In this document: positions 1 through 64,000 of the stretch, piece by piece
Numbering within the stretch: position 1 is the stretch's first letter
Layout: every line of letters begins with the position of its first letter
Source of the DNA: Carboxylicivirga marina
GTDB taxonomy: Bacteria > Bacteroidota > Bacteroidia > Bacteroidales > Marinilabiliaceae
DNA: 64,000 nucleotides
Assembly: GCF_016612505.1 (NCBI RefSeq)
Contig: NZ_JAENRR010000013.1
Coordinates: 1-64,000, forward strand
Direction: 5' to 3'
The notes under the pieces: generated by a model
Seen by the model: only the letters and a program-made list of their open reading frames with translations
The model's database searches: none
What the model was told of the DNA's origin: nothing
Program-made: the position numbers and the translations under genes

Positions 1-79
1 AATATACCATTTAATCATCAGAATATCAATTAATTAAACCGCTTAATTTATTCTATTTTAGGACTTTAAACAACTTCTA

Positions 80-2395
80 TTAAAAAGGATATCCGATTGC
101 AAAGTTAAAAGCGGTATCATCCCATGAAATAGGACGAACACCCAATACCCATCTTTTACCTTCTGGCAAAATAGGGTCCCTTGCCTTAACACCCACATCC
201 AACCTAAAAACGAAGTAACTAAAATCAAGCCGGGCACCCGTTCCCACGCCAACTGCAATTTGTTTATAAAAACTATCGAAATGAAACAAGCCCTTTTCAT
301 CAACTTCATCATCACCTGACGAACGAATTGTCCAGATATTACCTATATCAACAAAAAATGCCCCTTCGAGCAACCAAAATAACTTAAAGCGATACTCAGC
401 ATTGGCTTCCAGTTTAATGTCAGCTGTCTGGTTGTAATAATCTAACTGCGTTTCTTCAAATGAGCCGGGACCAAGACCTCTTACCGGCCATGCACGCAGA
501 CTATTTGCTCCACCTGAGAAATAACGTTTCTCGAATGGCAACACCGTTAGGTTACCATACGGATAACCTACCCCCATAAAAATCCGATAGGCAAAGGAGT
601 TAATTGGGTTAACATTAATGTGGTATCGCCAATCAATATCAGCCTTAATGTACTGTGCATATCGAATCCCGAACACCTCATTAAATTCATTACCACGATT
701 ATTACCAACTAAGGAGCTGATACCATCTAATAAATTACCGGCCGATTGAATATTGGCCTGAAAATAATGGTAGTTCTTATTGCCGGCAATGGACTGCTCA
801 TTATAAATAAAAGTATAGGAAGTACTACTAATTAAATGATCTTCGTAACTGTATTTTAGAAATGTACTATCAATATTGTCCTCAAAATCAGGATCGATAT
901 AAGGAACATTAATCACACTAAAGTCAACAGGCGATAGGTAATGAGTTACTAAAGGTGAAGATTTCCATGTATAACCAATTCGCCCATTGGCGATGGTTCT
1001 GGTATAGTCAGGGCGACGCTGATAATTATAGGACAGTGAGAAGTTGGTTTGAGGATTATAGCGTTTCCTAAAATTTTCGATTTTGAAAGGCACCATAAAC
1101 TTTGGAATTGTTAGTGTTGCATCACCACCAGCCTCTAGCGTTCGGAAAGATTCTTTATTTTTTGCCTGCTGATTTTCTCCGGCTACCCTAAATCGCATAT
1201 CAAACACTTCACCTCCCCGAAGAAGGTTCTTGTGCTTGTAATTAAAACTACCAGCTGCTCCTAAATTACCCGACGAGTTGGTACCTTCTACTTCAACTGT
1301 GTAGTTCTGTAGTTTTGATGATGATAATTGAATAAAACATTGCAACAGACCATTTCCCTCTTCATCCGATTCTCCTTCCATCTCTTTAAATCGAATATTT
1401 ACAAATCGAAACAACTGAAGTTCTGCCAATAGCAACTGTGTTTTATTAACCAAATCCTGATTATACAATTGCCCTGGAAAAATATAGTTGGAATTCATTA
1501 GAACATCAGCCCTAAAGTCCAGGTTATCGCCGTACAGGATTTTACATCCCTCATATTGAAGACTATCGAATTTACTCAAATAAGTATCACCTTCTTTCAA
1601 TGCTCTTTGCGGCTCGTATCCAACCAAAAAATACACATCCTTTATCCTGTACTTGTTGTGATTAATAATTGAATCAGCTCGCCCAACTATTTGAATCCTA
1701 TCTTTAATAATAATCAAGGAATCATTTACAGAATAATTACCCAAAGCACTATCGGCCAAAAAGTAGACAAACTCCTTTCTGAATCCATAATACCCTTCAT
1801 TTCGCATAACTTTGGTAATCCGTTTACGTTCATCATCATGCAAATCTGCATCGAAAGGCGCTCCTGGCTTTAACAGGGAATTGATCGTATCGTTATAAAT
1901 ATGCCCTTTGATTGAATCATCGTCTATACGATAAGCAATTTGATTTATTTTATAGCGTTCTCCCGATTTGATGGAGTACCTGATTTTTGCCTTTTTATTT
2001 TTTAAGAACAGTACGGTATCTTCCACTTCGGCATTGTAGTATCCTTTATTATTCAAGTACAAACGTAATTGTTCACTTGATTTTTGCCTTAGCAACTCGT
2101 CATATAACTCAGGTTCCTCACCAATTCGCCTCAACCACTTATTAAATCCTTTAGTATTGTCTTTTCCTGAGAGGTTGTATAATCCTAGGTGAAAACGCCA
2201 GAATCCAAGGATCTTAACATTTTCGCGCTGACGCACATAATAACGTAGTTCTTCTTTAGTAATATCCTTCGCCTGATTTTCGATTTCAATTTTATTGAGC
2301 AAATAAGCATCATCGGGCACATACTTTGTTGACCGGCAGCCAAAAGCGCCAAAAGCAAGCACTACAAACATGATTACTAAATACTTATTCCCCAT
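80..2395 (-). CDS. TamA/BamA-like outer-membrane barrel lipoprotein (TamL type)
   Basis: Predicted Omp85-superfamily barrel that helps insert or export outer-membrane proteins. I start it at 2395 rather than the upstream ATG at 2443, because translation from there gives a classical lipoprotein signal: a hydrophobic stretch ending in GAFGC, with Cys20 as the lipidated residue. About 771 residues follow. The N-terminal half looks like POTRA modules, and the C-terminal 400 residues look like a bacterial surface-antigen barrel with alternating strands and the motif RYFSGGANSLRAWPVRGLGPGS cut short here as FSGGANSLRAWPVRGLGPG. The protein ends in an aromatic residue (GYPF), as barrel proteins do. 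A lipidated TamA relative is typical of Bacteroidota. It lies divergent from the SpoU methylase gene. Family assignment is firm; the precise role is inferred. Confidence 0.86.
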   Translation of the reverse strand: MGNKYLVIMFVVLAFGAFGCRSTKYVPDDAYLLNKIEIENQAKDITKEELRYYVRQRENVKILGFWRFHLGLYNLSGKDNTKGFNKWLRRIGEEPELYDELLRQKSSEQLRLYLNNKGYYNAEVEDTVLFLKNKKAKIRYSIKSGERYKINQIAYRIDDDSIKGHIYNDTINSLLKPGAPFDADLHDDERKRITKVMRNEGYYGFRKEFVYFLADSALGNYSVNDSLIIIKDRIQIVGRADSIINHNKYRIKDVYFLVGYEPQRALKEGDTYLSKFDSLQYEGCKILYGDNLDFRADVLMNSNYIFPGQLYNQDLVNKTQLLLAELQLFRFVNIRFKEMEGESDEEGNGLLQCFIQLSSSKLQNYTVEVEGTNSSGNLGAAGSFNYKHKNLLRGGEVFDMRFRVAGENQQAKNKESFRTLEAGGDATLTIPKFMVPFKIENFRKRYNPQTNFSLSYNYQRRPDYTRTIANGRIGYTWKSSPLVTHYLSPVDFSVINVPYIDPDFEDNIDSTFLKYSYEDHLISSTSYTFIYNEQSIAGNKNYHYFQANIQSAGNLLDGISSLVGNNRGNEFNEVFGIRYAQYIKADIDWRYHINVNPINSFAYRIFMGVGYPYGNLTVLPFEKRYFSGGANSLRAWPVRGLGPGSFEETQLDYYNQTADIKLEANAEYRFKLFWLLEGAFFVDIGNIWTIRSSGDDEVDEKGLFHFDSFYKQIAVGVGTGARLDFSYFVFRLDVGVKARDPILPEGKRWVLGVRPISWDDTAFNFAIGYPF

Positions 2396-2532
2396 TGTTA
2401 CTAATTGAATCGATTCAGGCAATAAACGAAATGGATATTCCACTTTGTTAATTTGCCATAAAGATATTTAATTCGCTTGATAAGATATAACTTTGTATCA
2501 CATAAACTCAATTCGAATATAAACACCTTACA

Positions 2533-3300
2533 ATGCTAAGTAAAAACAAACAGAAGTTCATATTGTCGTTAAGTCGAAAAAAGGTACGCGAACAAAATGA
2601 AGTATTTGTTGCTGAAGGACATAAATTGGTTTCTGACTTACTTAGTGCCGGCTGCGATGTTGATACAATCATAGCAACAGATAGTTGGTTAAACGAAAAC
2701 AAGACACTAACCAACAACTGCCACGAAATAATAGATTCATCAACAGATGAATTGAAAAAGGTTTCTCAACTTAAAAGTCCACCTTCGGTCATTGCCGTAT
2801 TCAACCAAAATAAGAAACCGTTAAACATCGAGCATCTTAAAACACAACTAAGTATATTTTTAGATGAAATACAGGATCCGGGTAACCTTGGAACCATCAT
2901 CAGGCTGGCCGATTGGTTTGGCATTAAAAATATTATCTGTTCAAAAAACTGTGCCGATGTGTACAATGCTAAAACCATACAATCAACCATGGGTGCAATA
3001 AGTCGGGTTAATGTGCATTACGTTGATACCTTAGCCTTTTTTCAAGACTTCCAAAATTTAAAGCTGCCTATCTATGGGACCTTTCTGGATGGCGATAATA
3101 TTTATGAGGAGAGCCTAACTTCAAATGGCTTAATAGTAATGGGAAACGAAGGGAAGGGCATTAGTACTGAGGTTGAAAGACACATCTCAAGTCGGTTATT
3201 AATACCCCCTTACCCTGATAACGCCAGCACATCAGAGTCATTAAATGTTTCAGTTGCGACTGCCATTATTTGTGCTGAATTCAGAAGAACAAAAAACTAA
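2533..3300 (+). CDS. TrmH/SpoU-family RNA methyltransferase
   Basis: Predicted SAM-dependent 2'-O-ribose methyltransferase acting on rRNA or tRNA in the cytoplasm. The 255-residue length suits RlmB/TrmH relatives with a small N-terminal substrate-binding domain. The SPOUT motifs are visible: LDEIQDPGNLGTIIRLADW (motif 1, about residues 111-130), GNEGKGIS (motif 2, near 203) and SLNVSVATAI (motif 3, near 236), which together build the trefoil knot. The target nucleotide cannot be read from sequence. It is transcribed divergently from the barrel gene; a TAACTTTG box at 2488-2495 resembles a Bacteroidota -7 element but lacks a well-placed TTG. It converges with the FAD dehydrogenase gene with only 9 nt between stops. 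Confidence 0.88.
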   Translation: MLSKNKQKFILSLSRKKVREQNEVFVAEGHKLVSDLLSAGCDVDTIIATDSWLNENKTLTNNCHEIIDSSTDELKKVSQLKSPPSVIAVFNQNKKPLNIEHLKTQLSIFLDEIQDPGNLGTIIRLADWFGIKNIICSKNCADVYNAKTIQSTMGAISRVNVHYVDTLAFFQDFQNLKLPIYGTFLDGDNIYEESLTSNGLIVMGNEGKGISTEVERHISSRLLIPPYPDNASTSESLNVSVATAIICAEFRRTKN

Positions 3301-3309
3301 GAAGTCCTT

Positions 3310-4893
3310 TTACTCAAGTGTCTTTCCAGTAATAAATTCCCAGGCTTTCTCAGCACATCGCTCACCATCAATGGCAGAAGAGGCAATACCACCGGCATAA
3401 CCTGCTCCTTCACCACATGGATAAAGTCCCTGAACCTGTACATGCTGAAATGTGACTCTGTCGCGAGGGATACGCACTGGTGACGACGTACGACTCTCAA
3501 CACCCACAACTAATGCTTCATTGGTCACAAAACCTCGCGCTCGCCTATCAAAATAATCAAATCCCTTACGAAGCCTCATACCTATATTTTCAGGAAGCCA
3601 AAAATGCAAAGGCGATGCCACCAAGCCTGGCACATAAGAGCACTCAGGTAAATCAAATGACAATTTCCCATCCACAAAGTCAGCTAATGACTGCGCAGGA
3701 GCTACAACCCCTGCTCCACCATTTACGAAAGCCAATCGTTCCAGTTCCTTTTGGTATTCCAAACCACCGAGCACACCTTTGTTTTGAAACTCCCCAATAT
3801 CTTCTGGTTTGATTTCAACTACCATACCCGAATTAGCCCATTGCGAATTACGCTTTGATGGCGACATACCATTTACTACCATTTCATCAGCATCTGTCAT
3901 TGCCGGCACGATAAAACCACCAGGACACATACAGAATGAATAAACACCACGATTATCCATTTGACAGGATAAACTATAGGTTGCAGCAGGTAAATGATTA
4001 CCTCTACCTTTAGGTGAATGGTATTGTATTTGGTCAATTAATTCTTGCGGATGCTCTACCCGAACACCCATGGCCCATGTTTTGGCCTCTAGCTGTACAT
4101 TATTTTCATCGAGCATGTAATAAATATCGCGAGCAGAATGACCCGTTGCTAAAATAACAGCCTGCCCGATTATTTTATCACCTGACTCCAATTCAACGCC
4201 TTTTATTTGATTATCAAGCAAAATGACATTACTAACTTTGGTATCAAAGTGAACCTCACCACCCGCTTCAAGGATGGATTGTCGCATAGCTTTAATAACT
4301 TCAGGCAACTTATCGGTTCCAATATGCGGATGCGCATCAATCAGTATATCTTCACTGGCACCATGAAAAGTAAAGACTTCAAGCACCTTTTTAAAATCAC
4401 CTCTTTTGGTACTTCGAGTATAAAGCTTACCATCTGAGAAGGTTCCTGCCCCTCCTTCACCAAATGCATAATTTGATTCTGTATTGACCGATTCATTCCG
4501 GTTTAGCTGAGCCAAATCCTTTTTTCGCTCATTAACACCTTTGCCTCGCTCGAGCACAATTGGTTTAAGCCCTAACTCGATTAAACGCAAGGCAGCAAAA
4601 TATCCTCCAGGCCCTGCACCCACAACAATTACCTCATCTTTCTGACTAACATCAGAATACTCAAACTTGGGCAATTCGTGCTTAGGAGGTTTTGCATTAG
4701 CATAAGCTTCAATGTGCAATTGCACCAATACAATTTTCTGACGAGCATCAATGGAACGCTTTACAACTCGTATGGCAGTTAACTTATCAGGGGCCACTTT
4801 CATTTTTTTAGCGACCAAAGACTTGATAACCTTATCGTCAGATGCTTCTTTAGGGGATAAACGTAAAACTATTTCGCGTTTCATTGATGTCAT
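3310..4893 (-). CDS. FAD-dependent dehydrogenase (COG2509-like)
   Basis: A 527-residue flavoprotein oxidoreductase. Residues near 88-115 carry a dinucleotide-binding Rossmann fingerprint (VIVVGAGPGGYFAALRL, then an acidic end VLERG). The region FGEGGAGTFSDGKLYTR and a C-terminal GEGAGYAGGIASSAIDG FAD-binding segment match the uncharacterised FAD-dependent dehydrogenase family. Its substrate is unknown. The about 80-residue N-terminal extension before the GxGxxG motif is normal for this family. Start could be 4893 or the ATG three codons later. It lies in the same direction as porT and ubiE, but 50 nt separate it from porT, so co-transcription is possible and unproven. Confidence 0.82.
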   Translation of the reverse strand: MTSMKREIVLRLSPKEASDDKVIKSLVAKKMKVAPDKLTAIRVVKRSIDARQKIVLVQLHIEAYANAKPPKHELPKFEYSDVSQKDEVIVVGAGPGGYFAALRLIELGLKPIVLERGKGVNERKKDLAQLNRNESVNTESNYAFGEGGAGTFSDGKLYTRSTKRGDFKKVLEVFTFHGASEDILIDAHPHIGTDKLPEVIKAMRQSILEAGGEVHFDTKVSNVILLDNQIKGVELESGDKIIGQAVILATGHSARDIYYMLDENNVQLEAKTWAMGVRVEHPQELIDQIQYHSPKGRGNHLPAATYSLSCQMDNRGVYSFCMCPGGFIVPAMTDADEMVVNGMSPSKRNSQWANSGMVVEIKPEDIGEFQNKGVLGGLEYQKELERLAFVNGGAGVVAPAQSLADFVDGKLSFDLPECSYVPGLVASPLHFWLPENIGMRLRKGFDYFDRRARGFVTNEALVVGVESRTSSPVRIPRDRVTFQHVQVQGLYPCGEGAGYAGGIASSAIDGERCAEKAWEFITGKTLE

Positions 4894-4943
4894 TTATTAA
4901 TTCCACAAATGTGGAGTACTTTAAAACGCAAAAGTAATTGAAT

Positions 4944-5669
4944 TTATTCAAAATAGAATGTCAGGCTAAATATTCGCGATTTGAGTTTATCCAAAGCTTC
5001 GGTATACACTTCGTCACCCGGCTCACCTGTTCCATCATGGTTAAGCATATCTGCCAGACCGATCGACATTCTTGCTTCCACTGACAAACGAAAATAAGTC
5101 AGATAGAAGTCAAAACCTGCTCCAAATTCCAGGTATCCATCCAATGAGGTTAGTAATAATTTATCTTGCTTATCCTTGGCCAAATCATAACGGGTATTAA
5201 AACCACCAATCAAATATGGTTTGGCATTATGCATGCGAAATGCATTGTATTTAAGCAAAAGTGGAAATTCTAAAAAAGTGGATTTAATCTTAAAAGACTC
5301 TTCACGCTCCAGAAAGTTGCCGTCCTTATCATATTTGATGTAGGTCATATTTCGCTGTCCGAAACTAATACCTGGTAAAAATCGCAGGTTTAAATTCTCT
5401 CTTAGCTTGTAACTGGAGACTATTCCAATATTCAGCCCCGGAGTTAAGTCCAACACATCGGCATAATATAAATTTCCATCAGGGTCTGAAGGCGGTGTAA
5501 CCCCAGAGTTATATACCCGGAAGTCCATTGTATTGATTCCAATTAGGAAACCAAAATGCAGTGGACGCTCATCAAAGGAACGCAAGTTGGCAATTTTACT
5601 ATTCTTACCCTGCGCCATTAATGCATTTACCTGCGCAACTAGAAATATGATTAATATTATCTTTTTCAA
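4944..5669 (-). CDS. porT: PorT-family outer-membrane beta-barrel protein (T9SS-associated)
   Basis: A 241-residue protein with a cleavable signal peptide (MKKIILIIFLVAQVNALMAQ) followed by amphipathic strands ending in FSLTFYFE, as expected for an eight-stranded outer-membrane barrel. PorT (SprT) is a barrel required for type IX secretion in Porphyromonas and Flavobacterium. I assign PorT from barrel size and type and from its position directly after ubiE, an arrangement I recall from other Bacteroidota. The start lies 44 nt below the ubiE stop on the same strand, so the two are probably co-transcribed. A generic PorT-like barrel of another role remains possible. Confidence 0.75.
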   Translation of the reverse strand: MKKIILIIFLVAQVNALMAQGKNSKIANLRSFDERPLHFGFLIGINTMDFRVYNSGVTPPSDPDGNLYYADVLDLTPGLNIGIVSSYKLRENLNLRFLPGISFGQRNMTYIKYDKDGNFLEREESFKIKSTFLEFPLLLKYNAFRMHNAKPYLIGGFNTRYDLAKDKQDKLLLTSLDGYLEFGAGFDFYLTYFRLSVEARMSIGLADMLNHDGTGEPGDEVYTEALDKLKSRIFSLTFYFE

Positions 5670-5713
5670 TGTGTGCTTTTTGACTTTACATTACAAACTG
5701 ATAATTTACTTTT

Positions 5714-6445
5714 TTATTGCGCTTTCTTTTCAGACAGATAAATTGTAGCAATGCCCATTGTTTGTTTGAAACGCTTCAACGGTGTCATTCCAGCCTTGGC
5801 TAATTCATCATCAAAACGCTTACCATCCGGAAAGGTCAAAACCGATTCGGGCAGATAAGTATAGGCTGCCTTATCTTTTGAAATAATGCCTCCCAACCAT
5901 GGAAGTATATATCGAAAGTAAAACATATACAATTGTTTAAATGGAAAATACACAGGCTTTGAGAACTCCAGCACCACCATTTTACCACCAGGTTTCAGCG
6001 TACGAGCCATGTCACTCAATCCTTTATTCAAGTTCTCAAAATTACGAACACCGAAAGCGACCATCACAGCATCAAAAGAATCATTTTCGAAAGGTAGATT
6101 CTCTGAATCCCCCTCCTGTACTGAAATAACATTTTCGAGGTTTCGCTTTTTAATTTTCTCCTCAGCGACTTTTAACATCTCAACAGAAATATCAACACCT
6201 ACTACTTTACATCCTAATCGCCGGTTTGCTTCCAAAGCCAGATCTCCGGTTCCGGTAGCGACATCTAGGATTAATGGTTGCTCAATATCTTTCAATAAGT
6301 TAATAGCTCTTTTTCGCCATATCTTATCAATACCCATTGAAAGAAAGTGATTAAGAAAATCGTATTTAGGAGCTATATTATTGAACATTCCGGCCACCTG
6401 TTTCTTTTTGGAGCCTTCTGCTGTATATGGTTTAACAGTCATCAT
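5714..6445 (-). CDS. ubiE: Demethylmenaquinone methyltransferase
   Basis: A class I SAM-dependent methyltransferase that carries out the last step of menaquinone synthesis, C-methylation of demethylmenaquinone (MenG in menaquinone-only organisms). The 243 residues include the family start region (MFNNIAPKYDFLNHFLSMGID), the SAM site LDVATGTGDLALEA near residue 60, and FGVRNFENLNKGLSDMARTLKPGG near 130-155. The end GIATIYLSEKK is also typical (UbiE proteins usually have G..A...G). Two adjacent ATG codons can serve as start. It is followed by porT. Menaquinone dependence fits Bacteroidota. Confidence 0.93.
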   Translation of the reverse strand: MMTVKPYTAEGSKKKQVAGMFNNIAPKYDFLNHFLSMGIDKIWRKRAINLLKDIEQPLILDVATGTGDLALEANRRLGCKVVGVDISVEMLKVAEEKIKKRNLENVISVQEGDSENLPFENDSFDAVMVAFGVRNFENLNKGLSDMARTLKPGGKMVVLEFSKPVYFPFKQLYMFYFRYILPWLGGIISKDKAAYTYLPESVLTFPDGKRFDDELAKAGMTPLKRFKQTMGIATIYLSEKKAQ

Positions 6446-6492
6446 TTAATAATTTTCACCAAAAGTATAAAAAAGGAAGGATTTATTACCTT

Positions 6493-6527
6493 AAATAAAA
6501 AGAGGATGCTTTTGTAAACACCCCCTC
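6493..6527 (-). terminator. Terminator downstream of the TlpA-type gene
   Basis: On the minus strand an imperfect hairpin (GAGGGGGTG pairing with CATCCTC, including wobble pairs) is followed by TTTTTATTT. It sits between the thioredoxin-like gene and ubiE and would end the purL-tlpA transcript. Confidence 0.5.
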
Positions 6528-6548
6528 AATATCTAATTAGTAAATCTT

Positions 6549-7067
6549 TTATAATTGCCGCTTCAACACATCAATCATGTGTTCAAACTCTTTATGACTA
6601 TAGCCTCTGGATGCATAAATTACTTTACCGCCTTTATTAATAATGTAATTGCGCGGAATAGATTGGGTTGCAAACTGACTGAAAATTTTCCGCTCTTCAT
6701 CAGGACAAAATGGAAGGTCAAATCCTTTTTCCTTAGCAAACTTCTTCAATTCTTCAGGAGTATGCTCTCGTCCTATTACAAGCAGCACAAAATCCTCATT
6801 ATCTTTAAATTGATTCCAAACTTCTTTTTCCAATACTGGTAATTCTTGAATACAAGGCGGACACCAGGTGGCAAAAAAGTTAAGTAACACAACTTTACCT
6901 TTAAAATCGGCAGTTGTCATTTCTCCATCGGGTGTCACAACAGTAAAAGAAGGGGCAACATCACCTACTTTCACTTTTTCCACTTCTTCGGCTTGCGCCC
7001 AAGCAACAAGCACTCCTGCAGTCAATATCAAACTAAGAAGTGTAATTATTTTCAACTTAGATTTCAT
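6549..7067 (-). CDS. TlpA-family thiol-disulfide oxidoreductase
   Basis: A 172-residue exported thioredoxin-fold protein of the TlpA/ResA/AhpC-TSA group. Residues 1-26 form a signal peptide (hydrophobic ITLLSLILTAGVLVAWAQA). The active site is WCPPC in FATWCPPCIQELP, with Cys69 and Cys72. The cis-proline region is TQSIPRNYIINKGGKV. It probably reduces or exchanges disulfides in the periplasm; the partner, for example a cytochrome maturation protein, is unknown. Its start lies 27 nt below the purL stop on the same strand, which suggests read-through from purL although no functional link is obvious. Confidence 0.85.
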   Translation of the reverse strand: MKSKLKIITLLSLILTAGVLVAWAQAEEVEKVKVGDVAPSFTVVTPDGEMTTADFKGKVVLLNFFATWCPPCIQELPVLEKEVWNQFKDNEDFVLLVIGREHTPEELKKFAKEKGFDLPFCPDEERKIFSQFATQSIPRNYIINKGGKVIYASRGYSHKEFEHMIDVLKRQL

Positions 7068-7094
7068 AAATTATATATGTGTGTTTAATTCTTC

Positions 7095-9317
7095 TCATCC
7101 TTGAACCCAGTTCTCTAATCTTTGTTCAAATGCAAGTTTCAACTCATCGATATAGCCGTATGATTCATCATCAATTCGCACTTCTCCTTTCGTAACGTGT
7201 CCTAAAATCGAAAACGGAACCTGGGTACTCATCATAAAATCAACAAAATCATCTTGTTTTTCTGGTGAGACCGAGACAACCACACGACTCTGGGATTCTC
7301 CAAACAAGAACGCTTCTTTTCTGATTTCGGCATCTGATGTGATATCAAAGCCAAATTCTAATGGAATGCTCGACTCCAGTAGACTAAAAAATAATCCTCC
7401 GTTTGAAACATCATGTACTGAACGAACAAGACCATCCTTGATCATTTCTGTAACTGTTGATTGCAGTTCTTTTTCTTCTTCGGAGTTATAATATGGCGCT
7501 GCTGATTTTTTAATATTTAAGATGCTACTGGCATATTCAGAAGAATTCACATCATTTCGAGATTGACCAACTAGAAAAATCATATCTCCTTTATGTCGGA
7601 ATGATAAAGTATTATGGTGCTTCTCGTCGTCGACCACCCCAACCATACCAATAACGGGTGTTGGTGTAATTGGCTTGAGCTGTCCATTTTCTGAACGTTG
7701 ATTATAAAAACTCACATTCCCACCAACAACAGGCACACCAAAATCATTACAGGCTTTTGTTATTCCCTTAACAGAATCAACAAATGTGCGATAAACCTTT
7801 GAATCATATGGATTACCATAATTTAGACAATCGGAAAGAGCAATAGGTCTACCACCTGCACACACGATGTTACGTGCTGCTTCAGCAACTGCTATCTGCG
7901 CCCCAATTAATGCATCTGATTTCATATAACGCGAGTTACAATCCATCGTTGCCACAAGCGTTTTTTCTGATCCTTCAATATTTACAAATGCTGCATCGGA
8001 TGGGTAATCAAAGTTACCATTATCGGAGTTTGTTTGGCTACTAAACTTATTGGTCAGCCACCCCTTGGATGCCACATTAAGATTAGAAAGCATCACCTTC
8101 ACTACATCAGGATAATGATCGGGCTCATCATAAATATCCAAATTTATTGCGGGCAATTCCTCAATATCTTCATCAATATCACGCTCATACACCGGAGCAG
8201 ATTTTCCATTCATCGCAATATCAACAGGCATCTCAGCAACCACCTCTTTTTCACTAAAGCACATCACCTTACCATCATCCGTCACTTTACCAATAACAGC
8301 CATAGCAACCTGCAAGCGTTCTATAATAGATTTTACTTTTTCTATTTCTGAAGGAGCAATACATACCAATACTCTGCCCCATGTTTGCGACAACAACAAA
8401 TCTTTCACTTCCAGACCTTGTTGACGCTCTGGAATGGCTTCAACATCCAGGTGGATACCTGAATTACCTCTCCCTGCCATTTCTAAAGCAGCTCCAACAA
8501 CTCCTTGGGTACCTATCGGCTGAATCCCAACCAAATCTACAGATGCACTCATTTGTTGTATGGCCTCGAGGAGTTCCTTTTCAATGGATACATCCATCAT
8601 CTGTTCAATTGAAACAGGTGGCGTATCTATTTCGGCTAATATATCTGTTTCAAACACATCGGTATCAACTCCATCTTTACCTGTGCGTGCACCTACAACC
8701 AAAATCAAATTATCAGTTCCTTCGGCCTTACCATTAATCAATTTGTCTTTTGGCACTACGCCAATAGCCATATTATTAACTATAGGAGTAGTATTGTAGC
8801 CTCTCGAAAAGAAAGTTTCTCCGCCTAACACAGGCACTTCAAAACCACGCTCAAACTCACAAATGCCCTCTGCTACTTCTTCAAAAAGCCAACGAGCCGT
8901 ATCGCGTTTGCCATCACCAAAACGAAGCGAACTTAAAATAGCCGATGGTTTAGCTCCCATTGAAAAAATATCACGCATAACAACACGCAAACCAGTTAAA
9001 GCTCCTAATCGTGGCTGTATAGCACAAGGACTATTATGTGACTCCACCTTAAAAACACAAGCATTACCATCACCCAAATCAACCACACCGGCATTATCAT
9101 CACCAGCCTTCACCAGGATATCTTCCCCACCCTTAGGTAAAGTAGCTAACCATTTGATTGAATTTTTATAACTGGCATGCTCTGACCACAATCGTGAAAA
9201 TAATTGTAATTCTAAAGAGTTTGGATGACGACCCAAAAGCACTTTTATCTTCTCAAATTCTTCTGAAGTCAACTCTAACTTCTCAGCTTCTTCTATTGTA
9301 GGAATTGTTACGCTCAT
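7095..9317 (-). CDS. purL: Phosphoribosylformylglycinamidine synthase subunit PurL (small form)
   Basis: Catalyses the ATP- and glutamine-dependent conversion of FGAR to FGAM, step four of purine synthesis. I start it at 9317 (MSVTIPTIEEAEKLEL), because the 17 codons upstream are a non-conserved extension. The 740 residues match the small PurL, which works with separate PurS and PurQ subunits, not the 1200-1300-residue fused enzyme. Family motifs include RLWSEHASYKNS, FKVESHNSPCAIQPRLGALTG (quoted here as FKVESHNSPCAIQP) and VVGGNVSFYNQ. PurS and PurQ are not in the window. An inverted repeat at 9444-9475 lies between it and the divergent SDR gene. Confidence 0.94.
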   Translation of the reverse strand: MSVTIPTIEEAEKLELTSEEFEKIKVLLGRHPNSLELQLFSRLWSEHASYKNSIKWLATLPKGGEDILVKAGDDNAGVVDLGDGNACVFKVESHNSPCAIQPRLGALTGLRVVMRDIFSMGAKPSAILSSLRFGDGKRDTARWLFEEVAEGICEFERGFEVPVLGGETFFSRGYNTTPIVNNMAIGVVPKDKLINGKAEGTDNLILVVGARTGKDGVDTDVFETDILAEIDTPPVSIEQMMDVSIEKELLEAIQQMSASVDLVGIQPIGTQGVVGAALEMAGRGNSGIHLDVEAIPERQQGLEVKDLLLSQTWGRVLVCIAPSEIEKVKSIIERLQVAMAVIGKVTDDGKVMCFSEKEVVAEMPVDIAMNGKSAPVYERDIDEDIEELPAINLDIYDEPDHYPDVVKVMLSNLNVASKGWLTNKFSSQTNSDNGNFDYPSDAAFVNIEGSEKTLVATMDCNSRYMKSDALIGAQIAVAEAARNIVCAGGRPIALSDCLNYGNPYDSKVYRTFVDSVKGITKACNDFGVPVVGGNVSFYNQRSENGQLKPITPTPVIGMVGVVDDEKHHNTLSFRHKGDMIFLVGQSRNDVNSSEYASSILNIKKSAAPYYNSEEEKELQSTVTEMIKDGLVRSVHDVSNGGLFFSLLESSIPLEFGFDITSDAEIRKEAFLFGESQSRVVVSVSPEKQDDFVDFMMSTQVPFSILGHVTKGEVRIDDESYGYIDELKLAFEQRLENWVQG

Positions 9318-9443
9318 AGTATAGCATTTTGGAATTGCTCTTTTATTCAGAGACAATTTAATATACATTTGCAGGGCTTCGGCAACGAAATTATTTTATG
9401 TTGAAAGTATAAAAAATAACCCAAATACCAAACGGAAGGTCGC

Positions 9444-9475
9444 ATTTATACGCAACACTTGAGAAACGTATAAAT
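9444..9475. promoter_or_regulatory. Inverted repeat in the purL/SDR divergent region
   Basis: ATTTATACG at 9444-9452 is mirrored exactly by CGTATAAAT at 9467-9475, with a 14-nt gap. Placed between two divergent genes, it could bind a dimeric regulator. No regulator family is identified, and AT-rich chance symmetry is possible. Confidence 0.3.
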
Positions 9476-9527
9476 AATTTACGCGAACTTACATTTTTAG
9501 TTGAGGAATGAATAAAATTGAACTGCA

Positions 9528-10286
9528 ATGGATAAAATAGCACTAATCACAGGCGCCACATCGGGTATTGGAAAAGCGACTGCTTTAAAACTTGCAAAAA
9601 CAGGCTATCAGATAATCATTACCGGTAGACGAAATGACAAACTACAGGCTCTAAAACTAGAATTAGAAGAATCAAACACGAAAGTATTAGCGCTTAGTTT
9701 CGACATAAGAGATCACGAAGCTACAAAATCAGCCATTGAACAAATACCAAATGATTGGCAAACGATTGATGTACTAGTTAACAATGCTGGCTTAGCTGCT
9801 GGTGCCGATCCTATTTACGATGGGCTATGGAGCGATTGGGAGCAAATGATTGACACCAACATTAAAGGACTCCTTTATCTGTCCAAACTAATTATCCCGG
9901 GTATGATGGAGCGTAAAAGCGGTCATATTATTAATGTATCATCCATTGCAGGCAAAGAAACTTATGCCAATGGCAATGTTTACTGTGCGAGTAAACACGC
10001 TGTTGAGGCCATCACCAAAGGCATGCGCATCGACCTATTACCCTTTAATATTAAAGTATCATCGGTATCACCGGGCATGGTAGAAACTGAGTTTTCAGTG
10101 GTACGCTTTCATGGCGATCAGGAGAAAGCAGATAATGTTTATAAAGGGCTAACACCTTTATATGCAGATGACATTGCTGACGCAATTGAATTTATGGTAA
10201 CCCGCCCTGCTCATGTCAATATTAATGACATGCTAATTATGCCAACCGCACAAGCCACTGCCGTCTACAATCATCGAGAAGAGTAA
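9528..10286 (+). CDS. SDR oxidoreductase, YdfG-like 3-hydroxy acid dehydrogenase
   Basis: A 252-residue classical short-chain dehydrogenase. It has the cofactor motif TGATSGIGKAT (residues 8-18), the NNAG motif near 86, the catalytic Ser in INVSSIAG, and YCASK as the YxxxK pair. Arginines after the second strand (TGRRNDK) suggest NADP(H). The C-terminal part (PAHVNINDMLIMPTAQ) closely resembles E. coli YdfG, which oxidises L-allo-threonine, serine and 3-hydroxypropionate-type substrates. The stop codon TAA at 10284-10286 abuts the ATG of the next gene with no gap, so the two are almost certainly co-translated. Substrate in this organism is inferred only. Confidence 0.87.
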   Translation: MDKIALITGATSGIGKATALKLAKTGYQIIITGRRNDKLQALKLELEESNTKVLALSFDIRDHEATKSAIEQIPNDWQTIDVLVNNAGLAAGADPIYDGLWSDWEQMIDTNIKGLLYLSKLIIPGMMERKSGHIINVSSIAGKETYANGNVYCASKHAVEAITKGMRIDLLPFNIKVSSVSPGMVETEFSVVRFHGDQEKADNVYKGLTPLYADDIADAIEFMVTRPAHVNINDMLIMPTAQATAVYNHREE

Positions 10287-11360
10287 ATGATTAAATCTGC
10301 GCAACACCTCGATACATTTATTCAAAATGCTTTTATTGCAGCCGGTGCTAACAAACAACATGCCGCAATGGCAGCTGAAGCACTTGTTGCTGCCGACCTA
10401 AGAGGTGTTGATTCTCATGGTATTGCTCGCCTTGGTGGCTATATTCGCCTTTGGCAACAAGCACGTCTTAACATGCGCCCTAACATTAGAGTTGAGCACG
10501 AAACACCAAGTACAGCTTTAGTTAATGGTGATTTAGGTGCAGGATTAATCGTTGCTCAAAAAGCCATGGATATCGCTATTGATAAAGCCAACAACGTTGG
10601 AACAGGCTGGGTCGGTGTAAAAAACTCAAATCATTTTGGCATTGCAGGTTATCATGCTATGAAGGCACTAAAGCACGATATGATCGGCATATGCATGACT
10701 AATACTAGCGCCTTGGTTGCTCCTACTTTTTCAAGCGAACGTTTGTTGGGCACCAACCCAATAGCAGTAGCAATACCTGCCGATAAGGAACCTCCATTCG
10801 TTATGGATATGGCCACTACTCCTGCTGCTAACGGAAAGCTGGAGGTTTGTGAAAGACAGAATAAAGACATTCCTGAAGGATGGGCTCAAACCAAAAACGG
10901 AGACCCAACAACAGATAACAGAGCCCTCAAAAATGGAGGTGCTATGCTTCCTTTAGGCTCCGACCGTGAACACGGTTCGCATAAAGGCTATTGCCTTGGA
11001 GCATGGGTTGATATCTTTTCAGCCGTTCTTTCAGGTGCTAACTATGGCCCCTGGGTGCCCCCATTTGTATCCTTTCTCACACCACCTCCAAATCCGGTTG
11101 GTGATGGGATTGGGCATTTTATTGGCGCCATGCGTATCGATGCCTTCAGGCCAGCCAATGAATTTAAAACCCACATGGATAACTGGATTAAAACGTTCAG
11201 ACAATCGCAACATATAAAAGCACAACCAACAGTTCAAATACCCGGAGATCAGGAGCGAATAATAGAAAATGAGCGTTTAGCCAACGGTATATCAATTCAC
11301 CCAACAATTGTCAATGAGCTCAACGAGCTCAGTAGAATCCTGCATATCCAACAGCTATAA
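10287..11360 (+). CDS. Ldh-family (malate/L-lactate/ureidoglycolate type) dehydrogenase
   Basis: A 357-residue member of the MDH2/LDH2 family, NAD(P)-dependent 2-hydroxy-acid dehydrogenases unrelated to ordinary malate dehydrogenase. Landmarks are DLRGVDSHGIARLGGY near residue 36-50, VKNSNHFGIAGYHA with the catalytic His near 117, and LLGTNPIAVAIPA. The glycine-rich HGSHKGYCLGAWVDIF segment is also typical. Members reduce or oxidise malate, lactate, sulfolactate or diketogulonate, and the substrate cannot be chosen from sequence. It directly follows the YdfG-like gene, pointing to a shared pathway for a hydroxy acid. No terminator in plus orientation is clear after it. Confidence 0.86.
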   Translation: MIKSAQHLDTFIQNAFIAAGANKQHAAMAAEALVAADLRGVDSHGIARLGGYIRLWQQARLNMRPNIRVEHETPSTALVNGDLGAGLIVAQKAMDIAIDKANNVGTGWVGVKNSNHFGIAGYHAMKALKHDMIGICMTNTSALVAPTFSSERLLGTNPIAVAIPADKEPPFVMDMATTPAANGKLEVCERQNKDIPEGWAQTKNGDPTTDNRALKNGGAMLPLGSDREHGSHKGYCLGAWVDIFSAVLSGANYGPWVPPFVSFLTPPPNPVGDGIGHFIGAMRIDAFRPANEFKTHMDNWIKTFRQSQHIKAQPTVQIPGDQERIIENERLANGISIHPTIVNELNELSRILHIQQL

Positions 11361-11372
11361 CTGATAGCTTTT

Positions 11373-11405
11373 AAAAAAAACAGGCAAGCATATATATACT
11401 TACCC
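11373..11405 (-). terminator. Terminator of the nitroreductase gene
   Basis: Read on the minus strand, GGGTAAG and CTTGCCT form a short hairpin with two wobble pairs around an AT loop, followed by a run of eight T. It sits just after the nitroreductase stop and before the end of the Ldh gene. Confidence 0.45.
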
Positions 11406-11430
11406 AATATTATCTGTGCAGTTAATACTT

Positions 11431-12171
11431 CTACATGAATCCCTGTGCTTTTAACACGCCTAGTAATTGCTTACTAAAATGCTCGTTATCTGCTTTTTTA
11501 TATCTCACATCGGTAAAAACCTGAGCTAAGGTTTCTTTACCATTCTCTTTTACAAAGGCAATGTTCTCTTCCAGACTTTCTTTTGTCGCGTATAATTTTG
11601 AAATCTGTTCTTGAGTATAATCCTTATATGTTTCTTGATGTAAAACGGCTTCAAGTGGCAAACGATCAATTTGCGCCGGATCTTCATCAGGGTAACCCAA
11701 TGTAACGGTAGTAATTGGCACAACGCCATTTGGCAATTTCAATACATCGATAATTTTATCTGCCATATAGGTAGTTGTTCCCAAATAACAAATTCCTAAA
11801 CCTTTAGATTCTGCTGCCACACAAACATTTTGCGCTACTAACAAAGCATCAATTGCTGCAGTTACAAAAGACAGGAAATTATCGTAACCTGGCTCGGCAT
11901 TATTTTGCTGACACCAAAGGTTAAAACGATTAAAATCGGCGCAGAAAGTTAAAGTAACAGGTGCTTGTTTTACCATGGGCTGATTAAAATGGCATGGAGC
12001 CAGCTTTTCTTTCATTGCATCATCTTTGGTAACAACAATGCTATACACCTGCATATTTCCAGTTGTAGAAGCACGCACCCCAGCCTCCAGAATGTCAATT
12101 AACACATCTTCCTCTATAGCTTGATTGGTGTATTTTCGAATGGTCTTGCGATTTTTTAAAATATCAATCAT
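11431..12171 (-). CDS. Nitroreductase-family NAD(P)H-dependent FMN oxidoreductase
   Basis: A 246-residue flavoenzyme. The N-terminus NRKTIRKYTNQAIEEDVLIDILEAG is the usual nitroreductase opening (Arg-rich FMN phosphate contact), followed by ASTTGNMQVYSIVV. The segment GLGICYLGTTTYMADKIIDVLKLPNGVVPITTVTLGYPDE, quoted in parts here, matches the NfsA/FRP-like group (GxGxxxLG and a ..LGYP end). It probably reduces nitroaromatics, quinones or flavins with two-electron chemistry; the natural substrate is unknown. It is a single-gene unit, convergent with Ldh and divergent from the NfeD-like/flotillin pair. Confidence 0.82.
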   Translation of the reverse strand: MIDILKNRKTIRKYTNQAIEEDVLIDILEAGVRASTTGNMQVYSIVVTKDDAMKEKLAPCHFNQPMVKQAPVTLTFCADFNRFNLWCQQNNAEPGYDNFLSFVTAAIDALLVAQNVCVAAESKGLGICYLGTTTYMADKIIDVLKLPNGVVPITTVTLGYPDEDPAQIDRLPLEAVLHQETYKDYTQEQISKLYATKESLEENIAFVKENGKETLAQVFTDVRYKKADNEHFSKQLLGVLKAQGFM

Positions 12172-12339
12172 AGTTCCAGCTTTTAATTTTAAAGATTCAA
12201 ATGTAGAAATAAAAGGGAGAACAAAATCAATACATACCGCCGGAAATAAAATGTTAAAAAATTTTCATTACAAACTGTATTTTTATGATTTAAATCAATC
12301 GCATTTTGTTAATTTAGGAAAATATAAAACTCATTTATT

Positions 12340-12930
12340 ATGTTCGAATTTTTTGGTTTATCATGGGAAACCATGACACTTTTTGAAAAATTTTATTGGT
12401 GTATTGCAATTCCATCTTCTCTCCTATTTATCCTGCAGGTATTACTCACTTTTATAGGCAGTGACTCGCACGATATAGAAGCAGATGGCAACCCTGATTT
12501 ATCAATTGAACATGATACAGGAATAGATTTTCAATTCTTAAGCATTAAAAACCTCATTGCCTTCTTTACAATATTTGGTTGGACAGGAATTATTTGCATT
12601 GATTCTAACCTTTCCATTTGGCTTACCATATTAATTTCAACAATCTGTGGCCTTTTAATGATGTTGCTAATGGCATCTATCATGTACTTCATGGGCAAAT
12701 TAACAGAAAATGGCGTTTTTCATCTTTCAACAACTATTGGAAAGATTGGCACCGTTTACTTGACTATTCCCGGAAATAGAAAAGGTTCTGGTCAGATTCA
12801 AATCGATGCCCAAGGCTTTAGAACCATTGATGCCATAACAGATAACAACGATGATATTTCCACAGGTTCTATTATTGAGGTAGTTGACGTATTAAATAAC
12901 GATATACTAGTAGTAAAAATCAGTAACTAA
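12340..12930 (+). CDS. NfeD-like membrane protein (flotillin partner)
   Basis: A 196-residue membrane protein with hydrophobic segments near residues 14-36, 68-85 and 88-115, then a C-terminal soluble domain of about 70 residues (GKIGTVYLTIPGNRKGSGQ and following) that fits the OB-fold of NfeD-type proteins. An acidic stretch (SDSHDIEADGNPDLSIEHD) separates the first two membrane segments. NfeD-like proteins such as YqiJ are routinely encoded beside flotillins and act with them in membrane microdomains. The stop lies 14 nt before the flotillin start, so the pair forms an operon. It lacks the ClpP-like protease domain of long NfeD proteins. Confidence 0.72.
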   Translation: MFEFFGLSWETMTLFEKFYWCIAIPSSLLFILQVLLTFIGSDSHDIEADGNPDLSIEHDTGIDFQFLSIKNLIAFFTIFGWTGIICIDSNLSIWLTILISTICGLLMMLLMASIMYFMGKLTENGVFHLSTTIGKIGTVYLTIPGNRKGSGQIQIDAQGFRTIDAITDNNDDISTGSIIEVVDVLNNDILVVKISN

Positions 12931-12944
12931 CATTTTAAAAATTT

Positions 12945-14375
12945 ATGGGACAATATTTAGTTTTTTTAATTGCCGCTGTCGTTCTATTCTTTTTCATTCT
13001 AATTATTTCGTTTTTTAGAAGATATAAAAGATGTCCATCAGACAGAGTAATGGTTGTATACGGAAAAGTTGGCAAAGGTTCAGGTTCAACATCCAGATCT
13101 GCAAAATGTATACATGGTGGAGCAGCATTTATCTGGCCAATTATTCAAGATTATTCTTTTCTAGATCTAACACCAATTTCAATAGAGATAAATCTTACAA
13201 ATGCACTTAGTAAGCAAAATATCCGTGTTGACGTTCCCTCCAGATTTACAGTTGGAGTATCAACTGAATCAGGGGTAATGACCAATGCAGCAGAAAGATT
13301 ATTAGGTCTCTCACAAGACAATGTTAGCAATTTAGCCAAAGACATAATCTTCGGTCAACTTAGGTTAGTTGTTGCTACTATGGACATCGAAGAAATCAAC
13401 AGCAATCGTGATAAATTTCTTGCAGCCGTATCTAGCAATGTCGAACAAGAATTAAAGAAAATCGGATTAAAATTAATAAATGTAAATGTCACGGATATTA
13501 ATGACGAATCGGGTTATATCGAAGCATTAGGTAAAGAAGCTGCAGCTAAAGCAATCAATGATGCGAAAAAGAGTGTTGCCGAAAAGAATCGTGATGGGTC
13601 TATTGGAGAAGCCAATGCGCATCAAGACCAAAGAGTACAAGTAGCAGGAGCTGATGCTACTGCGGTTGAGGGTGAGAATAGCGCAAAAGTAACTATTGCC
13701 AACTCCGATGCCAACAGACGCGAAAAAGAAGCTGAAGCTGAAAGAAAGGCTGTCGCTGCTGAAAAAGTCAGTCAGGCAAAAGCGCTCGAAGAAGCATACG
13801 CAGCTGAGAAAAGCGCTGAAACAGCTCGTGCCTTAAGAGATAAAGCTGCTCAAACTGCTGATGTTGTTGTACCTGCTGAAGTCGATAAACAAAAAGTAGA
13901 AATTGAAGCAGAAGCGATTGCCGAACAAACCAGAAGACACGCCAAAGGTGATGCCGATGCTATTTATATGAAAATGGAAGCGGAGGCTAAAGGTATTTAT
14001 GAAGTATTAAGCAAACAAGCTCAAGGATTTGACCAATTAGTAAAAGCTTCAGGTGGTGATTCAAATAATGCTGTTATGCTAATGATTGCCGACAAACTTC
14101 CTGAGTTAGTTAAAACGCAGGTAGAAGCAGTCAAAAACCTAAAGATTGACAAAATTACAGTTTGGGATTCTATGTCGGGTGGAAAAGATGGAAATTCTCC
14201 AACATCTGCCAAATTCCTTTCTGGAATGCTAGGCTCTCTGCCGCCAATGGATGAATTATTCAACATGGCAGGTATGCAATTACCAGATTATTTAAAAGGA
14301 AAAACACCCGTTGAAGAACCTAAAGAAATTGAAGCTGAGGAAATAATTGATGATGAACCTAAACAGGAGAGTTAA
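12945..14375 (+). CDS. Flotillin-like SPFH-domain protein
   Basis: A 476-residue membrane-anchored scaffold protein. One N-terminal transmembrane segment (LVFLIAAVVLFFFILIISFF) is followed by an SPFH/band 7 domain at about 30-210, then a long Ala/Glu/Lys-rich coiled coil (about 210-370) with the EA repeats typical of flotillins (EKEAEAERKAVAAEKVSQA). The C-terminal tail is acidic (EEPKEIEAEEIIDDEPK). Flotillins oligomerise in detergent-resistant membrane domains and influence fluidity and protein assembly. It is the second gene of an NfeD-flotillin operon and ends at a strong terminator. Confidence 0.9.
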   Translation: MGQYLVFLIAAVVLFFFILIISFFRRYKRCPSDRVMVVYGKVGKGSGSTSRSAKCIHGGAAFIWPIIQDYSFLDLTPISIEINLTNALSKQNIRVDVPSRFTVGVSTESGVMTNAAERLLGLSQDNVSNLAKDIIFGQLRLVVATMDIEEINSNRDKFLAAVSSNVEQELKKIGLKLINVNVTDINDESGYIEALGKEAAAKAINDAKKSVAEKNRDGSIGEANAHQDQRVQVAGADATAVEGENSAKVTIANSDANRREKEAEAERKAVAAEKVSQAKALEEAYAAEKSAETARALRDKAAQTADVVVPAEVDKQKVEIEAEAIAEQTRRHAKGDADAIYMKMEAEAKGIYEVLSKQAQGFDQLVKASGGDSNNAVMLMIADKLPELVKTQVEAVKNLKIDKITVWDSMSGGKDGNSPTSAKFLSGMLGSLPPMDELFNMAGMQLPDYLKGKTPVEEPKEIEAEEIIDDEPKQES

Positions 14376-14398
14376 TCCCCATTTATAAACTAAAAAAA

Positions 14399-14426
14399 GA
14401 GCGTTTCCGTTGAAACGCTCTTTTTT
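14399..14426 (+). terminator. Rho-independent terminator of the NfeD-flotillin operon
   Basis: GAGCGTTTC and GAAACGCTC form a perfect 9-bp stem around a CGTT loop, followed by six T. Seven A precede the stem, so it may also stop the convergent dapA transcript. Confidence 0.88.
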
Positions 14427-14452
14427 ATCCAATCCAACAACAACTAAAATAT

Positions 14453-15343
14453 CTATATAATACTTAGTTTTTTAAGTTCATCAAGCAACAAAGCTTTTGT
14501 GCTTTTTTCCATTGCACACATCGGTGAGCGAAATACTTCTTTCACCCTTCCCATTTCCGCCAATGTAGTTTTAACGGGTATCGGATTTGATTCAATAAAC
14601 ATCAAATCCATCAACTCACGAAACTTGTAAAAAATAGCGTTCACTTCTTTGACATCGCCAGTTAATGAAGCCGCCATTAACTGAGCAAACTCTTTAGGAA
14701 TAACGTTGGCAATAACTGAAATACAGCCATCAGCTCCAAGTAAATTGGCTGAAGCCGATAAGAAATCATCACCGCTATAAACCTTAAAACCATCAGGTCG
14801 CTGAGCTACTAACTCGGTAAACAACGCTAAATCACCCGAGGCCTCTTTGATTGCAACAATATTATCAAAAGCATTGGCTAACTTAATTGTATTTGCCACA
14901 GAAATCTTTGAACCAGTCCGGCTTGGTACATTGTACAATATAATTGGCACATCAATCGCTTCTGCAACCGTGGCAAAATGCATGTACATACCCTTTTCTG
15001 TTGGTTTATTGTAATATGGTCCAACAACCAATACCGCATCTACTCCAATAGCCTCAGCCTTAAGCGAATATCTGATACATTCCTGTGTCGAGTTACTTCC
15101 AGTACCTGCAATAACCGGTATTTTTCGGCCCACTCGCTTAACAGCACGCTCAATTAAAAAGGCATCTTCATCTCCTGTTAAGGCAGGTGTTTCTCCTGTG
15201 GTGCCACACACTACCAATCCATCCGTTCCATTTGTCAAATGCCAGTCAATCAACTGATCAAAAGCATCAACATCAATGTCTCCATTTTCGGTAAATGGTG
15301 TTACTATTGCTACAATTGAGCCTTTCAATTCAAAATTCTTCAT
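14453..15343 (-). CDS. dapA: 4-hydroxy-tetrahydrodipicolinate synthase
   Basis: Condenses aspartate semialdehyde and pyruvate in the first committed step to diaminopimelate and lysine. I start it at 15343 (MKNFELKGSIVAIVTPF), which gives 296 residues, the normal DapA length; the upstream 15 codons are not conserved. The Schiff-base lysine is Lys166 in VAIKEASG, the catalytic tyrosine is Tyr137 in LYNVPSRTG, and the pyruvate-site loop is CGTTGE at 46-51. The pathway's aspartate kinase is elsewhere in the window, at 61978. It is divergent from the ACT-like gene at 15510. Confidence 0.95.
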   Translation of the reverse strand: MKNFELKGSIVAIVTPFTENGDIDVDAFDQLIDWHLTNGTDGLVVCGTTGETPALTGDEDAFLIERAVKRVGRKIPVIAGTGSNSTQECIRYSLKAEAIGVDAVLVVGPYYNKPTEKGMYMHFATVAEAIDVPIILYNVPSRTGSKISVANTIKLANAFDNIVAIKEASGDLALFTELVAQRPDGFKVYSGDDFLSASANLLGADGCISVIANVIPKEFAQLMAASLTGDVKEVNAIFYKFRELMDLMFIESNPIPVKTTLAEMGRVKEVFRSPMCAMEKSTKALLLDELKKLSII

Positions 15344-15464
15344 GTATCTATTCCTTTCGACCAAGGTCAAATTCAAAGAGTTAATCAATTATTTCGGTTT
15401 CAAAAATATCAAACACTTTGGGTAAATGAAAGTTTTTCAACAAAAAAAACTTCTTTATAACACT

Positions 15465-15494
15465 TTGTTAATATCTTAACATTTAATATATTTG
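15465..15494 (+). promoter_or_regulatory. Bacteroidota-type promoter of the ACT-like gene
   Basis: TTG at 15465-15467 and TATATTTG at 15487-15494 are 19 nt apart, matching the Bacteroidota primary-sigma consensus. Transcription would start near 15501, only some nine nucleotides before the ATG at 15510. This also argues against the TTG codon at 15492 as the start. Confidence 0.65.
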
Positions 15495-15509
15495 CCCAAA
15501 ATTAGTAGT

Positions 15510-16181
15510 ATGAAAACAGTTAGTCAAGCCGTTGAGTCAGTTATAAAAGTAAAGCCTTTTGTTATAGAAGCCTTGTGTGAAGGTCTGCTAAACATATCAT
15601 CATTAGCCAGACAAATTCAACCTATGGTTGAGAAATTGACTGAAAAACCAGTTAAACAAGGCGCCATTGTAATGGCATTAAACCGACTTGCCCCACAACT
15701 TGACTACTCATTGAATCGGAACCTCCAGAAGCTACTTGAATCCTTGGGAGATATCATCGTGCGTTCTAATCTTACTGACTATACCTTCAGGAACAGCAAT
15801 ACCATTTTCAATAGTCACACAAAAGTAATGCATGATATTAGCAACCAGCAAGATGTGTTTTACACCCTTGTGCGTGGCGTTTTTGAATCTAATCTGGTGG
15901 TTAGCTCTACGTACGAAGAGCTGGTCGAAAAGTACTTTTCTGAAGAAGATTGCCTGATGAAACAATCTGAACTATCAGCCATTACCCTAAAGTTGCCGGC
16001 TGCTAATGTTCAAATTACCGGCTTTTATTACCACATACTCAAAGCCATTGCCTGGGAAGGTGTTAACATTAAAGAAGTCATTTCAACTACCAATGAATTT
16101 ACCATTATTGTTAACGATGAAGATGTGGATAGAGGCTTCACCATTTTAAAGAACCTTAAAACAGCATACAAGCAAAAGTAA
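15510..16181 (+). CDS. Conserved hypothetical protein with ACT-like C-terminus
   Basis: A 223-residue cytoplasmic protein. I do not recognise a named family for the whole chain. The N-terminal about 70 residues are helical and resemble a small DNA- or ligand-binding helical domain (GLLNISSLARQIQPMVEKL). The C-terminal part (SAITLKLPAANVQITGFYYHILKAIAWEGVNIKEV, split here) has the beta-alpha-beta rhythm of an ACT-type fold that senses amino acids. Its neighbour is the divergent dapA, so a role in amino-acid regulation is an attractive inference. The start is set by the promoter at 15465-15494 and by ATG in place of TTG. Confidence 0.6.
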   Translation: MKTVSQAVESVIKVKPFVIEALCEGLLNISSLARQIQPMVEKLTEKPVKQGAIVMALNRLAPQLDYSLNRNLQKLLESLGDIIVRSNLTDYTFRNSNTIFNSHTKVMHDISNQQDVFYTLVRGVFESNLVVSSTYEELVEKYFSEEDCLMKQSELSAITLKLPAANVQITGFYYHILKAIAWEGVNIKEVISTTNEFTIIVNDEDVDRGFTILKNLKTAYKQK

Positions 16182-16372
16182 CATAGGCATTAAACAACTA
16201 TTTTTCAGCAGCATTCAAGCCCTTATTTTTATATAAAAACACCTTTCTGCTAATCTTTTTGGCCAATTCATTGTTGCTAAATAACAACAGGGCTACCTGA
16301 CAAAGGGAAAACAAAATGATTTCATGTCATTGAACTGGAATTCATTAATTGTAAATCAAAATTTGGCGAGGG

Positions 16373-17932
16373 GTGGAAGGAGACAATTACACATATCAGC
16401 AACTGATAGAGGAATGTCAGAGCCTCAGGCAAGAAATAGAACTTTGCCGCAACAGCAGCTCTACAATTGAAGAATCGACCTCTAGCCTAAATGCTTTAAT
16501 AAACAATCAGGAAGCTTCCATTTGGTCTATTGATAGCCAATACAACTACGTTATTTTTAACAACCATTTCAAAGATGCTTACTTACAAGCTTTTGGCCTT
16601 AAAATTAAGAAAGGGCTTAATTCGCTTGACGTATTAGATCATGAGTTAAAAGAGTTTTGGAAAGAAAAATACGATCAGGCTCTTAACGGACAACAGATTG
16701 ACTTTGAATTTACTAACAAAGCAGATAACAAGGATTTTATATTTAACGTATCACTTAATCCGGTTATTTCAAACGGTATAGTAATTGGTGTTGCAGCCTT
16801 AAGTGTTGATGTAACGCAGCAAAAATGCGCAGCAAATATATTGGCCGAAAAGAATGCCAATATGCTTTCGATAATGGACAATACCCTGGAGAGTATATGG
16901 GCCATTAATACGTCTTATGAAATACTATTTACCAATTCTGTTTTTAAAAATGAATTTTATCACAGCTTTGGCGTTATGCTCGAAAAAGGTGTAAACCTGT
17001 TAGAGTCGCTACCCGATGCACTTCGGCCAATTTGGAAAAAACGATATGACAGGGCACTCAGCAATGAGCGTTTTTCGTTTGTCGATGCCATTGATGTTGG
17101 CGACAAAATATTTTATGTTGAAGTATCGATGAACCCAATGCTACACGACGAAAAGGTGATTGGTGCTTCTTTTTTTGCAAATGATATTACGGAACGTAAA
17201 GCTGCCGAAGATGCCTTAATCGAAAATGAGCATCGCTTAAAAGAGCTCAATAGCACCAAAGACAAGTTCTTCTCAATTATCGCGCATGATTTAAAAAGTC
17301 CTTTTAATAGTATTGTTGGCCTGAGCGATTTACTTGTAGTCGAAGCCGAGAAAGGGAATGATATTAGCGAGATTGCCAGAATTGTTCAAAAGTCATCGCA
17401 CCAGGCTATGGATTTGATCAGCAATTTACTTGAATGGTCGAGAACACAATCGGGCAAAATTGATTTCAACCCTGAATATTTTGAAGTTTGTCACTTATTA
17501 AATCAGGAGATTAAGGCCCACAACACATATGCCAGGCAGAAAAACATTAACATTAATAACCTAATAGCTAATCACACGCTGGCACATGCCGATAAATATA
17601 TGATAAGCTGCGTATTCAGAAATCTACTTTCTAACGCCATAAAGTTCTCGCACCAAGGTGGTGAAGTCAATATATCCTCAAGCAAGAATGATAAGTACAT
17701 CTCCTTTTCAATTATTGATAATGGCATAGGCATCGATGATGATGACATAAATAAGTTATTTGTGATTGATCAAAACCACTCAACACCAGGTACAAAAAAT
17801 GAACAGGGAACTGGCTTGGGATTAATCTTATGCAAAGAGTTCATTGAGATGCACAAGGGGCGCATATGGGTCAATACAAAAAATAAAAAAGGCAGCGAAT
17901 TCTGCTTTTCACTGCCCATTATATCCTTATAA
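16373..17932 (+). CDS. Soluble PAS-domain sensor histidine kinase
   Basis: A 519-residue kinase with no membrane segment, so it senses inside the cell. A short coiled coil (residues 5-40) leads into two related PAS modules (about 40-150 and 165-275); each ends in a typical linker (VDVTQQK, NDITERK). The HisKA box FSIIAHDLKSPFNSIVGLSD places the phosphorylated histidine at 305. The ATPase shows the N box (NLLSNAIKFSH), the G1 box (DNGIGID) and the G2 box (GTGLGLILCKEF). No response regulator gene is adjacent, so it is an orphan kinase. The only plausible start is GTG at 16373. Its stop is 7 nt from that of the convergent M56 gene. Confidence 0.86.
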   Translation: MEGDNYTYQQLIEECQSLRQEIELCRNSSSTIEESTSSLNALINNQEASIWSIDSQYNYVIFNNHFKDAYLQAFGLKIKKGLNSLDVLDHELKEFWKEKYDQALNGQQIDFEFTNKADNKDFIFNVSLNPVISNGIVIGVAALSVDVTQQKCAANILAEKNANMLSIMDNTLESIWAINTSYEILFTNSVFKNEFYHSFGVMLEKGVNLLESLPDALRPIWKKRYDRALSNERFSFVDAIDVGDKIFYVEVSMNPMLHDEKVIGASFFANDITERKAAEDALIENEHRLKELNSTKDKFFSIIAHDLKSPFNSIVGLSDLLVVEAEKGNDISEIARIVQKSSHQAMDLISNLLEWSRTQSGKIDFNPEYFEVCHLLNQEIKAHNTYARQKNININNLIANHTLAHADKYMISCVFRNLLSNAIKFSHQGGEVNISSSKNDKYISFSIIDNGIGIDDDDINKLFVIDQNHSTPGTKNEQGTGLGLILCKEFIEMHKGRIWVNTKNKKGSEFCFSLPIISL

Positions 17933-17939
17933 TTAACAA

Positions 17940-19580
17940 TTAATCAAACTCAACCGGCACAATCAAAGTAGTAGAAACAGGCTTACCACGTTGCTCACCA
18001 GGCTTCCAGTCATTCAATTCAGAAATAATCTTTACAGCATGTTCGGCTTCTTTTTCATCCCAACGGTTCAATGCTTTTATATTTGATATGCCTCCTTTGG
18101 CATTAACCATAAACTGAACATTTACAACCCCGTTCAGGTCTGTCTTTTCTTTGGCATTGGTAATCCAGGTATACAAACTGGCAAAATAACCATCCATACC
18201 CCCTTTATAACTCGGCATATCTTCTACCACATAAAATACCGGTTTTCCATCTTCTGTCGGAGGTGGTGGAGGTGGCGGAATCATTTCTTTCTCCTTCTTT
18301 GTTGCTGATGGCGGAGGCGGAGGCACCATCTTCCCTTTATACTTGGCTCGATAAGCTGAAGGATCTAACTCGTAAGCGATTGGTGACAGTGCAATGTAAA
18401 GATCCTTTCCTTTTTCAACCTTAACTTCCCTTGTATTAAATCCAACAAAAGACACAACAAGAATATCACCTTCTGAAGCCGGCACTTCAAAGCTACCATT
18501 CATATCAGCAACAGTACCGGTTGTAGTTCCTTTAATTACTATACTCGTGCCCGGTAATGCTCCTTCCACAATCTTTAATTCTGGCTTTTTGTTTCTATCC
18601 TTCTGAATATGCAAGGTATCAGACACAACTATCCTGCCTTTAACAGTAAATGTTTCTTTCTTATCCTGAGTCGTTTTATTATTTACCTCTTCAGGATTAG
18701 AGGAATACTCATAAACAGGCTCACTAAAAGCCCATAGCAAACCGCCAATCAATGGCAGTACCAACAGCAACTTTAACAATCGCCATTTGGATTTTCTGTT
18801 GTTTTTCATCATTTTTAATCGTCGTTTATTTTGGGAGAACCGGAAGTGATTGGCTAGCACTGACGCTTCCGCTCCCATTGTTTCACATATAATGTGTTGA
18901 ATGTATTTTTCTTTCTGGAATCCTTCATTCAGAACTCCCTGATCAGCAATAAACTCTAAATTCTGTTTTACCAAACGACTATAGTACCAGGCAAAGGGGT
19001 TGAACCATTGAAAGACAATAAACAATTCACTCAAGATTACATCAATCCAATGATGCTGTACTAAATGAATACGCTCATGACTATATACCTCTGCATATTC
19101 AGGTGTCAGATAGGCTTCATCATTTATGAAAATCCGATTACCAAATACAAAAGGCATTTCAACCTTTTGATGAACACAAACGTTTACTCCATCAACACAC
19201 AGTGCCTTAGATGACCGGAGCAGGTGTAACATTTGAATCAACTGGTGAAACAAACGCAATATAAAAAACAATGTAACAAGCCCGTAAATGCACATTCCCA
19301 CCACATACCAATTAATATTGCTTGCCACCTCACTATCTACAGTAACAGCATTAACAACCTCAGGTTTTATCGGTACAAAGGCATCATCTTGTCTTATAGC
19401 CTCAACTATCACAGTATAATTGAGCTCAACAGCAGGTAATATAATTGCCATTATAAGACCTAATAAAAGGAAGAAACGGTTGGTACTATAATGTGCATCA
19501 TTACGAAGAAACAAATGATATATGGCAACAAACAAAAATACGATAAGAAATGATCTTGAGAAATAAGTAAGTAGTTCCAT
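17940..19580 (-). CDS. BlaR1-type M56 metallopeptidase with carboxypeptidase-regulatory and TonB C-terminal domains
   Basis: Inner-membrane signal protease, 546 residues from the ATG at 19580, which lies just after the blaI-like gene's stop. Four membrane segments occur near residues 8-28, 35-55, 92-114 and 265-285. The zinc site is HERIH (His168, Glu169, His172), with a downstream ligand in NLEFIADQ. After the last segment come a CarboxypepD_reg-like beta domain (about 325-400), two proline runs (PPPPPS, PPPPPPP) and a TonB C-terminal domain (about 460-546). In BlaR1/MecR1 systems such a protease cleaves the BlaI repressor. The TonB tail suggests contact with an outer-membrane receptor. The ligand is unknown. 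Confidence 0.85.
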   Translation of the reverse strand: MELLTYFSRSFLIVFLFVAIYHLFLRNDAHYSTNRFFLLLGLIMAIILPAVELNYTVIVEAIRQDDAFVPIKPEVVNAVTVDSEVASNINWYVVGMCIYGLVTLFFILRLFHQLIQMLHLLRSSKALCVDGVNVCVHQKVEMPFVFGNRIFINDEAYLTPEYAEVYSHERIHLVQHHWIDVILSELFIVFQWFNPFAWYYSRLVKQNLEFIADQGVLNEGFQKEKYIQHIICETMGAEASVLANHFRFSQNKRRLKMMKNNRKSKWRLLKLLLVLPLIGGLLWAFSEPVYEYSSNPEEVNNKTTQDKKETFTVKGRIVVSDTLHIQKDRNKKPELKIVEGALPGTSIVIKGTTTGTVADMNGSFEVPASEGDILVVSFVGFNTREVKVEKGKDLYIALSPIAYELDPSAYRAKYKGKMVPPPPPSATKKEKEMIPPPPPPPTEDGKPVFYVVEDMPSYKGGMDGYFASLYTWITNAKEKTDLNGVVNVQFMVNAKGGISNIKALNRWDEKEAEHAVKIISELNDWKPGEQRGKPVSTTLIVPVEFD

Positions 19581-19584
19581 GGTT

Positions 19585-19950
19585 TTAGCTATTAGATGTA
19601 TGCCCTGCATCTTTCAAAAGTTCTTCAAGCTCTTCGATATCCATCTCATTATCTTTGGCAAAGAATGCTGCCAATCGGGCAAAGCTTCCTCCAAAATAGT
19701 TTTTCAACAGATGCTTCATTTGGTAGGATGAATATTCCTCTTTACTAATCAATGGATAATACATATATATATTCCCTACCTTTCTATAATCAACAATCTC
19801 TTTCTTTTTAAGCACTTTAAGAACCGTAGCAACCGTATTATATGCTGGCTGTTTATCTTTAAATCCCTTAAGAATATCTTTTACAATTCCCTCTTTCATT
19901 TCCCAGAGAATATGCATTACTTCTTCTTCAGCTTTTGTTAATTGTTTCAT
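19585..19950 (-). CDS. BlaI/MecI/CopY-family repressor
   Basis: A 121-residue winged-helix repressor. The opening LTKAEEEVMHILWEMKEGIVKDIL and the recognition-helix region AYNTVATVLKVLKKKEIVDY are the hallmarks of the BlaI/MecI (penicillinase repressor) family. The C-terminal half would provide the dimerisation helices and the site cut by the partner protease. It lies 4 nt before the M56-TonB start, a standard BlaI-BlaR1-type operon. Candidate operators with AGTAT/ATACT dyads lie 79-122 bp upstream. No beta-lactamase is nearby, so regulation of some other envelope function is more likely. Confidence 0.9.
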   Translation of the reverse strand: MKQLTKAEEEVMHILWEMKEGIVKDILKGFKDKQPAYNTVATVLKVLKKKEIVDYRKVGNIYMYYPLISKEEYSSYQMKHLLKNYFGGSFARLAAFFAKDNEMDIEELEELLKDAGHTSNS

Positions 19951-20028
19951 TTTTGCAGTATCAGAGTAAAAATCCTAAGAAGCAAGATTACTTACCTCAC
20001 TCATTGTCTAAATATAAATTGTACTACA

Positions 20029-20072
20029 AGTATAATACTATATTTTTAGTATTTCAACTATCTTTATAGTAT
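20029..20072. promoter_or_regulatory. Clustered AGTAT/ATACT dyads, candidate BlaI-family operator
   Basis: AGTATAATACT (20029-20039) is an exact dyad around one base. ATACTA (20035-20040) and TAGTAT (20047-20052) form a second overlapping dyad, and another TAGTAT occurs at 20067-20072. The cluster lies between the repressor gene and the divergent 1097-residue gene, where autoregulation would act. BlaI sites are similarly short AT-rich dyads. Assignment is by position and symmetry only. Confidence 0.4.
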
Positions 20073-20193
20073 TTAATGTGCTTTTTTTCTAAAACACTTC
20101 CCACAAACAACTTTAAAGCTTTCAAGCATGCGTTAGCTATAAAAATGTTTATCTTCGATTTTATCTATTTAAATTTTCACCCCAAATCATATT

Positions 20194-23100
20194 ATGATGA
20201 TAAATCGACCTTTAGGAAAACTCACCACCATCCTCCTGGTGAGTGCATTATTACTTGGTAATGCAACTGCTTTCGGGCAAAAGAAAAAAAAGAAAGATGC
20301 AGATGAAAATAAATCTGCCATTAACAGTGAATTAGTTTCAGGCCTAAAATTACGCAATATCGGTCCGGCTTTTACTTCAGGACGAATTGCTGATTTTGCC
20401 GTTAATCCCACCAACCATTCTGAGTATTATGTAGCCGTAGCCAGCGGAAACATCTGGAAAACAACTAACAATGGTATTACCTTCAAACCTGTGTTTGATA
20501 AGTATGGCTCGTACTCTATCGGTTGCTTAGCAATGGATCCGAACAACAGTAACGTGGTTTGGGCCGGCACAGGAGAGAACAATCATCAACGTGCTTTAGG
20601 ATACGGTGATGGTGTATACAAAACTGTTGATGGCGGCAAGTCATGGGAAAATATGGGTTTGAAAGAATCTCGCCAAATTGGTATGATTTTAATTGACCCA
20701 CGCAACTCCGATGTCGTTTATGTAGCTGCCGAAGGTTCAGCCTGGGGAGCAGGTGGCGAACGCGGTTTATACAAAACTACTGACGGTGGCAAGAACTGGA
20801 CTAAAGCCCTAGACGTTAGTGAAAACACCGGTATTAATAATATTATTTGTGATCTGCGTAATCCGGATATACTATATGCCACATCAGAGCAACGCAGACG
20901 CCATGTACACACTAAAATTGGCGGCGGTCCTGAATCGGCTGTTTATAAATCAACTGATGCCGGACAGAACTGGCGTAAAATTATGAAAGGCCTACCTTCA
21001 GAACACATTGGAGGAATGGGTATTGCAATCTCACCTCAAAATCCTGATGTACTTTATATCATTGCCGACGCAGCTAATAAATCAGGTGGTTTCTTTCGAA
21101 CGACTGATCGTGGCGAATCATGGAACAAAATGAGTGATCACCATTCAAGTGGCCAGTATTACAATGAGATATTCTGCGACCCTGTTGAATTTGACAAAGT
21201 GTATTCTGTTGAAACATTCTCTCATGTCACTAAAGATGGTGGTAAAACCTGGGCTAAATTAAGCACGAAAGATCGCCATGTTGATGACCATGCACTTTGG
21301 GTTGACCCGACAGACAACAAGCACTTTATGATTGGAGGCGATGGTGGAGTTTATATTACATACGACGCAGGTAAAGCCTGGCGTCAGGTCAGCAACTTAC
21401 CAGTCACACAATTTTATCGTGTAACGGTTGACAACGAAGCGCCATTCTATAATGTATATGGCGGAACACAAGATAATGCCTCACAAGGAGGCCCTGTTCG
21501 AAATACCTCTGAGTTCGGAGTAACATCTGGCGAATGGTATGTAACAGTATTTGGCGATGGATTCTGGTCGCGTGTTGATCCAACAGACCCAAATATTGTG
21601 TACAGCGAATGGCAATATGGTAACGTAGTTCGTTACGACAAAAGAAGCGGTGAGAAAATTATGGTGAAGCCACAACCGCGCAAAGATGAATTAACGTATC
21701 GTTGGAATTGGAATGCTCCATTAATTTTGAGCAAACACAATCCATCAACCATTTACATGGCTGCCAACAAGGTATTTAAAAGCACCGACAGAGGTAATAC
21801 ATGGGAAGTTATTTCGAATGATTTAACAGCCCAGATAGACCGTAACACATGGCCTGTTATGGGCAAATACTGGAGCGTTGACGCAGTGGCTAAAGACGTT
21901 TCAACATCGCAGTATAACACGATAGTCTCGCTGGATGAATCTCCAATTAAAGCCGGATTAATTTATGCTGGATCTGATGATGGCTTAATTCAGGTAAGTG
22001 AAGACGATGGCAAAACATGGCGTAAAGTGTCAACATTCCCAGGTGTTCCTGCACATACCTATGTCAGCGACATTTATGCTTCACGGTTTGATGAGAATGT
22101 GGTATATGCCACTTTTGATGGTATGAAAAGCGATGACTTTAAACCTTATATTTTAAAAAGTACAAATAAAGGCCAAAGCTGGACCCCTATTACCAATGGT
22201 CTTCCTGCGAATGGAACTGTACATACCTTAGAACAAGATACCGAGCGTAAAGAACTGCTTTTTGCCGGTACTGAATTTGGCATTTTCTTCTCAATTGACG
22301 AAGGTGCCAACTGGACACAATTAAAAGCAGGCATACCAACCATTGCAGTGCGCGACTTGGCCATACAAGAGCGAGAAAATGATTTGGTAATGGCAACTTT
22401 TGGCCGTGGTTTTTACGTATTAGATAACTATGCTCCTCTTCGCGAGTTGAGTGAAGAATTAACTAATAAAGATGCCCACCTATTTGAAACTAAGGATGCA
22501 CCTTTATTTATGCAAACAGATAAGATTTATGGACAAGGTGCTACTTATTATGGAGCCCCTAACCCTGAGTATGGTGCAACTTTTACTTTCTACCAAAAGG
22601 AAACACCCAAAACACAACGCCAAATCAGACATGAAAAAGAAAAGGAATTGTTTAAAAACGGAGAGCGTATTCCTCAACCATCATGGGGCGAATTAGAAGA
22701 AGAAGGGAAAGAACTTCCTGCTTACTTATTGGTAACGATTAAAGATGAATCTGGAAGTATCATCCGAACTTTCACAAAGAAACCATCTAAAGGCATTACC
22801 CGTTTCAACTGGGATTTGCAATATAACAGCACTGATATTGTTAAGGCTAAAAAATTCGATCCATTCAAAAAGTCAGATGGAGGGATTTATGTTCTTCCTA
22901 GCAAATACACGGTAGAAATTGCGCAAATCAAGGATGGGCAAGCAACACAGTTAGCAGATCCGCAAATGTTTAATGTTGTTGCCTTAAACAACACAACGCT
23001 TCCGGCAAAAGATCGTCCGGCCATGGTAGCTTTCCAAAAAGAAGTTAGTGAGCTGTCTAAAGCCATGAATGGAACACTTGCTTTGGTTAATGAAATGATG

Positions 23101-23487
23101 CAAGAAGTTGCAGCCATGAAACAAACAGCACTGGTTTTACCAAATGCACACAAAGAAGTACTTCCTTCATTAAATGCTATTGAATTAGAATTAAACGATA
23201 TTAGCTTTGCATTCAGAGGCTTAACAGCAAAAGCCAGCTGGGAAGAAATTCCACCTGCTGAAATGCCGCTAATGAATCGTCTGAACAGTATTATTTGGGC
23301 TCAAATCAACAGTACCTCTGATATTACTACTACTTCTAAAACAAGTTATAATATTTTAACTGAGAAATTCCCGGTTGTATTAGAGCAAGTGAAAGCAATT
23401 GCAGAAACTAAACTACCTGAAGCCAGAAAACAAATGGATGCGATGAATGCCCCATATACGAAAGGGCGCATTCCGCAATGGAGATAA
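20194..23487 (+). CDS. Exported BNR/VPS10-like beta-propeller protein
   Basis: A 1097-residue secreted protein often annotated as 'glycosyl hydrolase' in Bacteroidota. It has a signal peptide (residues about 8-28, ending ATAFG), then a Lys-run (QKKKKKDADE). Residues about 45-750 carry repeated BNR/Asp-box and sortilin-like motifs: IWKTTNNGIT, VYKTVDGGKSWENM, LYKTTDGGKNWTK, VYKSTDAGQNWRK, FFRTTDRGESWNK, VTKDGGKTWAK, VFKSTDRGNTWEV, VSEDDGKTWRK, LKSTNKGQSWTP and FSIDEGANWTQ. Ten or more such boxes indicate a double or large propeller. The C-terminal 300 residues are not recognised. True glycosidase activity is not evident. It is divergent from the BlaI operon and might be under its control. Confidence 0.8.
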   Translation: MMINRPLGKLTTILLVSALLLGNATAFGQKKKKKDADENKSAINSELVSGLKLRNIGPAFTSGRIADFAVNPTNHSEYYVAVASGNIWKTTNNGITFKPVFDKYGSYSIGCLAMDPNNSNVVWAGTGENNHQRALGYGDGVYKTVDGGKSWENMGLKESRQIGMILIDPRNSDVVYVAAEGSAWGAGGERGLYKTTDGGKNWTKALDVSENTGINNIICDLRNPDILYATSEQRRRHVHTKIGGGPESAVYKSTDAGQNWRKIMKGLPSEHIGGMGIAISPQNPDVLYIIADAANKSGGFFRTTDRGESWNKMSDHHSSGQYYNEIFCDPVEFDKVYSVETFSHVTKDGGKTWAKLSTKDRHVDDHALWVDPTDNKHFMIGGDGGVYITYDAGKAWRQVSNLPVTQFYRVTVDNEAPFYNVYGGTQDNASQGGPVRNTSEFGVTSGEWYVTVFGDGFWSRVDPTDPNIVYSEWQYGNVVRYDKRSGEKIMVKPQPRKDELTYRWNWNAPLILSKHNPSTIYMAANKVFKSTDRGNTWEVISNDLTAQIDRNTWPVMGKYWSVDAVAKDVSTSQYNTIVSLDESPIKAGLIYAGSDDGLIQVSEDDGKTWRKVSTFPGVPAHTYVSDIYASRFDENVVYATFDGMKSDDFKPYILKSTNKGQSWTPITNGLPANGTVHTLEQDTERKELLFAGTEFGIFFSIDEGANWTQLKAGIPTIAVRDLAIQERENDLVMATFGRGFYVLDNYAPLRELSEELTNKDAHLFETKDAPLFMQTDKIYGQGATYYGAPNPEYGATFTFYQKETPKTQRQIRHEKEKELFKNGERIPQPSWGELEEEGKELPAYLLVTIKDESGSIIRTFTKKPSKGITRFNWDLQYNSTDIVKAKKFDPFKKSDGGIYVLPSKYTVEIAQIKDGQATQLADPQMFNVVALNNTTLPAKDRPAMVAFQKEVSELSKAMNGTLALVNEMMQEVAAMKQTALVLPNAHKEVLPSLNAIELELNDISFAFRGLTAKASWEEIPPAEMPLMNRLNSIIWAQINSTSDITTTSKTSYNILTEKFPVVLEQVKAIAETKLPEARKQMDAMNAPYTKGRIPQWR

Positions 23488-23499
23488 ATAAACATGATT

Positions 23500-23582
23500 G
23501 TGAGTGATAAGAATTGAGTGATGAAACGATATGTGAGATAATTATTCTTGTACTATTTTCTTACTCTGCTCTTACCACTCAC
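23500..23582. repeat. Inverted repeat after the propeller gene
   Basis: GTGAGTGATAAGA (23500-23512) pairs with TCTTACCACTCAC (23570-23582), 12 of 13 positions matching, around a 57-nt loop. There is no T tract, so a terminator role is doubtful. Confidence 0.35.
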
Positions 23583-23697
23583 TCCTATAGTTCGTATGAC
23601 TTTTTTAAATTTTAATCTACTCTTAACAAAAACAGTAGATTAAATCAATGGGGTTTTCTATATTTACCCCCTAAACTTTAAATAATTTAAAAATAAA

Positions 23698-24165
23698 ATG
23701 ACACCAAAAGCCATTTTGCCGCACATAGGATTCGGCAGCATCAAATTCGGGATGGAAGAACATGAAGTATCAAACTACTTAGGTGATCCTGATGAAACAG
23801 AAGTACAAGACTATGGTGAAGGCGCCGAGGCCAATGTACTTTATTTCGATGAAATGGGAATTTCCATGTCTTTTGACAAGGAAGAAGATTATAAATTAGT
23901 TGAAATCTCATTTGAAACCGACAATTTTATCTTGCATGATGCCATTAAAGTAGGCATGCCAAAATCTGATTTCTTGGCAGCACTAGAGAAACTAGAAATG
24001 GGCAACTACGATATGGAAGATATGGCAGACGATGGTTTCGACGACAAAGAACTTTATGTCTTTGAAAAAGAAAATGTTAATATTTGGATGGACGAAGAAG
24101 CTGTTTCTTCCATTCAAATTGGTCCTGAATGGGTCGATGATGAAAACATTCGATGGCCTCTATAA
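23698..24165 (+). CDS. Hypothetical acidic cytoplasmic protein
   Basis: A 155-residue, strongly acidic protein without signal peptide or membrane segment. I do not recognise the family. The pattern is two halves: IGFGSIKFGMEEHEVSNYLGDPDE at the start and AIKVGMPKSDFLAALEKLEMG in the middle resemble each other (an 'I..G....E....LG' motif), which suggests an internal duplication. Tryptophans in NIWMDEE and PEWVDDE follow. It is a single-gene unit between the propeller gene and its own strong terminator. A role as an immunity-type or small-molecule-binding protein is conceivable, but nothing in the sequence proves it. Confidence 0.65.
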   Translation: MTPKAILPHIGFGSIKFGMEEHEVSNYLGDPDETEVQDYGEGAEANVLYFDEMGISMSFDKEEDYKLVEISFETDNFILHDAIKVGMPKSDFLAALEKLEMGNYDMEDMADDGFDDKELYVFEKENVNIWMDEEAVSSIQIGPEWVDDENIRWPL

Positions 24166-24182
24166 AAGACCTCAAACTCTTT

Positions 24183-24211
24183 AAAGCTCTGTTAACGCAG
24201 AGCTTTTTTTT
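24183..24211 (+). terminator. Terminator of the acidic hypothetical gene
   Basis: AAAGCTCTG and CAGAGCTTT form a perfect 9-bp stem with a TTAACG loop and an uninterrupted T tract to 24211. Confidence 0.88.
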
Positions 24212-24337
24212 ATCTCCTTCCGTTCATGTAAGAAAAACATTCATTCATGTAGATTATTGAGACATTGCCCAAGTAGAATATAATAAATGAAACCCTACAG
24301 CGCATTTTCCGTTAACTGTGTTGGAAACTAAAAGATT

Positions 24338-24367
24338 TTGGAGATATCGAATAATCTCCTATTTTTA
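24338..24367 (+). promoter_or_regulatory. Promoter with internal dyad before the small lipoprotein gene
   Basis: TTG at 24338-24340 and TATTTTTA at 24360-24367 are 19 nt apart, close to the Bacteroidota consensus (last base A in place of G). Between them GGAGAT (24340-24345) and ATCTCC (24354-24359) form a perfect dyad, which could be an operator overlapping the promoter. Confidence 0.45.
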
Positions 24368-24390
24368 CAGACAAAGTAAAGGATAGAAAA

Positions 24391-24519
24391 ATGAAAAAGA
24401 TTTCGTTGATTGCAGCTGTTTTATTTTTGATGGTGTTGGGAATGAGTTCATGCAAAAGCACAGAGGATTGTCCTGCTTATGGCTATGCCGAAGTAGTTGA
24501 CAATACAGAGAGAGCATAA
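24391..24519 (+). CDS. Small lipoprotein, 42 residues
   Basis: A short gene encoding a 42-residue prelipoprotein. It begins MKKISLIAAVLFLMVLGMSS and is followed at once by Cys21, giving a hydrophobic signal with lipobox MSSC. The mature peptide has only 22 residues (CKSTEDCPAYGYAEVVDN and a short tail), with a second Cys in DCPAYG. Similar tiny lipoproteins with a CPAY-type motif occur in Bacteroidota; I know of no function. Support comes from its own promoter at 24338-24367, a purine-rich AAAGGA before the ATG, and an excellent terminator at 24546-24591. Confidence 0.72.
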   Translation: MKKISLIAAVLFLMVLGMSSCKSTEDCPAYGYAEVVDNTERA

Positions 24520-24545
24520 ATAATACAGTTCAGAAAGAATTACTA

Positions 24546-24591
24546 GTAGCATAAAAGGAGTGTATAAACTCGCTTTTATGTTACTTTTTTT
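24546..24591 (+). terminator. Strong terminator of the small lipoprotein gene
   Basis: GTAGCATAAAAG pairs with CTTTTATGTTAC (one wobble). An inner GAGT/ACTC stem extends the hairpin past one bulged G, and seven T follow at 24585-24591. Confidence 0.85.
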
Positions 24592-24684
24592 GTTTTATAC
24601 CACCAACGTTATCTGTGCGTCTTCCAGTCACAAATTTCACTTTCTACATTTTAAAGTTTATTAAGAAAATCATTTTCGTATTTC

Positions 24685-24715
24685 TTGACGTTTTAATTAT
24701 GATTTGCTACTTTTG
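24685..24715 (+). promoter_or_regulatory. Promoter of gap
   Basis: TTG at 24685-24687 and TACTTTTG at 24708-24715 are separated by 20 nt, an exact match to the Bacteroidota TTG/TAnnTTTG promoter. Transcription would begin near 24722, leaving a leader of about 45 nt. Confidence 0.72.
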
Positions 24716-24753
24716 TGACGCATTTTTGAAGACCTTATCAAAACAATTCTTAA

Positions 24754-25773
<1,020 letters not shown>

Positions 25774-25796
25774 TTGATTCTCTCAATCATATTAAG

Positions 25797-25825
25797 AAGG
25801 CTTCCAATTATGGAAGCCTTTTTTT
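25797..25825 (+). terminator. Terminator of gap
   Basis: AAGGCTTCCA and TGGAAGCCTT form a perfect 10-bp stem with an ATTA loop, and a T run follows to 25825. Confidence 0.9.
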
Positions 25826-25830
25826 ATCTC

Positions 25831-26838
25831 CTAATAACTCAAGAACTTGTAATTATGCCGCTTGTTACGTCTTTCGATTGAACAAGGAATTGCACTTTTA
25901 CTTTTATCGCGACACATGCGATAATTGACTACCAATTGATAAGTATTTCCATAGGCAGAACGTGCTTTGGTTAAACCAAACTGATATTCCAACCCAACAC
26001 TGAAGTTTTGATAAACTACACCTCCAGTTACAGCCATACCTAACGATTTACCAATTTTATCTTCTGTAGTATGTCGATATGAAACCAATCCCCAGGTTGC
26101 CCAATCAGGATCTGGCGTGGGCATATAAAGCTTTAAATTGGCATCCATCCGGCTATCTATATACATATTTCGTCGATACAGAAAAGTGGGTTCAATGTAA
26201 AAATCACGATCGGGAATTTTATAACTCCCCCCTGCATGAAAGTGAAAATCAGTTGTTAAGTCTGGCTCATCCTCATGACTATACAACGAATTATTTTGTG
26301 GCAATAAGTTTGTTACGCCCAGTCCAATATGATAGTCATTGTACTTCAAAAGAATACCCGTACTGGCATTAAAACCCCATCCACTTTCATTGCCACCGGA
26401 TATCGCAGGATCGAAGTATTCAGGATCCAACAACTCTTGTACCTGTAATGAGCTTTGCTCAACTGTAAAAGCTAATCCAAACGACAAGGTCATGGTTCTT
26501 CGTTTGGTTTTTGTAAGTTGAAGCTCATATGAGAAAGCTTGGTGCAAGCCCATCTCGCTATAATAGCCATTTCGATCATTGTAAACATAGGTACCTGAAC
26601 CCAGTTGTTGCAAAACAGGAATTTGAAAACTAAAAACCTGATATGTTGGAGCTAAATCTGTTCCAAACCATTGCTTTTGAAAAATACCAGTAGCTGTAAC
26701 ACAATTCTTATGAAAGGCAGCAGCAGCAGGATTCATCTGAAACAAATCATATACATATTGATTCGTCAGATAATATTTTTGTGCATATCCTAAGTTAACA
26801 CACAAAAGCAATAGCAGTATTACCCTAATCTTCCTCAC
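25831..26838 (-). CDS. PorP/SprF-family type IX secretion membrane protein
   Basis: A 335-residue outer-membrane barrel. A signal peptide (MRKIRVILLLLLCVNLGYAQ) is followed by the PorP/SprF opening QYVYDLFQMNPAAAAFHKN (the YxxNPAxAG-like segment) and repeated barrel strands such as YHIGLGVTNLLPQNN and YKIPDRDFYIEPTFLYR. PorP/SprF proteins pair with particular T9SS substrates that carry the type B (gliding-motility) sorting domain and help deliver or anchor them. The gene immediately upstream in the same operon (18 nt gap) encodes just such a substrate, a characteristic pairing. Confidence 0.85.
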   Translation of the reverse strand: MRKIRVILLLLLCVNLGYAQKYYLTNQYVYDLFQMNPAAAAFHKNCVTATGIFQKQWFGTDLAPTYQVFSFQIPVLQQLGSGTYVYNDRNGYYSEMGLHQAFSYELQLTKTKRRTMTLSFGLAFTVEQSSLQVQELLDPEYFDPAISGGNESGWGFNASTGILLKYNDYHIGLGVTNLLPQNNSLYSHEDEPDLTTDFHFHAGGSYKIPDRDFYIEPTFLYRRNMYIDSRMDANLKLYMPTPDPDWATWGLVSYRHTTEDKIGKSLGMAVTGGVVYQNFSVGLEYQFGLTKARSAYGNTYQLVVNYRMCRDKSKSAIPCSIERRNKRHNYKFLSY

Positions 26839-26856
26839 AATATCAACAGTTAAGGT

Positions 26857-29800
26857 TTATCTTTTAATCGTTAAATGACCTTTTAATACTTTATTGATTG
26901 GCATAAGCTGAATGACATACCAATAAGCATCGGACTGAACTGCTTTACCGAGGTACTTTCCATCCCAAGGAGGATCACTGGCTAAATATTCGGTTAATAG
27001 TTTACCATAGCGATCAAAAATTCGAATGATTGTATCAGGCATTCTGTCCAAGCCTCCAATTTTCCATGTGTCATTATATCCATCACCGTTGGGTGTTAAA
27101 ACTGGTGGAATTTCGATATCTAAAATATTATTAAGATTGATGGTGTCAGAAGCCATACAACCATTTAAATCCTCAACAGTAAATATGTGTTCCCCGTTAG
27201 ATAAATTCGGAAACACATTACTCTCTTGCAGTTCATCTTCATTGATAGCGTATTGATATGGCATTGTACCACCATTTGCCAGTACTACTACCTGTGCATA
27301 AATTGTCGTATCAAGAGCAGCAACAACCGGTGTTGGATAAACTTTTAACTGCATCGTATCTGTAGCCCAAACACAACCATCAAATGCCTTTAACCAATAT
27401 ATTCCTTCTTCATGCAATTCAATGGTTGGAAAAACACCACCAGTACTCCATTCATACTGTTCAAAACCAGCCGCAGCATCTATCCAAATTGTTTCAGAAA
27501 AACATATTGACGTATCATTCAGCAATTCGAGTGGAGCCGCCACTTTATGCTTCACCGTTTGTGTATCAAATCCATGACAACCGAACTCATCTGTTACAAC
27601 AACCGTATTAATAGTATCCATTAAACTAGCTGTGACTAATTGAGAAGATTCTCCATTGTGCCAATCGTATGAAGCATAACCATCGCCTGCATCAAGCACC
27701 CATAATTCTAACGGACAAATAATCACATCTGGCCCTAAATCTACTTTTGGCACCGGACGCCATACTACAGAACTCGTACCTGTCCCTACACAGTCGTTTT
27801 CATCTGTTACATGTAATGAATACTCTCCATTTGTAACATTAATGCTTTGAGTAGTTTCTCCTGTACTCCAAAAGTATTCGTATGTTCCTGACGGACCCGC
27901 TAATAAAAACTCAGTTCCAGCACAGCCAATATAATCCTGAAGATTAACCTGAGGTGCTTCCAATAAAAAAACATCGACATCATCCTGTGCCGAACAACCA
28001 TTTTCATTCCAAACCTCTAGTTTGTAATTACCCGACTGCGTAACAAGCAATTCATTGGAAGCAAGTGCGGGATTATCATTCCATTGGTATCGATTATGTA
28101 AACTATTGGGTGAAATACTAAGGCTAACATTTCCACAAGCAGAAATATCTTCACCTAAATTAAGCAGCGGAGCTGCATCAATATTTACCACTACCTCACC
28201 TGAAGCATCGCAATTGTTATTATCTAGCATTCGGAGTATATAAGTACCAGATTCAGTAACATCATAAGATGCATTGTCAATCAATAATATTTCTCCAGCT
28301 GATGATGCTTTGTACCAACTATAACTTTGCACATTTGCAGCTTCTGGGTTCGTTAATGTTACCAATTCATAATCACAAGCATTTTGTGGCTGACCCAAGT
28401 CAATATTTATTGGACTAATACCATTGACATTCGCCTGTTCTGTTGCTTCGCATCCGAACTCATCAACTACTGTAACAGAATACGTTCCAGAAGCATTTAC
28501 CTCATATGAGGCAGTTTGCCAATCGTTGTAACGTTTTGTGTCATCTCCATTCCAATACAAGTAAGCAAATGCTGAAGTGGACGAACTAAACGACTCTACC
28601 TTAAGCTCAACAGATGTATCATCACAAAGTGATATTACTGCAGGAAGATTAACCGTTGGAAGTTCATGCTCATCAACTGTAATTCGATTGCGTTTTTGAC
28701 AAGTACCAGCCATAGCTACCACTTCATAAACTGCTTCAGCCGAAACATTTGCAATTTGATTCAGATTATCATATTCTGGTCGGCCAATACCGTCAATTGT
28801 CCACGAATAAGAATCATAACCAGAGCTTGCAATAACGTCAATGGAATTGCCTGCACATAAATCTTCAGTTATTATTAAATCAATTGGGTTGGCCGTCTGG
28901 AATGTAAATATAACCTCATCACTTACCGCACACCCATTGATATCTGTAGCCTCAACCTTATATAAACCACTATTATCGATTGTAGAGTTCGTTATACTAT
29001 AGAGATGAGCTGGTGATGGGTTCAAATCAACTACAGTTCCCGGGCTATTATCCGGTTCAAAAGTCCATTTAAAATCAGTATAATTTGATTCGTTGGAAAT
29101 ATTAATTGAAACACCAACGCACTCTTCTCTATCCGGACCTAAATTAATATTTAATGGCTCATGAAATGTAATCTGAACTTCATCATTGGTAACACAACCA
29201 TTGGCATCTACTACTTCAAGCATATAATTACCTGATGACATTACATCAATTGATTGTGTTGTTTCACCTGTACTCCAACTGTAAGAATTCAATCCGGCAG
29301 GTGCAGTAATTTTCAATGAACTTCCTGCACAGGCTGATTGACTACTAAGATTCAATACAGGCAACGGAATGACCGTAATATCAATTGCTTCGGTTTTAGA
29401 GCAACCTTCAGCTGTCCAAACGGTCAACATATACACACCTGATTGCGTTGGGTTTATCCAATTTTGTGACTCATCTATATTTATCACCACACCATTTAAG
29501 CTCCATTCATAACGCTCAAAAGTGCTTGTATTTATTACTGCTTCGCCTTCACAAACCGTAGTTGAATTAATAATTATTTCAGGAACGGGAGCTATACCAA
29601 TACCAACCGTATCACTATTAGAGCAACCCATTGCATCTGTTACAATCACACTAAATTCTGACGATGTACCATCAGCAACAAATTGCGATCCCGAAGCATT
29701 ATCCCCATTGCTCCATAGATAAGAAGCATATATATCTTCCAAGGCATAATCAATCACCTCTCCTTCACACACTAAAGTATCATTGCCTAATTCAATTTCA

Positions 29801-31419
29801 GGAAAGAAGAAATCAACATCCAATGTATCTGCTGTAACACAGCCACCAAACATAACCTCGGCCTCAACCCAGTATTTTCCAGGTTCAGTTACGGTAAAAG
29901 TCCGATCGTTCGATAATACTTGCCTGCCCGTTTCTGTTGAGAACCAATTGTATGATTTCATTCCGTCTTTAGCCTCTAATTGAACTTCCTCTCCAAGACA
30001 TTTATCGCCTGAGTCGCTAGCATAAAACGAATTATACGATGAAAAATATCCAAAACTGGAACCTCCTCCTGTGATATCCGAATCGCTTTCGTCAAGAATA
30101 CACAAATGAAATAAACCACTTGAATTCTCTAATTGATAAGGAATACCAGTACTCAGGTTATTCAAGTTTACAGCACAACACACCCAGGCTTCTTGCCCGG
30201 TATCTTGTCCAGGAACCGTTTGCCAACTATTAATGTACTTTGACACATTAATATCGTTACCTGCATTATCATACAAACTAAAGTTCTTCACATCTTTTCG
30301 TTTAATGATAACATTGACCCAGAAGTCTCGATTAAAAACCCGTGTGAATGATACACTATTGGAGCCATTACAACTGTAACTAGGCAAAATCGCACTTCCT
30401 ATTTCATTAGCTATTGTGCTGGCATTAGGGTTGACTAAACCAGTTAATTGATAGGCATAAACTTTTTTTGTTGCAAAAATAAACAAGGCATGATCCGATA
30501 TATCAAACTCTTCGATTTCTCCCCTATTTAAAGCCTTTGTGTTTTTGGTTGTATTGTTTGTGAAAACCAAAGTATTGTCTTCGATAGCCATTACAAACAC
30601 CTTTTGTACTGAATTTTGATTTTTATAGCTGGATGCAGATTTGCTGGTATTAATAGCTACATATTCATTTCCAATAACATTGACAGGGATTAGTTGGTCA
30701 CCGATCAAATCATTCGGAAAACTATCTGTATCCTCTATGATGGCATCATCAGATATTGTTATGGCAATTCGTTTATCGGCTACAACATGAGTGCCCCCTA
30801 ATGAGGCTGATGGAGAAATATCAGCACATTCGATACAGTAGGTTTGCCCTCTGTTTAATACAATATCATACGCTATACCAGCAGCATGACCTACAACATT
30901 AATTGAAGGAGTAATCGTTACAGTTGTATTATCCTCTGTAGCAACTATATCAGCTTTCTCACTGGCATTCCCTTCAAAATCAGCATTATTACCATATACA
31001 TTTTGAGATGGAATAAAGAACTCAAAACCAATAGCATTATCTTCTTTAAGAATAAACTTATCAGGATTATCAACTGCACTAACATCGTAATAAGCAGTAA
31101 TGTCAGCTGTAGATGTTATTAATATTCCCTTATTATTGACTTGATTGGAAGGATAATTTTCCACATCCACTTTTTTTAACTGAAAACCATAGTGGGAGTG
31201 TGCACCAATAGAGTGCATCCCAAGAACTTTTCCTCCCTGCGCAGGCAAGCTAATAGTCACAGTAGCAGGTTCGTCAAGAGAGGTAACTCTTAACACAACC
31301 GGATTATCGCCAGCACCTTCCCATACGTCGGGTGCTGCGAACCAAAATTCACGACCAATCTGTCCATTGACTGCAGTGCAGAGCATCAATAGCAGAATAT
31401 TTGTAAATATTCTTCTCAT
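26857..31419 (-). CDS. Giant T9SS substrate: IgGFc-binding-like N-terminus, about 12 PKD-like modules, gliding-motility C-terminal domain
   Basis: A 1520-residue cell-surface or secreted protein. A signal peptide (to VNGQ) leads into an IgGFc-binding-like domain (about 20-450; GREFWFAAPDVWEG). From about 470 to 1350 I count twelve Ig/PKD-like modules. Each opens with a Cys motif (VCEGE, ACAGS, LCAGN, ICPLE), contains an 'SYxWSTGETTQ'-type core and closes with a Gly-Cys (DANGC, DEFGC, ENGC). A SprB-like repeat (GGTMPYQYAINEDE) precedes the type B sorting domain, which starts VLTPNGDGYNDTWKI near 1430 and includes RIFDRYGKLL. It is likely exported by T9SS with the PorP-like partner downstream. 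Ligand unknown; adhesion is the natural guess. Confidence 0.85.
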   Translation of the reverse strand: MRRIFTNILLLMLCTAVNGQIGREFWFAAPDVWEGAGDNPVVLRVTSLDEPATVTISLPAQGGKVLGMHSIGAHSHYGFQLKKVDVENYPSNQVNNKGILITSTADITAYYDVSAVDNPDKFILKEDNAIGFEFFIPSQNVYGNNADFEGNASEKADIVATEDNTTVTITPSINVVGHAAGIAYDIVLNRGQTYCIECADISPSASLGGTHVVADKRIAITISDDAIIEDTDSFPNDLIGDQLIPVNVIGNEYVAINTSKSASSYKNQNSVQKVFVMAIEDNTLVFTNNTTKNTKALNRGEIEEFDISDHALFIFATKKVYAYQLTGLVNPNASTIANEIGSAILPSYSCNGSNSVSFTRVFNRDFWVNVIIKRKDVKNFSLYDNAGNDINVSKYINSWQTVPGQDTGQEAWVCCAVNLNNLSTGIPYQLENSSGLFHLCILDESDSDITGGGSSFGYFSSYNSFYASDSGDKCLGEEVQLEAKDGMKSYNWFSTETGRQVLSNDRTFTVTEPGKYWVEAEVMFGGCVTADTLDVDFFFPEIELGNDTLVCEGEVIDYALEDIYASYLWSNGDNASGSQFVADGTSSEFSVIVTDAMGCSNSDTVGIGIAPVPEIIINSTTVCEGEAVINTSTFERYEWSLNGVVINIDESQNWINPTQSGVYMLTVWTAEGCSKTEAIDITVIPLPVLNLSSQSACAGSSLKITAPAGLNSYSWSTGETTQSIDVMSSGNYMLEVVDANGCVTNDEVQITFHEPLNINLGPDREECVGVSINISNESNYTDFKWTFEPDNSPGTVVDLNPSPAHLYSITNSTIDNSGLYKVEATDINGCAVSDEVIFTFQTANPIDLIITEDLCAGNSIDVIASSGYDSYSWTIDGIGRPEYDNLNQIANVSAEAVYEVVAMAGTCQKRNRITVDEHELPTVNLPAVISLCDDTSVELKVESFSSSTSAFAYLYWNGDDTKRYNDWQTASYEVNASGTYSVTVVDEFGCEATEQANVNGISPINIDLGQPQNACDYELVTLTNPEAANVQSYSWYKASSAGEILLIDNASYDVTESGTYILRMLDNNNCDASGEVVVNIDAAPLLNLGEDISACGNVSLSISPNSLHNRYQWNDNPALASNELLVTQSGNYKLEVWNENGCSAQDDVDVFLLEAPQVNLQDYIGCAGTEFLLAGPSGTYEYFWSTGETTQSINVTNGEYSLHVTDENDCVGTGTSSVVWRPVPKVDLGPDVIICPLELWVLDAGDGYASYDWHNGESSQLVTASLMDTINTVVVTDEFGCHGFDTQTVKHKVAAPLELLNDTSICFSETIWIDAAAGFEQYEWSTGGVFPTIELHEEGIYWLKAFDGCVWATDTMQLKVYPTPVVAALDTTIYAQVVVLANGGTMPYQYAINEDELQESNVFPNLSNGEHIFTVEDLNGCMASDTINLNNILDIEIPPVLTPNGDGYNDTWKIGGLDRMPDTIIRIFDRYGKLLTEYLASDPPWDGKYLGKAVQSDAYWYVIQLMPINKVLKGHLTIKR

Positions 31420-31787
31420 TTTGGTTAATGTTAGGTGAGATGTAAGATACCGTCCAAACTCTCACTTGTTATTACCATTTGTTACAACACAATTTTATAA
31501 CACCTACACTATTAATCCCCTTAGATATATGCTCCCGAGCATTCTTGATAATTAAATACGATGGTTACATTGCTAATGTTGCATTTTCAATTACATTTTT
31601 AACATCATATACTATCCAGAAACTACTAGCACACACACTAAGAGCCTATTTTATTGGATATTACAAATAAAATAAAGTTTACATATTTTCACATATAAAA
31701 ACACCTATAAATATAAAAAGACGGTATTTTTTTCAATGCGATAAACAATTGAATTGCTTAAATCACATCAAGATATACTCAGGGCAA
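31420..31787. other. Intergenic region, 368 bp, nothing recognisable
   Basis: AT-rich spacer upstream of the giant T9SS substrate gene and downstream of the MacB-type permease. It should contain the promoter of the PorP/substrate operon. I see no convincing gene, hairpin terminator or repeat. Confidence 0.5.
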
Positions 31788-33032
31788 TTATTCGTAACGC
31801 AATGATTCGATAGGATCTAATTTAGATGCTTTAATGGCGGGTAATAAACCAGACAAAACACTCACTCCTAAACAAACTAACACACCAACAATAACCCAAT
31901 CCCAAGGAACAATAAAACTTGATTGCATTATCATTGACATCAAATTACCAACGAAAACACCTACAACAATTCCTACAAAACCCCCAATTTGACCAATAAT
32001 GATTGTCTCAAATAAAAACTGATTTCGAATGGCTTTACTACTTGCCCCTATTGCTTTTCTAATCCCAATTTCCCGAGTCCGCTCAGCCACTGCCACCAGC
32101 ATTATATTCATTAATCCGATAGCTGCACCAAGAAGTGTTATTGCGCCAATTCCAAATGCTATCCAGGTCACCTGACCGGTGCTATCGATAAGTAAGCGAG
32201 ATAGATTATCACTTTTGTTAATATTGAAGTTGTCTTCATCATGCACTGTCAGTCGTCGTATAATCCGGAATAAACCCGTTGCCTCTGATATGGCGATATC
32301 AACTTGCTGACTATCGTTTGCTTTAACTACAATTTTGTAAGACATACTAGCGCGGCTAAACACCTGACGCACATTGGTAACCGGCAGAAGCAATATGTTA
32401 TCACTCTGTGAACCAAAGCCTGCACCCTTTTCTTCTAAAACACCAATTACACGGTACTTGGCTCCTCCGCTCACAATTACCTTATCAACAGGATTCTCAT
32501 CATTCGGAAACACTTTTTTCGCTAAGGCACTTCCAATTAAAGCCACATAGCGATTATCCTTAATTTCCTGCTGAGTGAAATTTCTTCCCTTAGTAACATT
32601 ATGACCTTCCACATCCAAAAAGTTCTCATCTACTCCAATCACCATCACATTCGGATTAGACTTCTCAGATTCGTGCTTAACGGTTGCTGCTCCCGTAGCA
32701 ATATGAGACACTGCTACAATGGCCGGGAAATCAAACTCGTCTTTAAACTGCATGGCTTCTTTAAAAGAAATGAAACCATAACGTTTATTGCGCAACTTTC
32801 TTTTCCCAATCTGCACATTCATCCCCCGATTCTCAATAGTAAATGAATTAGCTCCCATACCTGTAAACTTTGAACTAATAGCCGATTGGATGGATGAGAT
32901 AGCGGTTAATATCCCAATTAAAGCAGTCAGGCCAATTCCAATAATCAAAATTGTTAAAATCGTTCTCAACAAATTGGCTCGGATGGAACCAAGAGCAATG
33001 CGAAGATTTTCATAGATTAATGTTAACTTCAT
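31788..33032 (-). CDS. MacB/FtsX-type ABC transporter permease
   Basis: A 414-residue inner-membrane permease of the MacB/LolCE class. One membrane segment near residues 20-42 (TILTILIIGIGLTALIGILTAISS) is followed by a large MacB_PCD periplasmic domain (about 45-270). Three C-terminal segments then make up the FtsX domain, with the signature VAERTREIGIRKAIGASSKAIRNQFL near 315-340. Such proteins use periplasmic movement driven by a cytoplasmic ATPase to export peptides, lipids or lipoproteins. No ATPase gene adjoins it, so its partner must be encoded elsewhere. It is a single gene, divergent from aconitase. Confidence 0.86.
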   Translation of the reverse strand: MKLTLIYENLRIALGSIRANLLRTILTILIIGIGLTALIGILTAISSIQSAISSKFTGMGANSFTIENRGMNVQIGKRKLRNKRYGFISFKEAMQFKDEFDFPAIVAVSHIATGAATVKHESEKSNPNVMVIGVDENFLDVEGHNVTKGRNFTQQEIKDNRYVALIGSALAKKVFPNDENPVDKVIVSGGAKYRVIGVLEEKGAGFGSQSDNILLLPVTNVRQVFSRASMSYKIVVKANDSQQVDIAISEATGLFRIIRRLTVHDEDNFNINKSDNLSRLLIDSTGQVTWIAFGIGAITLLGAAIGLMNIMLVAVAERTREIGIRKAIGASSKAIRNQFLFETIIIGQIGGFVGIVVGVFVGNLMSMIMQSSFIVPWDWVIVGVLVCLGVSVLSGLLPAIKASKLDPIESLRYE

Positions 33033-33223
33033 ATCGGGTAGATTTCTGCTATTACAAATTGTGGCATCAAGTTAATAAAAGTATTCCAATGCCTGCTATT
33101 AACGCAACCAAATCCCATCTGAACTGTTAAAAACATGATAATTAACTAAGTTCTTTTTAGTAAGTTTGTACTTCTTATAATTTGACAGAAAATCGATAGT
33201 AATAATATTAAATCAATAGTAAT

Positions 33224-35488
33224 ATGGCTTTTGATATTAAAATGATTAAAAAGGTTTATACTGAGCTACCTGGCAAGGTTGAAAAGACTCGTCGTCTACT
33301 TAATAAACCTCTGACATTAACCGAAAAGATTTTATATGCTCACCTGGCCGATGAGACTCCTTCAAAATCCTTTGAACGAGGTACCTCATATGTCAACTTC
33401 AACCCAGATAGAGTTGCCATGCAAGATGCAACTGCTCAAATGGCTTTATTGCAATTTATGCAGGCTGGTAAATCAAAGGCTGCCGTTCCTTCAACGGTTC
33501 ATGCCGACCACCTAATACAAGCCAAAGTTGGGGCTGATAAAGATTTGGCTACCGCTGAGGTAAGTAATAAGGAAGTTTATGAATTCTTGAGTTCAGTTTC
33601 GAATAAATACGGTATTGGTTTCTGGAAACCTGGTGCTGGTATTATTCACCAGGTGGTGCTTGAAAACTATGCCTTTCCGGGCGGTATGATGATTGGAACA
33701 GACTCGCACACCGTTAATGCAGGCGGACTGGGAATGGTTGCAGTTGGTGTAGGAGGAGCCGATGCTGTTGATGTTATGGCTGGCATGCCTTGGGAGCTGA
33801 AATTCCCGAAACTGATCGGTGTAAAGCTTACCGGAAAATTGAATGGCTGGACAGCCCCTAAGGATATTATTCTAAAAGTAGCCGGATTATTAACGGTAAA
33901 AGGTGGAACCGGATGTATCGTTGAGTATTTTGGCGATGGTGCTGAATCATTAAGTTGCACAGGAAAAGGAACCATCTGTAACATGGGTGCTGAAATTGGT
34001 GCCACTACATCTACTTTTGGTTATGACGACTCGATGGCTCGTTACCTTGAAGCAACTGACCGCGCCGACGTGGCAGCAGCCGCCAATGAGGTAAGAGAGC
34101 ACTTAACGGCAGATGCCGAGGTATACGCCAATCCAGAACAATATTTCGATCAGGTAATTGAAATTAATTTGGATACCCTTGAGCCACATTTAAACGGACC
34201 ATTTACCCCGGACAAAGCAACACCAATTTCAAAGATGCGCGAAGAAGCAGAGAAAAATGGTTGGCCTTTAAAAGTAGAAGTGGGCTTAATTGGTTCTTGT
34301 ACCAATTCGTCATACGAAGACATCTCGCGCGCTGCATCTATTGCTAAACAAGCCGCAGAAAAGGACTTAAAGGCAGCAGGTGAATTTAAAATCACACCAG
34401 GGTCAGAGCAAGTACGTTACACCATTGAACGTGATGGTTTAATTAACACCTTCAATGAGATGGGTGGCGAAGTGTATGCCAATGCCTGTGGACCATGTAT
34501 TGGAATGTGGGCCCGAACAGGTGCCGAAAAGCAAGAAAAGAACACTATCGTTCATTCGTTTAACCGTAATTTTGCCAAACGAGCTGATGGCAACCCAAAC
34601 ACCTATGCTTTTGTGGGTTCGCCTGAATTAGTTACTGCTATAGCCATTGCTGGAGATCTTGGTTTTAATCCAATTACCGACACGCTTAAAAATTCAAAAG
34701 GCGAAGAAGTTAAGCTGGACGAACCAAGTGGTTTTGAACTTCCTCCAAAAGGTTTTGCGGTTGAAGATGCAGGATATCAAGCTCCAGCTGAAGATGGATC
34801 TGGAGTTAATGTAGCTGTAAGCCCCGAGAGTGATCGATTACAACTGCTAACACCTTTTAAGCCTTGGGATGGCAAAAACATAACCGGAGCCAAACTTTTA
34901 ATAAAGGCCAAAGGGAAATGTACCACTGACCATATTTCTATGGCTGGTCCTTGGTTGAAATTCCGTGGTCACCTTGATAACATTTCAAATAACATGTTGA
35001 TTGGTGGCGTTAATTTCTTTAACGATGAAACCAACAAAGTCAAAAGCCAGCTTAGCGGCGAATATGGTGAAGTACCAGCTACGCAACGTCAATACAAAGC
35101 AGAAGGCATTCCAACTATAGTAGTGGGTGACCATAACTATGGTGAAGGTTCTTCACGTGAGCATGCTGCCATGGAGCCACGTCACCTTGGTGTGAGAGCT
35201 GTGTTGGTGAAGAGTTTTGCCCGGATTCATGAAACGAATCTTAAGAAGCAAGGAATGCTAGGTCTAACATTTGCTGATGAAGCTGATTATGACAAAATTC
35301 AGGAAGATGATACATTCAATTTCCTGGATTTAGATGCTTTTGCTCCTGGTAAAAACCTTAAGCTTGAGGTAGTACATGCCGATGGCTCTAACGATGTAAT
35401 TGTAGTCAATCACTCATACAATAAGCAACAAATCGAATGGTTCAAAGCCGGCTCGGCATTAAACCTGATTAAAGAACAAAACAAATAG
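33224..35488 (+). CDS. Aconitate hydratase (mitochondrial-type AcnA)
   Basis: Isomerises citrate and isocitrate through cis-aconitate in the TCA cycle. At 754 residues it is the mitochondrial-type aconitase common in Bacteroidota. The iron-sulfur cysteines are visible in [13 protein letters not shown] (near 362) and in [10 protein letters not shown] (near 425). Other active-site segments are [25 protein letters not shown] (in part), the C-terminal swivel domain signature [22 protein letters not shown] (in part), and [10 protein letters not shown]. It is a single gene with its own terminator, divergent from the permease. Confidence 0.95.
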
Positions 35489-35509
35489 AAGAATCACTAT
35501 TTTAAACTT

Positions 35510-35543
35510 AAAGGCTGTCAGTTTTGGCAGCCTTTATTTTTTT
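35510..35543 (+). terminator. Terminator of aconitase
   Basis: AAAGGCTGTC and GGCAGCCTTT form a 10-bp stem with one wobble around a six-base loop, followed by a T-rich tract. It overlaps the stop codon of the convergent EamA gene and may act in both directions. Confidence 0.85.
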
Positions 35544-36409
35544 CTATTAATCAGATACACTCCCAATAAAACCACGCCCATAAACAATAAGTGAAAGACG
35601 GTAACTGTTTCCCCATCCAATAATCCCCACATAATCGCGAATATAGGAATTACATAAGTGACGGATGATGCAAAGACTGCTGACGTATATCTGATCAAGG
35701 TATTCATCATCAGCATTGCCAAGGCCGTGCCTACAATACCCAATATTGCCAGCGCCCCCAAATGCAGTAGCCAGTTTTCGTTTTGAATAGCTTGATTTAT
35801 ATCAGATGTGAAAAAATAGACAATAGCGACCGGTCCAATAAAGAAGAAGGACAAGGCTGTTATCTGAACGCCATTCAAATGAGTCAAATAATTCTTTACC
35901 ACATTAATATTGAAAGCATAGCAAATGGTTGCTGCAACAATAAAAAAGGCATAACTATTAACATTTGCCAAGGACACATCATTGCCCGACGTGATTAAAC
36001 CAAGAGCACCTAATAAACCAAGGGAGATACCTATTACCTGACTTATTTTTTTCTTAATGCCGAAAAACACCAATCCAACCACCAGGGTAAATACAGGTGT
36101 TAAAGAATTAAGCATACCTGCCAAAGCACTATCAATACGCGTTTGCGCTTTGGTAAAGAGAAAAGCAGGAATCAGACTCCCCACAAAGCCTGCAACCAAC
36201 AATGGGATAACATCTTTGCGTTTCAATGATTTTAGATGGCGTAAGGAGACTGGCAATAGCACCAATGAAGCAAAGCCGATACGCAAGGCAGCAGCTTGCA
36301 CACTATCAAAGCTTTTCAATCCAATTTTCATCAATATAAACGAGCTTCCCCACACAAATGCTAAGAGCATTAATGCTGAAAATTGAAACCATTTTTTATC
36401 CCAGGGCAT
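35534..36409 (-). CDS. EamA/DMT-family transporter
   Basis: A 291-residue inner-membrane protein with about ten membrane segments in two EamA repeats. The opening ALMLLAFVWGSSFILMKIGL and a second-repeat start near ICYAFNINVVKNYL are typical of the drug/metabolite transporter superfamily. Members export amino acids, purines or other metabolites; the substrate cannot be told. The last residues (LINRKK) are basic, as expected for a cytoplasmic tail. The gene is convergent with aconitase and divergent from the S9 peptidase. Confidence 0.88.
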   Translation of the reverse strand: MPWDKKWFQFSALMLLAFVWGSSFILMKIGLKSFDSVQAAALRIGFASLVLLPVSLRHLKSLKRKDVIPLLVAGFVGSLIPAFLFTKAQTRIDSALAGMLNSLTPVFTLVVGLVFFGIKKKISQVIGISLGLLGALGLITSGNDVSLANVNSYAFFIVAATICYAFNINVVKNYLTHLNGVQITALSFFFIGPVAIVYFFTSDINQAIQNENWLLHLGALAILGIVGTALAMLMMNTLIRYTSAVFASSVTYVIPIFAIMWGLLDGETVTVFHLLFMGVVLLGVYLINRKK

Positions 36410-36527
36410 AATAAAATTTTCTACGAAACTAGTATTTTTTCATTAACGAAGCTGTGAATCTAATTTATATCATACCCTTTCAAACTCAATCTTTCTATCT
36501 TTATAATTAAATTTCAATACAACAATT

Positions 36528-38585
36528 ATGCATTCAAAAATCAGATCCTACATGATGCTGGCCCTCCTTTTCCTGGCCACAAGTTTTACCATTCACTCTC
36601 AGGGCGTCTTAACGCCAGAAGAGCTACTTCAGTTAAAATCAAGCAGAACTGTTCAGTTGCATCCTGATGGTTCAAAATTAATTTACACAGTTCATACACC
36701 TCGAACTCCAAACGAGGCTCCGGGCGGATCGCATACTAAGTACATGTTGGCAGATTTAGTAACCAATCAGAGCTCACCTCTTTTTGAAGATAACATCAAA
36801 GCAAGCACTCCAAAGTGGAGTCATGATGGACAAAATTTAGCCTTCAGAATGAAAACAGATAGTGGTTACCAAATATTTGTTATTCCTAACGGAAAGAATA
36901 AACCAATAAAAATTACCAATGAAAGTAACGGCATAAATTCTTTTCAATGGAATCCTGATGGTAAAGGCTTTGCTTACTTATCAACAACACCACTAAATAA
37001 ACAAGAAAAAGCACTAAAAAAGCGTGGTTATGATTTTATCTATTACGAAGAGAATATCAAAAACGACAACTTATTCCTGATTAAAGTTGATGAGAATTTT
37101 AAACAAACTGCCAAAACCCAAATTACTAAAGAAGTAAATGTTTGGGACTTTAACTTTGATCAGAAAGGCGAACAGTTGGCTTATTCTGCTACAGGATTAA
37201 AATTGATTGATCAAAAATACATGTTTCGAAAAATCCACATCTTTAATTTAGAAAGTGGATTAGTAAAGCGTGTAGTAAACAATGTAGGCAAACTGGGCAA
37301 TTATAATTTCAGTCCCGATGGCCTACATCTTTCTTACACTGGTGCTTTAAATATTAATGATCATGCTGTTAGCCAGGCTTATTGGGTTAATATCTCAAGC
37401 GGAGAAATTAAAAATATAACACCTAAAGACTACAAAGGCCACATTACCTGGGCTAACTGGAAAAACGATAAAGAAATTGTGTATCTGGCTCATGAAGGAG
37501 TCTACCCAAAACTATATACAGTAGCCATTAAAAACAACAAGCGAAAGCTATTACTTGATGCACAAACTGTTGAAATTATTTTTAGTTCACCACTCTATAG
37601 CAGCGACTTCAAATCATTTGCCTTTAGCGGAAGTACGCCCAATGACATGTCGAACATTTATAAATGGAATGGCAAAAATGAATTGATAACAGTAACAGAC
37701 ATTAACCCTGAACTGGCGAAAACCAAACTAGGCCAACAAGAACTCATTAATTTTTCGGCACGTGATGGTTTAAATATCGAGGGCTTATTAATGAAACCGG
37801 TAGGTTATAAACCAGACGAAAAGTATCCACTAATTGTTTATGTTCATGGCGGACCTGAGTCGCACCATTCTAATGGCTGGCTAAGCGGCTATTCAACACC
37901 AGGGCAGGTAATGACTGGCAAAGGATATTTGGTAGCGTATTTCAACTACCGGGCCAGCACTGGTTATGGAGTTGACTTTGCCATGGAAGGTTTTGAAGAC
38001 CCAGCCGGCAAAGAGTTTGATGACCTGGCAGATGGCATAGACTATCTGGTTAAAAATTATGGTGCCGACAAAAACAGAGTTGGCATGGCAGGCGGCTCTT
38101 ATGGCGGCTATGCTTCGGCCTGGTTTGCAACTTACTACACAGACTATATAAAAGCAGCAGCTGTATTTGTTGGCATCACCAATGTTGTTAGTAAACGAGG
38201 CACTACTGATATTCCCTATGAGGAACTACATGTTCATAGCAATAAACCATTAGAAGATATGTGGGAATTAAACCTTAAACGCAGTCCCGTTTACCACGCC
38301 CACAAAAGTAAAACTGCTACTTTAATTTATGGCGGAGCCGCCGACCCACGTATTCACCCATCCCAAAGTATAGAATTATATCGCCGTATGAAGATGAATA
38401 ATCACCCGGCCGTTCGCTTGGTACAATACCCTGGCGAAGGACATGGCAATCGCAAGCAAGTGGGTCGTATTGATGTGTTATATCGCCAGATAAGCTGGAT
38501 GGACTGGTATGTAAAAGACCTGAAACCATTTGATGGAGATATGCCACCATTGATCATCAGCGATAAATATGGCATAGACTGGTAG
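36528..38585 (+). CDS. S9-family prolyl oligopeptidase-like peptidase, exported
   Basis: A 685-residue serine peptidase related to dipeptidyl and acylaminoacyl peptidases. A signal peptide (MMLALLFLATSFTIHSQG) sends it to the periplasm. Residues about 30-410 form a propeller of TolB-like blades (SPDGLHLSYTGA, WNPDGKGFAYLS). The C-terminal alpha/beta hydrolase carries the nucleophile in AGGSYGGYAS (Ser near 526), the acid in GAADPRIHPSQS and the histidine in YPGEGHGN. It would trim peptides, probably for nutrient uptake. Single-gene unit; a large palindrome follows at 38624-38671. Confidence 0.92.
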   Translation: MHSKIRSYMMLALLFLATSFTIHSQGVLTPEELLQLKSSRTVQLHPDGSKLIYTVHTPRTPNEAPGGSHTKYMLADLVTNQSSPLFEDNIKASTPKWSHDGQNLAFRMKTDSGYQIFVIPNGKNKPIKITNESNGINSFQWNPDGKGFAYLSTTPLNKQEKALKKRGYDFIYYEENIKNDNLFLIKVDENFKQTAKTQITKEVNVWDFNFDQKGEQLAYSATGLKLIDQKYMFRKIHIFNLESGLVKRVVNNVGKLGNYNFSPDGLHLSYTGALNINDHAVSQAYWVNISSGEIKNITPKDYKGHITWANWKNDKEIVYLAHEGVYPKLYTVAIKNNKRKLLLDAQTVEIIFSSPLYSSDFKSFAFSGSTPNDMSNIYKWNGKNELITVTDINPELAKTKLGQQELINFSARDGLNIEGLLMKPVGYKPDEKYPLIVYVHGGPESHHSNGWLSGYSTPGQVMTGKGYLVAYFNYRASTGYGVDFAMEGFEDPAGKEFDDLADGIDYLVKNYGADKNRVGMAGGSYGGYASAWFATYYTDYIKAAAVFVGITNVVSKRGTTDIPYEELHVHSNKPLEDMWELNLKRSPVYHAHKSKTATLIYGGAADPRIHPSQSIELYRRMKMNNHPAVRLVQYPGEGHGNRKQVGRIDVLYRQISWMDWYVKDLKPFDGDMPPLIISDKYGIDW

Positions 38586-38623
38586 GTATCTAAGAACTAA
38601 ATGAATTTGATTTTTGTTTATCA

Positions 38624-38671
38624 AGCGAAGTTGAAGTGAAATTGCAGGCCATTATTCACTTCAACTTCGCT
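38624..38671. repeat. Perfect 17-bp palindrome with 14-nt loop
   Basis: AGCGAAGTTGAAGTGAA (38624-38640) is exactly mirrored by TTCACTTCAACTTCGCT (38655-38671). It lies 39 nt after the S9 peptidase stop. No T tract follows on either strand, so it is an unusual terminator or an RNA-processing hairpin. Confidence 0.6.
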
Positions 38672-38759
38672 CAGTGAACAAATACAAAAATGATTCGAAC
38701 AACATCTGTTAATAATTTATCAAACGAAACATACTAAACTACTAATAAGCTCATCTCAA

Positions 38760-39047
38760 ATGATTAAAAAGCCAAATCTCGACACAATTGTCTTTACCTT
38801 ATGGATAGCTTACATGTTTATTGGTTTTATAAAGCTATCGGCCATTTCAAGCATTTTAGTATTAACAGGTGCCATATTAGGTTGCGCCTTATTATTCAAC
38901 AGAACCAGAGGTATTCTTAAAGGTGAAATCAAGTTTCAGCTATGTTTTTATTTTTTAGTGGCACCGGTTATTTCTATTTGGTTTATCTACAGTGCCGCAA
39001 CAATACTAATTGAACATTTTAGTACAGGCACACCTTTATTTCTTTAA
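38760..39047 (+). CDS. Small membrane protein, 95 residues
   Basis: A 95-residue hydrophobic protein with three likely membrane segments (residues about 10-28, 30-46 and 64-86) and a short basic loop (NRTRGILKGEIK) between the second and third. I do not recognise the family. It precedes the NAD(P)-binding protein gene by 10 nt on the same strand, so the two are probably co-transcribed. Function unknown. Confidence 0.6.
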   Translation: MIKKPNLDTIVFTLWIAYMFIGFIKLSAISSILVLTGAILGCALLFNRTRGILKGEIKFQLCFYFLVAPVISIWFIYSAATILIEHFSTGTPLFL

Positions 39048-39057
39048 ATCTTCAACA

Positions 39058-39702
39058 ATGAAAACGGCGCTTATAGCTGGCCCTACCGGATTAGTTGGCC
39101 AAGCTCTTCTATCATTTTTACTTGAAAGCAATCATTACGAAAAAGTGATTGCACTTATTCGACGACCTCTTAATAATGAACACCCAAAACTCATAGAACA
39201 GATTATCGACTTTGAGCAATTAGAAAACCTAAGGACCGAACATACCGTTGATGATGCATTTTGTTGCCTGGGTACCACCATTAAAAACGCCGGCAGTAAA
39301 GAAGCATTCACAAAGGTCGATTATACCTATGTAATACAATTAGCCAATTGGGCCGAACGCAATAATTGCCGTTCATTCTCAGTTATCAGTTCAGTTGGTG
39401 CCAATAGTCATACAACTAACTTCTATCTGCAGACAAAAGGCCATATGGAAGAGGCGGTATCAAAACTCAGCATCCCTTCAATGCACCTATTCAGACCTTC
39501 GTTACTTTTAGGTGATAGGAATGAGTTTCGTCTGGCCGAGAAGCTTTCTGAAAAAATCATGTATCTGTTCAATCCATTATTAATAGGACGATTCCAAAAA
39601 TACAGAGCCATAAAAGCGACTCAGGTTGCACAAGCAATGCATAACAAAGCTCAAGAAGACATAAAAGGCGTCAGGATTTATGAAGGGAAAGAGATTAGAT
39701 AA
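39058..39702 (+). CDS. NAD(P)H-binding atypical SDR (TIP30/YwnB-like)
   Basis: A 214-residue atypical short-chain dehydrogenase. I start it at 39058 (MKTALIAGPTGLVGQAL), because the 16 codons above overlap the previous gene and are not conserved. The cofactor loop is AGPTGLVG (GxxGxxG, residues 7-14). DDAFCCLGTTIKNAGSKEAF near 64-83 and the pair SVISSVGA ... FYLQTKGHME match the nucleoside-diphosphate-sugar-epimerase-like or TIP30-like family. The YxxxK pair of classical SDRs appears as YLQTK. Substrate unknown. It is the second gene of a two-gene unit. Confidence 0.8.
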   Translation: MKTALIAGPTGLVGQALLSFLLESNHYEKVIALIRRPLNNEHPKLIEQIIDFEQLENLRTEHTVDDAFCCLGTTIKNAGSKEAFTKVDYTYVIQLANWAERNNCRSFSVISSVGANSHTTNFYLQTKGHMEEAVSKLSIPSMHLFRPSLLLGDRNEFRLAEKLSEKIMYLFNPLLIGRFQKYRAIKATQVAQAMHNKAQEDIKGVRIYEGKEIR

Positions 39703-39718
39703 AGAAGATACTTACCAA

Positions 39719-41044
39719 CTATTTCGAAACCTCCATCTTTAGTTTCTTACCTTTTATCTTTTCACCCTTTAGTACTTGCATCACCTTTTGTACTTTACTT
39801 CGTTTTATGGCTACAAAAGCACTACGATCCAAGACGTTAATCAAGCCCAATTCATCTTTTTGCAGTTGTCCTTTTTTAAGAAACAAACCAACAATATCCA
39901 CTTTATTGATTTTATCTTTTTTCCCGCTTCCGATGTATATCGTTTGCCACTCGGGCAGTGCAGGTAAAGGTAAGTCCGTTTTTAGCTCATCAAATTCAAC
40001 ATCTTCGGTTACAAATTCAGGTATCACCTCATCTTCAGCCAAAACAAGATAAACTGTACCATCGGCGTGCATACGGGCCGTTCGACCGTTCCGGTGAATA
40101 AAAGCGTCTTCTTTGGATGGTAAATGATAATGCATCACATACTCTATTTCCGGAATATCTAATCCGCGTGAAGCCAAATCAGTTGTTATCAATAAATGAT
40201 GACTCCCATTACGAAATTTTAATAAGGAACGCTCCCGTTCTTCCTGTTTCATACCACCATGAAACACATCATGAGCCACGCCCATATCCACTAAATGATT
40301 ACTTATTCGATCTGCGGCATCGCGGTGGTTAACGAAAGCCAACATAGGGGCATTACCCAGCTGACTAACCAAACGAACAAAGACATCCAGCTTATCTTTA
40401 CCCTCAGCCCTAACACCTTTCATCGTCAGGTTAAGTGTCTGAACATCTTCTTCAATGAAATTTAATTCCTCAGGACTTTTGATGCCTGTAAAATGCGGAA
40501 TTTCGTCCATGGCCGTTGCTGATGTCAGCACACGCTGTTCTACTCCCTTCAGCTGTTGTGTAATTTCTTTCATCTCTTTTTGAAAGCCTAGCTCCAGTGC
40601 TTTGTCAAATTCATCGAGCACTAAATATCTGATAGCCGATGGACTAAAGGACTCACGTCTTAAATGATCGGCCACACGACCTGGTGTCCCTACCAACACA
40701 GCTGGTGGATGCTTAAGATTGTTAATCTCAGTTCGAATGGCATGACCACCATAACAACAATTCACTTTAAATCCGGTGCGCAAACTCTTAAACACCTGTT
40801 CGATTTGCAGAGCCAGCTCGCGAGCAGGAGCTAAAATTAAAAGCTGTACTTCCTGACTTTTTTTATCTAATTGCTCAAGCAATGGCAGCAAAAATGCCAG
40901 CGTTTTACCAGATCCTGTAGGAGAAAGTAACACCACATCGCCTTGGCGCTTAATACTGTCAATCGACGCCTCTTGCATTTCATTTAAGGAATGAATATTT
41001 AACTGACGTAAAGCTACCTGTGTTGATTTTTGTAATTGTTGCAT
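39719..41044 (-). CDS. DEAD-box-family RNA helicase, DbpA-like
   Basis: A 441-residue ATP-dependent RNA helicase. Motifs run in order: Q motif NEMQEAS, Walker A SPTGSGKT (41-48), Ia PARELALQ, GTPGRV, Walker B as DEFD (144-147), SAT (175-177), and in the second domain ITTDLASRGLDIPEI and HRNGRTARM. The C-terminal 75 residues (KDKINKVDIVGLFLKKG, ending MEVSK) match the DbpA RNA-recognition domain, which binds 23S rRNA helix 92, so a role in 50S assembly is likely. The third position of the DEAD box is Phe in place of Ala. Single-gene unit. Confidence 0.9.
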   Translation of the reverse strand: MQQLQKSTQVALRQLNIHSLNEMQEASIDSIKRQGDVVLLSPTGSGKTLAFLLPLLEQLDKKSQEVQLLILAPARELALQIEQVFKSLRTGFKVNCCYGGHAIRTEINNLKHPPAVLVGTPGRVADHLRRESFSPSAIRYLVLDEFDKALELGFQKEMKEITQQLKGVEQRVLTSATAMDEIPHFTGIKSPEELNFIEEDVQTLNLTMKGVRAEGKDKLDVFVRLVSQLGNAPMLAFVNHRDAADRISNHLVDMGVAHDVFHGGMKQEERERSLLKFRNGSHHLLITTDLASRGLDIPEIEYVMHYHLPSKEDAFIHRNGRTARMHADGTVYLVLAEDEVIPEFVTEDVEFDELKTDLPLPALPEWQTIYIGSGKKDKINKVDIVGLFLKKGQLQKDELGLINVLDRSAFVAIKRSKVQKVMQVLKGEKIKGKKLKMEVSK

Positions 41045-41169
41045 ACCGCAAAGATACGCTTTAGTTTAGTAGCTTCTATGTTACAATTTGAGGTTTTCGA
41101 ACCGATTTAATCACCTGTTTATTTTTAGAACCATTTTAACCAATAAGCGTATACGCCAAATAAATTCAA

Positions 41170-43260
41170 TTGTATATGCCCAGGCTGTTTATAGTCGCTA
41201 TTTCATATTTACTTGCATCTCATATTTGTTTTAGTCAGCAATTAACTTCGCAACAAGAAGCATGGCTTTATCGGATTGTACAAAAAACACCAATCTTAAA
41301 ACAAAACTGGAATGATTCTTTCCACTTCAACACCCTTCCTTTTACAACAGAAAAACGAGGACGAAAACGTTTAGATTACAATGCAATAAGCTATTATCAG
41401 ACACATAACCCTCAAAGTTTGCAAATAGATTATGATGAAATTAAATCATCATCGCAAGGGTTAATTACAGAGGCCACCATCAAACTTACCCTATGGGAAT
41501 TAAATGAGGAATTAAAAAAATGTATTAATCAACATATCGATTGTAACAAAGCCCTGCATGAACAGCTAACGTCGCCCCTTAAACAATATTTACCCAAACG
41601 AGGGAGTAAGAAACGACATGCACAAATTATAAATATCGTTATCCATCCTTCTTTGCCCATTTTTAAGAAAATTGAAGAACTGAACGATTCTAATGTTGAT
41701 GGACTAGCACAAAAGAATTTACTCAATACCTGGAGCCAAATCATCTCCGATTATTCTTTCAATCGCAGCCATCACTTTTTTAATATTTTAACCGGAGGAC
41801 AATCACTCAACAGCACTACTTTTCTGGCAGCTGGTGAAGGCAGTGGAACAGCTGGTTTATTATACGAATGGGAGCTTAACCCTAATGACAGCACCAAAAC
41901 ATGGTATGGTAAAGGCATTGGCCTGTTTACCTATCAGGTAAGAAACTACAAAGATGAATTAAGGTTACAAACGCATTTGACCAAACAATTAAAACTAGAT
42001 AAAGATGAAGACATGGCTCTTCATACATCTTTATGGGGATTAGATTCTTCGTTTAAACCTATGTTGATTGTCACTGATGACTCAGTCAGTTATCATTTAT
42101 TTGCTATTTCGGCTAAATCAGGTTTATCGCCAGACAGACATTTGAGCAATGGCATCTCTCATGTTGAGCGTATAGAAGAACACAGGCAAAGGAATATTAT
42201 TACTCCGATGAAAGAAATTCAATCAAACAGCCTGTTGGATAAAGCATATAAAAACAAACAACTGACAGAAGCAGAAATCACACTATTAGAATCGGAAATT
42301 GATACACTCAGGAAGTATGAACCTGATAACATAAATGCCATTGATTATAAAAAAAGGCTCATTGATGCGAAGTTAAGTACCTTATCGAAAAAAGAACAAC
42401 GTATTAATGAATTGGAACGCTCCCTAACCAACAAATACAAGTCCATTTCGAATGCCGAAAAGAAACTGATGGAGATGGAAAAACTATTAGGTCCATCGCC
42501 ACAAGAATGGACCAAGGAAGACGACATTTATACGTTCAAGAATGGCGTTACCTTCGACCCCACTACACAGGATTTAGTATTTCCCGCTAGAGAAAATGAA
42601 AGAGTGATAGATGTTCGACTCGTATCGGCAGGATACACCCTTGAAGGCAAAAAGAAAGATGAAGTTCAGGCTTATATTACCATAACACTAGCACAAGAAC
42701 GAGCAATTGAGCCTGAAAAATCTCAATACACAAGCATCGATACAACACTTATTAAGCACTATTTTCCGGATGAATTTGTACTTACCAACCTTCAATTGGA
42801 TAGCTCAACTATTGCAAAAACTAAAACCTTTAATCACTATAAATTCACAATCGAACAACTTGCCATTTCAGATAAGCTTAAAAGTCATTCGAGCAACTAC
42901 ACAAACCGGAAGCGCGAATATCAATTGCCATTAACCATTGATGCTCAAAACAGAAAAACACTTATACAATTTAAATCGGCAGGCGATACCTTGCTGATTA
43001 ATTGTAAAGCGTACGCTGACCCGGTGGCCACCCGTCTGTCCGTCGCATCATCTCAATTAAGGGAGCACCTGAAAGTGACAAGTAGCTCGCAAAGCAACAA
43101 TAAATACCTGATTGCTCTAAGAGCTATGCATGCATTAAAAGCAATACTTGCAACACTCGACATCTCATATTCTGACTGTTCAGATGAGAACACATACCAT
43201 AACCTGCAGTTGAATCAAAAAGAATTCGAAATTATATTTGACTCAATCAAGGATAAATAG
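41170..43260 (+). CDS. Large exported protein of unknown function
   Basis: A 696-residue protein with a signal peptide (LFIVAISYLLASHICFSQ). I recognise no catalytic motif. Residues about 20-330 are mixed; residues about 345-440 are highly charged and helical with coiled-coil character (LSKKEQRINELERSLTNKYKSISNAEKKLMEMEKLL, in part). A beta-rich segment follows (about 450-620; ENERVIDVRLVSAGYTLEG, YKFTIEQLAISDKLK), then a helical C-terminus. The coiled coil suggests a self-associating periplasmic or surface protein. It is a single gene, and its stop is 1 nt from that of the convergent oxyR. Confidence 0.72.
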   Translation: MYMPRLFIVAISYLLASHICFSQQLTSQQEAWLYRIVQKTPILKQNWNDSFHFNTLPFTTEKRGRKRLDYNAISYYQTHNPQSLQIDYDEIKSSSQGLITEATIKLTLWELNEELKKCINQHIDCNKALHEQLTSPLKQYLPKRGSKKRHAQIINIVIHPSLPIFKKIEELNDSNVDGLAQKNLLNTWSQIISDYSFNRSHHFFNILTGGQSLNSTTFLAAGEGSGTAGLLYEWELNPNDSTKTWYGKGIGLFTYQVRNYKDELRLQTHLTKQLKLDKDEDMALHTSLWGLDSSFKPMLIVTDDSVSYHLFAISAKSGLSPDRHLSNGISHVERIEEHRQRNIITPMKEIQSNSLLDKAYKNKQLTEAEITLLESEIDTLRKYEPDNINAIDYKKRLIDAKLSTLSKKEQRINELERSLTNKYKSISNAEKKLMEMEKLLGPSPQEWTKEDDIYTFKNGVTFDPTTQDLVFPARENERVIDVRLVSAGYTLEGKKKDEVQAYITITLAQERAIEPEKSQYTSIDTTLIKHYFPDEFVLTNLQLDSSTIAKTKTFNHYKFTIEQLAISDKLKSHSSNYTNRKREYQLPLTIDAQNRKTLIQFKSAGDTLLINCKAYADPVATRLSVASSQLREHLKVTSSSQSNNKYLIALRAMHALKAILATLDISYSDCSDENTYHNLQLNQKEFEIIFDSIKDK

Positions 43261-43261
43261 C

Positions 43262-44209
43262 TTACTTCCATTCTACAATGTGCCCTCGGTTTTTATGTAA
43301 CATTTCCTCGGGCACACTTACCTTTACCGAATGTGCTATACGATCGAGCAACAGACGTTTATAAAAAGCACGTGAATAAACTAGACTTACTTCACGCAAT
43401 GGCACAGGCGACTCAAATTCCTTAACTTGCTTGTGCAGATCGAATACTAATTCCAGTGCTGCCAATCCTGGCAAGAGCGTATATCCACCTTCAGTGTCTA
43501 CCATTTTCCGAATCGTATCCAGTGAGCCACTTTCAAAATGCAAGGGCAAATCAGAGCTCACATTCTCTTGCAACTCACAAAGATTGAGCACTTGCGAACG
43601 AAAACAATGCCCTTCATCTAATAGCCATAATCCCGACGATGTCAACATATCAACTGTTAAAACATCCACTTTATGCAAGGAATGATTGGGATGTGCATAG
43701 ATAAGTACATCCTCATAAAAAAGCGGCTGCTCAATAATATCATTTTCCTCCAATGGTGTAACCAGAATAGCCGCATCCAACAAATCCCTTTTAAGGGCTT
43801 TAACGAGCTCTTCGGTTACCATCTCTTTGAATGAAATATTTACTAAAGGATTGTTTTTCTTAAAATGTCCGACAAAAAGAGGTAATAAGTAGGGTGCTAA
43901 AGACGGAATAATACCAATTGTAAGATTCCCTTCTATGCGCCCCGACTCTTCCCTGACAATTTCTTCCAGTCGGTTATACTCATTAATAACAACACGTGCC
44001 TGATGAATAATCTTCTTTCCTACCGGCGTTGTTAATATGGGTTGCTTGGTTCGATCAAAAATGACGATATCCAATTGTTCTTCCGCCTTCTTAATCTGCA
44101 TACTTAATGTAGGCTGAGTAACAAAGCATTTTTCGGCCGCAATGGTAAACTGTTTGTAATTATCTACTGCTACCAAATATTCTAACTGTTGCAAATTAAG
44201 TCCAAGCAT
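43262..44209 (-). CDS. oxyR: Hydrogen-peroxide-sensing LysR regulator OxyR
   Basis: A 315-residue LysR-type activator, started at 44209 (MLGLNLQQLEYLVAVDNYKQF); the eight codons above are not conserved. The helix-turn-helix is at residues 18-37 (FTIAAEKCFVTQPTLSMQIK). Two cysteines, Cys202 and Cys211 in GHCFRSQVLNLC, sit nine residues apart exactly as Cys199 and Cys208 of E. coli OxyR, which form the peroxide-sensing disulfide. This is stronger evidence for OxyR than family membership alone. It is divergent from dps, a classic OxyR target. Confidence 0.92.
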   Translation of the reverse strand: MLGLNLQQLEYLVAVDNYKQFTIAAEKCFVTQPTLSMQIKKAEEQLDIVIFDRTKQPILTTPVGKKIIHQARVVINEYNRLEEIVREESGRIEGNLTIGIIPSLAPYLLPLFVGHFKKNNPLVNISFKEMVTEELVKALKRDLLDAAILVTPLEENDIIEQPLFYEDVLIYAHPNHSLHKVDVLTVDMLTSSGLWLLDEGHCFRSQVLNLCELQENVSSDLPLHFESGSLDTIRKMVDTEGGYTLLPGLAALELVFDLHKQVKEFESPVPLREVSLVYSRAFYKRLLLDRIAHSVKVSVPEEMLHKNRGHIVEWK

Positions 44210-44262
44210 CTGTTTTTCAACTATTATAAACAATATCGATGCAATGTATAAAATTTATCTAT

Positions 44263-44293
44263 TTGATTGATAATATTAGGCAAGATATATTTG
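44263..44293 (+). promoter_or_regulatory. Promoter of dps
   Basis: TTG at 44263-44265 and TATATTTG at 44286-44293 are separated by 20 nt, matching the Bacteroidota promoter consensus. It lies in the oxyR-dps divergent region, where OxyR is expected to bind. Confidence 0.65.
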
Positions 44294-44327
44294 TATCAGA
44301 AATTAAAACAAACAAAAACACAATATT

Positions 44328-44807
44328 ATGAAGACAATTAACGAACTATTAGGACTTAAAAAACAAGAGAGCGAACAATTAATTAATGACCTAAATAATC
44401 TACTGGCCAATTATCAGTTATTCTACCAAAACCTTCGTGGTTTCCATTGGAATGTTAAAGGTGAGAAATTCTTTGAGCTTCACCTCAAATTCGAAGAATT
44501 ATACAATGATGCAGTGGTAAAAATAGATGAGATTGCTGAGCGTATTTTAACTTTGGGAGGAACGCCAATGCATGCCTTTGCCGATTATCTCGACACTGCT
44601 AAAATAGAAACAGCTAAAAATATTACCAACGGTAAGCAGTGTATGGAGTTGACTTTAGAAAACATGGCCACTCTGGTGAAAGTTGAAAAGGCTATGCTAC
44701 CTCTGGCTCAGGAGGCCGAAGATGAAGGCACCATCACTCTCTTAACCGATTACATCAGTCAACAGGAAAAAACCATCTGGATGTTACATTCATGGTTGAC
44801 TAAATAA
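44328..44807 (+). CDS. dps: Dps-family ferritin-like DNA-protection protein
   Basis: A 159-residue dodecameric mini-ferritin that oxidises iron with peroxide and stores it, protecting DNA. The ferroxidase residues are His40 (GFHWNVKG), His52 (ELHLKFEE), Asp67 and Glu71 (KIDEIAERI), at the spacing found in E. coli Dps. Helical content is high throughout. It is divergent from oxyR, has its own promoter and terminator, and is presumably induced by peroxide through OxyR. Confidence 0.95.
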   Translation: MKTINELLGLKKQESEQLINDLNNLLANYQLFYQNLRGFHWNVKGEKFFELHLKFEELYNDAVVKIDEIAERILTLGGTPMHAFADYLDTAKIETAKNITNGKQCMELTLENMATLVKVEKAMLPLAQEAEDEGTITLLTDYISQQEKTIWMLHSWLTK

Positions 44808-44828
44808 TTTCATGAACTTGACCGCAGT

Positions 44829-44858
44829 AGGCGTCTGATATTTTCAGGCGCTTTTTTT
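44829..44858 (+). terminator. Terminator of dps
   Basis: AGGCGTCTGA pairs over 10 bp with TCAGGCGCTT (two wobbles) around a five-base loop, and seven T follow from 44852. Confidence 0.82.
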
Positions 44859-46071
44859 ATTTTAATTGAGCGGCCACAAATCCGGTCGACCAGGCTGCTT
44901 GCAAGTTATACCCTCCGGTGATGGCATCAATATCCAATACCTCGCCAGCAAAGTACAGATTCTCGCAAACCTTGCTTTCCATAGTGTTTAAGTTTATACT
45001 TTTTCGACTGACACCTCCGCAGGTCACAAACTCCTCTCTGAATTTGGAAATTCCTTTCACTGAATATTCATCATTGCTTAAGGTATTGATGAGCCTATTC
45101 ATCCCTTTCTTACCCAATTCACTCCACTTTTTGCGGCTCGACAGCTCACATTTATCCAATAGGAAAAGCCACAAACGCTCCGATAAACCAAAGGGTTTTA
45201 CATTTGCTAACACCTTATTTGGATACCGCATAACGATGGCATGCAGCTCATCCAACACCTTATCACTCCGCTGTTCATTACACCAATTAACCAGAACTTT
45301 AAAGTCATAATCCTTCTCATTAACTAAGCGAGCTCCAAAGGCCGATAATTTCAATATGGCAGGACCACTCATCCCCCAATGTGTAATCAACAATGGTCCT
45401 TCGGCTTTTAGTTTTGTTCCCTGAATACTTACCGTCGCTTTTTCAACCACCACACCCATTAATTGTGTGACTTTATCGTTGGGAATATTAAAGGTAAATA
45501 AAGATGGAACAGGCGATTCTATTTTATGCCCTAATGCTTCGAGCCAATTTAAACCGCTTTTCTTTGGTGAACCTCCAGTGGTGACAATGACTTTATCAAA
45601 AAAGGTTGAAGCTTGATTCTCATTGAGAAAATTCAACTCCAGACCATTATCTTTTGGCTGAATAGCACTTACGCCGGCCTGTGTTTTTATTTGCACACCT
45701 AATCGACGGCACTCTTTTAAGAAACAATCAATAATACTTTGAGAATCTTGAGAAACCGGAAACACACAATTATCATCCTGAATAACAAGTGGCACACCTC
45801 GTGATTGAAACCAATCCATGGTGTGAGTGGTATTAAACACATGAAATACCTTCTTGAGGCTTCGCCCTCCCCTCGGATAAGCTTCGCATAAATCGGGTAT
45901 CGAAGTGCAACCATTGGTTACATTGCAGCGTCCTCCTCCTGAAATTTTCACTTTCGACAAAACTTTCCTTGCTTTTTCGAAGATGATTACTTCTGCATTT
46001 GGGTAATTCTCTTTAACTGCAATAGCTGCGAAAAAACCTGCTGCTCCTCCTCCTATAATTCCAATCCTCAT
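44857..46071 (-). CDS. HI0933/YhiN-type NAD(P)/FAD-dependent oxidoreductase
   Basis: A 404-residue flavoprotein of the HI0933 family, started at 46071 (MRIGIIGGGAAGFFAAIAVK). The GGGAAGFFAA motif binds FAD. Further family marks are KVKISGGGRCNVTN near 42-56, the VTTGG motif and the C-terminal FAGEVLDIDAITGGYNLQAAWSTG, quoted in part. The reaction of this family has not been established. It overlaps the dps terminator at its 3' end and stands alone. Confidence 0.87.
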   Translation of the reverse strand: MRIGIIGGGAAGFFAAIAVKENYPNAEVIIFEKARKVLSKVKISGGGRCNVTNGCTSIPDLCEAYPRGGRSLKKVFHVFNTTHTMDWFQSRGVPLVIQDDNCVFPVSQDSQSIIDCFLKECRRLGVQIKTQAGVSAIQPKDNGLELNFLNENQASTFFDKVIVTTGGSPKKSGLNWLEALGHKIESPVPSLFTFNIPNDKVTQLMGVVVEKATVSIQGTKLKAEGPLLITHWGMSGPAILKLSAFGARLVNEKDYDFKVLVNWCNEQRSDKVLDELHAIVMRYPNKVLANVKPFGLSERLWLFLLDKCELSSRKKWSELGKKGMNRLINTLSNDEYSVKGISKFREEFVTCGGVSRKSINLNTMESKVCENLYFAGEVLDIDAITGGYNLQAAWSTGFVAAQLK

Positions 46072-46554
46072 TATCTGTACTACTAGTGATTCATTAAATA
46101 CACTTTGCAAAATTAGAAATTAATAAATGTAAACCACCACTGGAAAGCTTGCATATCACTGCAATTGCATTTAAAAAGTAGCTTCGACAACTCAAGCCGT
46201 TGAGGCTTCACCTTTTTGCCTCCAGCTCAAAAAGGTGACAAAAAAGCCGCCGACTAAAGCACTCGTTTACCCATTATGGCAATGTTTCAGGAAAAATTTA
46301 AAAATTTCCAGCTTGTCATCAAATTTTTCTTCCCTCCACTTATGCCAATGGGTCCCAAACTGCGTTGCTTATGTCGGTATAACATCATCAAACTTAATTC
46401 CACTTTAATACCAATCATGTTTTATCATGTAAATACCATTTTTGGGCAGCCTTGAAATTGATTTCAAGCTTCAATTCTACCTTTTTATACAATAATTGCG
46501 GCCTTTATTTAGTAAAAACCTTAATTTTATTACTCAAACTTTAATACTGACAGA
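46072..46554. other. Intergenic region with an 11-bp stem-loop
   Basis: A 483-bp region without a supportable gene, divergent between the flavoprotein and nucleoside kinase genes. TCACCTTTTTG (46208-46218) is exactly mirrored by CAAAAAGGTGA (46228-46238), and outer GGCTT/AAGCC can extend the stem past an unpaired segment. A hairpin of the same style is at 61161-61212. The kinase promoter should lie between about 46440 and 46550. Confidence 0.6.
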
Positions 46555-48213
46555 ATGAAGACAGTTCATATAAAGTGCCTCAACAATGGCAAAGCCGGCT
46601 GTTATAAAGTAGGCACCCCTCTTGAAGAAATCGCCAAAGATCTTGGCATTAAACTTAAAACACCAATACTAGGTGCGTATGTCAACAATAAACTTCGTGA
46701 ATTATCTTACGAGGTGTATCATCCAAAAACCATTGAATTTATTGACATCACACGCCCTGATGGAATGCGCATGTATATCCGCAGTTTATCGCTGGTACTA
46801 TATAAAGCTGTTGATGAGTTATATCCTAAAGCCCAATTACGCATTGAGCACTCGGTATCAAAAGGCACCTATTGTTCGGTAGAAGGAGAAGAGCTAAATA
46901 TTGATGATGTGTTGCGCATTAATAAACGCATGAAAGAAATCATTGCCTCTGATACACCTTTTATCCATCGCCAGGAAGAATCTGAAGAGGTAATTACACG
47001 CCTCGAACAACAGAACCAACACGATAAAACAGAATTAATTCGTCATCGCGGACAACTGTATACATCATACCACCAGTTGGAAAAACACATTGGACTATAC
47101 TATGGTTACCTGGTACCTTCAACCGGCTATTTAAAGGTATTTGACCTCATCAAGTATTACAATGGCATGTTGTTGCAAATACCAAAGCGCAATAACCCCG
47201 ATGAACTGGAAGACATTGTGGTGCAAAACAAGATGTTTGATATTTTCCAGGAATTTGCTGAATGGAACCGCGTATTAAATGTGCGTAACCTGGCTGACAT
47301 TAATGACTCATGTTCCAATGGAAAAGCAGAAACACTCATTAAGATTTCAGAAGCACTGCACGAAAAGAAAATCGGTCATATTGCTGATATGATAGATGAA
47401 CGAAAGAAATCAGTTAAACTCGTTTTGATAAGCGGTCCGTCATCAAGTGGGAAAACCACCTTTGGTAAGCGATTGGCTATTCAACTGATGGTGGCAGGCA
47501 TGAAACCACTTAACCTTTCACTGGATAATTATTTTGTTAATCGAGAGAAAACGCCTTTGGATGAAAATGGAGAGTACGATTTCGAAGCTTTAAATGCTCT
47601 GGATGTTGAACTTTTTAACGAACAGCTGCTTGACTTGCTGGCTGGCAAGGAAGTGGAAATACCTAAATTCAATTTTGAAACAGGACAGCGCTACTACGAT
47701 GGGGAGAAGCTTCAGATGAATGATGATAACATTCTGATTGTAGAAGGTATTCATGGTTTGAATCCTCAACTTACTCACCTGATTCCTGACCAATCAAAAT
47801 TTAAGATATACGTATCGGCTCTAACGTCGGTTAATATCGATAATCAGAACCTGATACACACCACTGATAACCGCTTGGTACGTCGAATTGTACGTGATTA
47901 TAAATACCGAAAATATTCAGCTCAAGATACCATTTCGCGCTGGCCAAGTGTGCGTCGTGGAGAAGATTCACACATTTTTCCATACCAGGAAGAGGCCGAT
48001 GTCATGTTTAATACGGCCTTATTATATGAGCTATCGGTATTAAAACAGCAAGCTGAACCAATCCTGCTGGAAGTACAACCAAATCAACCTGAGTATACAG
48101 AAGCCAGAAGATTATTGAACTTCTTCAGTTATTTTAGACCGATACAAACCAGTGAGATCCCACCTACATCTATTATCAGGGAGTTTCTGGGGGGAAGTAG
48201 TTTTGACTATTAA
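46555..48213 (+). CDS. Nucleoside (uridine-type) kinase with TGS-like N-terminus
   Basis: A 552-residue fusion found across Bacteroidota and Clostridia. Residues 1-70 resemble the TGS domain of threonyl-tRNA synthetase (GKAGCYKVGTPLEEIAKDLGI), and residues about 70-250 resemble the synthetase editing (SAD-like) region without aminoacylation function. The C-terminal half is a uridine-kinase/phosphoribulokinase-type P-loop domain: Walker A GPSSSGKTTF (293-302), SLDNYFVNR, IVEGIHGLNP and the lid RLVRRIVRDYKYR. It would phosphorylate uridine, cytidine or a related nucleoside. The role of the synthetase-like half is not known. Confidence 0.85.
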   Translation: MKTVHIKCLNNGKAGCYKVGTPLEEIAKDLGIKLKTPILGAYVNNKLRELSYEVYHPKTIEFIDITRPDGMRMYIRSLSLVLYKAVDELYPKAQLRIEHSVSKGTYCSVEGEELNIDDVLRINKRMKEIIASDTPFIHRQEESEEVITRLEQQNQHDKTELIRHRGQLYTSYHQLEKHIGLYYGYLVPSTGYLKVFDLIKYYNGMLLQIPKRNNPDELEDIVVQNKMFDIFQEFAEWNRVLNVRNLADINDSCSNGKAETLIKISEALHEKKIGHIADMIDERKKSVKLVLISGPSSSGKTTFGKRLAIQLMVAGMKPLNLSLDNYFVNREKTPLDENGEYDFEALNALDVELFNEQLLDLLAGKEVEIPKFNFETGQRYYDGEKLQMNDDNILIVEGIHGLNPQLTHLIPDQSKFKIYVSALTSVNIDNQNLIHTTDNRLVRRIVRDYKYRKYSAQDTISRWPSVRRGEDSHIFPYQEEADVMFNTALLYELSVLKQQAEPILLEVQPNQPEYTEARRLLNFFSYFRPIQTSEIPPTSIIREFLGGSSFDY

Positions 48214-48227
48214 TCAAAATGCAATGC

Positions 48228-48324
48228 AAAAGGGGCTGTCTCAAAAGTATGAGTTGGTTTGGCATCAAACTTACAATTTGTAAATTTTATTGTCATGCCA
48301 TATGCTTTTGAGACAGCCTCTTTT
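48228..48324. repeat. 97-bp long inverted repeat, bidirectional terminator or MITE-like element
   Basis: The 20-nt arm AAAAGGGGCTGTCTCAAAAG (48228-48247) is mirrored by CTTTTGAGACAGCCTCTTTT (48305-48324) with one wobble. Inside, GGCAT and ATGCC add a second nested pairing. It lies between the convergent kinase and SDR genes. GGGGCTGTCTCAAAA-like sequences also occur at ends of insertion sequences, so a relic of a small non-autonomous element is a real alternative. Confidence 0.6.
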
Positions 48325-48337
48325 AGTTATAAATTGT

Positions 48338-49201
48338 TTACGCCAGCAAATCTTTCATACCAAAGGCTGTCAAAAATCCGGCATGCTGCTCGGCAACTTG
48401 TTTATTAGCCTTTTCAACAAAATCGCCCGTCATAGCATCTACCACTGTTCGCAATGGGCGCTGTCCCTTTGGTGTATCTATTAACTGAAGAACGGCATCG
48501 GGCACCATTTGAGGATCGGGCTTTACTGTTTCAAACATTTGCCCCATACCAGCACCTATCTGCTCAGGTATTTTAGCCAAATCACCATAAGCACTGGCAA
48601 CACCTTGGTCAGAACCATAGGCTACCTTACCAAATATCTCAGTAGGAAATGCTCCCGGTTGTATTAACACCACATCAACACCTAATGGACGAACTTCGTA
48701 ATGCAAGCCTTCCGTAAGGCCTTCCACGGCGAACTTTGTTCCATTATAAACAGTCATAAAAGGGGCAGAAAAACGCCCTAAACCACTGGATATATTGACG
48801 ATTAACCCTTCGCCCTGTTTGCGCATTTGTGCCAGACTGGCTTTTGTTACACGCCACAAGCCTTTTACATTGACATCAAACATCTTCTCAATATCATCGG
48901 CCGTATAAGTCTCGGCCAATCCACCGCCATAGAAACCGGCATTGTTAACCACTACATCTAATTGTCCTTCTTTGGCAATCAAGTCCGCTACTACCCGATT
49001 CACTCCTTCACCATCCGTCACATCCAACTCTACAACATTGACATTATCTACTGCCGATAATTCCTTGGCTTTATCGGCATTTCGTCCATTCAAATCTCTG
49101 ATGGTGGCATAAACCGTGTAGCCTTTGGCTGCCGCACTTTTAGCCGTTAAATAGCCAAATCCACTGTTCGTTCCGGTAATTAATACAACTTTCTTTCCCA
49201 T
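48338..49201 (-). CDS. Short-chain dehydrogenase/reductase
   Basis: A 287-residue classical SDR. It has the cofactor motif TGTNSGFGYLTA (7-18), NNAGFYGGG near 84, the catalytic Ser in VNISSGLG and YNGTKFAVEG as the YxxxK pair. Arg after the second strand (TIRDLNGRNADKA) points to NADP(H). The pattern resembles the 'oxidoreductase acting on bulky substrates' group (retinol or 17-beta-HSD-like), but substrate cannot be told. It lies alone, convergent with the kinase gene, at the border of the accessory block. Confidence 0.85.
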   Translation of the reverse strand: MGKKVVLITGTNSGFGYLTAKSAAAKGYTVYATIRDLNGRNADKAKELSAVDNVNVVELDVTDGEGVNRVVADLIAKEGQLDVVVNNAGFYGGGLAETYTADDIEKMFDVNVKGLWRVTKASLAQMRKQGEGLIVNISSGLGRFSAPFMTVYNGTKFAVEGLTEGLHYEVRPLGVDVVLIQPGAFPTEIFGKVAYGSDQGVASAYGDLAKIPEQIGAGMGQMFETVKPDPQMVPDAVLQLIDTPKGQRPLRTVVDAMTGDFVEKANKQVAEQHAGFLTAFGMKDLLA

Positions 49202-49288
49202 TTCAATCGTTATTTGTGGTTTAAACTTACTCTAAAAGCAAAACACAAGTCCGTATTGAATGGTTCAAAACCAACAGGATAGGATATA

Positions 49289-49792
49289 TTACGAATGTGT
49301 TAATTTACAAATCACCTCTTTTTGATGAGGAAAAAGGGTAATAAGCTCTTTTCGTGGTCGTAAATCAAAGTCCTCAAAACTAAAACCGGGAGACACTGTG
49401 CATCCAACTAAAGAATAAGCCTCTTCATCAGGCACTTCGGCAGCAAACCAGCAACCACCGGCAACAACAAACTGCGGTAACTCGCCAGCCAAAACATCAG
49501 CTCCAATTATATGATTAGAATAATGGCCTTCGGGCGTTATGACATGAAGCCGAATGGGCGAACCATCGTAAAAATGCCATATTTCATCTTGCTTTATCCT
49601 GTGAAAAACAGAAAAACTATCAGAAGTCAATAAAAAGTAAATACAGGTTGAATAATTCCTGCTCCCTTTATATTCTGCACCTAAGCTTTCTTCCTTTATT
49701 TCTCCAACACTTCGATAGGTTTCTTTAAAATAACCACCTTCAGGATGCGGGCTTAAGTTTAATGCTTTTATAATCGATTCTATCTTAGTCAT
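49289..49792 (-). CDS. Cupin-domain protein (DUF985)
   Basis: A 167-residue cytoplasmic beta-barrel protein of the DUF985 cupin family. The signature HPEGGYFKETYRS is at residues 17-29. The cupin motifs follow as FSVFHRIKQDEIWHFYDGSPI near 58-78 and GCTVSPGFSFEDFDL near 137-151. Members bind a metal or sugar-like ligand; enzymatic function is unsettled. It lies 26 nt below the stop of the lipoprotein gene, so it may be the end of a three-gene operon with the XRE regulator. Confidence 0.85.
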   Translation of the reverse strand: MTKIESIIKALNLSPHPEGGYFKETYRSVGEIKEESLGAEYKGSRNYSTCIYFLLTSDSFSVFHRIKQDEIWHFYDGSPIRLHVITPEGHYSNHIIGADVLAGELPQFVVAGGCWFAAEVPDEEAYSLVGCTVSPGFSFEDFDLRPRKELITLFPHQKEVICKLTHS

Positions 49793-49818
49793 TGTATTCT
49801 CAATTGCAATTCCACTGA

Positions 49819-50316
49819 TTACTTGATGGCTCTGGGTAAAATATTTTCTCTCTTTACAAACCCATCTTTACTTGTCACATACAGGTAATAATCGGCCAAC
49901 CCCATTTCAATATTAACATCAATCTTCAATTCTATAAATTCCATTGTTTCCGAGTCGGTTTTAAGCTGATACCGCATCGTTTTTATTAAACCTTTATCAA
50001 GCACCTGAAATAAGCTATAGCTTGCTATTTTACCAATGGTGATCGGGACATATTCATACGCCTCTTTATACATGTTGGCATTCTGTACAATTCGTCCGTG
50101 TACCAAAGCTGTCATATAATCCTTATGCAATAAATACCTCGCCCCATTTTCATTTTTAAACGACTTCAGAATATCTTTCACGATCATACTACCGCGGTTT
50201 TTCAGCTTCGGTTCAAGCTGATTCAATGGTATCTTTGGGTATTCTGAGGGTCCGCACGATGTAAAAACAATAAGTCCGATTATTATTGCAATCAGGCTAC
50301 TCTGTAGTTTATTCAT
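49819..50316 (-). CDS. Hypothetical lipoprotein, 165 residues
   Basis: A 165-residue protein with a lipoprotein signal (LIAIIIGLIVFTSC, lipidated Cys21). The mature part begins GPSEYPKIPLNQLEP and has mixed alpha/beta character. I recognise no family. It starts 2 nt after the stop of the XRE/DUF4870-like gene on the same strand, so the two are translationally close and probably work together. Function unknown. Confidence 0.7.
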   Translation of the reverse strand: MNKLQSSLIAIIIGLIVFTSCGPSEYPKIPLNQLEPKLKNRGSMIVKDILKSFKNENGARYLLHKDYMTALVHGRIVQNANMYKEAYEYVPITIGKIASYSLFQVLDKGLIKTMRYQLKTDSETMEFIELKIDVNIEMGLADYYLYVTSKDGFVKRENILPRAIK

Positions 50317-50318
50317 AG

Positions 50319-50849
50319 TCAGCTGTTATTATCATTAACCATTGCTTTTTCCTTATCACTAAATGTATTCAAAGCCCTGAATATAGCAAATAAAGCATTG
50401 GCTAATAATACACCAACCAAAGGCATGATGATATTAGTTTTCCAATACACCCACAGGCAACCAAGCGTTACCCCCAGCACCATTAGCTGCAGACTCATCA
50501 CCTCTTTATAGTGTTTGTGCATGCCATTAACGACATTCTTTTTAGCATTCCAGATTAAAATACTTGGGAAGACAAGCGGTATGATGCTACTCAAATGCAA
50601 GAGTGCTATCCAGTTGTTATCATTCACCTCTTGAACCGCTGTACTTTCCTCCGAAGAAGTTTCAACAAACATACTGTAATCAACTTCCAGGGCTTTTGCA
50701 ATCATTTGAAGAGTATAGGCACGTGGGTCCACGTCCCCATTTTCAATGCGCTGAATGGTGCGGGTGCTCACCTCTGTTTGGTGTGCCAGTTCTTCCTGTG
50801 TGATCCCTTTTTTAGTACGGAGTTCTTTAATTAGTTTACCAATTTCCAT
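50319..50849 (-). CDS. XRE-family regulator fused to a DUF4870-like membrane domain
   Basis: A 176-residue membrane-anchored regulator. Residues 5-60 form an XRE helix-turn-helix (LRTKKGITQEELAHQTEVSTRTIQRIENGDVDPR, in part). After an acidic linker (ETSSEESTAVQE), residues about 80-165 have three or four membrane segments with the WNAKKNVVNGMHKHYKEV style of DUF4870/Tic20-like domains. DNA-binding domains joined to such membrane parts are frequent in Bacteroidota. It may sense membrane state and control the lipoprotein gene that follows at 2 nt. No target site is evident. Confidence 0.82.
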   Translation of the reverse strand: MEIGKLIKELRTKKGITQEELAHQTEVSTRTIQRIENGDVDPRAYTLQMIAKALEVDYSMFVETSSEESTAVQEVNDNNWIALLHLSSIIPLVFPSILIWNAKKNVVNGMHKHYKEVMSLQLMVLGVTLGCLWVYWKTNIIMPLVGVLLANALFAIFRALNTFSDKEKAMVNDNNS

Positions 50850-51344
50850 CGTTTCTTTTTTTCTTCAAATGTCACACTTATACGCTTTACAGAGCAACTA
50901 CAAAAACACGACATTCACACGACATTTGCAAACAGAACACTTTTTACCAGTCACATAACTGACAAATTCATCATTGTATATCAATGTTGTTCTAAATGTT
51001 ATATCAATTGGGCTGTCCGCCCAAACCCGACTTCATTTTTTGGCTTAATCCAAAAAACGAAAGCAAAAAAGATCAAGGCTACACCCGCTTCGCTTAAAAA
51101 ACTACGGTTGATGACAGAAATTGTTTTAAACTCGTCTTTTTCCGTACCTCCAAAAGACTCGAACAGAAAACAATTTAAAAGCGTCATTTCAACCTTGTTT
51201 TTTGACTCACCTGCTGAGGCCCTTTCGGAACAAGATCATTCGAGGCACGAACAAAAACGTTTAGGACGCTAATGATTGTATATCTAATTTGCCTGGTATT
51301 ATAATTCACTACACCTTAATACGGGCTACCCACTTTGGCTGAGC
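50850..51344. other. Intergenic region, 495 bp, with repeat-like sequence
   Basis: No convincing gene. An open frame of 62 codons on the minus strand (50999-51187) has no start-region support and looks like a translated intergenic repeat. TTTTTTGG (51036-51043) and CCAAAAAA (51050-51057) form an 8-bp hairpin. The XRE gene promoter should lie just above 50849. Confidence 0.45.
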
Positions 51345-52190
51345 TTAATGACTATCAATCATAACTGGTCTGACAACACGAAAACCGATATCATTATCAC
51401 TCTTGTGCACTTTTAGTGCCTTGCCTTCAAAAATACCCTGATTACCATCCCACGAACTTCCTTTCACAATTTTCATTTGTGAATCGTTGACATAGGCATT
51501 TGAGCAAGTCCATTCGGCCACATTACTCAACACATGATTGACTCCCAATACCTCTAAGCCACCTTTGTCAGACGGAAGAATCTTCTTTGAATTAAATGCT
51601 TTATCATCAGTTTGGATTTGACTGGCCAGGTACATCCATTCATTTTCGCTTGGCAGGCGATAACGGTAATACAAAGGCTGACCTTTGGAACGGTGCTTCT
51701 TGACTTCCATCTCTGATTTCCAGGCACAATACCACTGAGCGGCCATATGCGATACTCCCACCACAGGATACTGTGCATATTTTTTATGGCTAAAATAATC
51801 GTCATAAGGTTGTACACTCAGGTCAATCAGCAAATCAAGGATTTCATGATATTGCACGCATACCAAATATTCTTTCATAGCAATAGATGACGCAGGTATA
51901 TTCCTGTATTGTTTCGCCTCATCATGGTCGAGATTAACCATGCACAGCTCTTCATAAAGGTGTTTTTGTGCATAGTCGATAAATTGTTTATACTCTGCAT
52001 TGGTCACCTCATTACTCACCCAAAAAGCCTTCACCTCAACGGTCTCATTTGGATTTGGCAATATATTAACAAAGCTTCCTTCAGGTATATAAACCATGCC
52101 CTTTGGCTTTATTTCTTTCACTTTATTTTTAGGAGTCGAACTAGCCAGTAAAAAAGCCAATCCGATCAGTAGGAGCAAGCGTATTTTCAT
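51345..52190 (-). CDS. Formylglycine-generating-enzyme-like (SUMF1/FGE-sulfatase) exported protein
   Basis: A 281-residue secreted protein with a signal peptide (RLLLLIGLAFLLASS). The domain begins GMVYIPEGSF near residue 31. It continues with SNEVTNAEYKQFIDYA, the PVVGVSHMAAQWYCAWKSEME segment, RLPSENEWMYLA, and WTCSNAYVND with the end KGSSWDGN ... GFRVVRPV. This is the fold of sulfatase-modifying factors and of GldJ/GldK-like proteins of Bacteroidota. The two catalytic cysteines of true FGE are not clearly present, so it is more likely a non-catalytic relative. An AACGTTTGGCT motif lies at 52258-52268, 68 bp upstream. Confidence 0.8.
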   Translation of the reverse strand: MKIRLLLLIGLAFLLASSTPKNKVKEIKPKGMVYIPEGSFVNILPNPNETVEVKAFWVSNEVTNAEYKQFIDYAQKHLYEELCMVNLDHDEAKQYRNIPASSIAMKEYLVCVQYHEILDLLIDLSVQPYDDYFSHKKYAQYPVVGVSHMAAQWYCAWKSEMEVKKHRSKGQPLYYRYRLPSENEWMYLASQIQTDDKAFNSKKILPSDKGGLEVLGVNHVLSNVAEWTCSNAYVNDSQMKIVKGSSWDGNQGIFEGKALKVHKSDNDIGFRVVRPVMIDSH

Positions 52191-52387
52191 TCGTATAAAA
52201 TTTATCTCTTTTGTTAGACGATAGTCTCAATAAGTTTGGATTTATTATCGTTTTAATAACGTTTGGCTGCCAGATAAAGTATTTGTATATCTATAAAATC
52301 ATTCGACCGTATCTCACATAAAGTGCAGTGCTTCATTACTTCGAACGACATTGACTCTTATACAATTGTATTATCGGCTTTTATGCG

Positions 52388-52597
52388 TCAACAACAGCAA
52401 TCGGTTCCTTTCTGTATCGGAGGGCATTTTACACTTCCATAACTACAAAACACACAGCAGTCGCCTTGTTTTGGTTTTAGCATTTTATTACAGCTTTCGC
52501 ATTCATAAAAGAATTGACAAGCATTTATTGGCATTGTTTCTTCTTTTTTGTGTCCGCAAGCCGGACAAGTTATGATTGATTGCAGTATGATTTCCAT
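52388..52597 (-). CDS. GDCCVxC-family small Cys-rich protein
   Basis: A 69-residue protein rich in cysteine. An N-terminal CPACG zinc-ribbon-like pair and a second YECESC pair would bind a metal. The signature QGDCCVFCSYGSVKCPPIQ (residues 44-62) defines the GDCCVxC family, some of whose members have selenocysteine in the motif; here all positions are ordinary Cys codons. The protein ends in DCCC. Members often accompany metal-resistance genes, though none is seen here. No enzymatic function is established. It is co-oriented with yjdF. Confidence 0.8.
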   Translation of the reverse strand: MEIILQSIITCPACGHKKEETMPINACQFFYECESCNKMLKPKQGDCCVFCSYGSVKCPPIQKGTDCCC

Positions 52598-52713
52598 TTG
52601 ATATTAATCTTTAAAATAAGAACCTCCGTTAAACTTAGCGAGACACTATATCAACAAGGAGTTTAACCAGTTTCTCCTTCCAAAATCCATGGAGCCAAAG
52701 CCCTTTTTTTGTG

Positions 52714-53340
52714 TTAACTTTCCTTTTTAAGCCAGTATCCGCAAATGATAAAAACGCTTGCAGCCCCCAGGATATCGAGATACATATCTTTTTGCGCATC
52801 CCATATATCGCCTTGAGAACCAAGAAAAGCAGCACCAGCATCGCCACCCTCGAATACAGCATAGTACATTTCTATTACCTCATACAAAGCGCCCCAAAAA
52901 CCCATTGCCAGAATACCAAGGAAAATAGCTGTAGCCCTATTTTTTACCCATTGTTTTCTTAAAAAGAGCTCAGCAATGGGAAAGGCAAGAATACCAACCA
53001 GGAAATGCCCAAGCCTGTCAAAATTATTTCGACCATCGGGAAACAGAAAATCCATATTAAGACCACTTAAAAGCTTATTTCCGAATTTAAACGGTGCAAG
53101 CTCAAAGGTGTAGTGTCCGCCATAGGTATGAAATAGAAAGAAAAGAGTTATCAAAAAATACGACAGGTTTGAGAACCTAAACTTGTTATAAGTAAAAATT
53201 AGAATGACTACAGGAATTATAATTGGTAAATTCTCAGCAAACCATACAGCTCTGTCAAAAGGATTTATTGCTAAAACTGCAAACTCAACAAGGTAGAGCA
53301 GTAGAAAAAAATGAGGTAAATAGTGTTTCAATTGTTTCAT
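52714..53340 (-). CDS. YjdF/DUF2238-family membrane protein
   Basis: A 208-residue inner-membrane protein with about six membrane segments. Family marks are the TYGGHYTFELAPFKFG segment and the NNFDRLGHFLVGILAFPIAELFLR and YEVIEMYYAVFEGGDAGAAFLGSQGDIWDAQKDMYLD segments, quoted in part, with conserved Asp/His/Glu in the membrane that resemble a metal or substrate site. Function is not established. It stands in the co-oriented accessory block, above the GDCCVxC gene. Confidence 0.85.
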   Translation of the reverse strand: MKQLKHYLPHFFLLLYLVEFAVLAINPFDRAVWFAENLPIIIPVVILIFTYNKFRFSNLSYFLITLFFLFHTYGGHYTFELAPFKFGNKLLSGLNMDFLFPDGRNNFDRLGHFLVGILAFPIAELFLRKQWVKNRATAIFLGILAMGFWGALYEVIEMYYAVFEGGDAGAAFLGSQGDIWDAQKDMYLDILGAASVFIICGYWLKKES

Positions 53341-53653
53341 ATTGTAGTGTTATTATTGGTTGTAAAAGTTGTTCTCCTTTGCTTGCACCCTTAGTCATTG
53401 TGTCACGCTACGTTTTCTTATAATGCTTTTGGCTTGTTATTAATGACATAGCGGAAAAGGGCTTCTAGTTCGCATATTAAAGCAAAAGTATTAAAAGTAA
53501 AATTATCACGAATACAATGATTATATAAGCCTGTATGGCACTTGATTTGCCCCATACATTATCACCTTTTCCCATAATTTATCGTCAAATTCTTACTTCG
53601 TTAAGCGTAGCGTCTCGCTACGTTTTTTTTCTACAAGGCCTCTGGCCTGAACA
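53341..53653. other. Intergenic region with a degenerate REP remnant and the left end of the RAYT unit
   Basis: A 313-bp stretch. CGCTACGTTTTCT at 53406-53418 is half of the REP found intact at 53606-53622, suggesting a decayed copy. It also holds a possible 32-codon membrane-peptide gene (53477-53575) and the left hairpins of the RAYT unit from 53599. Confidence 0.5.
53477..53575 (-). CDS. Possible 32-residue single-span membrane peptide
   Basis: ATG at 53575 to TAA at 53477 encodes 32 residues: a polar start MGKGDNVWGKSSAIQ and then an uninterrupted run of Ile, Val and Leu to the end. It would make one membrane segment. MGKGD also opens the ribosomal protein THX, but the rest is unrelated. 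There is no clear ribosome binding site. Expression is undemonstrated, and chance is a real alternative. Confidence 0.3.
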   Translation of the reverse strand: MGKGDNVWGKSSAIQAYIIIVFVIILLLILLL

Positions 53654-54291
53654 CTACTTCACAATTACTACCGATGGTGTTAGTACTTCTACTTCGGGCA
53701 GCACTGCACTTTCGCCAGCATAATTACAAGCACTTGAATAGATATAATCTTCGGGCTGGTGAACCAGGCCGGCACGTACAGGGTTCATATGTATATAATC
53801 CACTTTTTGCGTTACAAACTTATCAGAATAAACATGCATAGCATGGTCCTCGTGTGTCCAAACCTGATAATGTGAATTGCGCTTATGTCTTAAGGCAGCT
53901 TGTCGAAATACTTTCAACAGCCACTCAGAACGACTTTCATTGTCCTGCTCAATGTATTGAATAAAATTTTTACTGGTATAACTCTTAAAATCGCGAATAG
54001 TATTACTTAACTGACCACTATTACTTTGCACCAATAAATGTATATGATTACTCATGATGACATAGGCATAAACAATCAAACCTTTGTTAGCTATACAAAA
54101 TTTTAAGTTATCGATCACAATATCACGATAAATCTGACGAGAAAATAAATCTACCCAACTTACTAGCTGTAAGGTGATAAAATATGCGCCTTCTTGATTA
54201 TCTATTTTATACCCGGTACTCATACAACGAAGATACGTTATTAAATAAATACCTAATCGATTATGCATTTACAGGCCAGAGGCCTTGTTAT
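53599..54291. mobile_element. REP/RAYT element (complete unit)
   Basis: The transposase gene lies between inverted hairpin ends. The left end has a REP, CGTAGCG-TCT-CGCTACG (53606-53622), then CAAGGCCTCTGGCCTG (53634-53649). The right end is CAGGCCAGAGGCCTTG (54272-54287), the exact inverse complement of the latter; each is itself an AGGCC/GGCCT hairpin. The REP carries the GTAG tetranucleotide typical of RAYT substrates. The whole unit recurs in reduced form at 55301-55640. The right-hand REP is absent in this copy. Confidence 0.8.
53654..54223 (-). CDS. REP-associated tyrosine transposase (RAYT, Y1_Tnp/IS200-like)
   Basis: A 189-residue single-strand transposase, started at 54223 (MSTGYKIDNQEGAYFITLQ); 15 codons above are probably untranslated. 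The HUH motif is HIH in MSNHIHLLVQ, and the catalytic tyrosine is probably in FKSYTSKNFIQYI. The RAYT-specific tail HMNPVRAGLVHQPEDYIYSS is intact. RAYTs cut and join single-stranded DNA at REP hairpins. The gene is flanked by inverted hairpins and has a close truncated relative 1.3 kb away (one differing residue over the shared N-terminal 61). Confidence 0.9.
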   Translation of the reverse strand: MSTGYKIDNQEGAYFITLQLVSWVDLFSRQIYRDIVIDNLKFCIANKGLIVYAYVIMSNHIHLLVQSNSGQLSNTIRDFKSYTSKNFIQYIEQDNESRSEWLLKVFRQAALRHKRNSHYQVWTHEDHAMHVYSDKFVTQKVDYIHMNPVRAGLVHQPEDYIYSSACNYAGESAVLPEVEVLTPSVVIVK

Positions 54292-54296
54292 TACGC

Positions 54297-55148
54297 CTAG
54301 TAATTATTTACTTCTCCTTTTCTATAAATTAACACAAGTTCCTTAATTGCGTTAACTACAAGCTCTGGCTCAGTAAGATGTATAGAATGTCCGCTTTTAG
54401 TAGTAATAATTTGTTCAGCATCTTGAACATTTTCTATGATGCTTGCTTGCATATCAGCCCAAACTTTCATATCGTCTCGGTGATATCCTACAGATTCTTG
54501 ATTCCTTCCATATTTAATCGCAGTTATCATTCTTACTGGTATTTGAGAAGGAATTTCTATACCTTTTATTAATTCACAATTAATTTCATACTGTTCCCAT
54601 TCTTCCTTTATTATTCCTGTTGTTTGATTAAGACTAGGATCAAATATTTTGTTAAATTTTATTATATCCTCAGCGGCGTGTGTAGTCCTAATGTACTCAA
54701 ACCAGTCTTCGTGTGGATGATCAATAAAAACCAATCCAGCCACATGATCTGGATACATATGCGTGAAATACCGAATAATTAATCCGCCAAGCGAATGTCC
54801 AACAAGAATATATGGAGGTTTGATTTTTTCATGATCAAGAAATTGTTTTAATTCATTGACATAATTTGGGAGTATTCTTGGATTAGGGCTCTGAGTAGAA
54901 TTACCTAATCCGGGTCGGTCATAAGATATGACCCTAGTAAAATGTGGAATCAAAGTTTGAAGAGTATCATAATGCATTAATCCAAAACCTAAACCAGCTT
55001 CAATTATTACGGTTGGCTTACCAGTTCCATTATCTTTTATATGTAGATCAAAATCATCAAATGAGACTATTCTTTCTGAATCAGATTCTTTACATGAGTA
55101 GAGTCCTAAAAGAATCAAGAGGAAGATTAATTTAACTATTGTTGCCAT
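54297..55148 (-). CDS. Alpha/beta-hydrolase lipoprotein
   Basis: A 283-residue exported hydrolase. The lipoprotein signal ends LLGLYSC (lipidated Cys19). The alpha/beta-hydrolase core shows the oxyanion region IIEAGLGFGLMHYDTLQ, the nucleophile elbow VGHSLGGL (Ser near 118), and a late GHSIHL with the catalytic His. The acid is probably in VFIDHPHEDW or later. Substrate unknown; esterase or peptidase-like. It lies between the two RAYT-derived elements on the same strand. A motif AACGTTTGGCT occurs at 55227-55237, 79 bp upstream. Confidence 0.82.
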   Translation of the reverse strand: MATIVKLIFLLILLGLYSCKESDSERIVSFDDFDLHIKDNGTGKPTVIIEAGLGFGLMHYDTLQTLIPHFTRVISYDRPGLGNSTQSPNPRILPNYVNELKQFLDHEKIKPPYILVGHSLGGLIIRYFTHMYPDHVAGLVFIDHPHEDWFEYIRTTHAAEDIIKFNKIFDPSLNQTTGIIKEEWEQYEINCELIKGIEIPSQIPVRMITAIKYGRNQESVGYHRDDMKVWADMQASIIENVQDAEQIITTKSGHSIHLTEPELVVNAIKELVLIYRKGEVNNY

Positions 55149-55300
55149 GACATCAGAGTTTTGTTAAAGGCTAATTTATATTTGAGAAAGGCAAATGTCA
55201 AATAATTTAGTATTATTAGGCCTAACAACGTTTGGCTAGTCGAGTAGGCAAAGGGAATTTGACCCTAAGCCTTTCACATAACCGTGCTTGATAGTCTCTC

Positions 55301-55640
55301 CGTTAAGCGTAGCGTCTCGCTACGTTTTTTTCTACAAGGCCTCTGGCCTGAACACTACTTCACAATATGATTACTCATGATGACATAGGCATAAACAATC
55401 AAACCTTTGTTAGCTATACAAAATTTTAAGTTATCGATCACAATATCACGATAAATCTGACGAGAAAATAAATCTACCCAACTTATTAGCTGTAAGGTGA
55501 TAAAATATGCGCCTTCTTGATTATCTATTTTATACCCGGTACTCATACAACTAAGATACGTTATTAAATAAATATCTAATCGATTATGCTTTTACAGGCC
55601 GGAGGCCTTGTTATAAACTACGTAGCGAGACGCTACGCCG
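55301..55640. mobile_element. Internally deleted RAYT-derived element flanked by inverted REPs
   Basis: The same left end as the complete unit (REP CGTAGCGTCTCGCTACG at 55308-55324; hairpin CAAGGCCTCTGGCCTG at 55335-55350), then the transposase N-terminus, then the right hairpin CAGGCCGGAGGCCTTG (55595-55610, one base changed) and an inverted REP (CGTAGCGAGACGCTACG at 55621-55637). Both ends carry REPs, so it has the layout of a MITE or BIME. Confidence 0.8.
55355..55546 (-). pseudogene. RAYT remnant with in-frame internal deletion
   Basis: A 63-codon frame that starts MSTGYKIDNQEGAYFITLQ and runs through YVIMSNHI, then jumps directly to the final Val-Lys-stop of the full transposase. The missing part is 126 codons (378 bp) and includes the second histidine of HIH and the tyrosine region, so it cannot be an active transposase. 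The junction has a 2-bp overlap (AT) between the deletion ends. Over the shared part it differs from the full copy by one residue (Ile for Val), so the duplication is recent. Confidence 0.85.
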
Positions 55641-55732
55641 AGCGGAGGGAGAATATTACATTCAGTCTGTTACAATGTTCATCTAAAATTCCAAAGCCTG
55701 CCAAGTTTTCTAGTTTAGCTAACTCTCATTTT

Positions 55733-56428
55733 CTAAAGAGATAAACCCCATGGTTGATTATCATTAAAACCAGTCAAAACCTCTGTGTCTGATTCAACCA
55801 CTACTTCATTACCTAAACGGGCATTACACATTATCCTCAATTGATAAGCCTTTGTATTGTATGGATTTCTTCTTATCAGTTCGTCCAAACAGTCGACACA
55901 CTTTTGATATTTCTTTTTATTAAGATGTTTATTTATCATACTCTGCAGTTTGTCATCTGATTTAAAAGTTACTGGTATATTCTGAGAATAGGCCACTATC
56001 AGCGCAGGTGCTGCAATATGTTGTTCACTCAAATAACTATAATGGTACTTTGTTCCGTTTATAATAAATGCTAATTGAATTATTATCTTCTGGTTAACTG
56101 TTATCGAATCTGTTGCTTGCCATTTACCACCAGTTGACATTAAAAGCCGAATAACCTCTTTATCAATGTGGTTATCAATCGGATTGAGAATAGATACATC
56201 AACAATGTGTCCTTTAGGTGATACAGTAAGCGATGCAACAGACAATCCAACCGTTAGTGAATTCTGTGAAACTAAAGGATAGGAGGCATTCTTAGCAATA
56301 AATTTATTAAAGCCATCCTTGCCTTCTGTAAATCTTGAATTAATATCTAATGCTCTGTCTGATATGCTCTGTGCACTCATTAGTAAAGACAGGTAAAAGA
56401 ATACAAACAGTAATAATTGCTTCTTCAT
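55733..56428 (-). CDS. Exported protein with TonB-C-terminal-like domain
   Basis: A 231-residue protein with a signal peptide (MKKQLLLFVFFYLSLLMSAQ). Residues about 38-125 resemble the TonB C-terminal domain: FNKFIAKNASYPLVSQNSLTVGLSVASLTVSPKGHIVDVSIL (in part) and DKEVIRLLMSTGGKWQ. It lacks an N-terminal membrane anchor and proline linker, so it is not a canonical TonB; similar proteins may form periplasmic complexes. The C-terminal part has a helical, TPR-like character (CVDCLDELIRRNPYNTKAYQLR). Function unknown. It lies between REP elements in the accessory block. Confidence 0.75.
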   Translation of the reverse strand: MKKQLLLFVFFYLSLLMSAQSISDRALDINSRFTEGKDGFNKFIAKNASYPLVSQNSLTVGLSVASLTVSPKGHIVDVSILNPIDNHIDKEVIRLLMSTGGKWQATDSITVNQKIIIQLAFIINGTKYHYSYLSEQHIAAPALIVAYSQNIPVTFKSDDKLQSMINKHLNKKKYQKCVDCLDELIRRNPYNTKAYQLRIMCNARLGNEVVVESDTEVLTGFNDNQPWGLSL

Positions 56429-56472
56429 CTCTTTACGATTTTTTAAATAGCCATCGTTGCATGTATCTATGC

Positions 56473-56565
56473 TCCGTTAAGCGTAGCGTCCCGCTACGTT
56501 TTATCTTGCATGGCCTCTGGCCTGTTTACATTTCGACGGAGCGAGACGCTAAGCCGAACAGGGAG
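56473..56565. repeat. Solo BIME-like REP pair
   Basis: CGTAGCG-TCC-CGCTACG (56482-56498), then TGGCCTCTGGCC at 56511-56522, then an inverted partial REP AGCGAGACGCT at 56540-56550. It keeps the same order as the RAYT elements without any transposase sequence, so it is a minimal third member of the family. It lies between the TonB-like gene and the next membrane-protein gene. Confidence 0.7.
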
Positions 56566-56567
56566 CG

Positions 56568-57149
56568 TTATTGTATAATTTTCTCTAGTAGTAAATTTTC
56601 GTCACTTTCATTACCATGCAATTGAATTTTTACTGTTTTGCTTTTCGCAAAAGCGTTGAACTTTGAGTTTTTTTGAAGTCTCCTGAAGTCGCTCATGATT
56701 TGTTCTAAAAATTCATTAGTTCCTTCAGTTGTATTAATTTCCTTTTCATTCCATAGTAAATCATTTCGTACTGTAAGTGTATTTCCTTTACCTTGATATA
56801 TTTTTAAGTTCTCATAATTCCATATCTGACCTTGTTGAAGCTTTTGGAGACCCTCAGTAATTAAATCACTATCATCTAATTCTTTATATACTGAGTCTAC
56901 TGCCTTAAATTCTCGTAAACCAATTGTTAAGCCTGCAATTCCAAACAATAGTAATGAGATTATTAGTCTTGAAATTTGCATGTTTTCAATTTGGAAATCA
57001 CTATTCAATAAGAATGATATAATTGCTATCGGAATACCCCAATAAACTGAACCATGAAGAAATGCGTATAGCCACTTCTTCTTTCTACGCTCTTCCCATT
57101 TTGAATAGAATTCTTCTTGTTTTTTGCTTAATTCTTTCATGTACGTCAT
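56568..57149 (-). CDS. Hypothetical two-span membrane protein
   Basis: A 193-residue protein started at 57149 (MTYMKELSKKQEEFYSKWEERRKKKW), where GGGAGGT stands 6 nt before the ATG, an unusually strong ribosome binding site for this genome. The N-terminus is charged and helical. Two membrane segments follow (SVYWGIPIAIISFLL, LIISLLLFGIAGLTIGL), then a charged cytoplasmic domain of about 100 residues (QLHGNESDENLLLEKIIQ at the end). I do not recognise the family. It is co-oriented with its neighbours, with a BIME-like repeat at its end. Confidence 0.68.
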   Translation of the reverse strand: MTYMKELSKKQEEFYSKWEERRKKKWLYAFLHGSVYWGIPIAIISFLLNSDFQIENMQISRLIISLLLFGIAGLTIGLREFKAVDSVYKELDDSDLITEGLQKLQQGQIWNYENLKIYQGKGNTLTVRNDLLWNEKEINTTEGTNEFLEQIMSDFRRLQKNSKFNAFAKSKTVKIQLHGNESDENLLLEKIIQ

Positions 57150-57337
57150 TTTTACCTCCCTGTAAATCTTACATATACAACACAATGCCATCTTCTTTAT
57201 CAAGCCTTCAGTATTTTACCAATCCCTCTCTTTGATTTGCTACACCTAAAAACAGCATTCCCTAAAACTACTATAAATCACCGCTCAATGGCGTGAGTAA
57301 AGTCGGATAAATGAAATCCATTAACTACTCATACAAA

Positions 57338-57362
57338 AGGGTGCCATTACATGGCACCCTTA
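57338..57362 (-). terminator. Terminator of the DUF6261-like gene
   Basis: AAGGGTGCCAT and ATGGCACCCTT form a perfect 11-bp stem with a three-base loop. On the minus strand TTTTG follows, a short T tract. Confidence 0.7.
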
Positions 57363-57388
57363 AAACTTACACCAACTGTGATAATTAG

Positions 57389-58117
57389 TTAATTACTGCT
57401 TAGCTGTAAATCGTCAGCATTGTTGCGTCGGCGCCTGATGATGCTGTTGGCCGAATCAATTAACAAAGCCGTTTGGGAGCACAAGTCGGTATACTTATCA
57501 GGGTCAACCTGAATCATGGCTCGCAGATACACCACCAGTCGTTCATTCACAACTTTCCGCAATTCTCTTTTAAGCGATGAAGCATTCTCTGATTGTTGCA
57601 CTGCCGTTCGGCTATTGTTCCAGGCTGCTTCTGCTGTTTTAAATTTTGTCTGCTCGTTATCCAGCTGGCTGCTTAGTTCTTTTAAACCGGGTAACAGTTC
57701 CACTTTAGATGCCACCTCCGGCTTAGCCATATCTTCTAAAAAAGAATCCGTCAAGGCCGACTGCGCTCCATAGGCTTCATTTACCAAATCAAAACCATAC
57801 TTATCAATAACGGCATCTACTTCAAAGGCCGCTTCTCTTACCTGTGCATCCGGATGGTGCAGATAACCCTTTGCCAGGTACAAAAGCGAACGGTAAACAC
57901 CATCGCGTGCCGCATCAAAATTATCCAGGTCCGACTCCGCTCTATCTTTATTAATAGCTGAAAGCAGCTGGTTATTTAATGGCTGAATCTGCCCCTTGAG
58001 CGCAAGCATATGCACATCGTCGGCAGGTGCCTTATCAATTTCATTCAAAATATTCGTTGTTAAATCGGCCATTTCAGCCACACGAATGTCGTTAAATACT
58101 TTACTAATTTTTCTCAT
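57389..58117 (-). CDS. DUF6261-like hypothetical protein
   Basis: A 242-residue cytoplasmic, largely helical protein without signal or membrane segments. I assign it to the DUF6261-type family of Bacteroidota on the basis of length, the MRKISKVFNDIRVAEM opening and the regular helical repeats (e.g. NNQLLSAINKDRAESDLDNFD, DLCSQTALLIDSANSIIRRRR, each in part). No catalytic motif is seen. The C-terminal RRRRNN is a basic patch. The remarkable feature is upstream: five dyad units at 42-bp spacing end 52 nt above its start codon. A role linked to nucleic acid is a guess. Confidence 0.65.
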   Translation of the reverse strand: MRKISKVFNDIRVAEMADLTTNILNEIDKAPADDVHMLALKGQIQPLNNQLLSAINKDRAESDLDNFDAARDGVYRSLLYLAKGYLHHPDAQVREAAFEVDAVIDKYGFDLVNEAYGAQSALTDSFLEDMAKPEVASKVELLPGLKELSSQLDNEQTKFKTAEAAWNNSRTAVQQSENASSLKRELRKVVNERLVVYLRAMIQVDPDKYTDLCSQTALLIDSANSIIRRRRNNADDLQLSSN

Positions 58118-58733
58118 AAATACTTGTTTAAATGATTATTGTGTCGGTGTAAGTTCTTGTCGGATAGCCATGCACGAACATGCAAAGCTTATTTTATGGA
58201 AACGTAACGTCATGTACGCACCTGCATAAGCTTCCTGCCAAAAAAAGAAGCCGTACACAAACGTGCAAAGCTTGTTTTACGCATAAGAGAGCCCATGCAC
58301 GGACGTGCATGGCATGTTTTTTCAAAAAGTGAAGGCATGCACGTTTGTGCATAAATGGTGATTGAGCACTTAAAAGCATTCACCGTTAAGAAGTAAGTTG
58401 ACATGTCTGGTTACAATTGTGTTATCTACTTGTTAATTGCAGAAACACAAAAACGTAACACCTTTTGACACACCTATTTTTCATTTTCTTGACGAATAGC
58501 TGATTTTTGCAGATAAACAACGTCTTTTATGTGATGAAAAATGAATTGTGTTTAACACCTATTATTGAGCCACTAAGAGAAAATGGTCAATTTTCTTTCA
58601 CAAACACCGTTGCACAAGTATTAACAGGACCTTACTTTTGAGTAATAGGCCAAGCCGACAGTTCGCCAATTCGACAGTTCTTACTACCTTTAGCCTTTCA
58701 TTACATAATACACAACAAGAGGAACAGCCACAT
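58118..58733. other. Intergenic region with the dyad array
   Basis: A 616-bp stretch between the DUF6261-like gene (minus) and the glycosyltransferase (plus). Residues 58169-58352 hold the five-unit array. The remainder (58380-58733) is AT-rich and should contain the glycosyltransferase promoter; I see no further gene. Confidence 0.6.
58169..58352. repeat. Five phased dyad units at 41-42 bp spacing
   Basis: Units start at 58169, 58211, 58252, 58294 and 58336, i.e. intervals of 42, 41, 42 and 42 bp. Each begins with a 16-17-bp dyad near CATGCACGnACGTGCAT. Unit 4 has perfect 7-bp arms (ATGCACG-GA-CGTGCAT) and unit 5 perfect 6-bp arms. Units 1-3 continue with AAGCTT plus A/T-rich sequence, and the remaining 15-20 bp of each unit are A/T-rich and poorly conserved. 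The spacing matches about four helical turns. Confidence 0.85.
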
Positions 58734-59480
58734 ATGCAGAATACACGAAACCTGGTCATTATACCCACTTATAACGAGAAGGAAAACATTGAAGCCATTA
58801 TTGATGCGGTTTTTAGCCTGCCTCGTTCCTTCGAGATCTTAATCATTGACGATAATTCGCCCGATGGCACTGCTGATATCGTAAAAGGCTTGATGGAGAA
58901 ACATCCAGAGCAGCTGCATATAGTCGAACGTGAAGGCAAGCTGGGATTAGGAACCGCCTATATTACGGGCTTTAACTGGGCTGTTGAGAAGGCTTATGAC
59001 TACATTTTTGAGATGGATGCCGACTTTTCACATCCTCCAAAAGACTTAATTAACCTGCACGATGCCTGTTTAAATGGTGCTGATATGGCCATTGGCTCGC
59101 GCTACATCTCAGGTGTGAATGTGGTTAACTGGCCCATGGGACGTGTACTGATGTCGTATTTTGCCTCAGTGTATGTACGTTTCATCACCGGCATGAAAAT
59201 TATGGATACCACTGCAGGCTTCAAGTGCTACACTCGCAAAGTACTCGAAACCATCGACCTGGACAATATTAAGCTAAAGGGCTACTCGTTCCAGATTGAG
59301 ATGAAGTTTACCACCTGGAAATTTGGTTTTAACATCGTAGAGGTACCCATTATTTTTACCGACCGTACCGAAGGCACCTCCAAAATGAGTGGCGGTATTT
59401 TTAACGAAGCTGTTTGGGGTGTTATCAAAATGAAAATATCGAGCTGGTTTAAATCCTATAAAAGAGACGAAAGCGTTTAA
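58734..59480 (+). CDS. Polyprenol-phosphate glycosyltransferase (DPM1-like, GT2)
   Basis: A 248-residue GT-A glycosyltransferase that transfers mannose or another sugar from a nucleotide donor to a polyprenyl phosphate. I start it at 58734 (MQNTRNLVIIPTYNEKENIE), with GAGGA 8-12 nt above; 32 codons before it are not conserved. Motifs are IPTYNEKENIEAII, IDDNSPDGTAD (the DxD-like nucleotide site), EMDADFSHPPKDL and KGYSFQIEM. There are no C-terminal membrane segments, as in soluble Dpm1-type enzymes. It lies above pyrC in the same orientation, an arrangement seen in other Bacteroidota. Confidence 0.88.
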   Translation: MQNTRNLVIIPTYNEKENIEAIIDAVFSLPRSFEILIIDDNSPDGTADIVKGLMEKHPEQLHIVEREGKLGLGTAYITGFNWAVEKAYDYIFEMDADFSHPPKDLINLHDACLNGADMAIGSRYISGVNVVNWPMGRVLMSYFASVYVRFITGMKIMDTTAGFKCYTRKVLETIDLDNIKLKGYSFQIEMKFTTWKFGFNIVEVPIIFTDRTEGTSKMSGGIFNEAVWGVIKMKISSWFKSYKRDESV

Positions 59481-59530
59481 GGATATTGGATGTATGACCT
59501 TGGCCGTAAAGATAGATAAGGACGTCAATA

Positions 59531-59588
59531 CTATTGATCTAATGACCTATTGACCTATTGACCTACTAATCTAATCACCTACTAACCC
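59531..59588 (+). repeat. Short low-complexity TGACCTAT-type repeats
   Basis: CTAATGACCTATTGACC and following sequence repeat TGACCTA and CTAATC motifs in near-tandem fashion between the glycosyltransferase and pyrC genes. Function not evident; replication slippage is likely. Confidence 0.45.
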
Positions 59589-59750
59589 AAACATGGACAT
59601 TCAATACAATTATTCTGAACTTAGCAAAGTAGTTCAACCAATTTGAAGCAAAGCTGTTAAACTACTAAACTTTTCAACTCCTTAAACTCTGAACTGGAAA
59701 CTGAATAAGGAAAAACCCATCAACTTTTTAAACTGATAAACTAAGAAGAT

Positions 59751-61088
59751 ATGTCAACGCTACTTATAAAAAACGCCACCATTGTTAACGAAGGAGTCAA
59801 AATCAATGGAAGTGTTTTAATCGAAAACGACTTAATTAAAAGTATTATAGCTGATGGTGATTTACCAAAAGCAGATAAAGAAATTGATGCCACTGGTTTA
59901 CTATTATTGCCTGGTGCCATCGACGATCAGGTGCATTTCCGCGAGCCGGGATTAACACACAAAGCCAATATCGAAAGTGAATCGCGTGCGGCTGTAGCTG
60001 GAGGCATTACCTCATTTATGGAGATGCCAAATACCAAACCTCAGGCTACTAATCATGCTGTTTTGGAAGAGAAGTATGATGCTGCATCGAAAGTATCGCC
60101 TGCCAACTACTCGTTTTACCTGGGGGCTACCAATGACAATATTGATGAAATCTTAAAAACAGATCCTAAAAAGATTTGTGGTATTAAAATATTCATGGGC
60201 TCATCAACGGGTAATATGTTGGTTGATGATGAAGAAACATTGGGTCGTATTTTTGCCGAAAGCCCAACCATCTTAACTACTCACTGTGAAGATGAAACCA
60301 CCATTCAGGAGAATACCACTATTTATAAAAATAAGTTTGGCGAAGACATGCCATTTAAATATCACCCGGTGATTCGTTCATCAGAGGCGTGTTACAAATC
60401 ATCTAAAAAAGCATCGGAATTGGCTCGTAAGCATGGTGCACGTCTGCACATATTACACCTGAGTTCAGCCGAAGAGTTGGATTTACTGGATACAGACCTG
60501 CCTTTAAAAGACAAAAAAGTAACGGGCGAAGTTTGTGTACATCACCTTTGGTTTACCGATTCCGATTACGACAAATATGGCTCGCGTATTAAGTGGAACC
60601 CGGCAGTTAAAGCTGAGAGTGACCGTAATGCATTACGCAAGGGCTTAATTAACCACAAGCTCGATGTAGTAGCTACCGACCATGCACCGCATACCATTGA
60701 GGAGAAGAACAACAAATACTTCAGTGCACCTTCGGGAGGTCCTTTGGTACAGCACGCTTTAGTATCGATGCTCGAAATGGTGAAGCAAGGTATATTCACC
60801 TATGAATTAGTGGTTGAAAAAATGGCACACAACCCGGCCATATTATTTGAAGTTGAGAAACGAGGCTACATACGCGAAGGTTACAAAGCCGATTTGGTAT
60901 TGGTTAATCCAAACGATAGCTGGGAGGTAAAACCAGATAACATCCTTTACAAATGCGGATGGTCGCCTTTTGAAGGCACTACCTTCTCACACAAAGTGGT
61001 GCATACACTGGTTAATGGTCAGTCAGCCTACGCCGATGGCAAAGTCAACACCGAAGTAAGAGGAGAAAGACTTACTTTTGACAGATAA
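59751..61088 (+). CDS. pyrC: Dihydroorotase
   Basis: Zinc amidohydrolase that cyclises carbamoyl aspartate to dihydroorotate in pyrimidine synthesis. The 445 residues are the length of the long (class I) dihydroorotase. Metal and substrate sites are visible: DDQVHFREPGLTHKANI (HxH is replaced by VHFRE, the usual HxR pattern being DxHxHxR in other classes), GIKIFMGSSTG with the carboxylated Lys position, TTHCEDE, LHILHLSSAEEL and TDHAPHT. It follows the glycosyltransferase with a 270-bp gap, so its own promoter is possible. Confidence 0.9.
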   Translation: MSTLLIKNATIVNEGVKINGSVLIENDLIKSIIADGDLPKADKEIDATGLLLLPGAIDDQVHFREPGLTHKANIESESRAAVAGGITSFMEMPNTKPQATNHAVLEEKYDAASKVSPANYSFYLGATNDNIDEILKTDPKKICGIKIFMGSSTGNMLVDDEETLGRIFAESPTILTTHCEDETTIQENTTIYKNKFGEDMPFKYHPVIRSSEACYKSSKKASELARKHGARLHILHLSSAEELDLLDTDLPLKDKKVTGEVCVHHLWFTDSDYDKYGSRIKWNPAVKAESDRNALRKGLINHKLDVVATDHAPHTIEEKNNKYFSAPSGGPLVQHALVSMLEMVKQGIFTYELVVEKMAHNPAILFEVEKRGYIREGYKADLVLVNPNDSWEVKPDNILYKCGWSPFEGTTFSHKVVHTLVNGQSAYADGKVNTEVRGERLTFDR

Positions 61089-61358
61089 TAGTATCTATTG
61101 AAGTCAATGGTTAAACACATATGCTTATAGCTTACAGCAGGAAAGTATAGTGTGTTGGCCAGTCAAAAAGGCGAGCCGGCGAAGGGATGTGGGATAAAGC
61201 TTCTTTTTGACTAGACTTTTTTTGTTTACTTTTGGTAGCAATGACAAAAAGTAAAGACTTGTCCCTTGTCAAAACGGGAGCCCATCCGGCTAGAGGATAA
61301 AAATTTATGTATTAGCATGCACTTAAAATAACTATTAATTATAAATGATTAATGAATA
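61089..61358. other. Intergenic region with two hairpins
   Basis: A 270-bp region without a gene. AGTCAAAAAG (61161-61170) is mirrored by CTTTTTGACT (61203-61212). Further on, TTTACTTTT and AAAAAGTAAA form a second stem. These resemble the hairpin at 46208-46238 in style and may be members of an interspersed hairpin repeat class. Confidence 0.5.
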
Positions 61359-61868
61359 ATGAATAATAAAAAATACATCAAGCACACGGCTTTTATAGTT
61401 GTGTGCTTCTTTTTTGTTTTTAATGCCTGTAAACAAAAGCAAACAAGCTCATCATCTACTGATTTCAAAGCGCCAGGCCACTGCATTGCCGATACCATTA
61501 TTTATCCGGTGGTGATAAAAAACCTGGATTCATTAGATGTGTGGACCGAACAATGTCTGAGCCAGCTGGAACGCCAGAAATTTGTTGACCAGATATTTGA
61601 TGCTATTTATAAGCGCAAAGCCAAAGCCTATAGCTACTTTAACAACGAGGAAATGTCGATTTCCGACATCAAAGCCCTTGAAGAACAAGCTGATTTTAGT
61701 CGTGATAAAATAGGCAAACTACAGTTTTGGGAAACCTGGCATTTTGATGAAGAGCAACTCATAATGACAAAAAAAGTACATGCCATATTACTGGCCTATG
61801 AGTTCTTAACCGAAGAAGGTGAATTACGGGGTTATAAAGCAGCTTTTTATATTAAGATGAAGGAATAA
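61359..61868 (+). CDS. Hypothetical lipoprotein, 169 residues
   Basis: A 169-residue protein with a lipoprotein signal (HTAFIVVCFFFVFNAC, lipidated Cys24). The mature protein contains DTIIYPVVIKNLDSLDVWTEQ and IFDAIYKRKAKAYSYFNNEEM, which slightly resemble the GldN/PorN style of exported proteins. I do not consider that proven. ATG codons occur at 61359 and nearby upstream. It is followed by a long palindrome at 61875-61974, convergent with aspartate kinase. Confidence 0.68.
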   Translation: MNNKKYIKHTAFIVVCFFFVFNACKQKQTSSSSTDFKAPGHCIADTIIYPVVIKNLDSLDVWTEQCLSQLERQKFVDQIFDAIYKRKAKAYSYFNNEEMSISDIKALEEQADFSRDKIGKLQFWETWHFDEEQLIMTKKVHAILLAYEFLTEEGELRGYKAAFYIKMKE

Positions 61869-61874
61869 ACTGTT

Positions 61875-61974
61875 AAACCTGACCCTCGCTGGCGCGAATT
61901 TGTAATTCGTGCCAATTAAAAGAAGTTCCAAGTACCGATTACAAATCGGCGCTAGCGGTGACCTGTCAGGTTTT
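61875..61974. repeat. 100-bp imperfect palindrome between convergent genes
   Basis: The outer arms AAACCTGAC (61875-61883) and GTCAGGTTT (61965-61973) match exactly, and the inner arms TCGCTGGCGCGAATTTGTAAT and its partner near CGATTACAAATCGGCGCTAGCG pair with few mismatches (first given as 21 bases in two parts: TCGCTGGCGC and GAATTTGTAAT). It may be a bidirectional terminator or a MITE-like repeat. Confidence 0.55.
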
Positions 61975-61977
61975 ATA

Positions 61978-63240
61978 TTATTCAAACTTCCACTCCGAAG
62001 CTTTTAAGACATAACGTGCAGTTTTGCGGCTCATCTGAGAATCAACAACTTCCTTTCCGGTAATCACCTCATTAATGGCTTCATCGGTATAATGTCGAAT
62101 GGTGACCAGCTCCATCTCCTCGTTGTAACGTACATCAAACTGCTCTTGAAGTTCTTCAATGGCTGCCTTCACATATTTTGTATCATCCACACAAACTGAG
62201 AAATTCAATGCCGATGTTTGCATCATATTTAAAGTAACACGGTGATTGGAGAAGATATGGAAGATATCGCTCAAACTTTCCTCCATAATAAAAGAGAAAT
62301 CTCTGGGCGACATAGAGATGAGCATCTGGTTTCGTTTTAATACATATATCGGTTGAAGCTCTTTTGTTTGCTCACTACTTTTTATCACGGTACCAACATC
62401 TTGTGGCTCCACAAACGACTTAACCAATAGAGGTATATGCTTATTCTGCAAAGGCTTTAGTGTCTTTGGGTGAATCACCTGAGCGCCGTAATAGGTCAGC
62501 TCAATGGCCTCCCAATACGAAAGTTCATCAATCTTTGTGGCTTTCGCATACCAACGTGGGTCAGCATTTAGTACACCAGGCACATCTTTCCAAATAGCCA
62601 GGTACTCAGCATCCATCACATGGGCTATAATTGCACCGGTATAATCAGAGCCTTCGCGTCCTAATGTGGTGGTTAAATTATTCTCAGTAGATCCTATAAA
62701 TCCTTGCGTTACCCAAATATTCCCATTGCCGGTTTCTAAATTATCCTGCATCAACGATTGCGTCAGTTTCCAGTTCACATTGGCGCTGCGGTAACAATCA
62801 TCGGTACGGATATATTTACGAATATCCAGCCATTCATTAGCGATATTGATACTATTTAAATAGGCGCTAATAATAGTGGTACTCAACAATTCACCAAAGG
62901 GCACAATCTGGTCGTATTCGAAGTCATAGTTAAGCGATGGCTCTGTACAAAGCTTGGCATCCAACTGAGAGATAAGTAGATTAATACAAGCATTTCCATC
63001 TTCCAATAAATCATTAACAATTTTAAAGTGATAGCTTTTTAAAGCGTCAAAACGCTCTTGCAATAAAGTGTTATCTTTTTGCATATACGCCTCAACAATG
63101 GCCTCCATTGCATTGGTGGTTTTACCCATTGCCGACACCACAATAAATAACTGACCGTCATAATGCTTAATTATCTCTGCCAGATTCCTGACCCCTGAAG
63201 CATCTTTAACCGAAGCCCCACCAAATTTGAATACTCTCAT
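61978..63240 (-). CDS. Aspartate kinase
   Basis: A 420-residue monofunctional aspartate kinase that phosphorylates aspartate, feeding lysine, threonine and methionine synthesis. The kinase opening is FKFGGASVKDASGVRNLAEI, and FIVVSAMGKTTNAM, TLGREGSDYTGA and YYGAQVIHPKTL are also typical. The C-terminal about 120 residues (FIMEESLSDIFHIFSNHRVTLNM, in part) form the ACT regulatory region, implying amino-acid feedback. It does not continue into homoserine dehydrogenase, so it is unlike ThrA. It is divergent from fbp. Confidence 0.92.
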   Translation of the reverse strand: MRVFKFGGASVKDASGVRNLAEIIKHYDGQLFIVVSAMGKTTNAMEAIVEAYMQKDNTLLQERFDALKSYHFKIVNDLLEDGNACINLLISQLDAKLCTEPSLNYDFEYDQIVPFGELLSTTIISAYLNSINIANEWLDIRKYIRTDDCYRSANVNWKLTQSLMQDNLETGNGNIWVTQGFIGSTENNLTTTLGREGSDYTGAIIAHVMDAEYLAIWKDVPGVLNADPRWYAKATKIDELSYWEAIELTYYGAQVIHPKTLKPLQNKHIPLLVKSFVEPQDVGTVIKSSEQTKELQPIYVLKRNQMLISMSPRDFSFIMEESLSDIFHIFSNHRVTLNMMQTSALNFSVCVDDTKYVKAAIEELQEQFDVRYNEEMELVTIRHYTDEAINEVITGKEVVDSQMSRKTARYVLKASEWKFE

Positions 63241-63402
63241 GCTATAAAATTACATCTTCGATTGGTTTCGCAAAAACATGTAAAACAAAAAATTACTTTC
63301 AATTTATAACTATTTCCTTTCAGCGCACAACAAGTGAGCCTTGTCATTGTTAAGCACCAAAGCATTAGCTAATCTTACAAATCAACACTAATTCCAATTT
63401 AC

Positions 63403-64000
63403 ATGACAAAATTTGAAGTAACAACCCTAAACGAATTCATCCTCAAAAGCCAGATGGAGCTGGACTACAAGGCAGATGGAGGATTTTCGCACATGCTCCA
63501 CCATATTGGCACAGCAGCTCGCATTGTTAATCGTGAAGTAAACAAAGCCGGTTTGGTTGATGTTCTTGGCGAAGCAGGAAACACCAATGTACAAGGTGAA
63601 GACCAGAAGAAACTGGACATCATTGCCAATGAGTATTTTATTGATGCCATGCACAGTTGTGGTGAAATATGCGCCATTGCTTCTGAAGAGAACGAGAGCT
63701 TCATCTTTTTTGATGATGAAATAGCGAAAAATGCGAAGTATGTGTTTATGATGGATCCACTTGATGGCTCATCAAATATTGATGTGAATGTTTCCATTGG
63801 CACCATTTTCTCGATATACAAGCGCGTAACACCAGAAGGTACGCAGGCTACAATGGAAGACTTCCTGCAAAAAGGAACAGAACAGGTAGCATCAGGCTAT
63901 ATTTTGTATGGTAGCTCAACCATGCTGGTATATACAACCGGAGAAGGTGTTAATGGCTTTACGCTTGACCCATCCATAGGTGAATTTTGCCTCTCACACC
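63403..64000 (+). CDS. fbp: Fructose-1,6-bisphosphatase class I (partial, cut by window edge)
   Basis: The frame opens at ATG 63403 ([20 protein letters not shown]) and is still open at 64000, giving 199 of roughly 330 expected residues. The metal-binding signature [23 protein letters not shown] (in part) and the region [14 protein letters not shown] with the metal-binding glutamates identify the class I enzyme, which hydrolyses fructose 1,6-bisphosphate in gluconeogenesis. The C-terminal catalytic part lies outside the window. It is divergent from aspartate kinase. Confidence 0.93.

Follow-up and report, generated by a model that had tools for sequence, protein, structure and literature searches.

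The parS/sopC site of the F plasmid comprises twelve 43-bp repeats with ten 16-bp inverted repeats that are bound by ParB, according to the available part of PMC6238139. In Porphyromonas gingivalis, MITE-like elements contain tandem repeats, with a unit of 41 nt in 464/PgRS and 23 nt in BrickBuilt, as the accessible excerpt of PMC4596501 describes, and the 41- and 23-nt repeats also appear in the excerpt of PMC5771137. REPs are short extragenic palindromes usually present in more than 100 copies per genome, and BIMEs are regularly spaced with alternating orientation (PMC2817692, in excerpt). BldC forms cooperative multimers on direct repeats, as stated in the available part of PMC5859096.

The locus described here, five dyad-symmetric units upstream of a DUF6261 gene, was found in the window, by which we mean the whole 64-kb stretch of DNA analysed. 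With sopC, as presented in that excerpt, it shares tandem dyads, a period near 43 bp (here 41-42 bp) and dyads far shorter than the period. However, sopC is a single plasmid site, while the arrays here occur one per paralogous gene. The protein of a sopC-type centromere is ParB, with ParA as its partner; DUF6261 shows no relation to ParB, no ParB-type HTH was recognised in its all-helical model, which has no PDB match at E 0.001, and no ParA was found among the five window proteins scanned.

The 464/PgRS and BrickBuilt elements are, like our arrays, dispersed tandem repeats of Bacteroidales (41 or 23 nt), but the excerpted descriptions (PMC4596501) mention for them neither an associated protein family nor helical phasing nor a unit specific to a gene. 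The arrays resemble REPs and BIMEs, as these are excerpted, in being short palindromes outside genes with regular spacing; unlike the REP/RAYT elements in the part of the source available, each of the three dyads searched had few arrays, and the arrays are tied to DUF6261 and not regularly to RAYT. The likeness to BldC is an analogy of mechanism only, namely the assembly of multimers on repeated sites, and the sites, host and protein differ from those in the excerpt. The literature searched contained a single mention of DUF6261 and no description of such arrays, in agreement with the initial annotation of this DNA, which knew of no described system. The arrays appear to be a previously undescribed system for regulation or for organising DNA.

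Anatomy of the array and its gene

The window contains five units in steps of 42, 41, 42 and 42 bp (Table 1), ending 52 nt before the ATG of a gene whose product matches PF19775 with 67.7 bits against a Pfam curated cut-off of 27. The initial annotation had put the five units at the same positions and spacing, with the same gap to a DUF6261-like gene, and all of this was confirmed, as was the dyad symmetry. The arms of unit 4 are indeed perfect, but they are longer than the 7 bp assigned to them.

Table 1. Features of the array locus, in positions of the window.
Feature	Position	Strand	Remark
Dyad unit 1	58169..58185		Nearest to the gene
Dyad unit 2	58211..58227
Dyad unit 3	58252..58268		Most diverged; more than 3 bases off the 17-bp consensus
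Dyad unit 4	58294..58310		Perfect arms, CCATGCACG-GA-CGTGCATGG, 9 bp each
Dyad unit 5	58336..58352		Consensus in reverse-complement orientation
Spacer 4-5	58311..58335		Near-identical across four same-dyad arrays of two genomes (alignment)
DUF6261 gene, 242 aa	57389..58117	-	PF19775, E 1.4e-18; product predicted to be all-helical
Gene-plus-array cassette	57330..58565	-	Homology limits against Carboxylicivirga sp. A043 (blastn)
ECF-like promoter motif GGTGTTACG-N-TGCAATTAA	58433..58462	-	Faces array and gene; putative function

When both strands of the window were searched with the 17-bp consensus at up to three mismatches, six matches were found; they all fell within the array, where they hit four of its five units. 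Only 0.42 matches were expected, and none of 100 shuffled sequences reached at least six. Tandem Repeats Finder at a score of at least 50 did not report the five-unit array.

The divergent gene beyond the array encodes a family 2 glycosyltransferase. Through Pfam scanning of five proteins around the array we found DUF6261, Y1_Tnp, the glycosyltransferase and two proteins without a family. A short tandem repeat (CTATTGAC, period of about 8 bp) is located at 59531-59581, between the glycosyltransferase gene and the next one.

All 40 members scanned matched DUF6261 and had no other Pfam family in common, and PADLOC and NCBIfam gave only weak matches, each in one or two of the 40. The AlphaFold2 model consisted of helices only (mean pLDDT 90.1, pTM 0.70), and a fold search in PDB gave nothing at an E value of 0.001 or better. 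Ten PDB sequences matched the family profile weakly, the best (E 0.0083) being a short protein named JUBO2. No DNA-binding fold was recognised in DUF6261, and the family is acidic with a median pI of 5.3. Considering the all-helical model without PDB match and the acidic pI, we do not claim DUF6261 as the array reader: the predicted fold and the acidity would not favour binding of the array, and it seems somewhat improbable that the reader is DUF6261 itself.

Recurrence and spacing upstream of DUF6261 genes

Rows of palindromes very nearly four DNA turns apart precede DUF6261 genes in many Bacteroidota, and the palindrome is usually specific to the gene. PF19775 was present in 37 of the 71 family genomes, with up to 21 matches per genome (among the matches listed). 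Across the phylum, 395 genomes were sampled and 12, the window's own among them, had a match, which exceeded the cut-off in 11. The first batch comprised 80 fetched genes and 10 from the window's genome, of which 88 upstream regions were scored, an array being a chain of at least three units at steps of 40-43 bp. Such chains were found in 66 of the 88 regions against none of the 88 shuffled ones, and other bands of four lags gave chains in 0-4 of the same regions. Among 89 gene bodies one contained a chain, namely that of L165, whose start had been misplaced. The window's own genome had at least three units at eight of ten scored DUF6261 genes, with differing dyads.

A second family batch gave at least three units at 26 of 51 genes. 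The family total, with the start of L165 corrected, is 93 of the 140 fetched genes among the matches listed, and the other 47 of these 140 had no array by the chain criterion. The 140 genes came from a best-first list, about ten further genes of which, mostly at contig ends, are outside the count. Start codons were placed by script. L175, with no start found, and one gene with less than 250 nt upstream were left out of the lag profile and chain count; L011, L235 and L313 are outside the scoring, and L165 entered the count only with its corrected start.

Outside the family, at least three units were found at 14 of 20 DUF6261 genes against none of 20 shuffled regions, while six of the 20 had no array, and none was found at L228 and L302 by the same criterion. 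Enough sequence upstream was available for 22 named loci, which overlap in part with genes of the other batches; 21 of them had at least three units, including two Ignavibacteriae/Ignavibacteriales MAGs. One query for DUF6261 on plasmids and phages returned one plasmid record and one phage-labelled contig; the Parabacteroides distasonis plasmid gene had five units (steps 42, 42, 42 and 41), and the phage-labelled contig had no array. Arrays contained 3-9 units in the first batch and up to 11 in the second, and their distance to the start codon ranged from 15 to 377 nt over 66 genes.

A covariance model of unit pairs had matches in 10 of the 71 family genomes. Many of the arrays found with it differ in their stems and keep the same period, and those at L081, L086 and L088 are located directly upstream of DUF6261 genes. 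For the ORFs in the fetched loci, 43 of 237 upstream regions had at least three units; this control was drawn from fetched loci instead of random genes, and it gives no rate for other genes. By inspection, the 43 comprised 21 DUF6261 genes, four ORFs sharing a DUF6261 array, ten overlapping purposely fetched arrays, four family B loci (described below), two at locus L291 and two unexplained three-unit chains (L260 and L265).

In the 88 upstream regions, which were not pre-selected for arrays, a self-similar 16-nt stretch was found at lag 41 in 43 regions and at lag 42 in 44, against 2.4 and 1.4 in shuffled regions; at lag 40 there were 13 such regions, and at lags other than 40-42 and multiples of these there were 0-8. 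The neighbour-unit distances in the 66 arrays, taken from unit-consensus matches at any lag of 8-70 in arrays preselected with steps of 40-43, fell on 41 bp in 109 cases and on 42 bp in 98, with 15 at 40 bp, two at 43 bp and eight at other values. Even in the 27 arrays with spacer identity of at most 45%, 68 of 75 steps were 41 or 42 (chains being limited to 40-43). Perfect 6-bp stems, found by a search that did not use repetition, had centre distances peaking at 20, 41, 62, 82, 102 and 123 bp (rounded), which means that some units contain a pair of dyads separated by about two turns.

The spacing is thus constrained while the spacer sequence is free, and the pattern fits binding on one face of B-DNA. 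The initial annotation had regarded a lack of recurrence near DUF6261 genes of relatives, or of conserved spacing, as pointing to a chance tandem duplication in decay; neither was seen, since the arrays do recur and the spacing of four turns is conserved also with diverged spacers, and the idea of an array was not refuted. There is good support for a DNA array that is phased with the helix, specific to its gene and tied to DUF6261, and its occurrence is far more general than the window alone could reveal.

Dyad turnover, satellite arrays and the cassette

The consensus units differ among the 66 arrays, 52 of which reach a dyad score of 2.0, and dyads in both orientations were observed by eye within individual arrays. 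At protein identities under 60% the mean unit similarity is down to background, apart from single cases of up to 0.77. In the homologous pairs listed, conservation was 0.642 for dyads and 0.649 for spacers, with single pairs going either way, and a slower evolution of dyads than of spacers was rejected overall. In some pairs the dyads changed on both sides: in L001/L133 (two species, proteins 88% identical) and L189/L193 (paralogues of one genome, 84%), both arms were altered in most units and the spacer blocks were kept. Such two-arm turnover may come either from turnover of specificity or from template-switch correction of palindromes.

The latter process is part of a view of the arrays as a mutational by-product, in which tandem duplication and quasi-palindrome correction by template switching would maintain the likeness and symmetry of the units without selection. 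The spacing, which stays at 41-42 bp while spacer identity drops low, does not agree with this view, nor does the lack of arrays in gene bodies and shuffled sequences, even though the arms change together, the dyads are no more conserved than the spacers, and L136, L184 and L185 consist of near-identical tandem repeats. We consider such an origin very unlikely.

The protein differences between dyad-changed and dyad-same pairs showed no clustering, and no specificity-determining region of the protein was visible. Dyad avoidance between paralogues of one genome was compared in three pairs of 75-90% identity, one of which had too few consensus letters, and seven different-genome pairs, three of which come from one orthologue set, and no conclusion was drawn.

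Copies of the window dyad were found in few places. The window's genome (206 contigs) has a second five-unit array of this dyad, with four steps of 42 bp, at C184:148475-148658, and its neighbouring genes are unrelated. When 14 genus genomes were searched at the DNA level, 13 gave matches, most of which came from a promoter-like sequence next to the array, and the full array of this type was revealed only in the window's genome and in Carboxylicivirga sp. A043 (G004). In the latter, one such array accompanies the DUF6261 orthologue, which is 78% identical, and a second lies elsewhere. Three of these four arrays have the steps 42, 41, 42 and 42; units 1-4 are mostly ATGCAC-AAAC-GTGCAT, and unit 5 is the reverse complement, with a GTTT centre, in three of the four. 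The expectation that the 17-bp dyad itself would recur with DUF6261 genes did not hold beyond the orthologue and the satellite arrays, and other genes carry other dyads.

Three dyads of the window's genome were searched, and each had one further array: the window dyad and the L004 dyad have two arrays each, and the L010 dyad has two and a two-unit fragment. We compared 12 solitary arrays with all 93 DUF6261 arrays, and seven (C184, C111, C121, G4C78, G11C46, G11C3 and G13a) scored 0.81 or above against an array of their own genome; the same-genome array ranked first for five of them and second behind its orthologue for two. The other five had no such same-genome match. Single random array pairs had a mean of 0.47 and a 95th percentile of 0.51, but the best among 93 unrelated arrays reached up to 0.84 (G10C112), so the score alone is weak and exact dyad matches weigh more. 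C149, C121 and G13a, which are satellites or fragments, lie between convergent ORFs, and promoter control is therefore not expected there.

A palindromic repeat that is mobile or selfish, like MITE, REP or BrickBuilt elements, might spread with or without DUF6261, any regulation being incidental. The satellites have the dyad and some spacer sequence in common with the gene-linked array, as such a repeat would, and the C184 array is missing from the corresponding short intergenic region in the two other species compared (G004 and G010). The window cassette also stands in unrelated surroundings in the sister species: at the A043 orthologue locus the fetched flanks outside the cassette do not match the window, and the neighbour gene 58734-59480 has its counterpart at a different place in the A043 genome. 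The P. gingivalis MITE-like elements, whose tandem repeats have similar lengths in the excerpt of PMC4596501, offer a parallel. However, a repeat of this kind is not expected to have so few arrays per dyad in its own genome (three dyads searched), or to keep its spacing strict and its link to the gene throughout the phylum despite unrelated dyads. Moreover, some other homologous locus pairs match to the end of the flank available, and no target-site duplication was seen by eye at the homology-block ends of the window cassette. On balance, we regard a mobile repeat as improbable.

Several elements were observed near the arrays. An IS200-like Y1_Tnp gene (53654-54268, minus strand) is located 3.9 kb from the window array. 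In G003, an eight-unit phased array is immediately flanked by the ORF L268:4714-5244, which by eye resembles a Y1 transposase gene. The C184 satellite adjoins two dispersed repeats (L042, about 8679-8855 and 8937-9102), which are about 160-176 bp long and occur in many copies within the genus, and one copy of a dispersed repeat lies just past the window at C44:64425.

Promoter motif, candidate mechanism and a second array family

An ECF-like motif lies upstream of the array in the window (Table 1), at the same position in the orthologous cassette L159 and also upstream of the array in L010, so transcription of the array as a leader is possible there. The full motif was found in four of 89 DUF6261 genes. 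A TAnnTTTG motif between array and gene was not enriched. The motif GGTGTTACG-N-CTGCAATTAAC, which from its sequence is taken for a putative ECF sigma promoter, was observed upstream of small ORFs in many genus loci (L046-L072).

If the array is transcribed, its hairpins might regulate the DUF6261 mRNA through attenuation, stability or trans pairing with satellite transcripts, and the motif facing the gene in those three loci is compatible with such an RNA leader. Single strands of three arrays fold to long hairpins of -65 to -70 kcal/mol, values given without a shuffled control, and a looser mismatch count in 52 arrays gave 204 G.T against 164 A.C. At consensus-paired positions of 60 arrays, however, G.T and A.C changes were equal (80 against 83; per array 20 to 20, with 20 ties), so there is no wobble preference; together with the occurrence of both dyad orientations within an array, this argues against selection as RNA hairpins. 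Independent hairpins also need no fixed 41/42-nt period, and no Rfam family reached the gathering score in window positions 57000-60000 (best 22.4 bits against a gathering score of 100, E 0.58). A structured RNA family was rejected on the Rfam result and the equal changes at paired positions, and we think a regulatory leader unlikely.

The initial annotation had suggested an operator array or a hairpin-rich leader. The variable distance between array and start codon indicates that, as a rule, the arrays are not classical operators at a fixed position; a leader is possible in the window, where the promoter motif lies upstream, but wobble pairing is not favoured family-wide.

We lean, with modest confidence, towards the array as a scaffold of double-stranded DNA for cooperative protein binding, which would control or mark its own DUF6261 gene with a gene-specific address. 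Dimers of a sequence-specific protein would occupy the dyads along one helix face, about four turns apart; some arrays have a further dyad half-way between, at about 20.5 bp. Cooperative binding would join them to one nucleoprotein complex, and this complex would control or mark the gene. A recognition sequence of its own for each gene-array pair would prevent cross-talk among paralogues of the same genome, and the array copies elsewhere in the genome may be additional binding places for the same protein. Counted against this scaffold are the acidic DUF6261 protein without DNA-binding fold, the varying start distance, the satellites between convergent genes, the genes without arrays, the dyads being no more conserved than the spacers, the lack of clustered protein differences and the G.T excess in the looser count.

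We might further speculate, though this is doubtful, that the arrays act as private addresses: each DUF6261 copy would own a phased array changing rapidly and in concert, the same cognate factor would read matching arrays elsewhere, each gene-array set would form its own bridged or looped complex, and family B, described below, would suggest a general principle in Bacteroidota.

An uncharacterised multi-copy family is linked here to a DNA architecture that is strict in form and specific to each gene in sequence, which provides a handle on protein function. The arrays are also a natural experiment on the divergence of DNA recognition sequences, and their exact helical phasing makes models of cooperative binding testable by simple changes of spacing.

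A second family, family B, was revealed in 28 of the 71 family genomes; it is multi-copy, has no Pfam model and starts with MNAxQRNK. Direct periodicity of 21 bp was found upstream in 25 of 28 genes scored, from 30 loci (L400 and L401 are outside the scoring, and the starts of L385, L390, L391 and L393 are doubtful). Eleven family B arrays have five units or more, and 80 of their 81 steps were 21, the permitted range being 19-23. The direct repeats differ in sequence from gene to gene (L375-L404, e.g. L388, L392, L396 and L402). A coding origin of these arrays was rejected, since stops were about as frequent as after column shuffling, and family B was likewise rejected as a remote DUF6261 relative (hhalign probability 0.5%, with a profile of three sequences only). 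The ECF-like motif lies between array and gene in all 12 of the 28 genes in which both were found. In G010, a 234-aa gene without Pfam family (L291:16-717, minus strand) is located beside the orthologous glycosyltransferase and has an array of 21-bp period, TTGTAGTCTTCCGTTGnnn, upstream.
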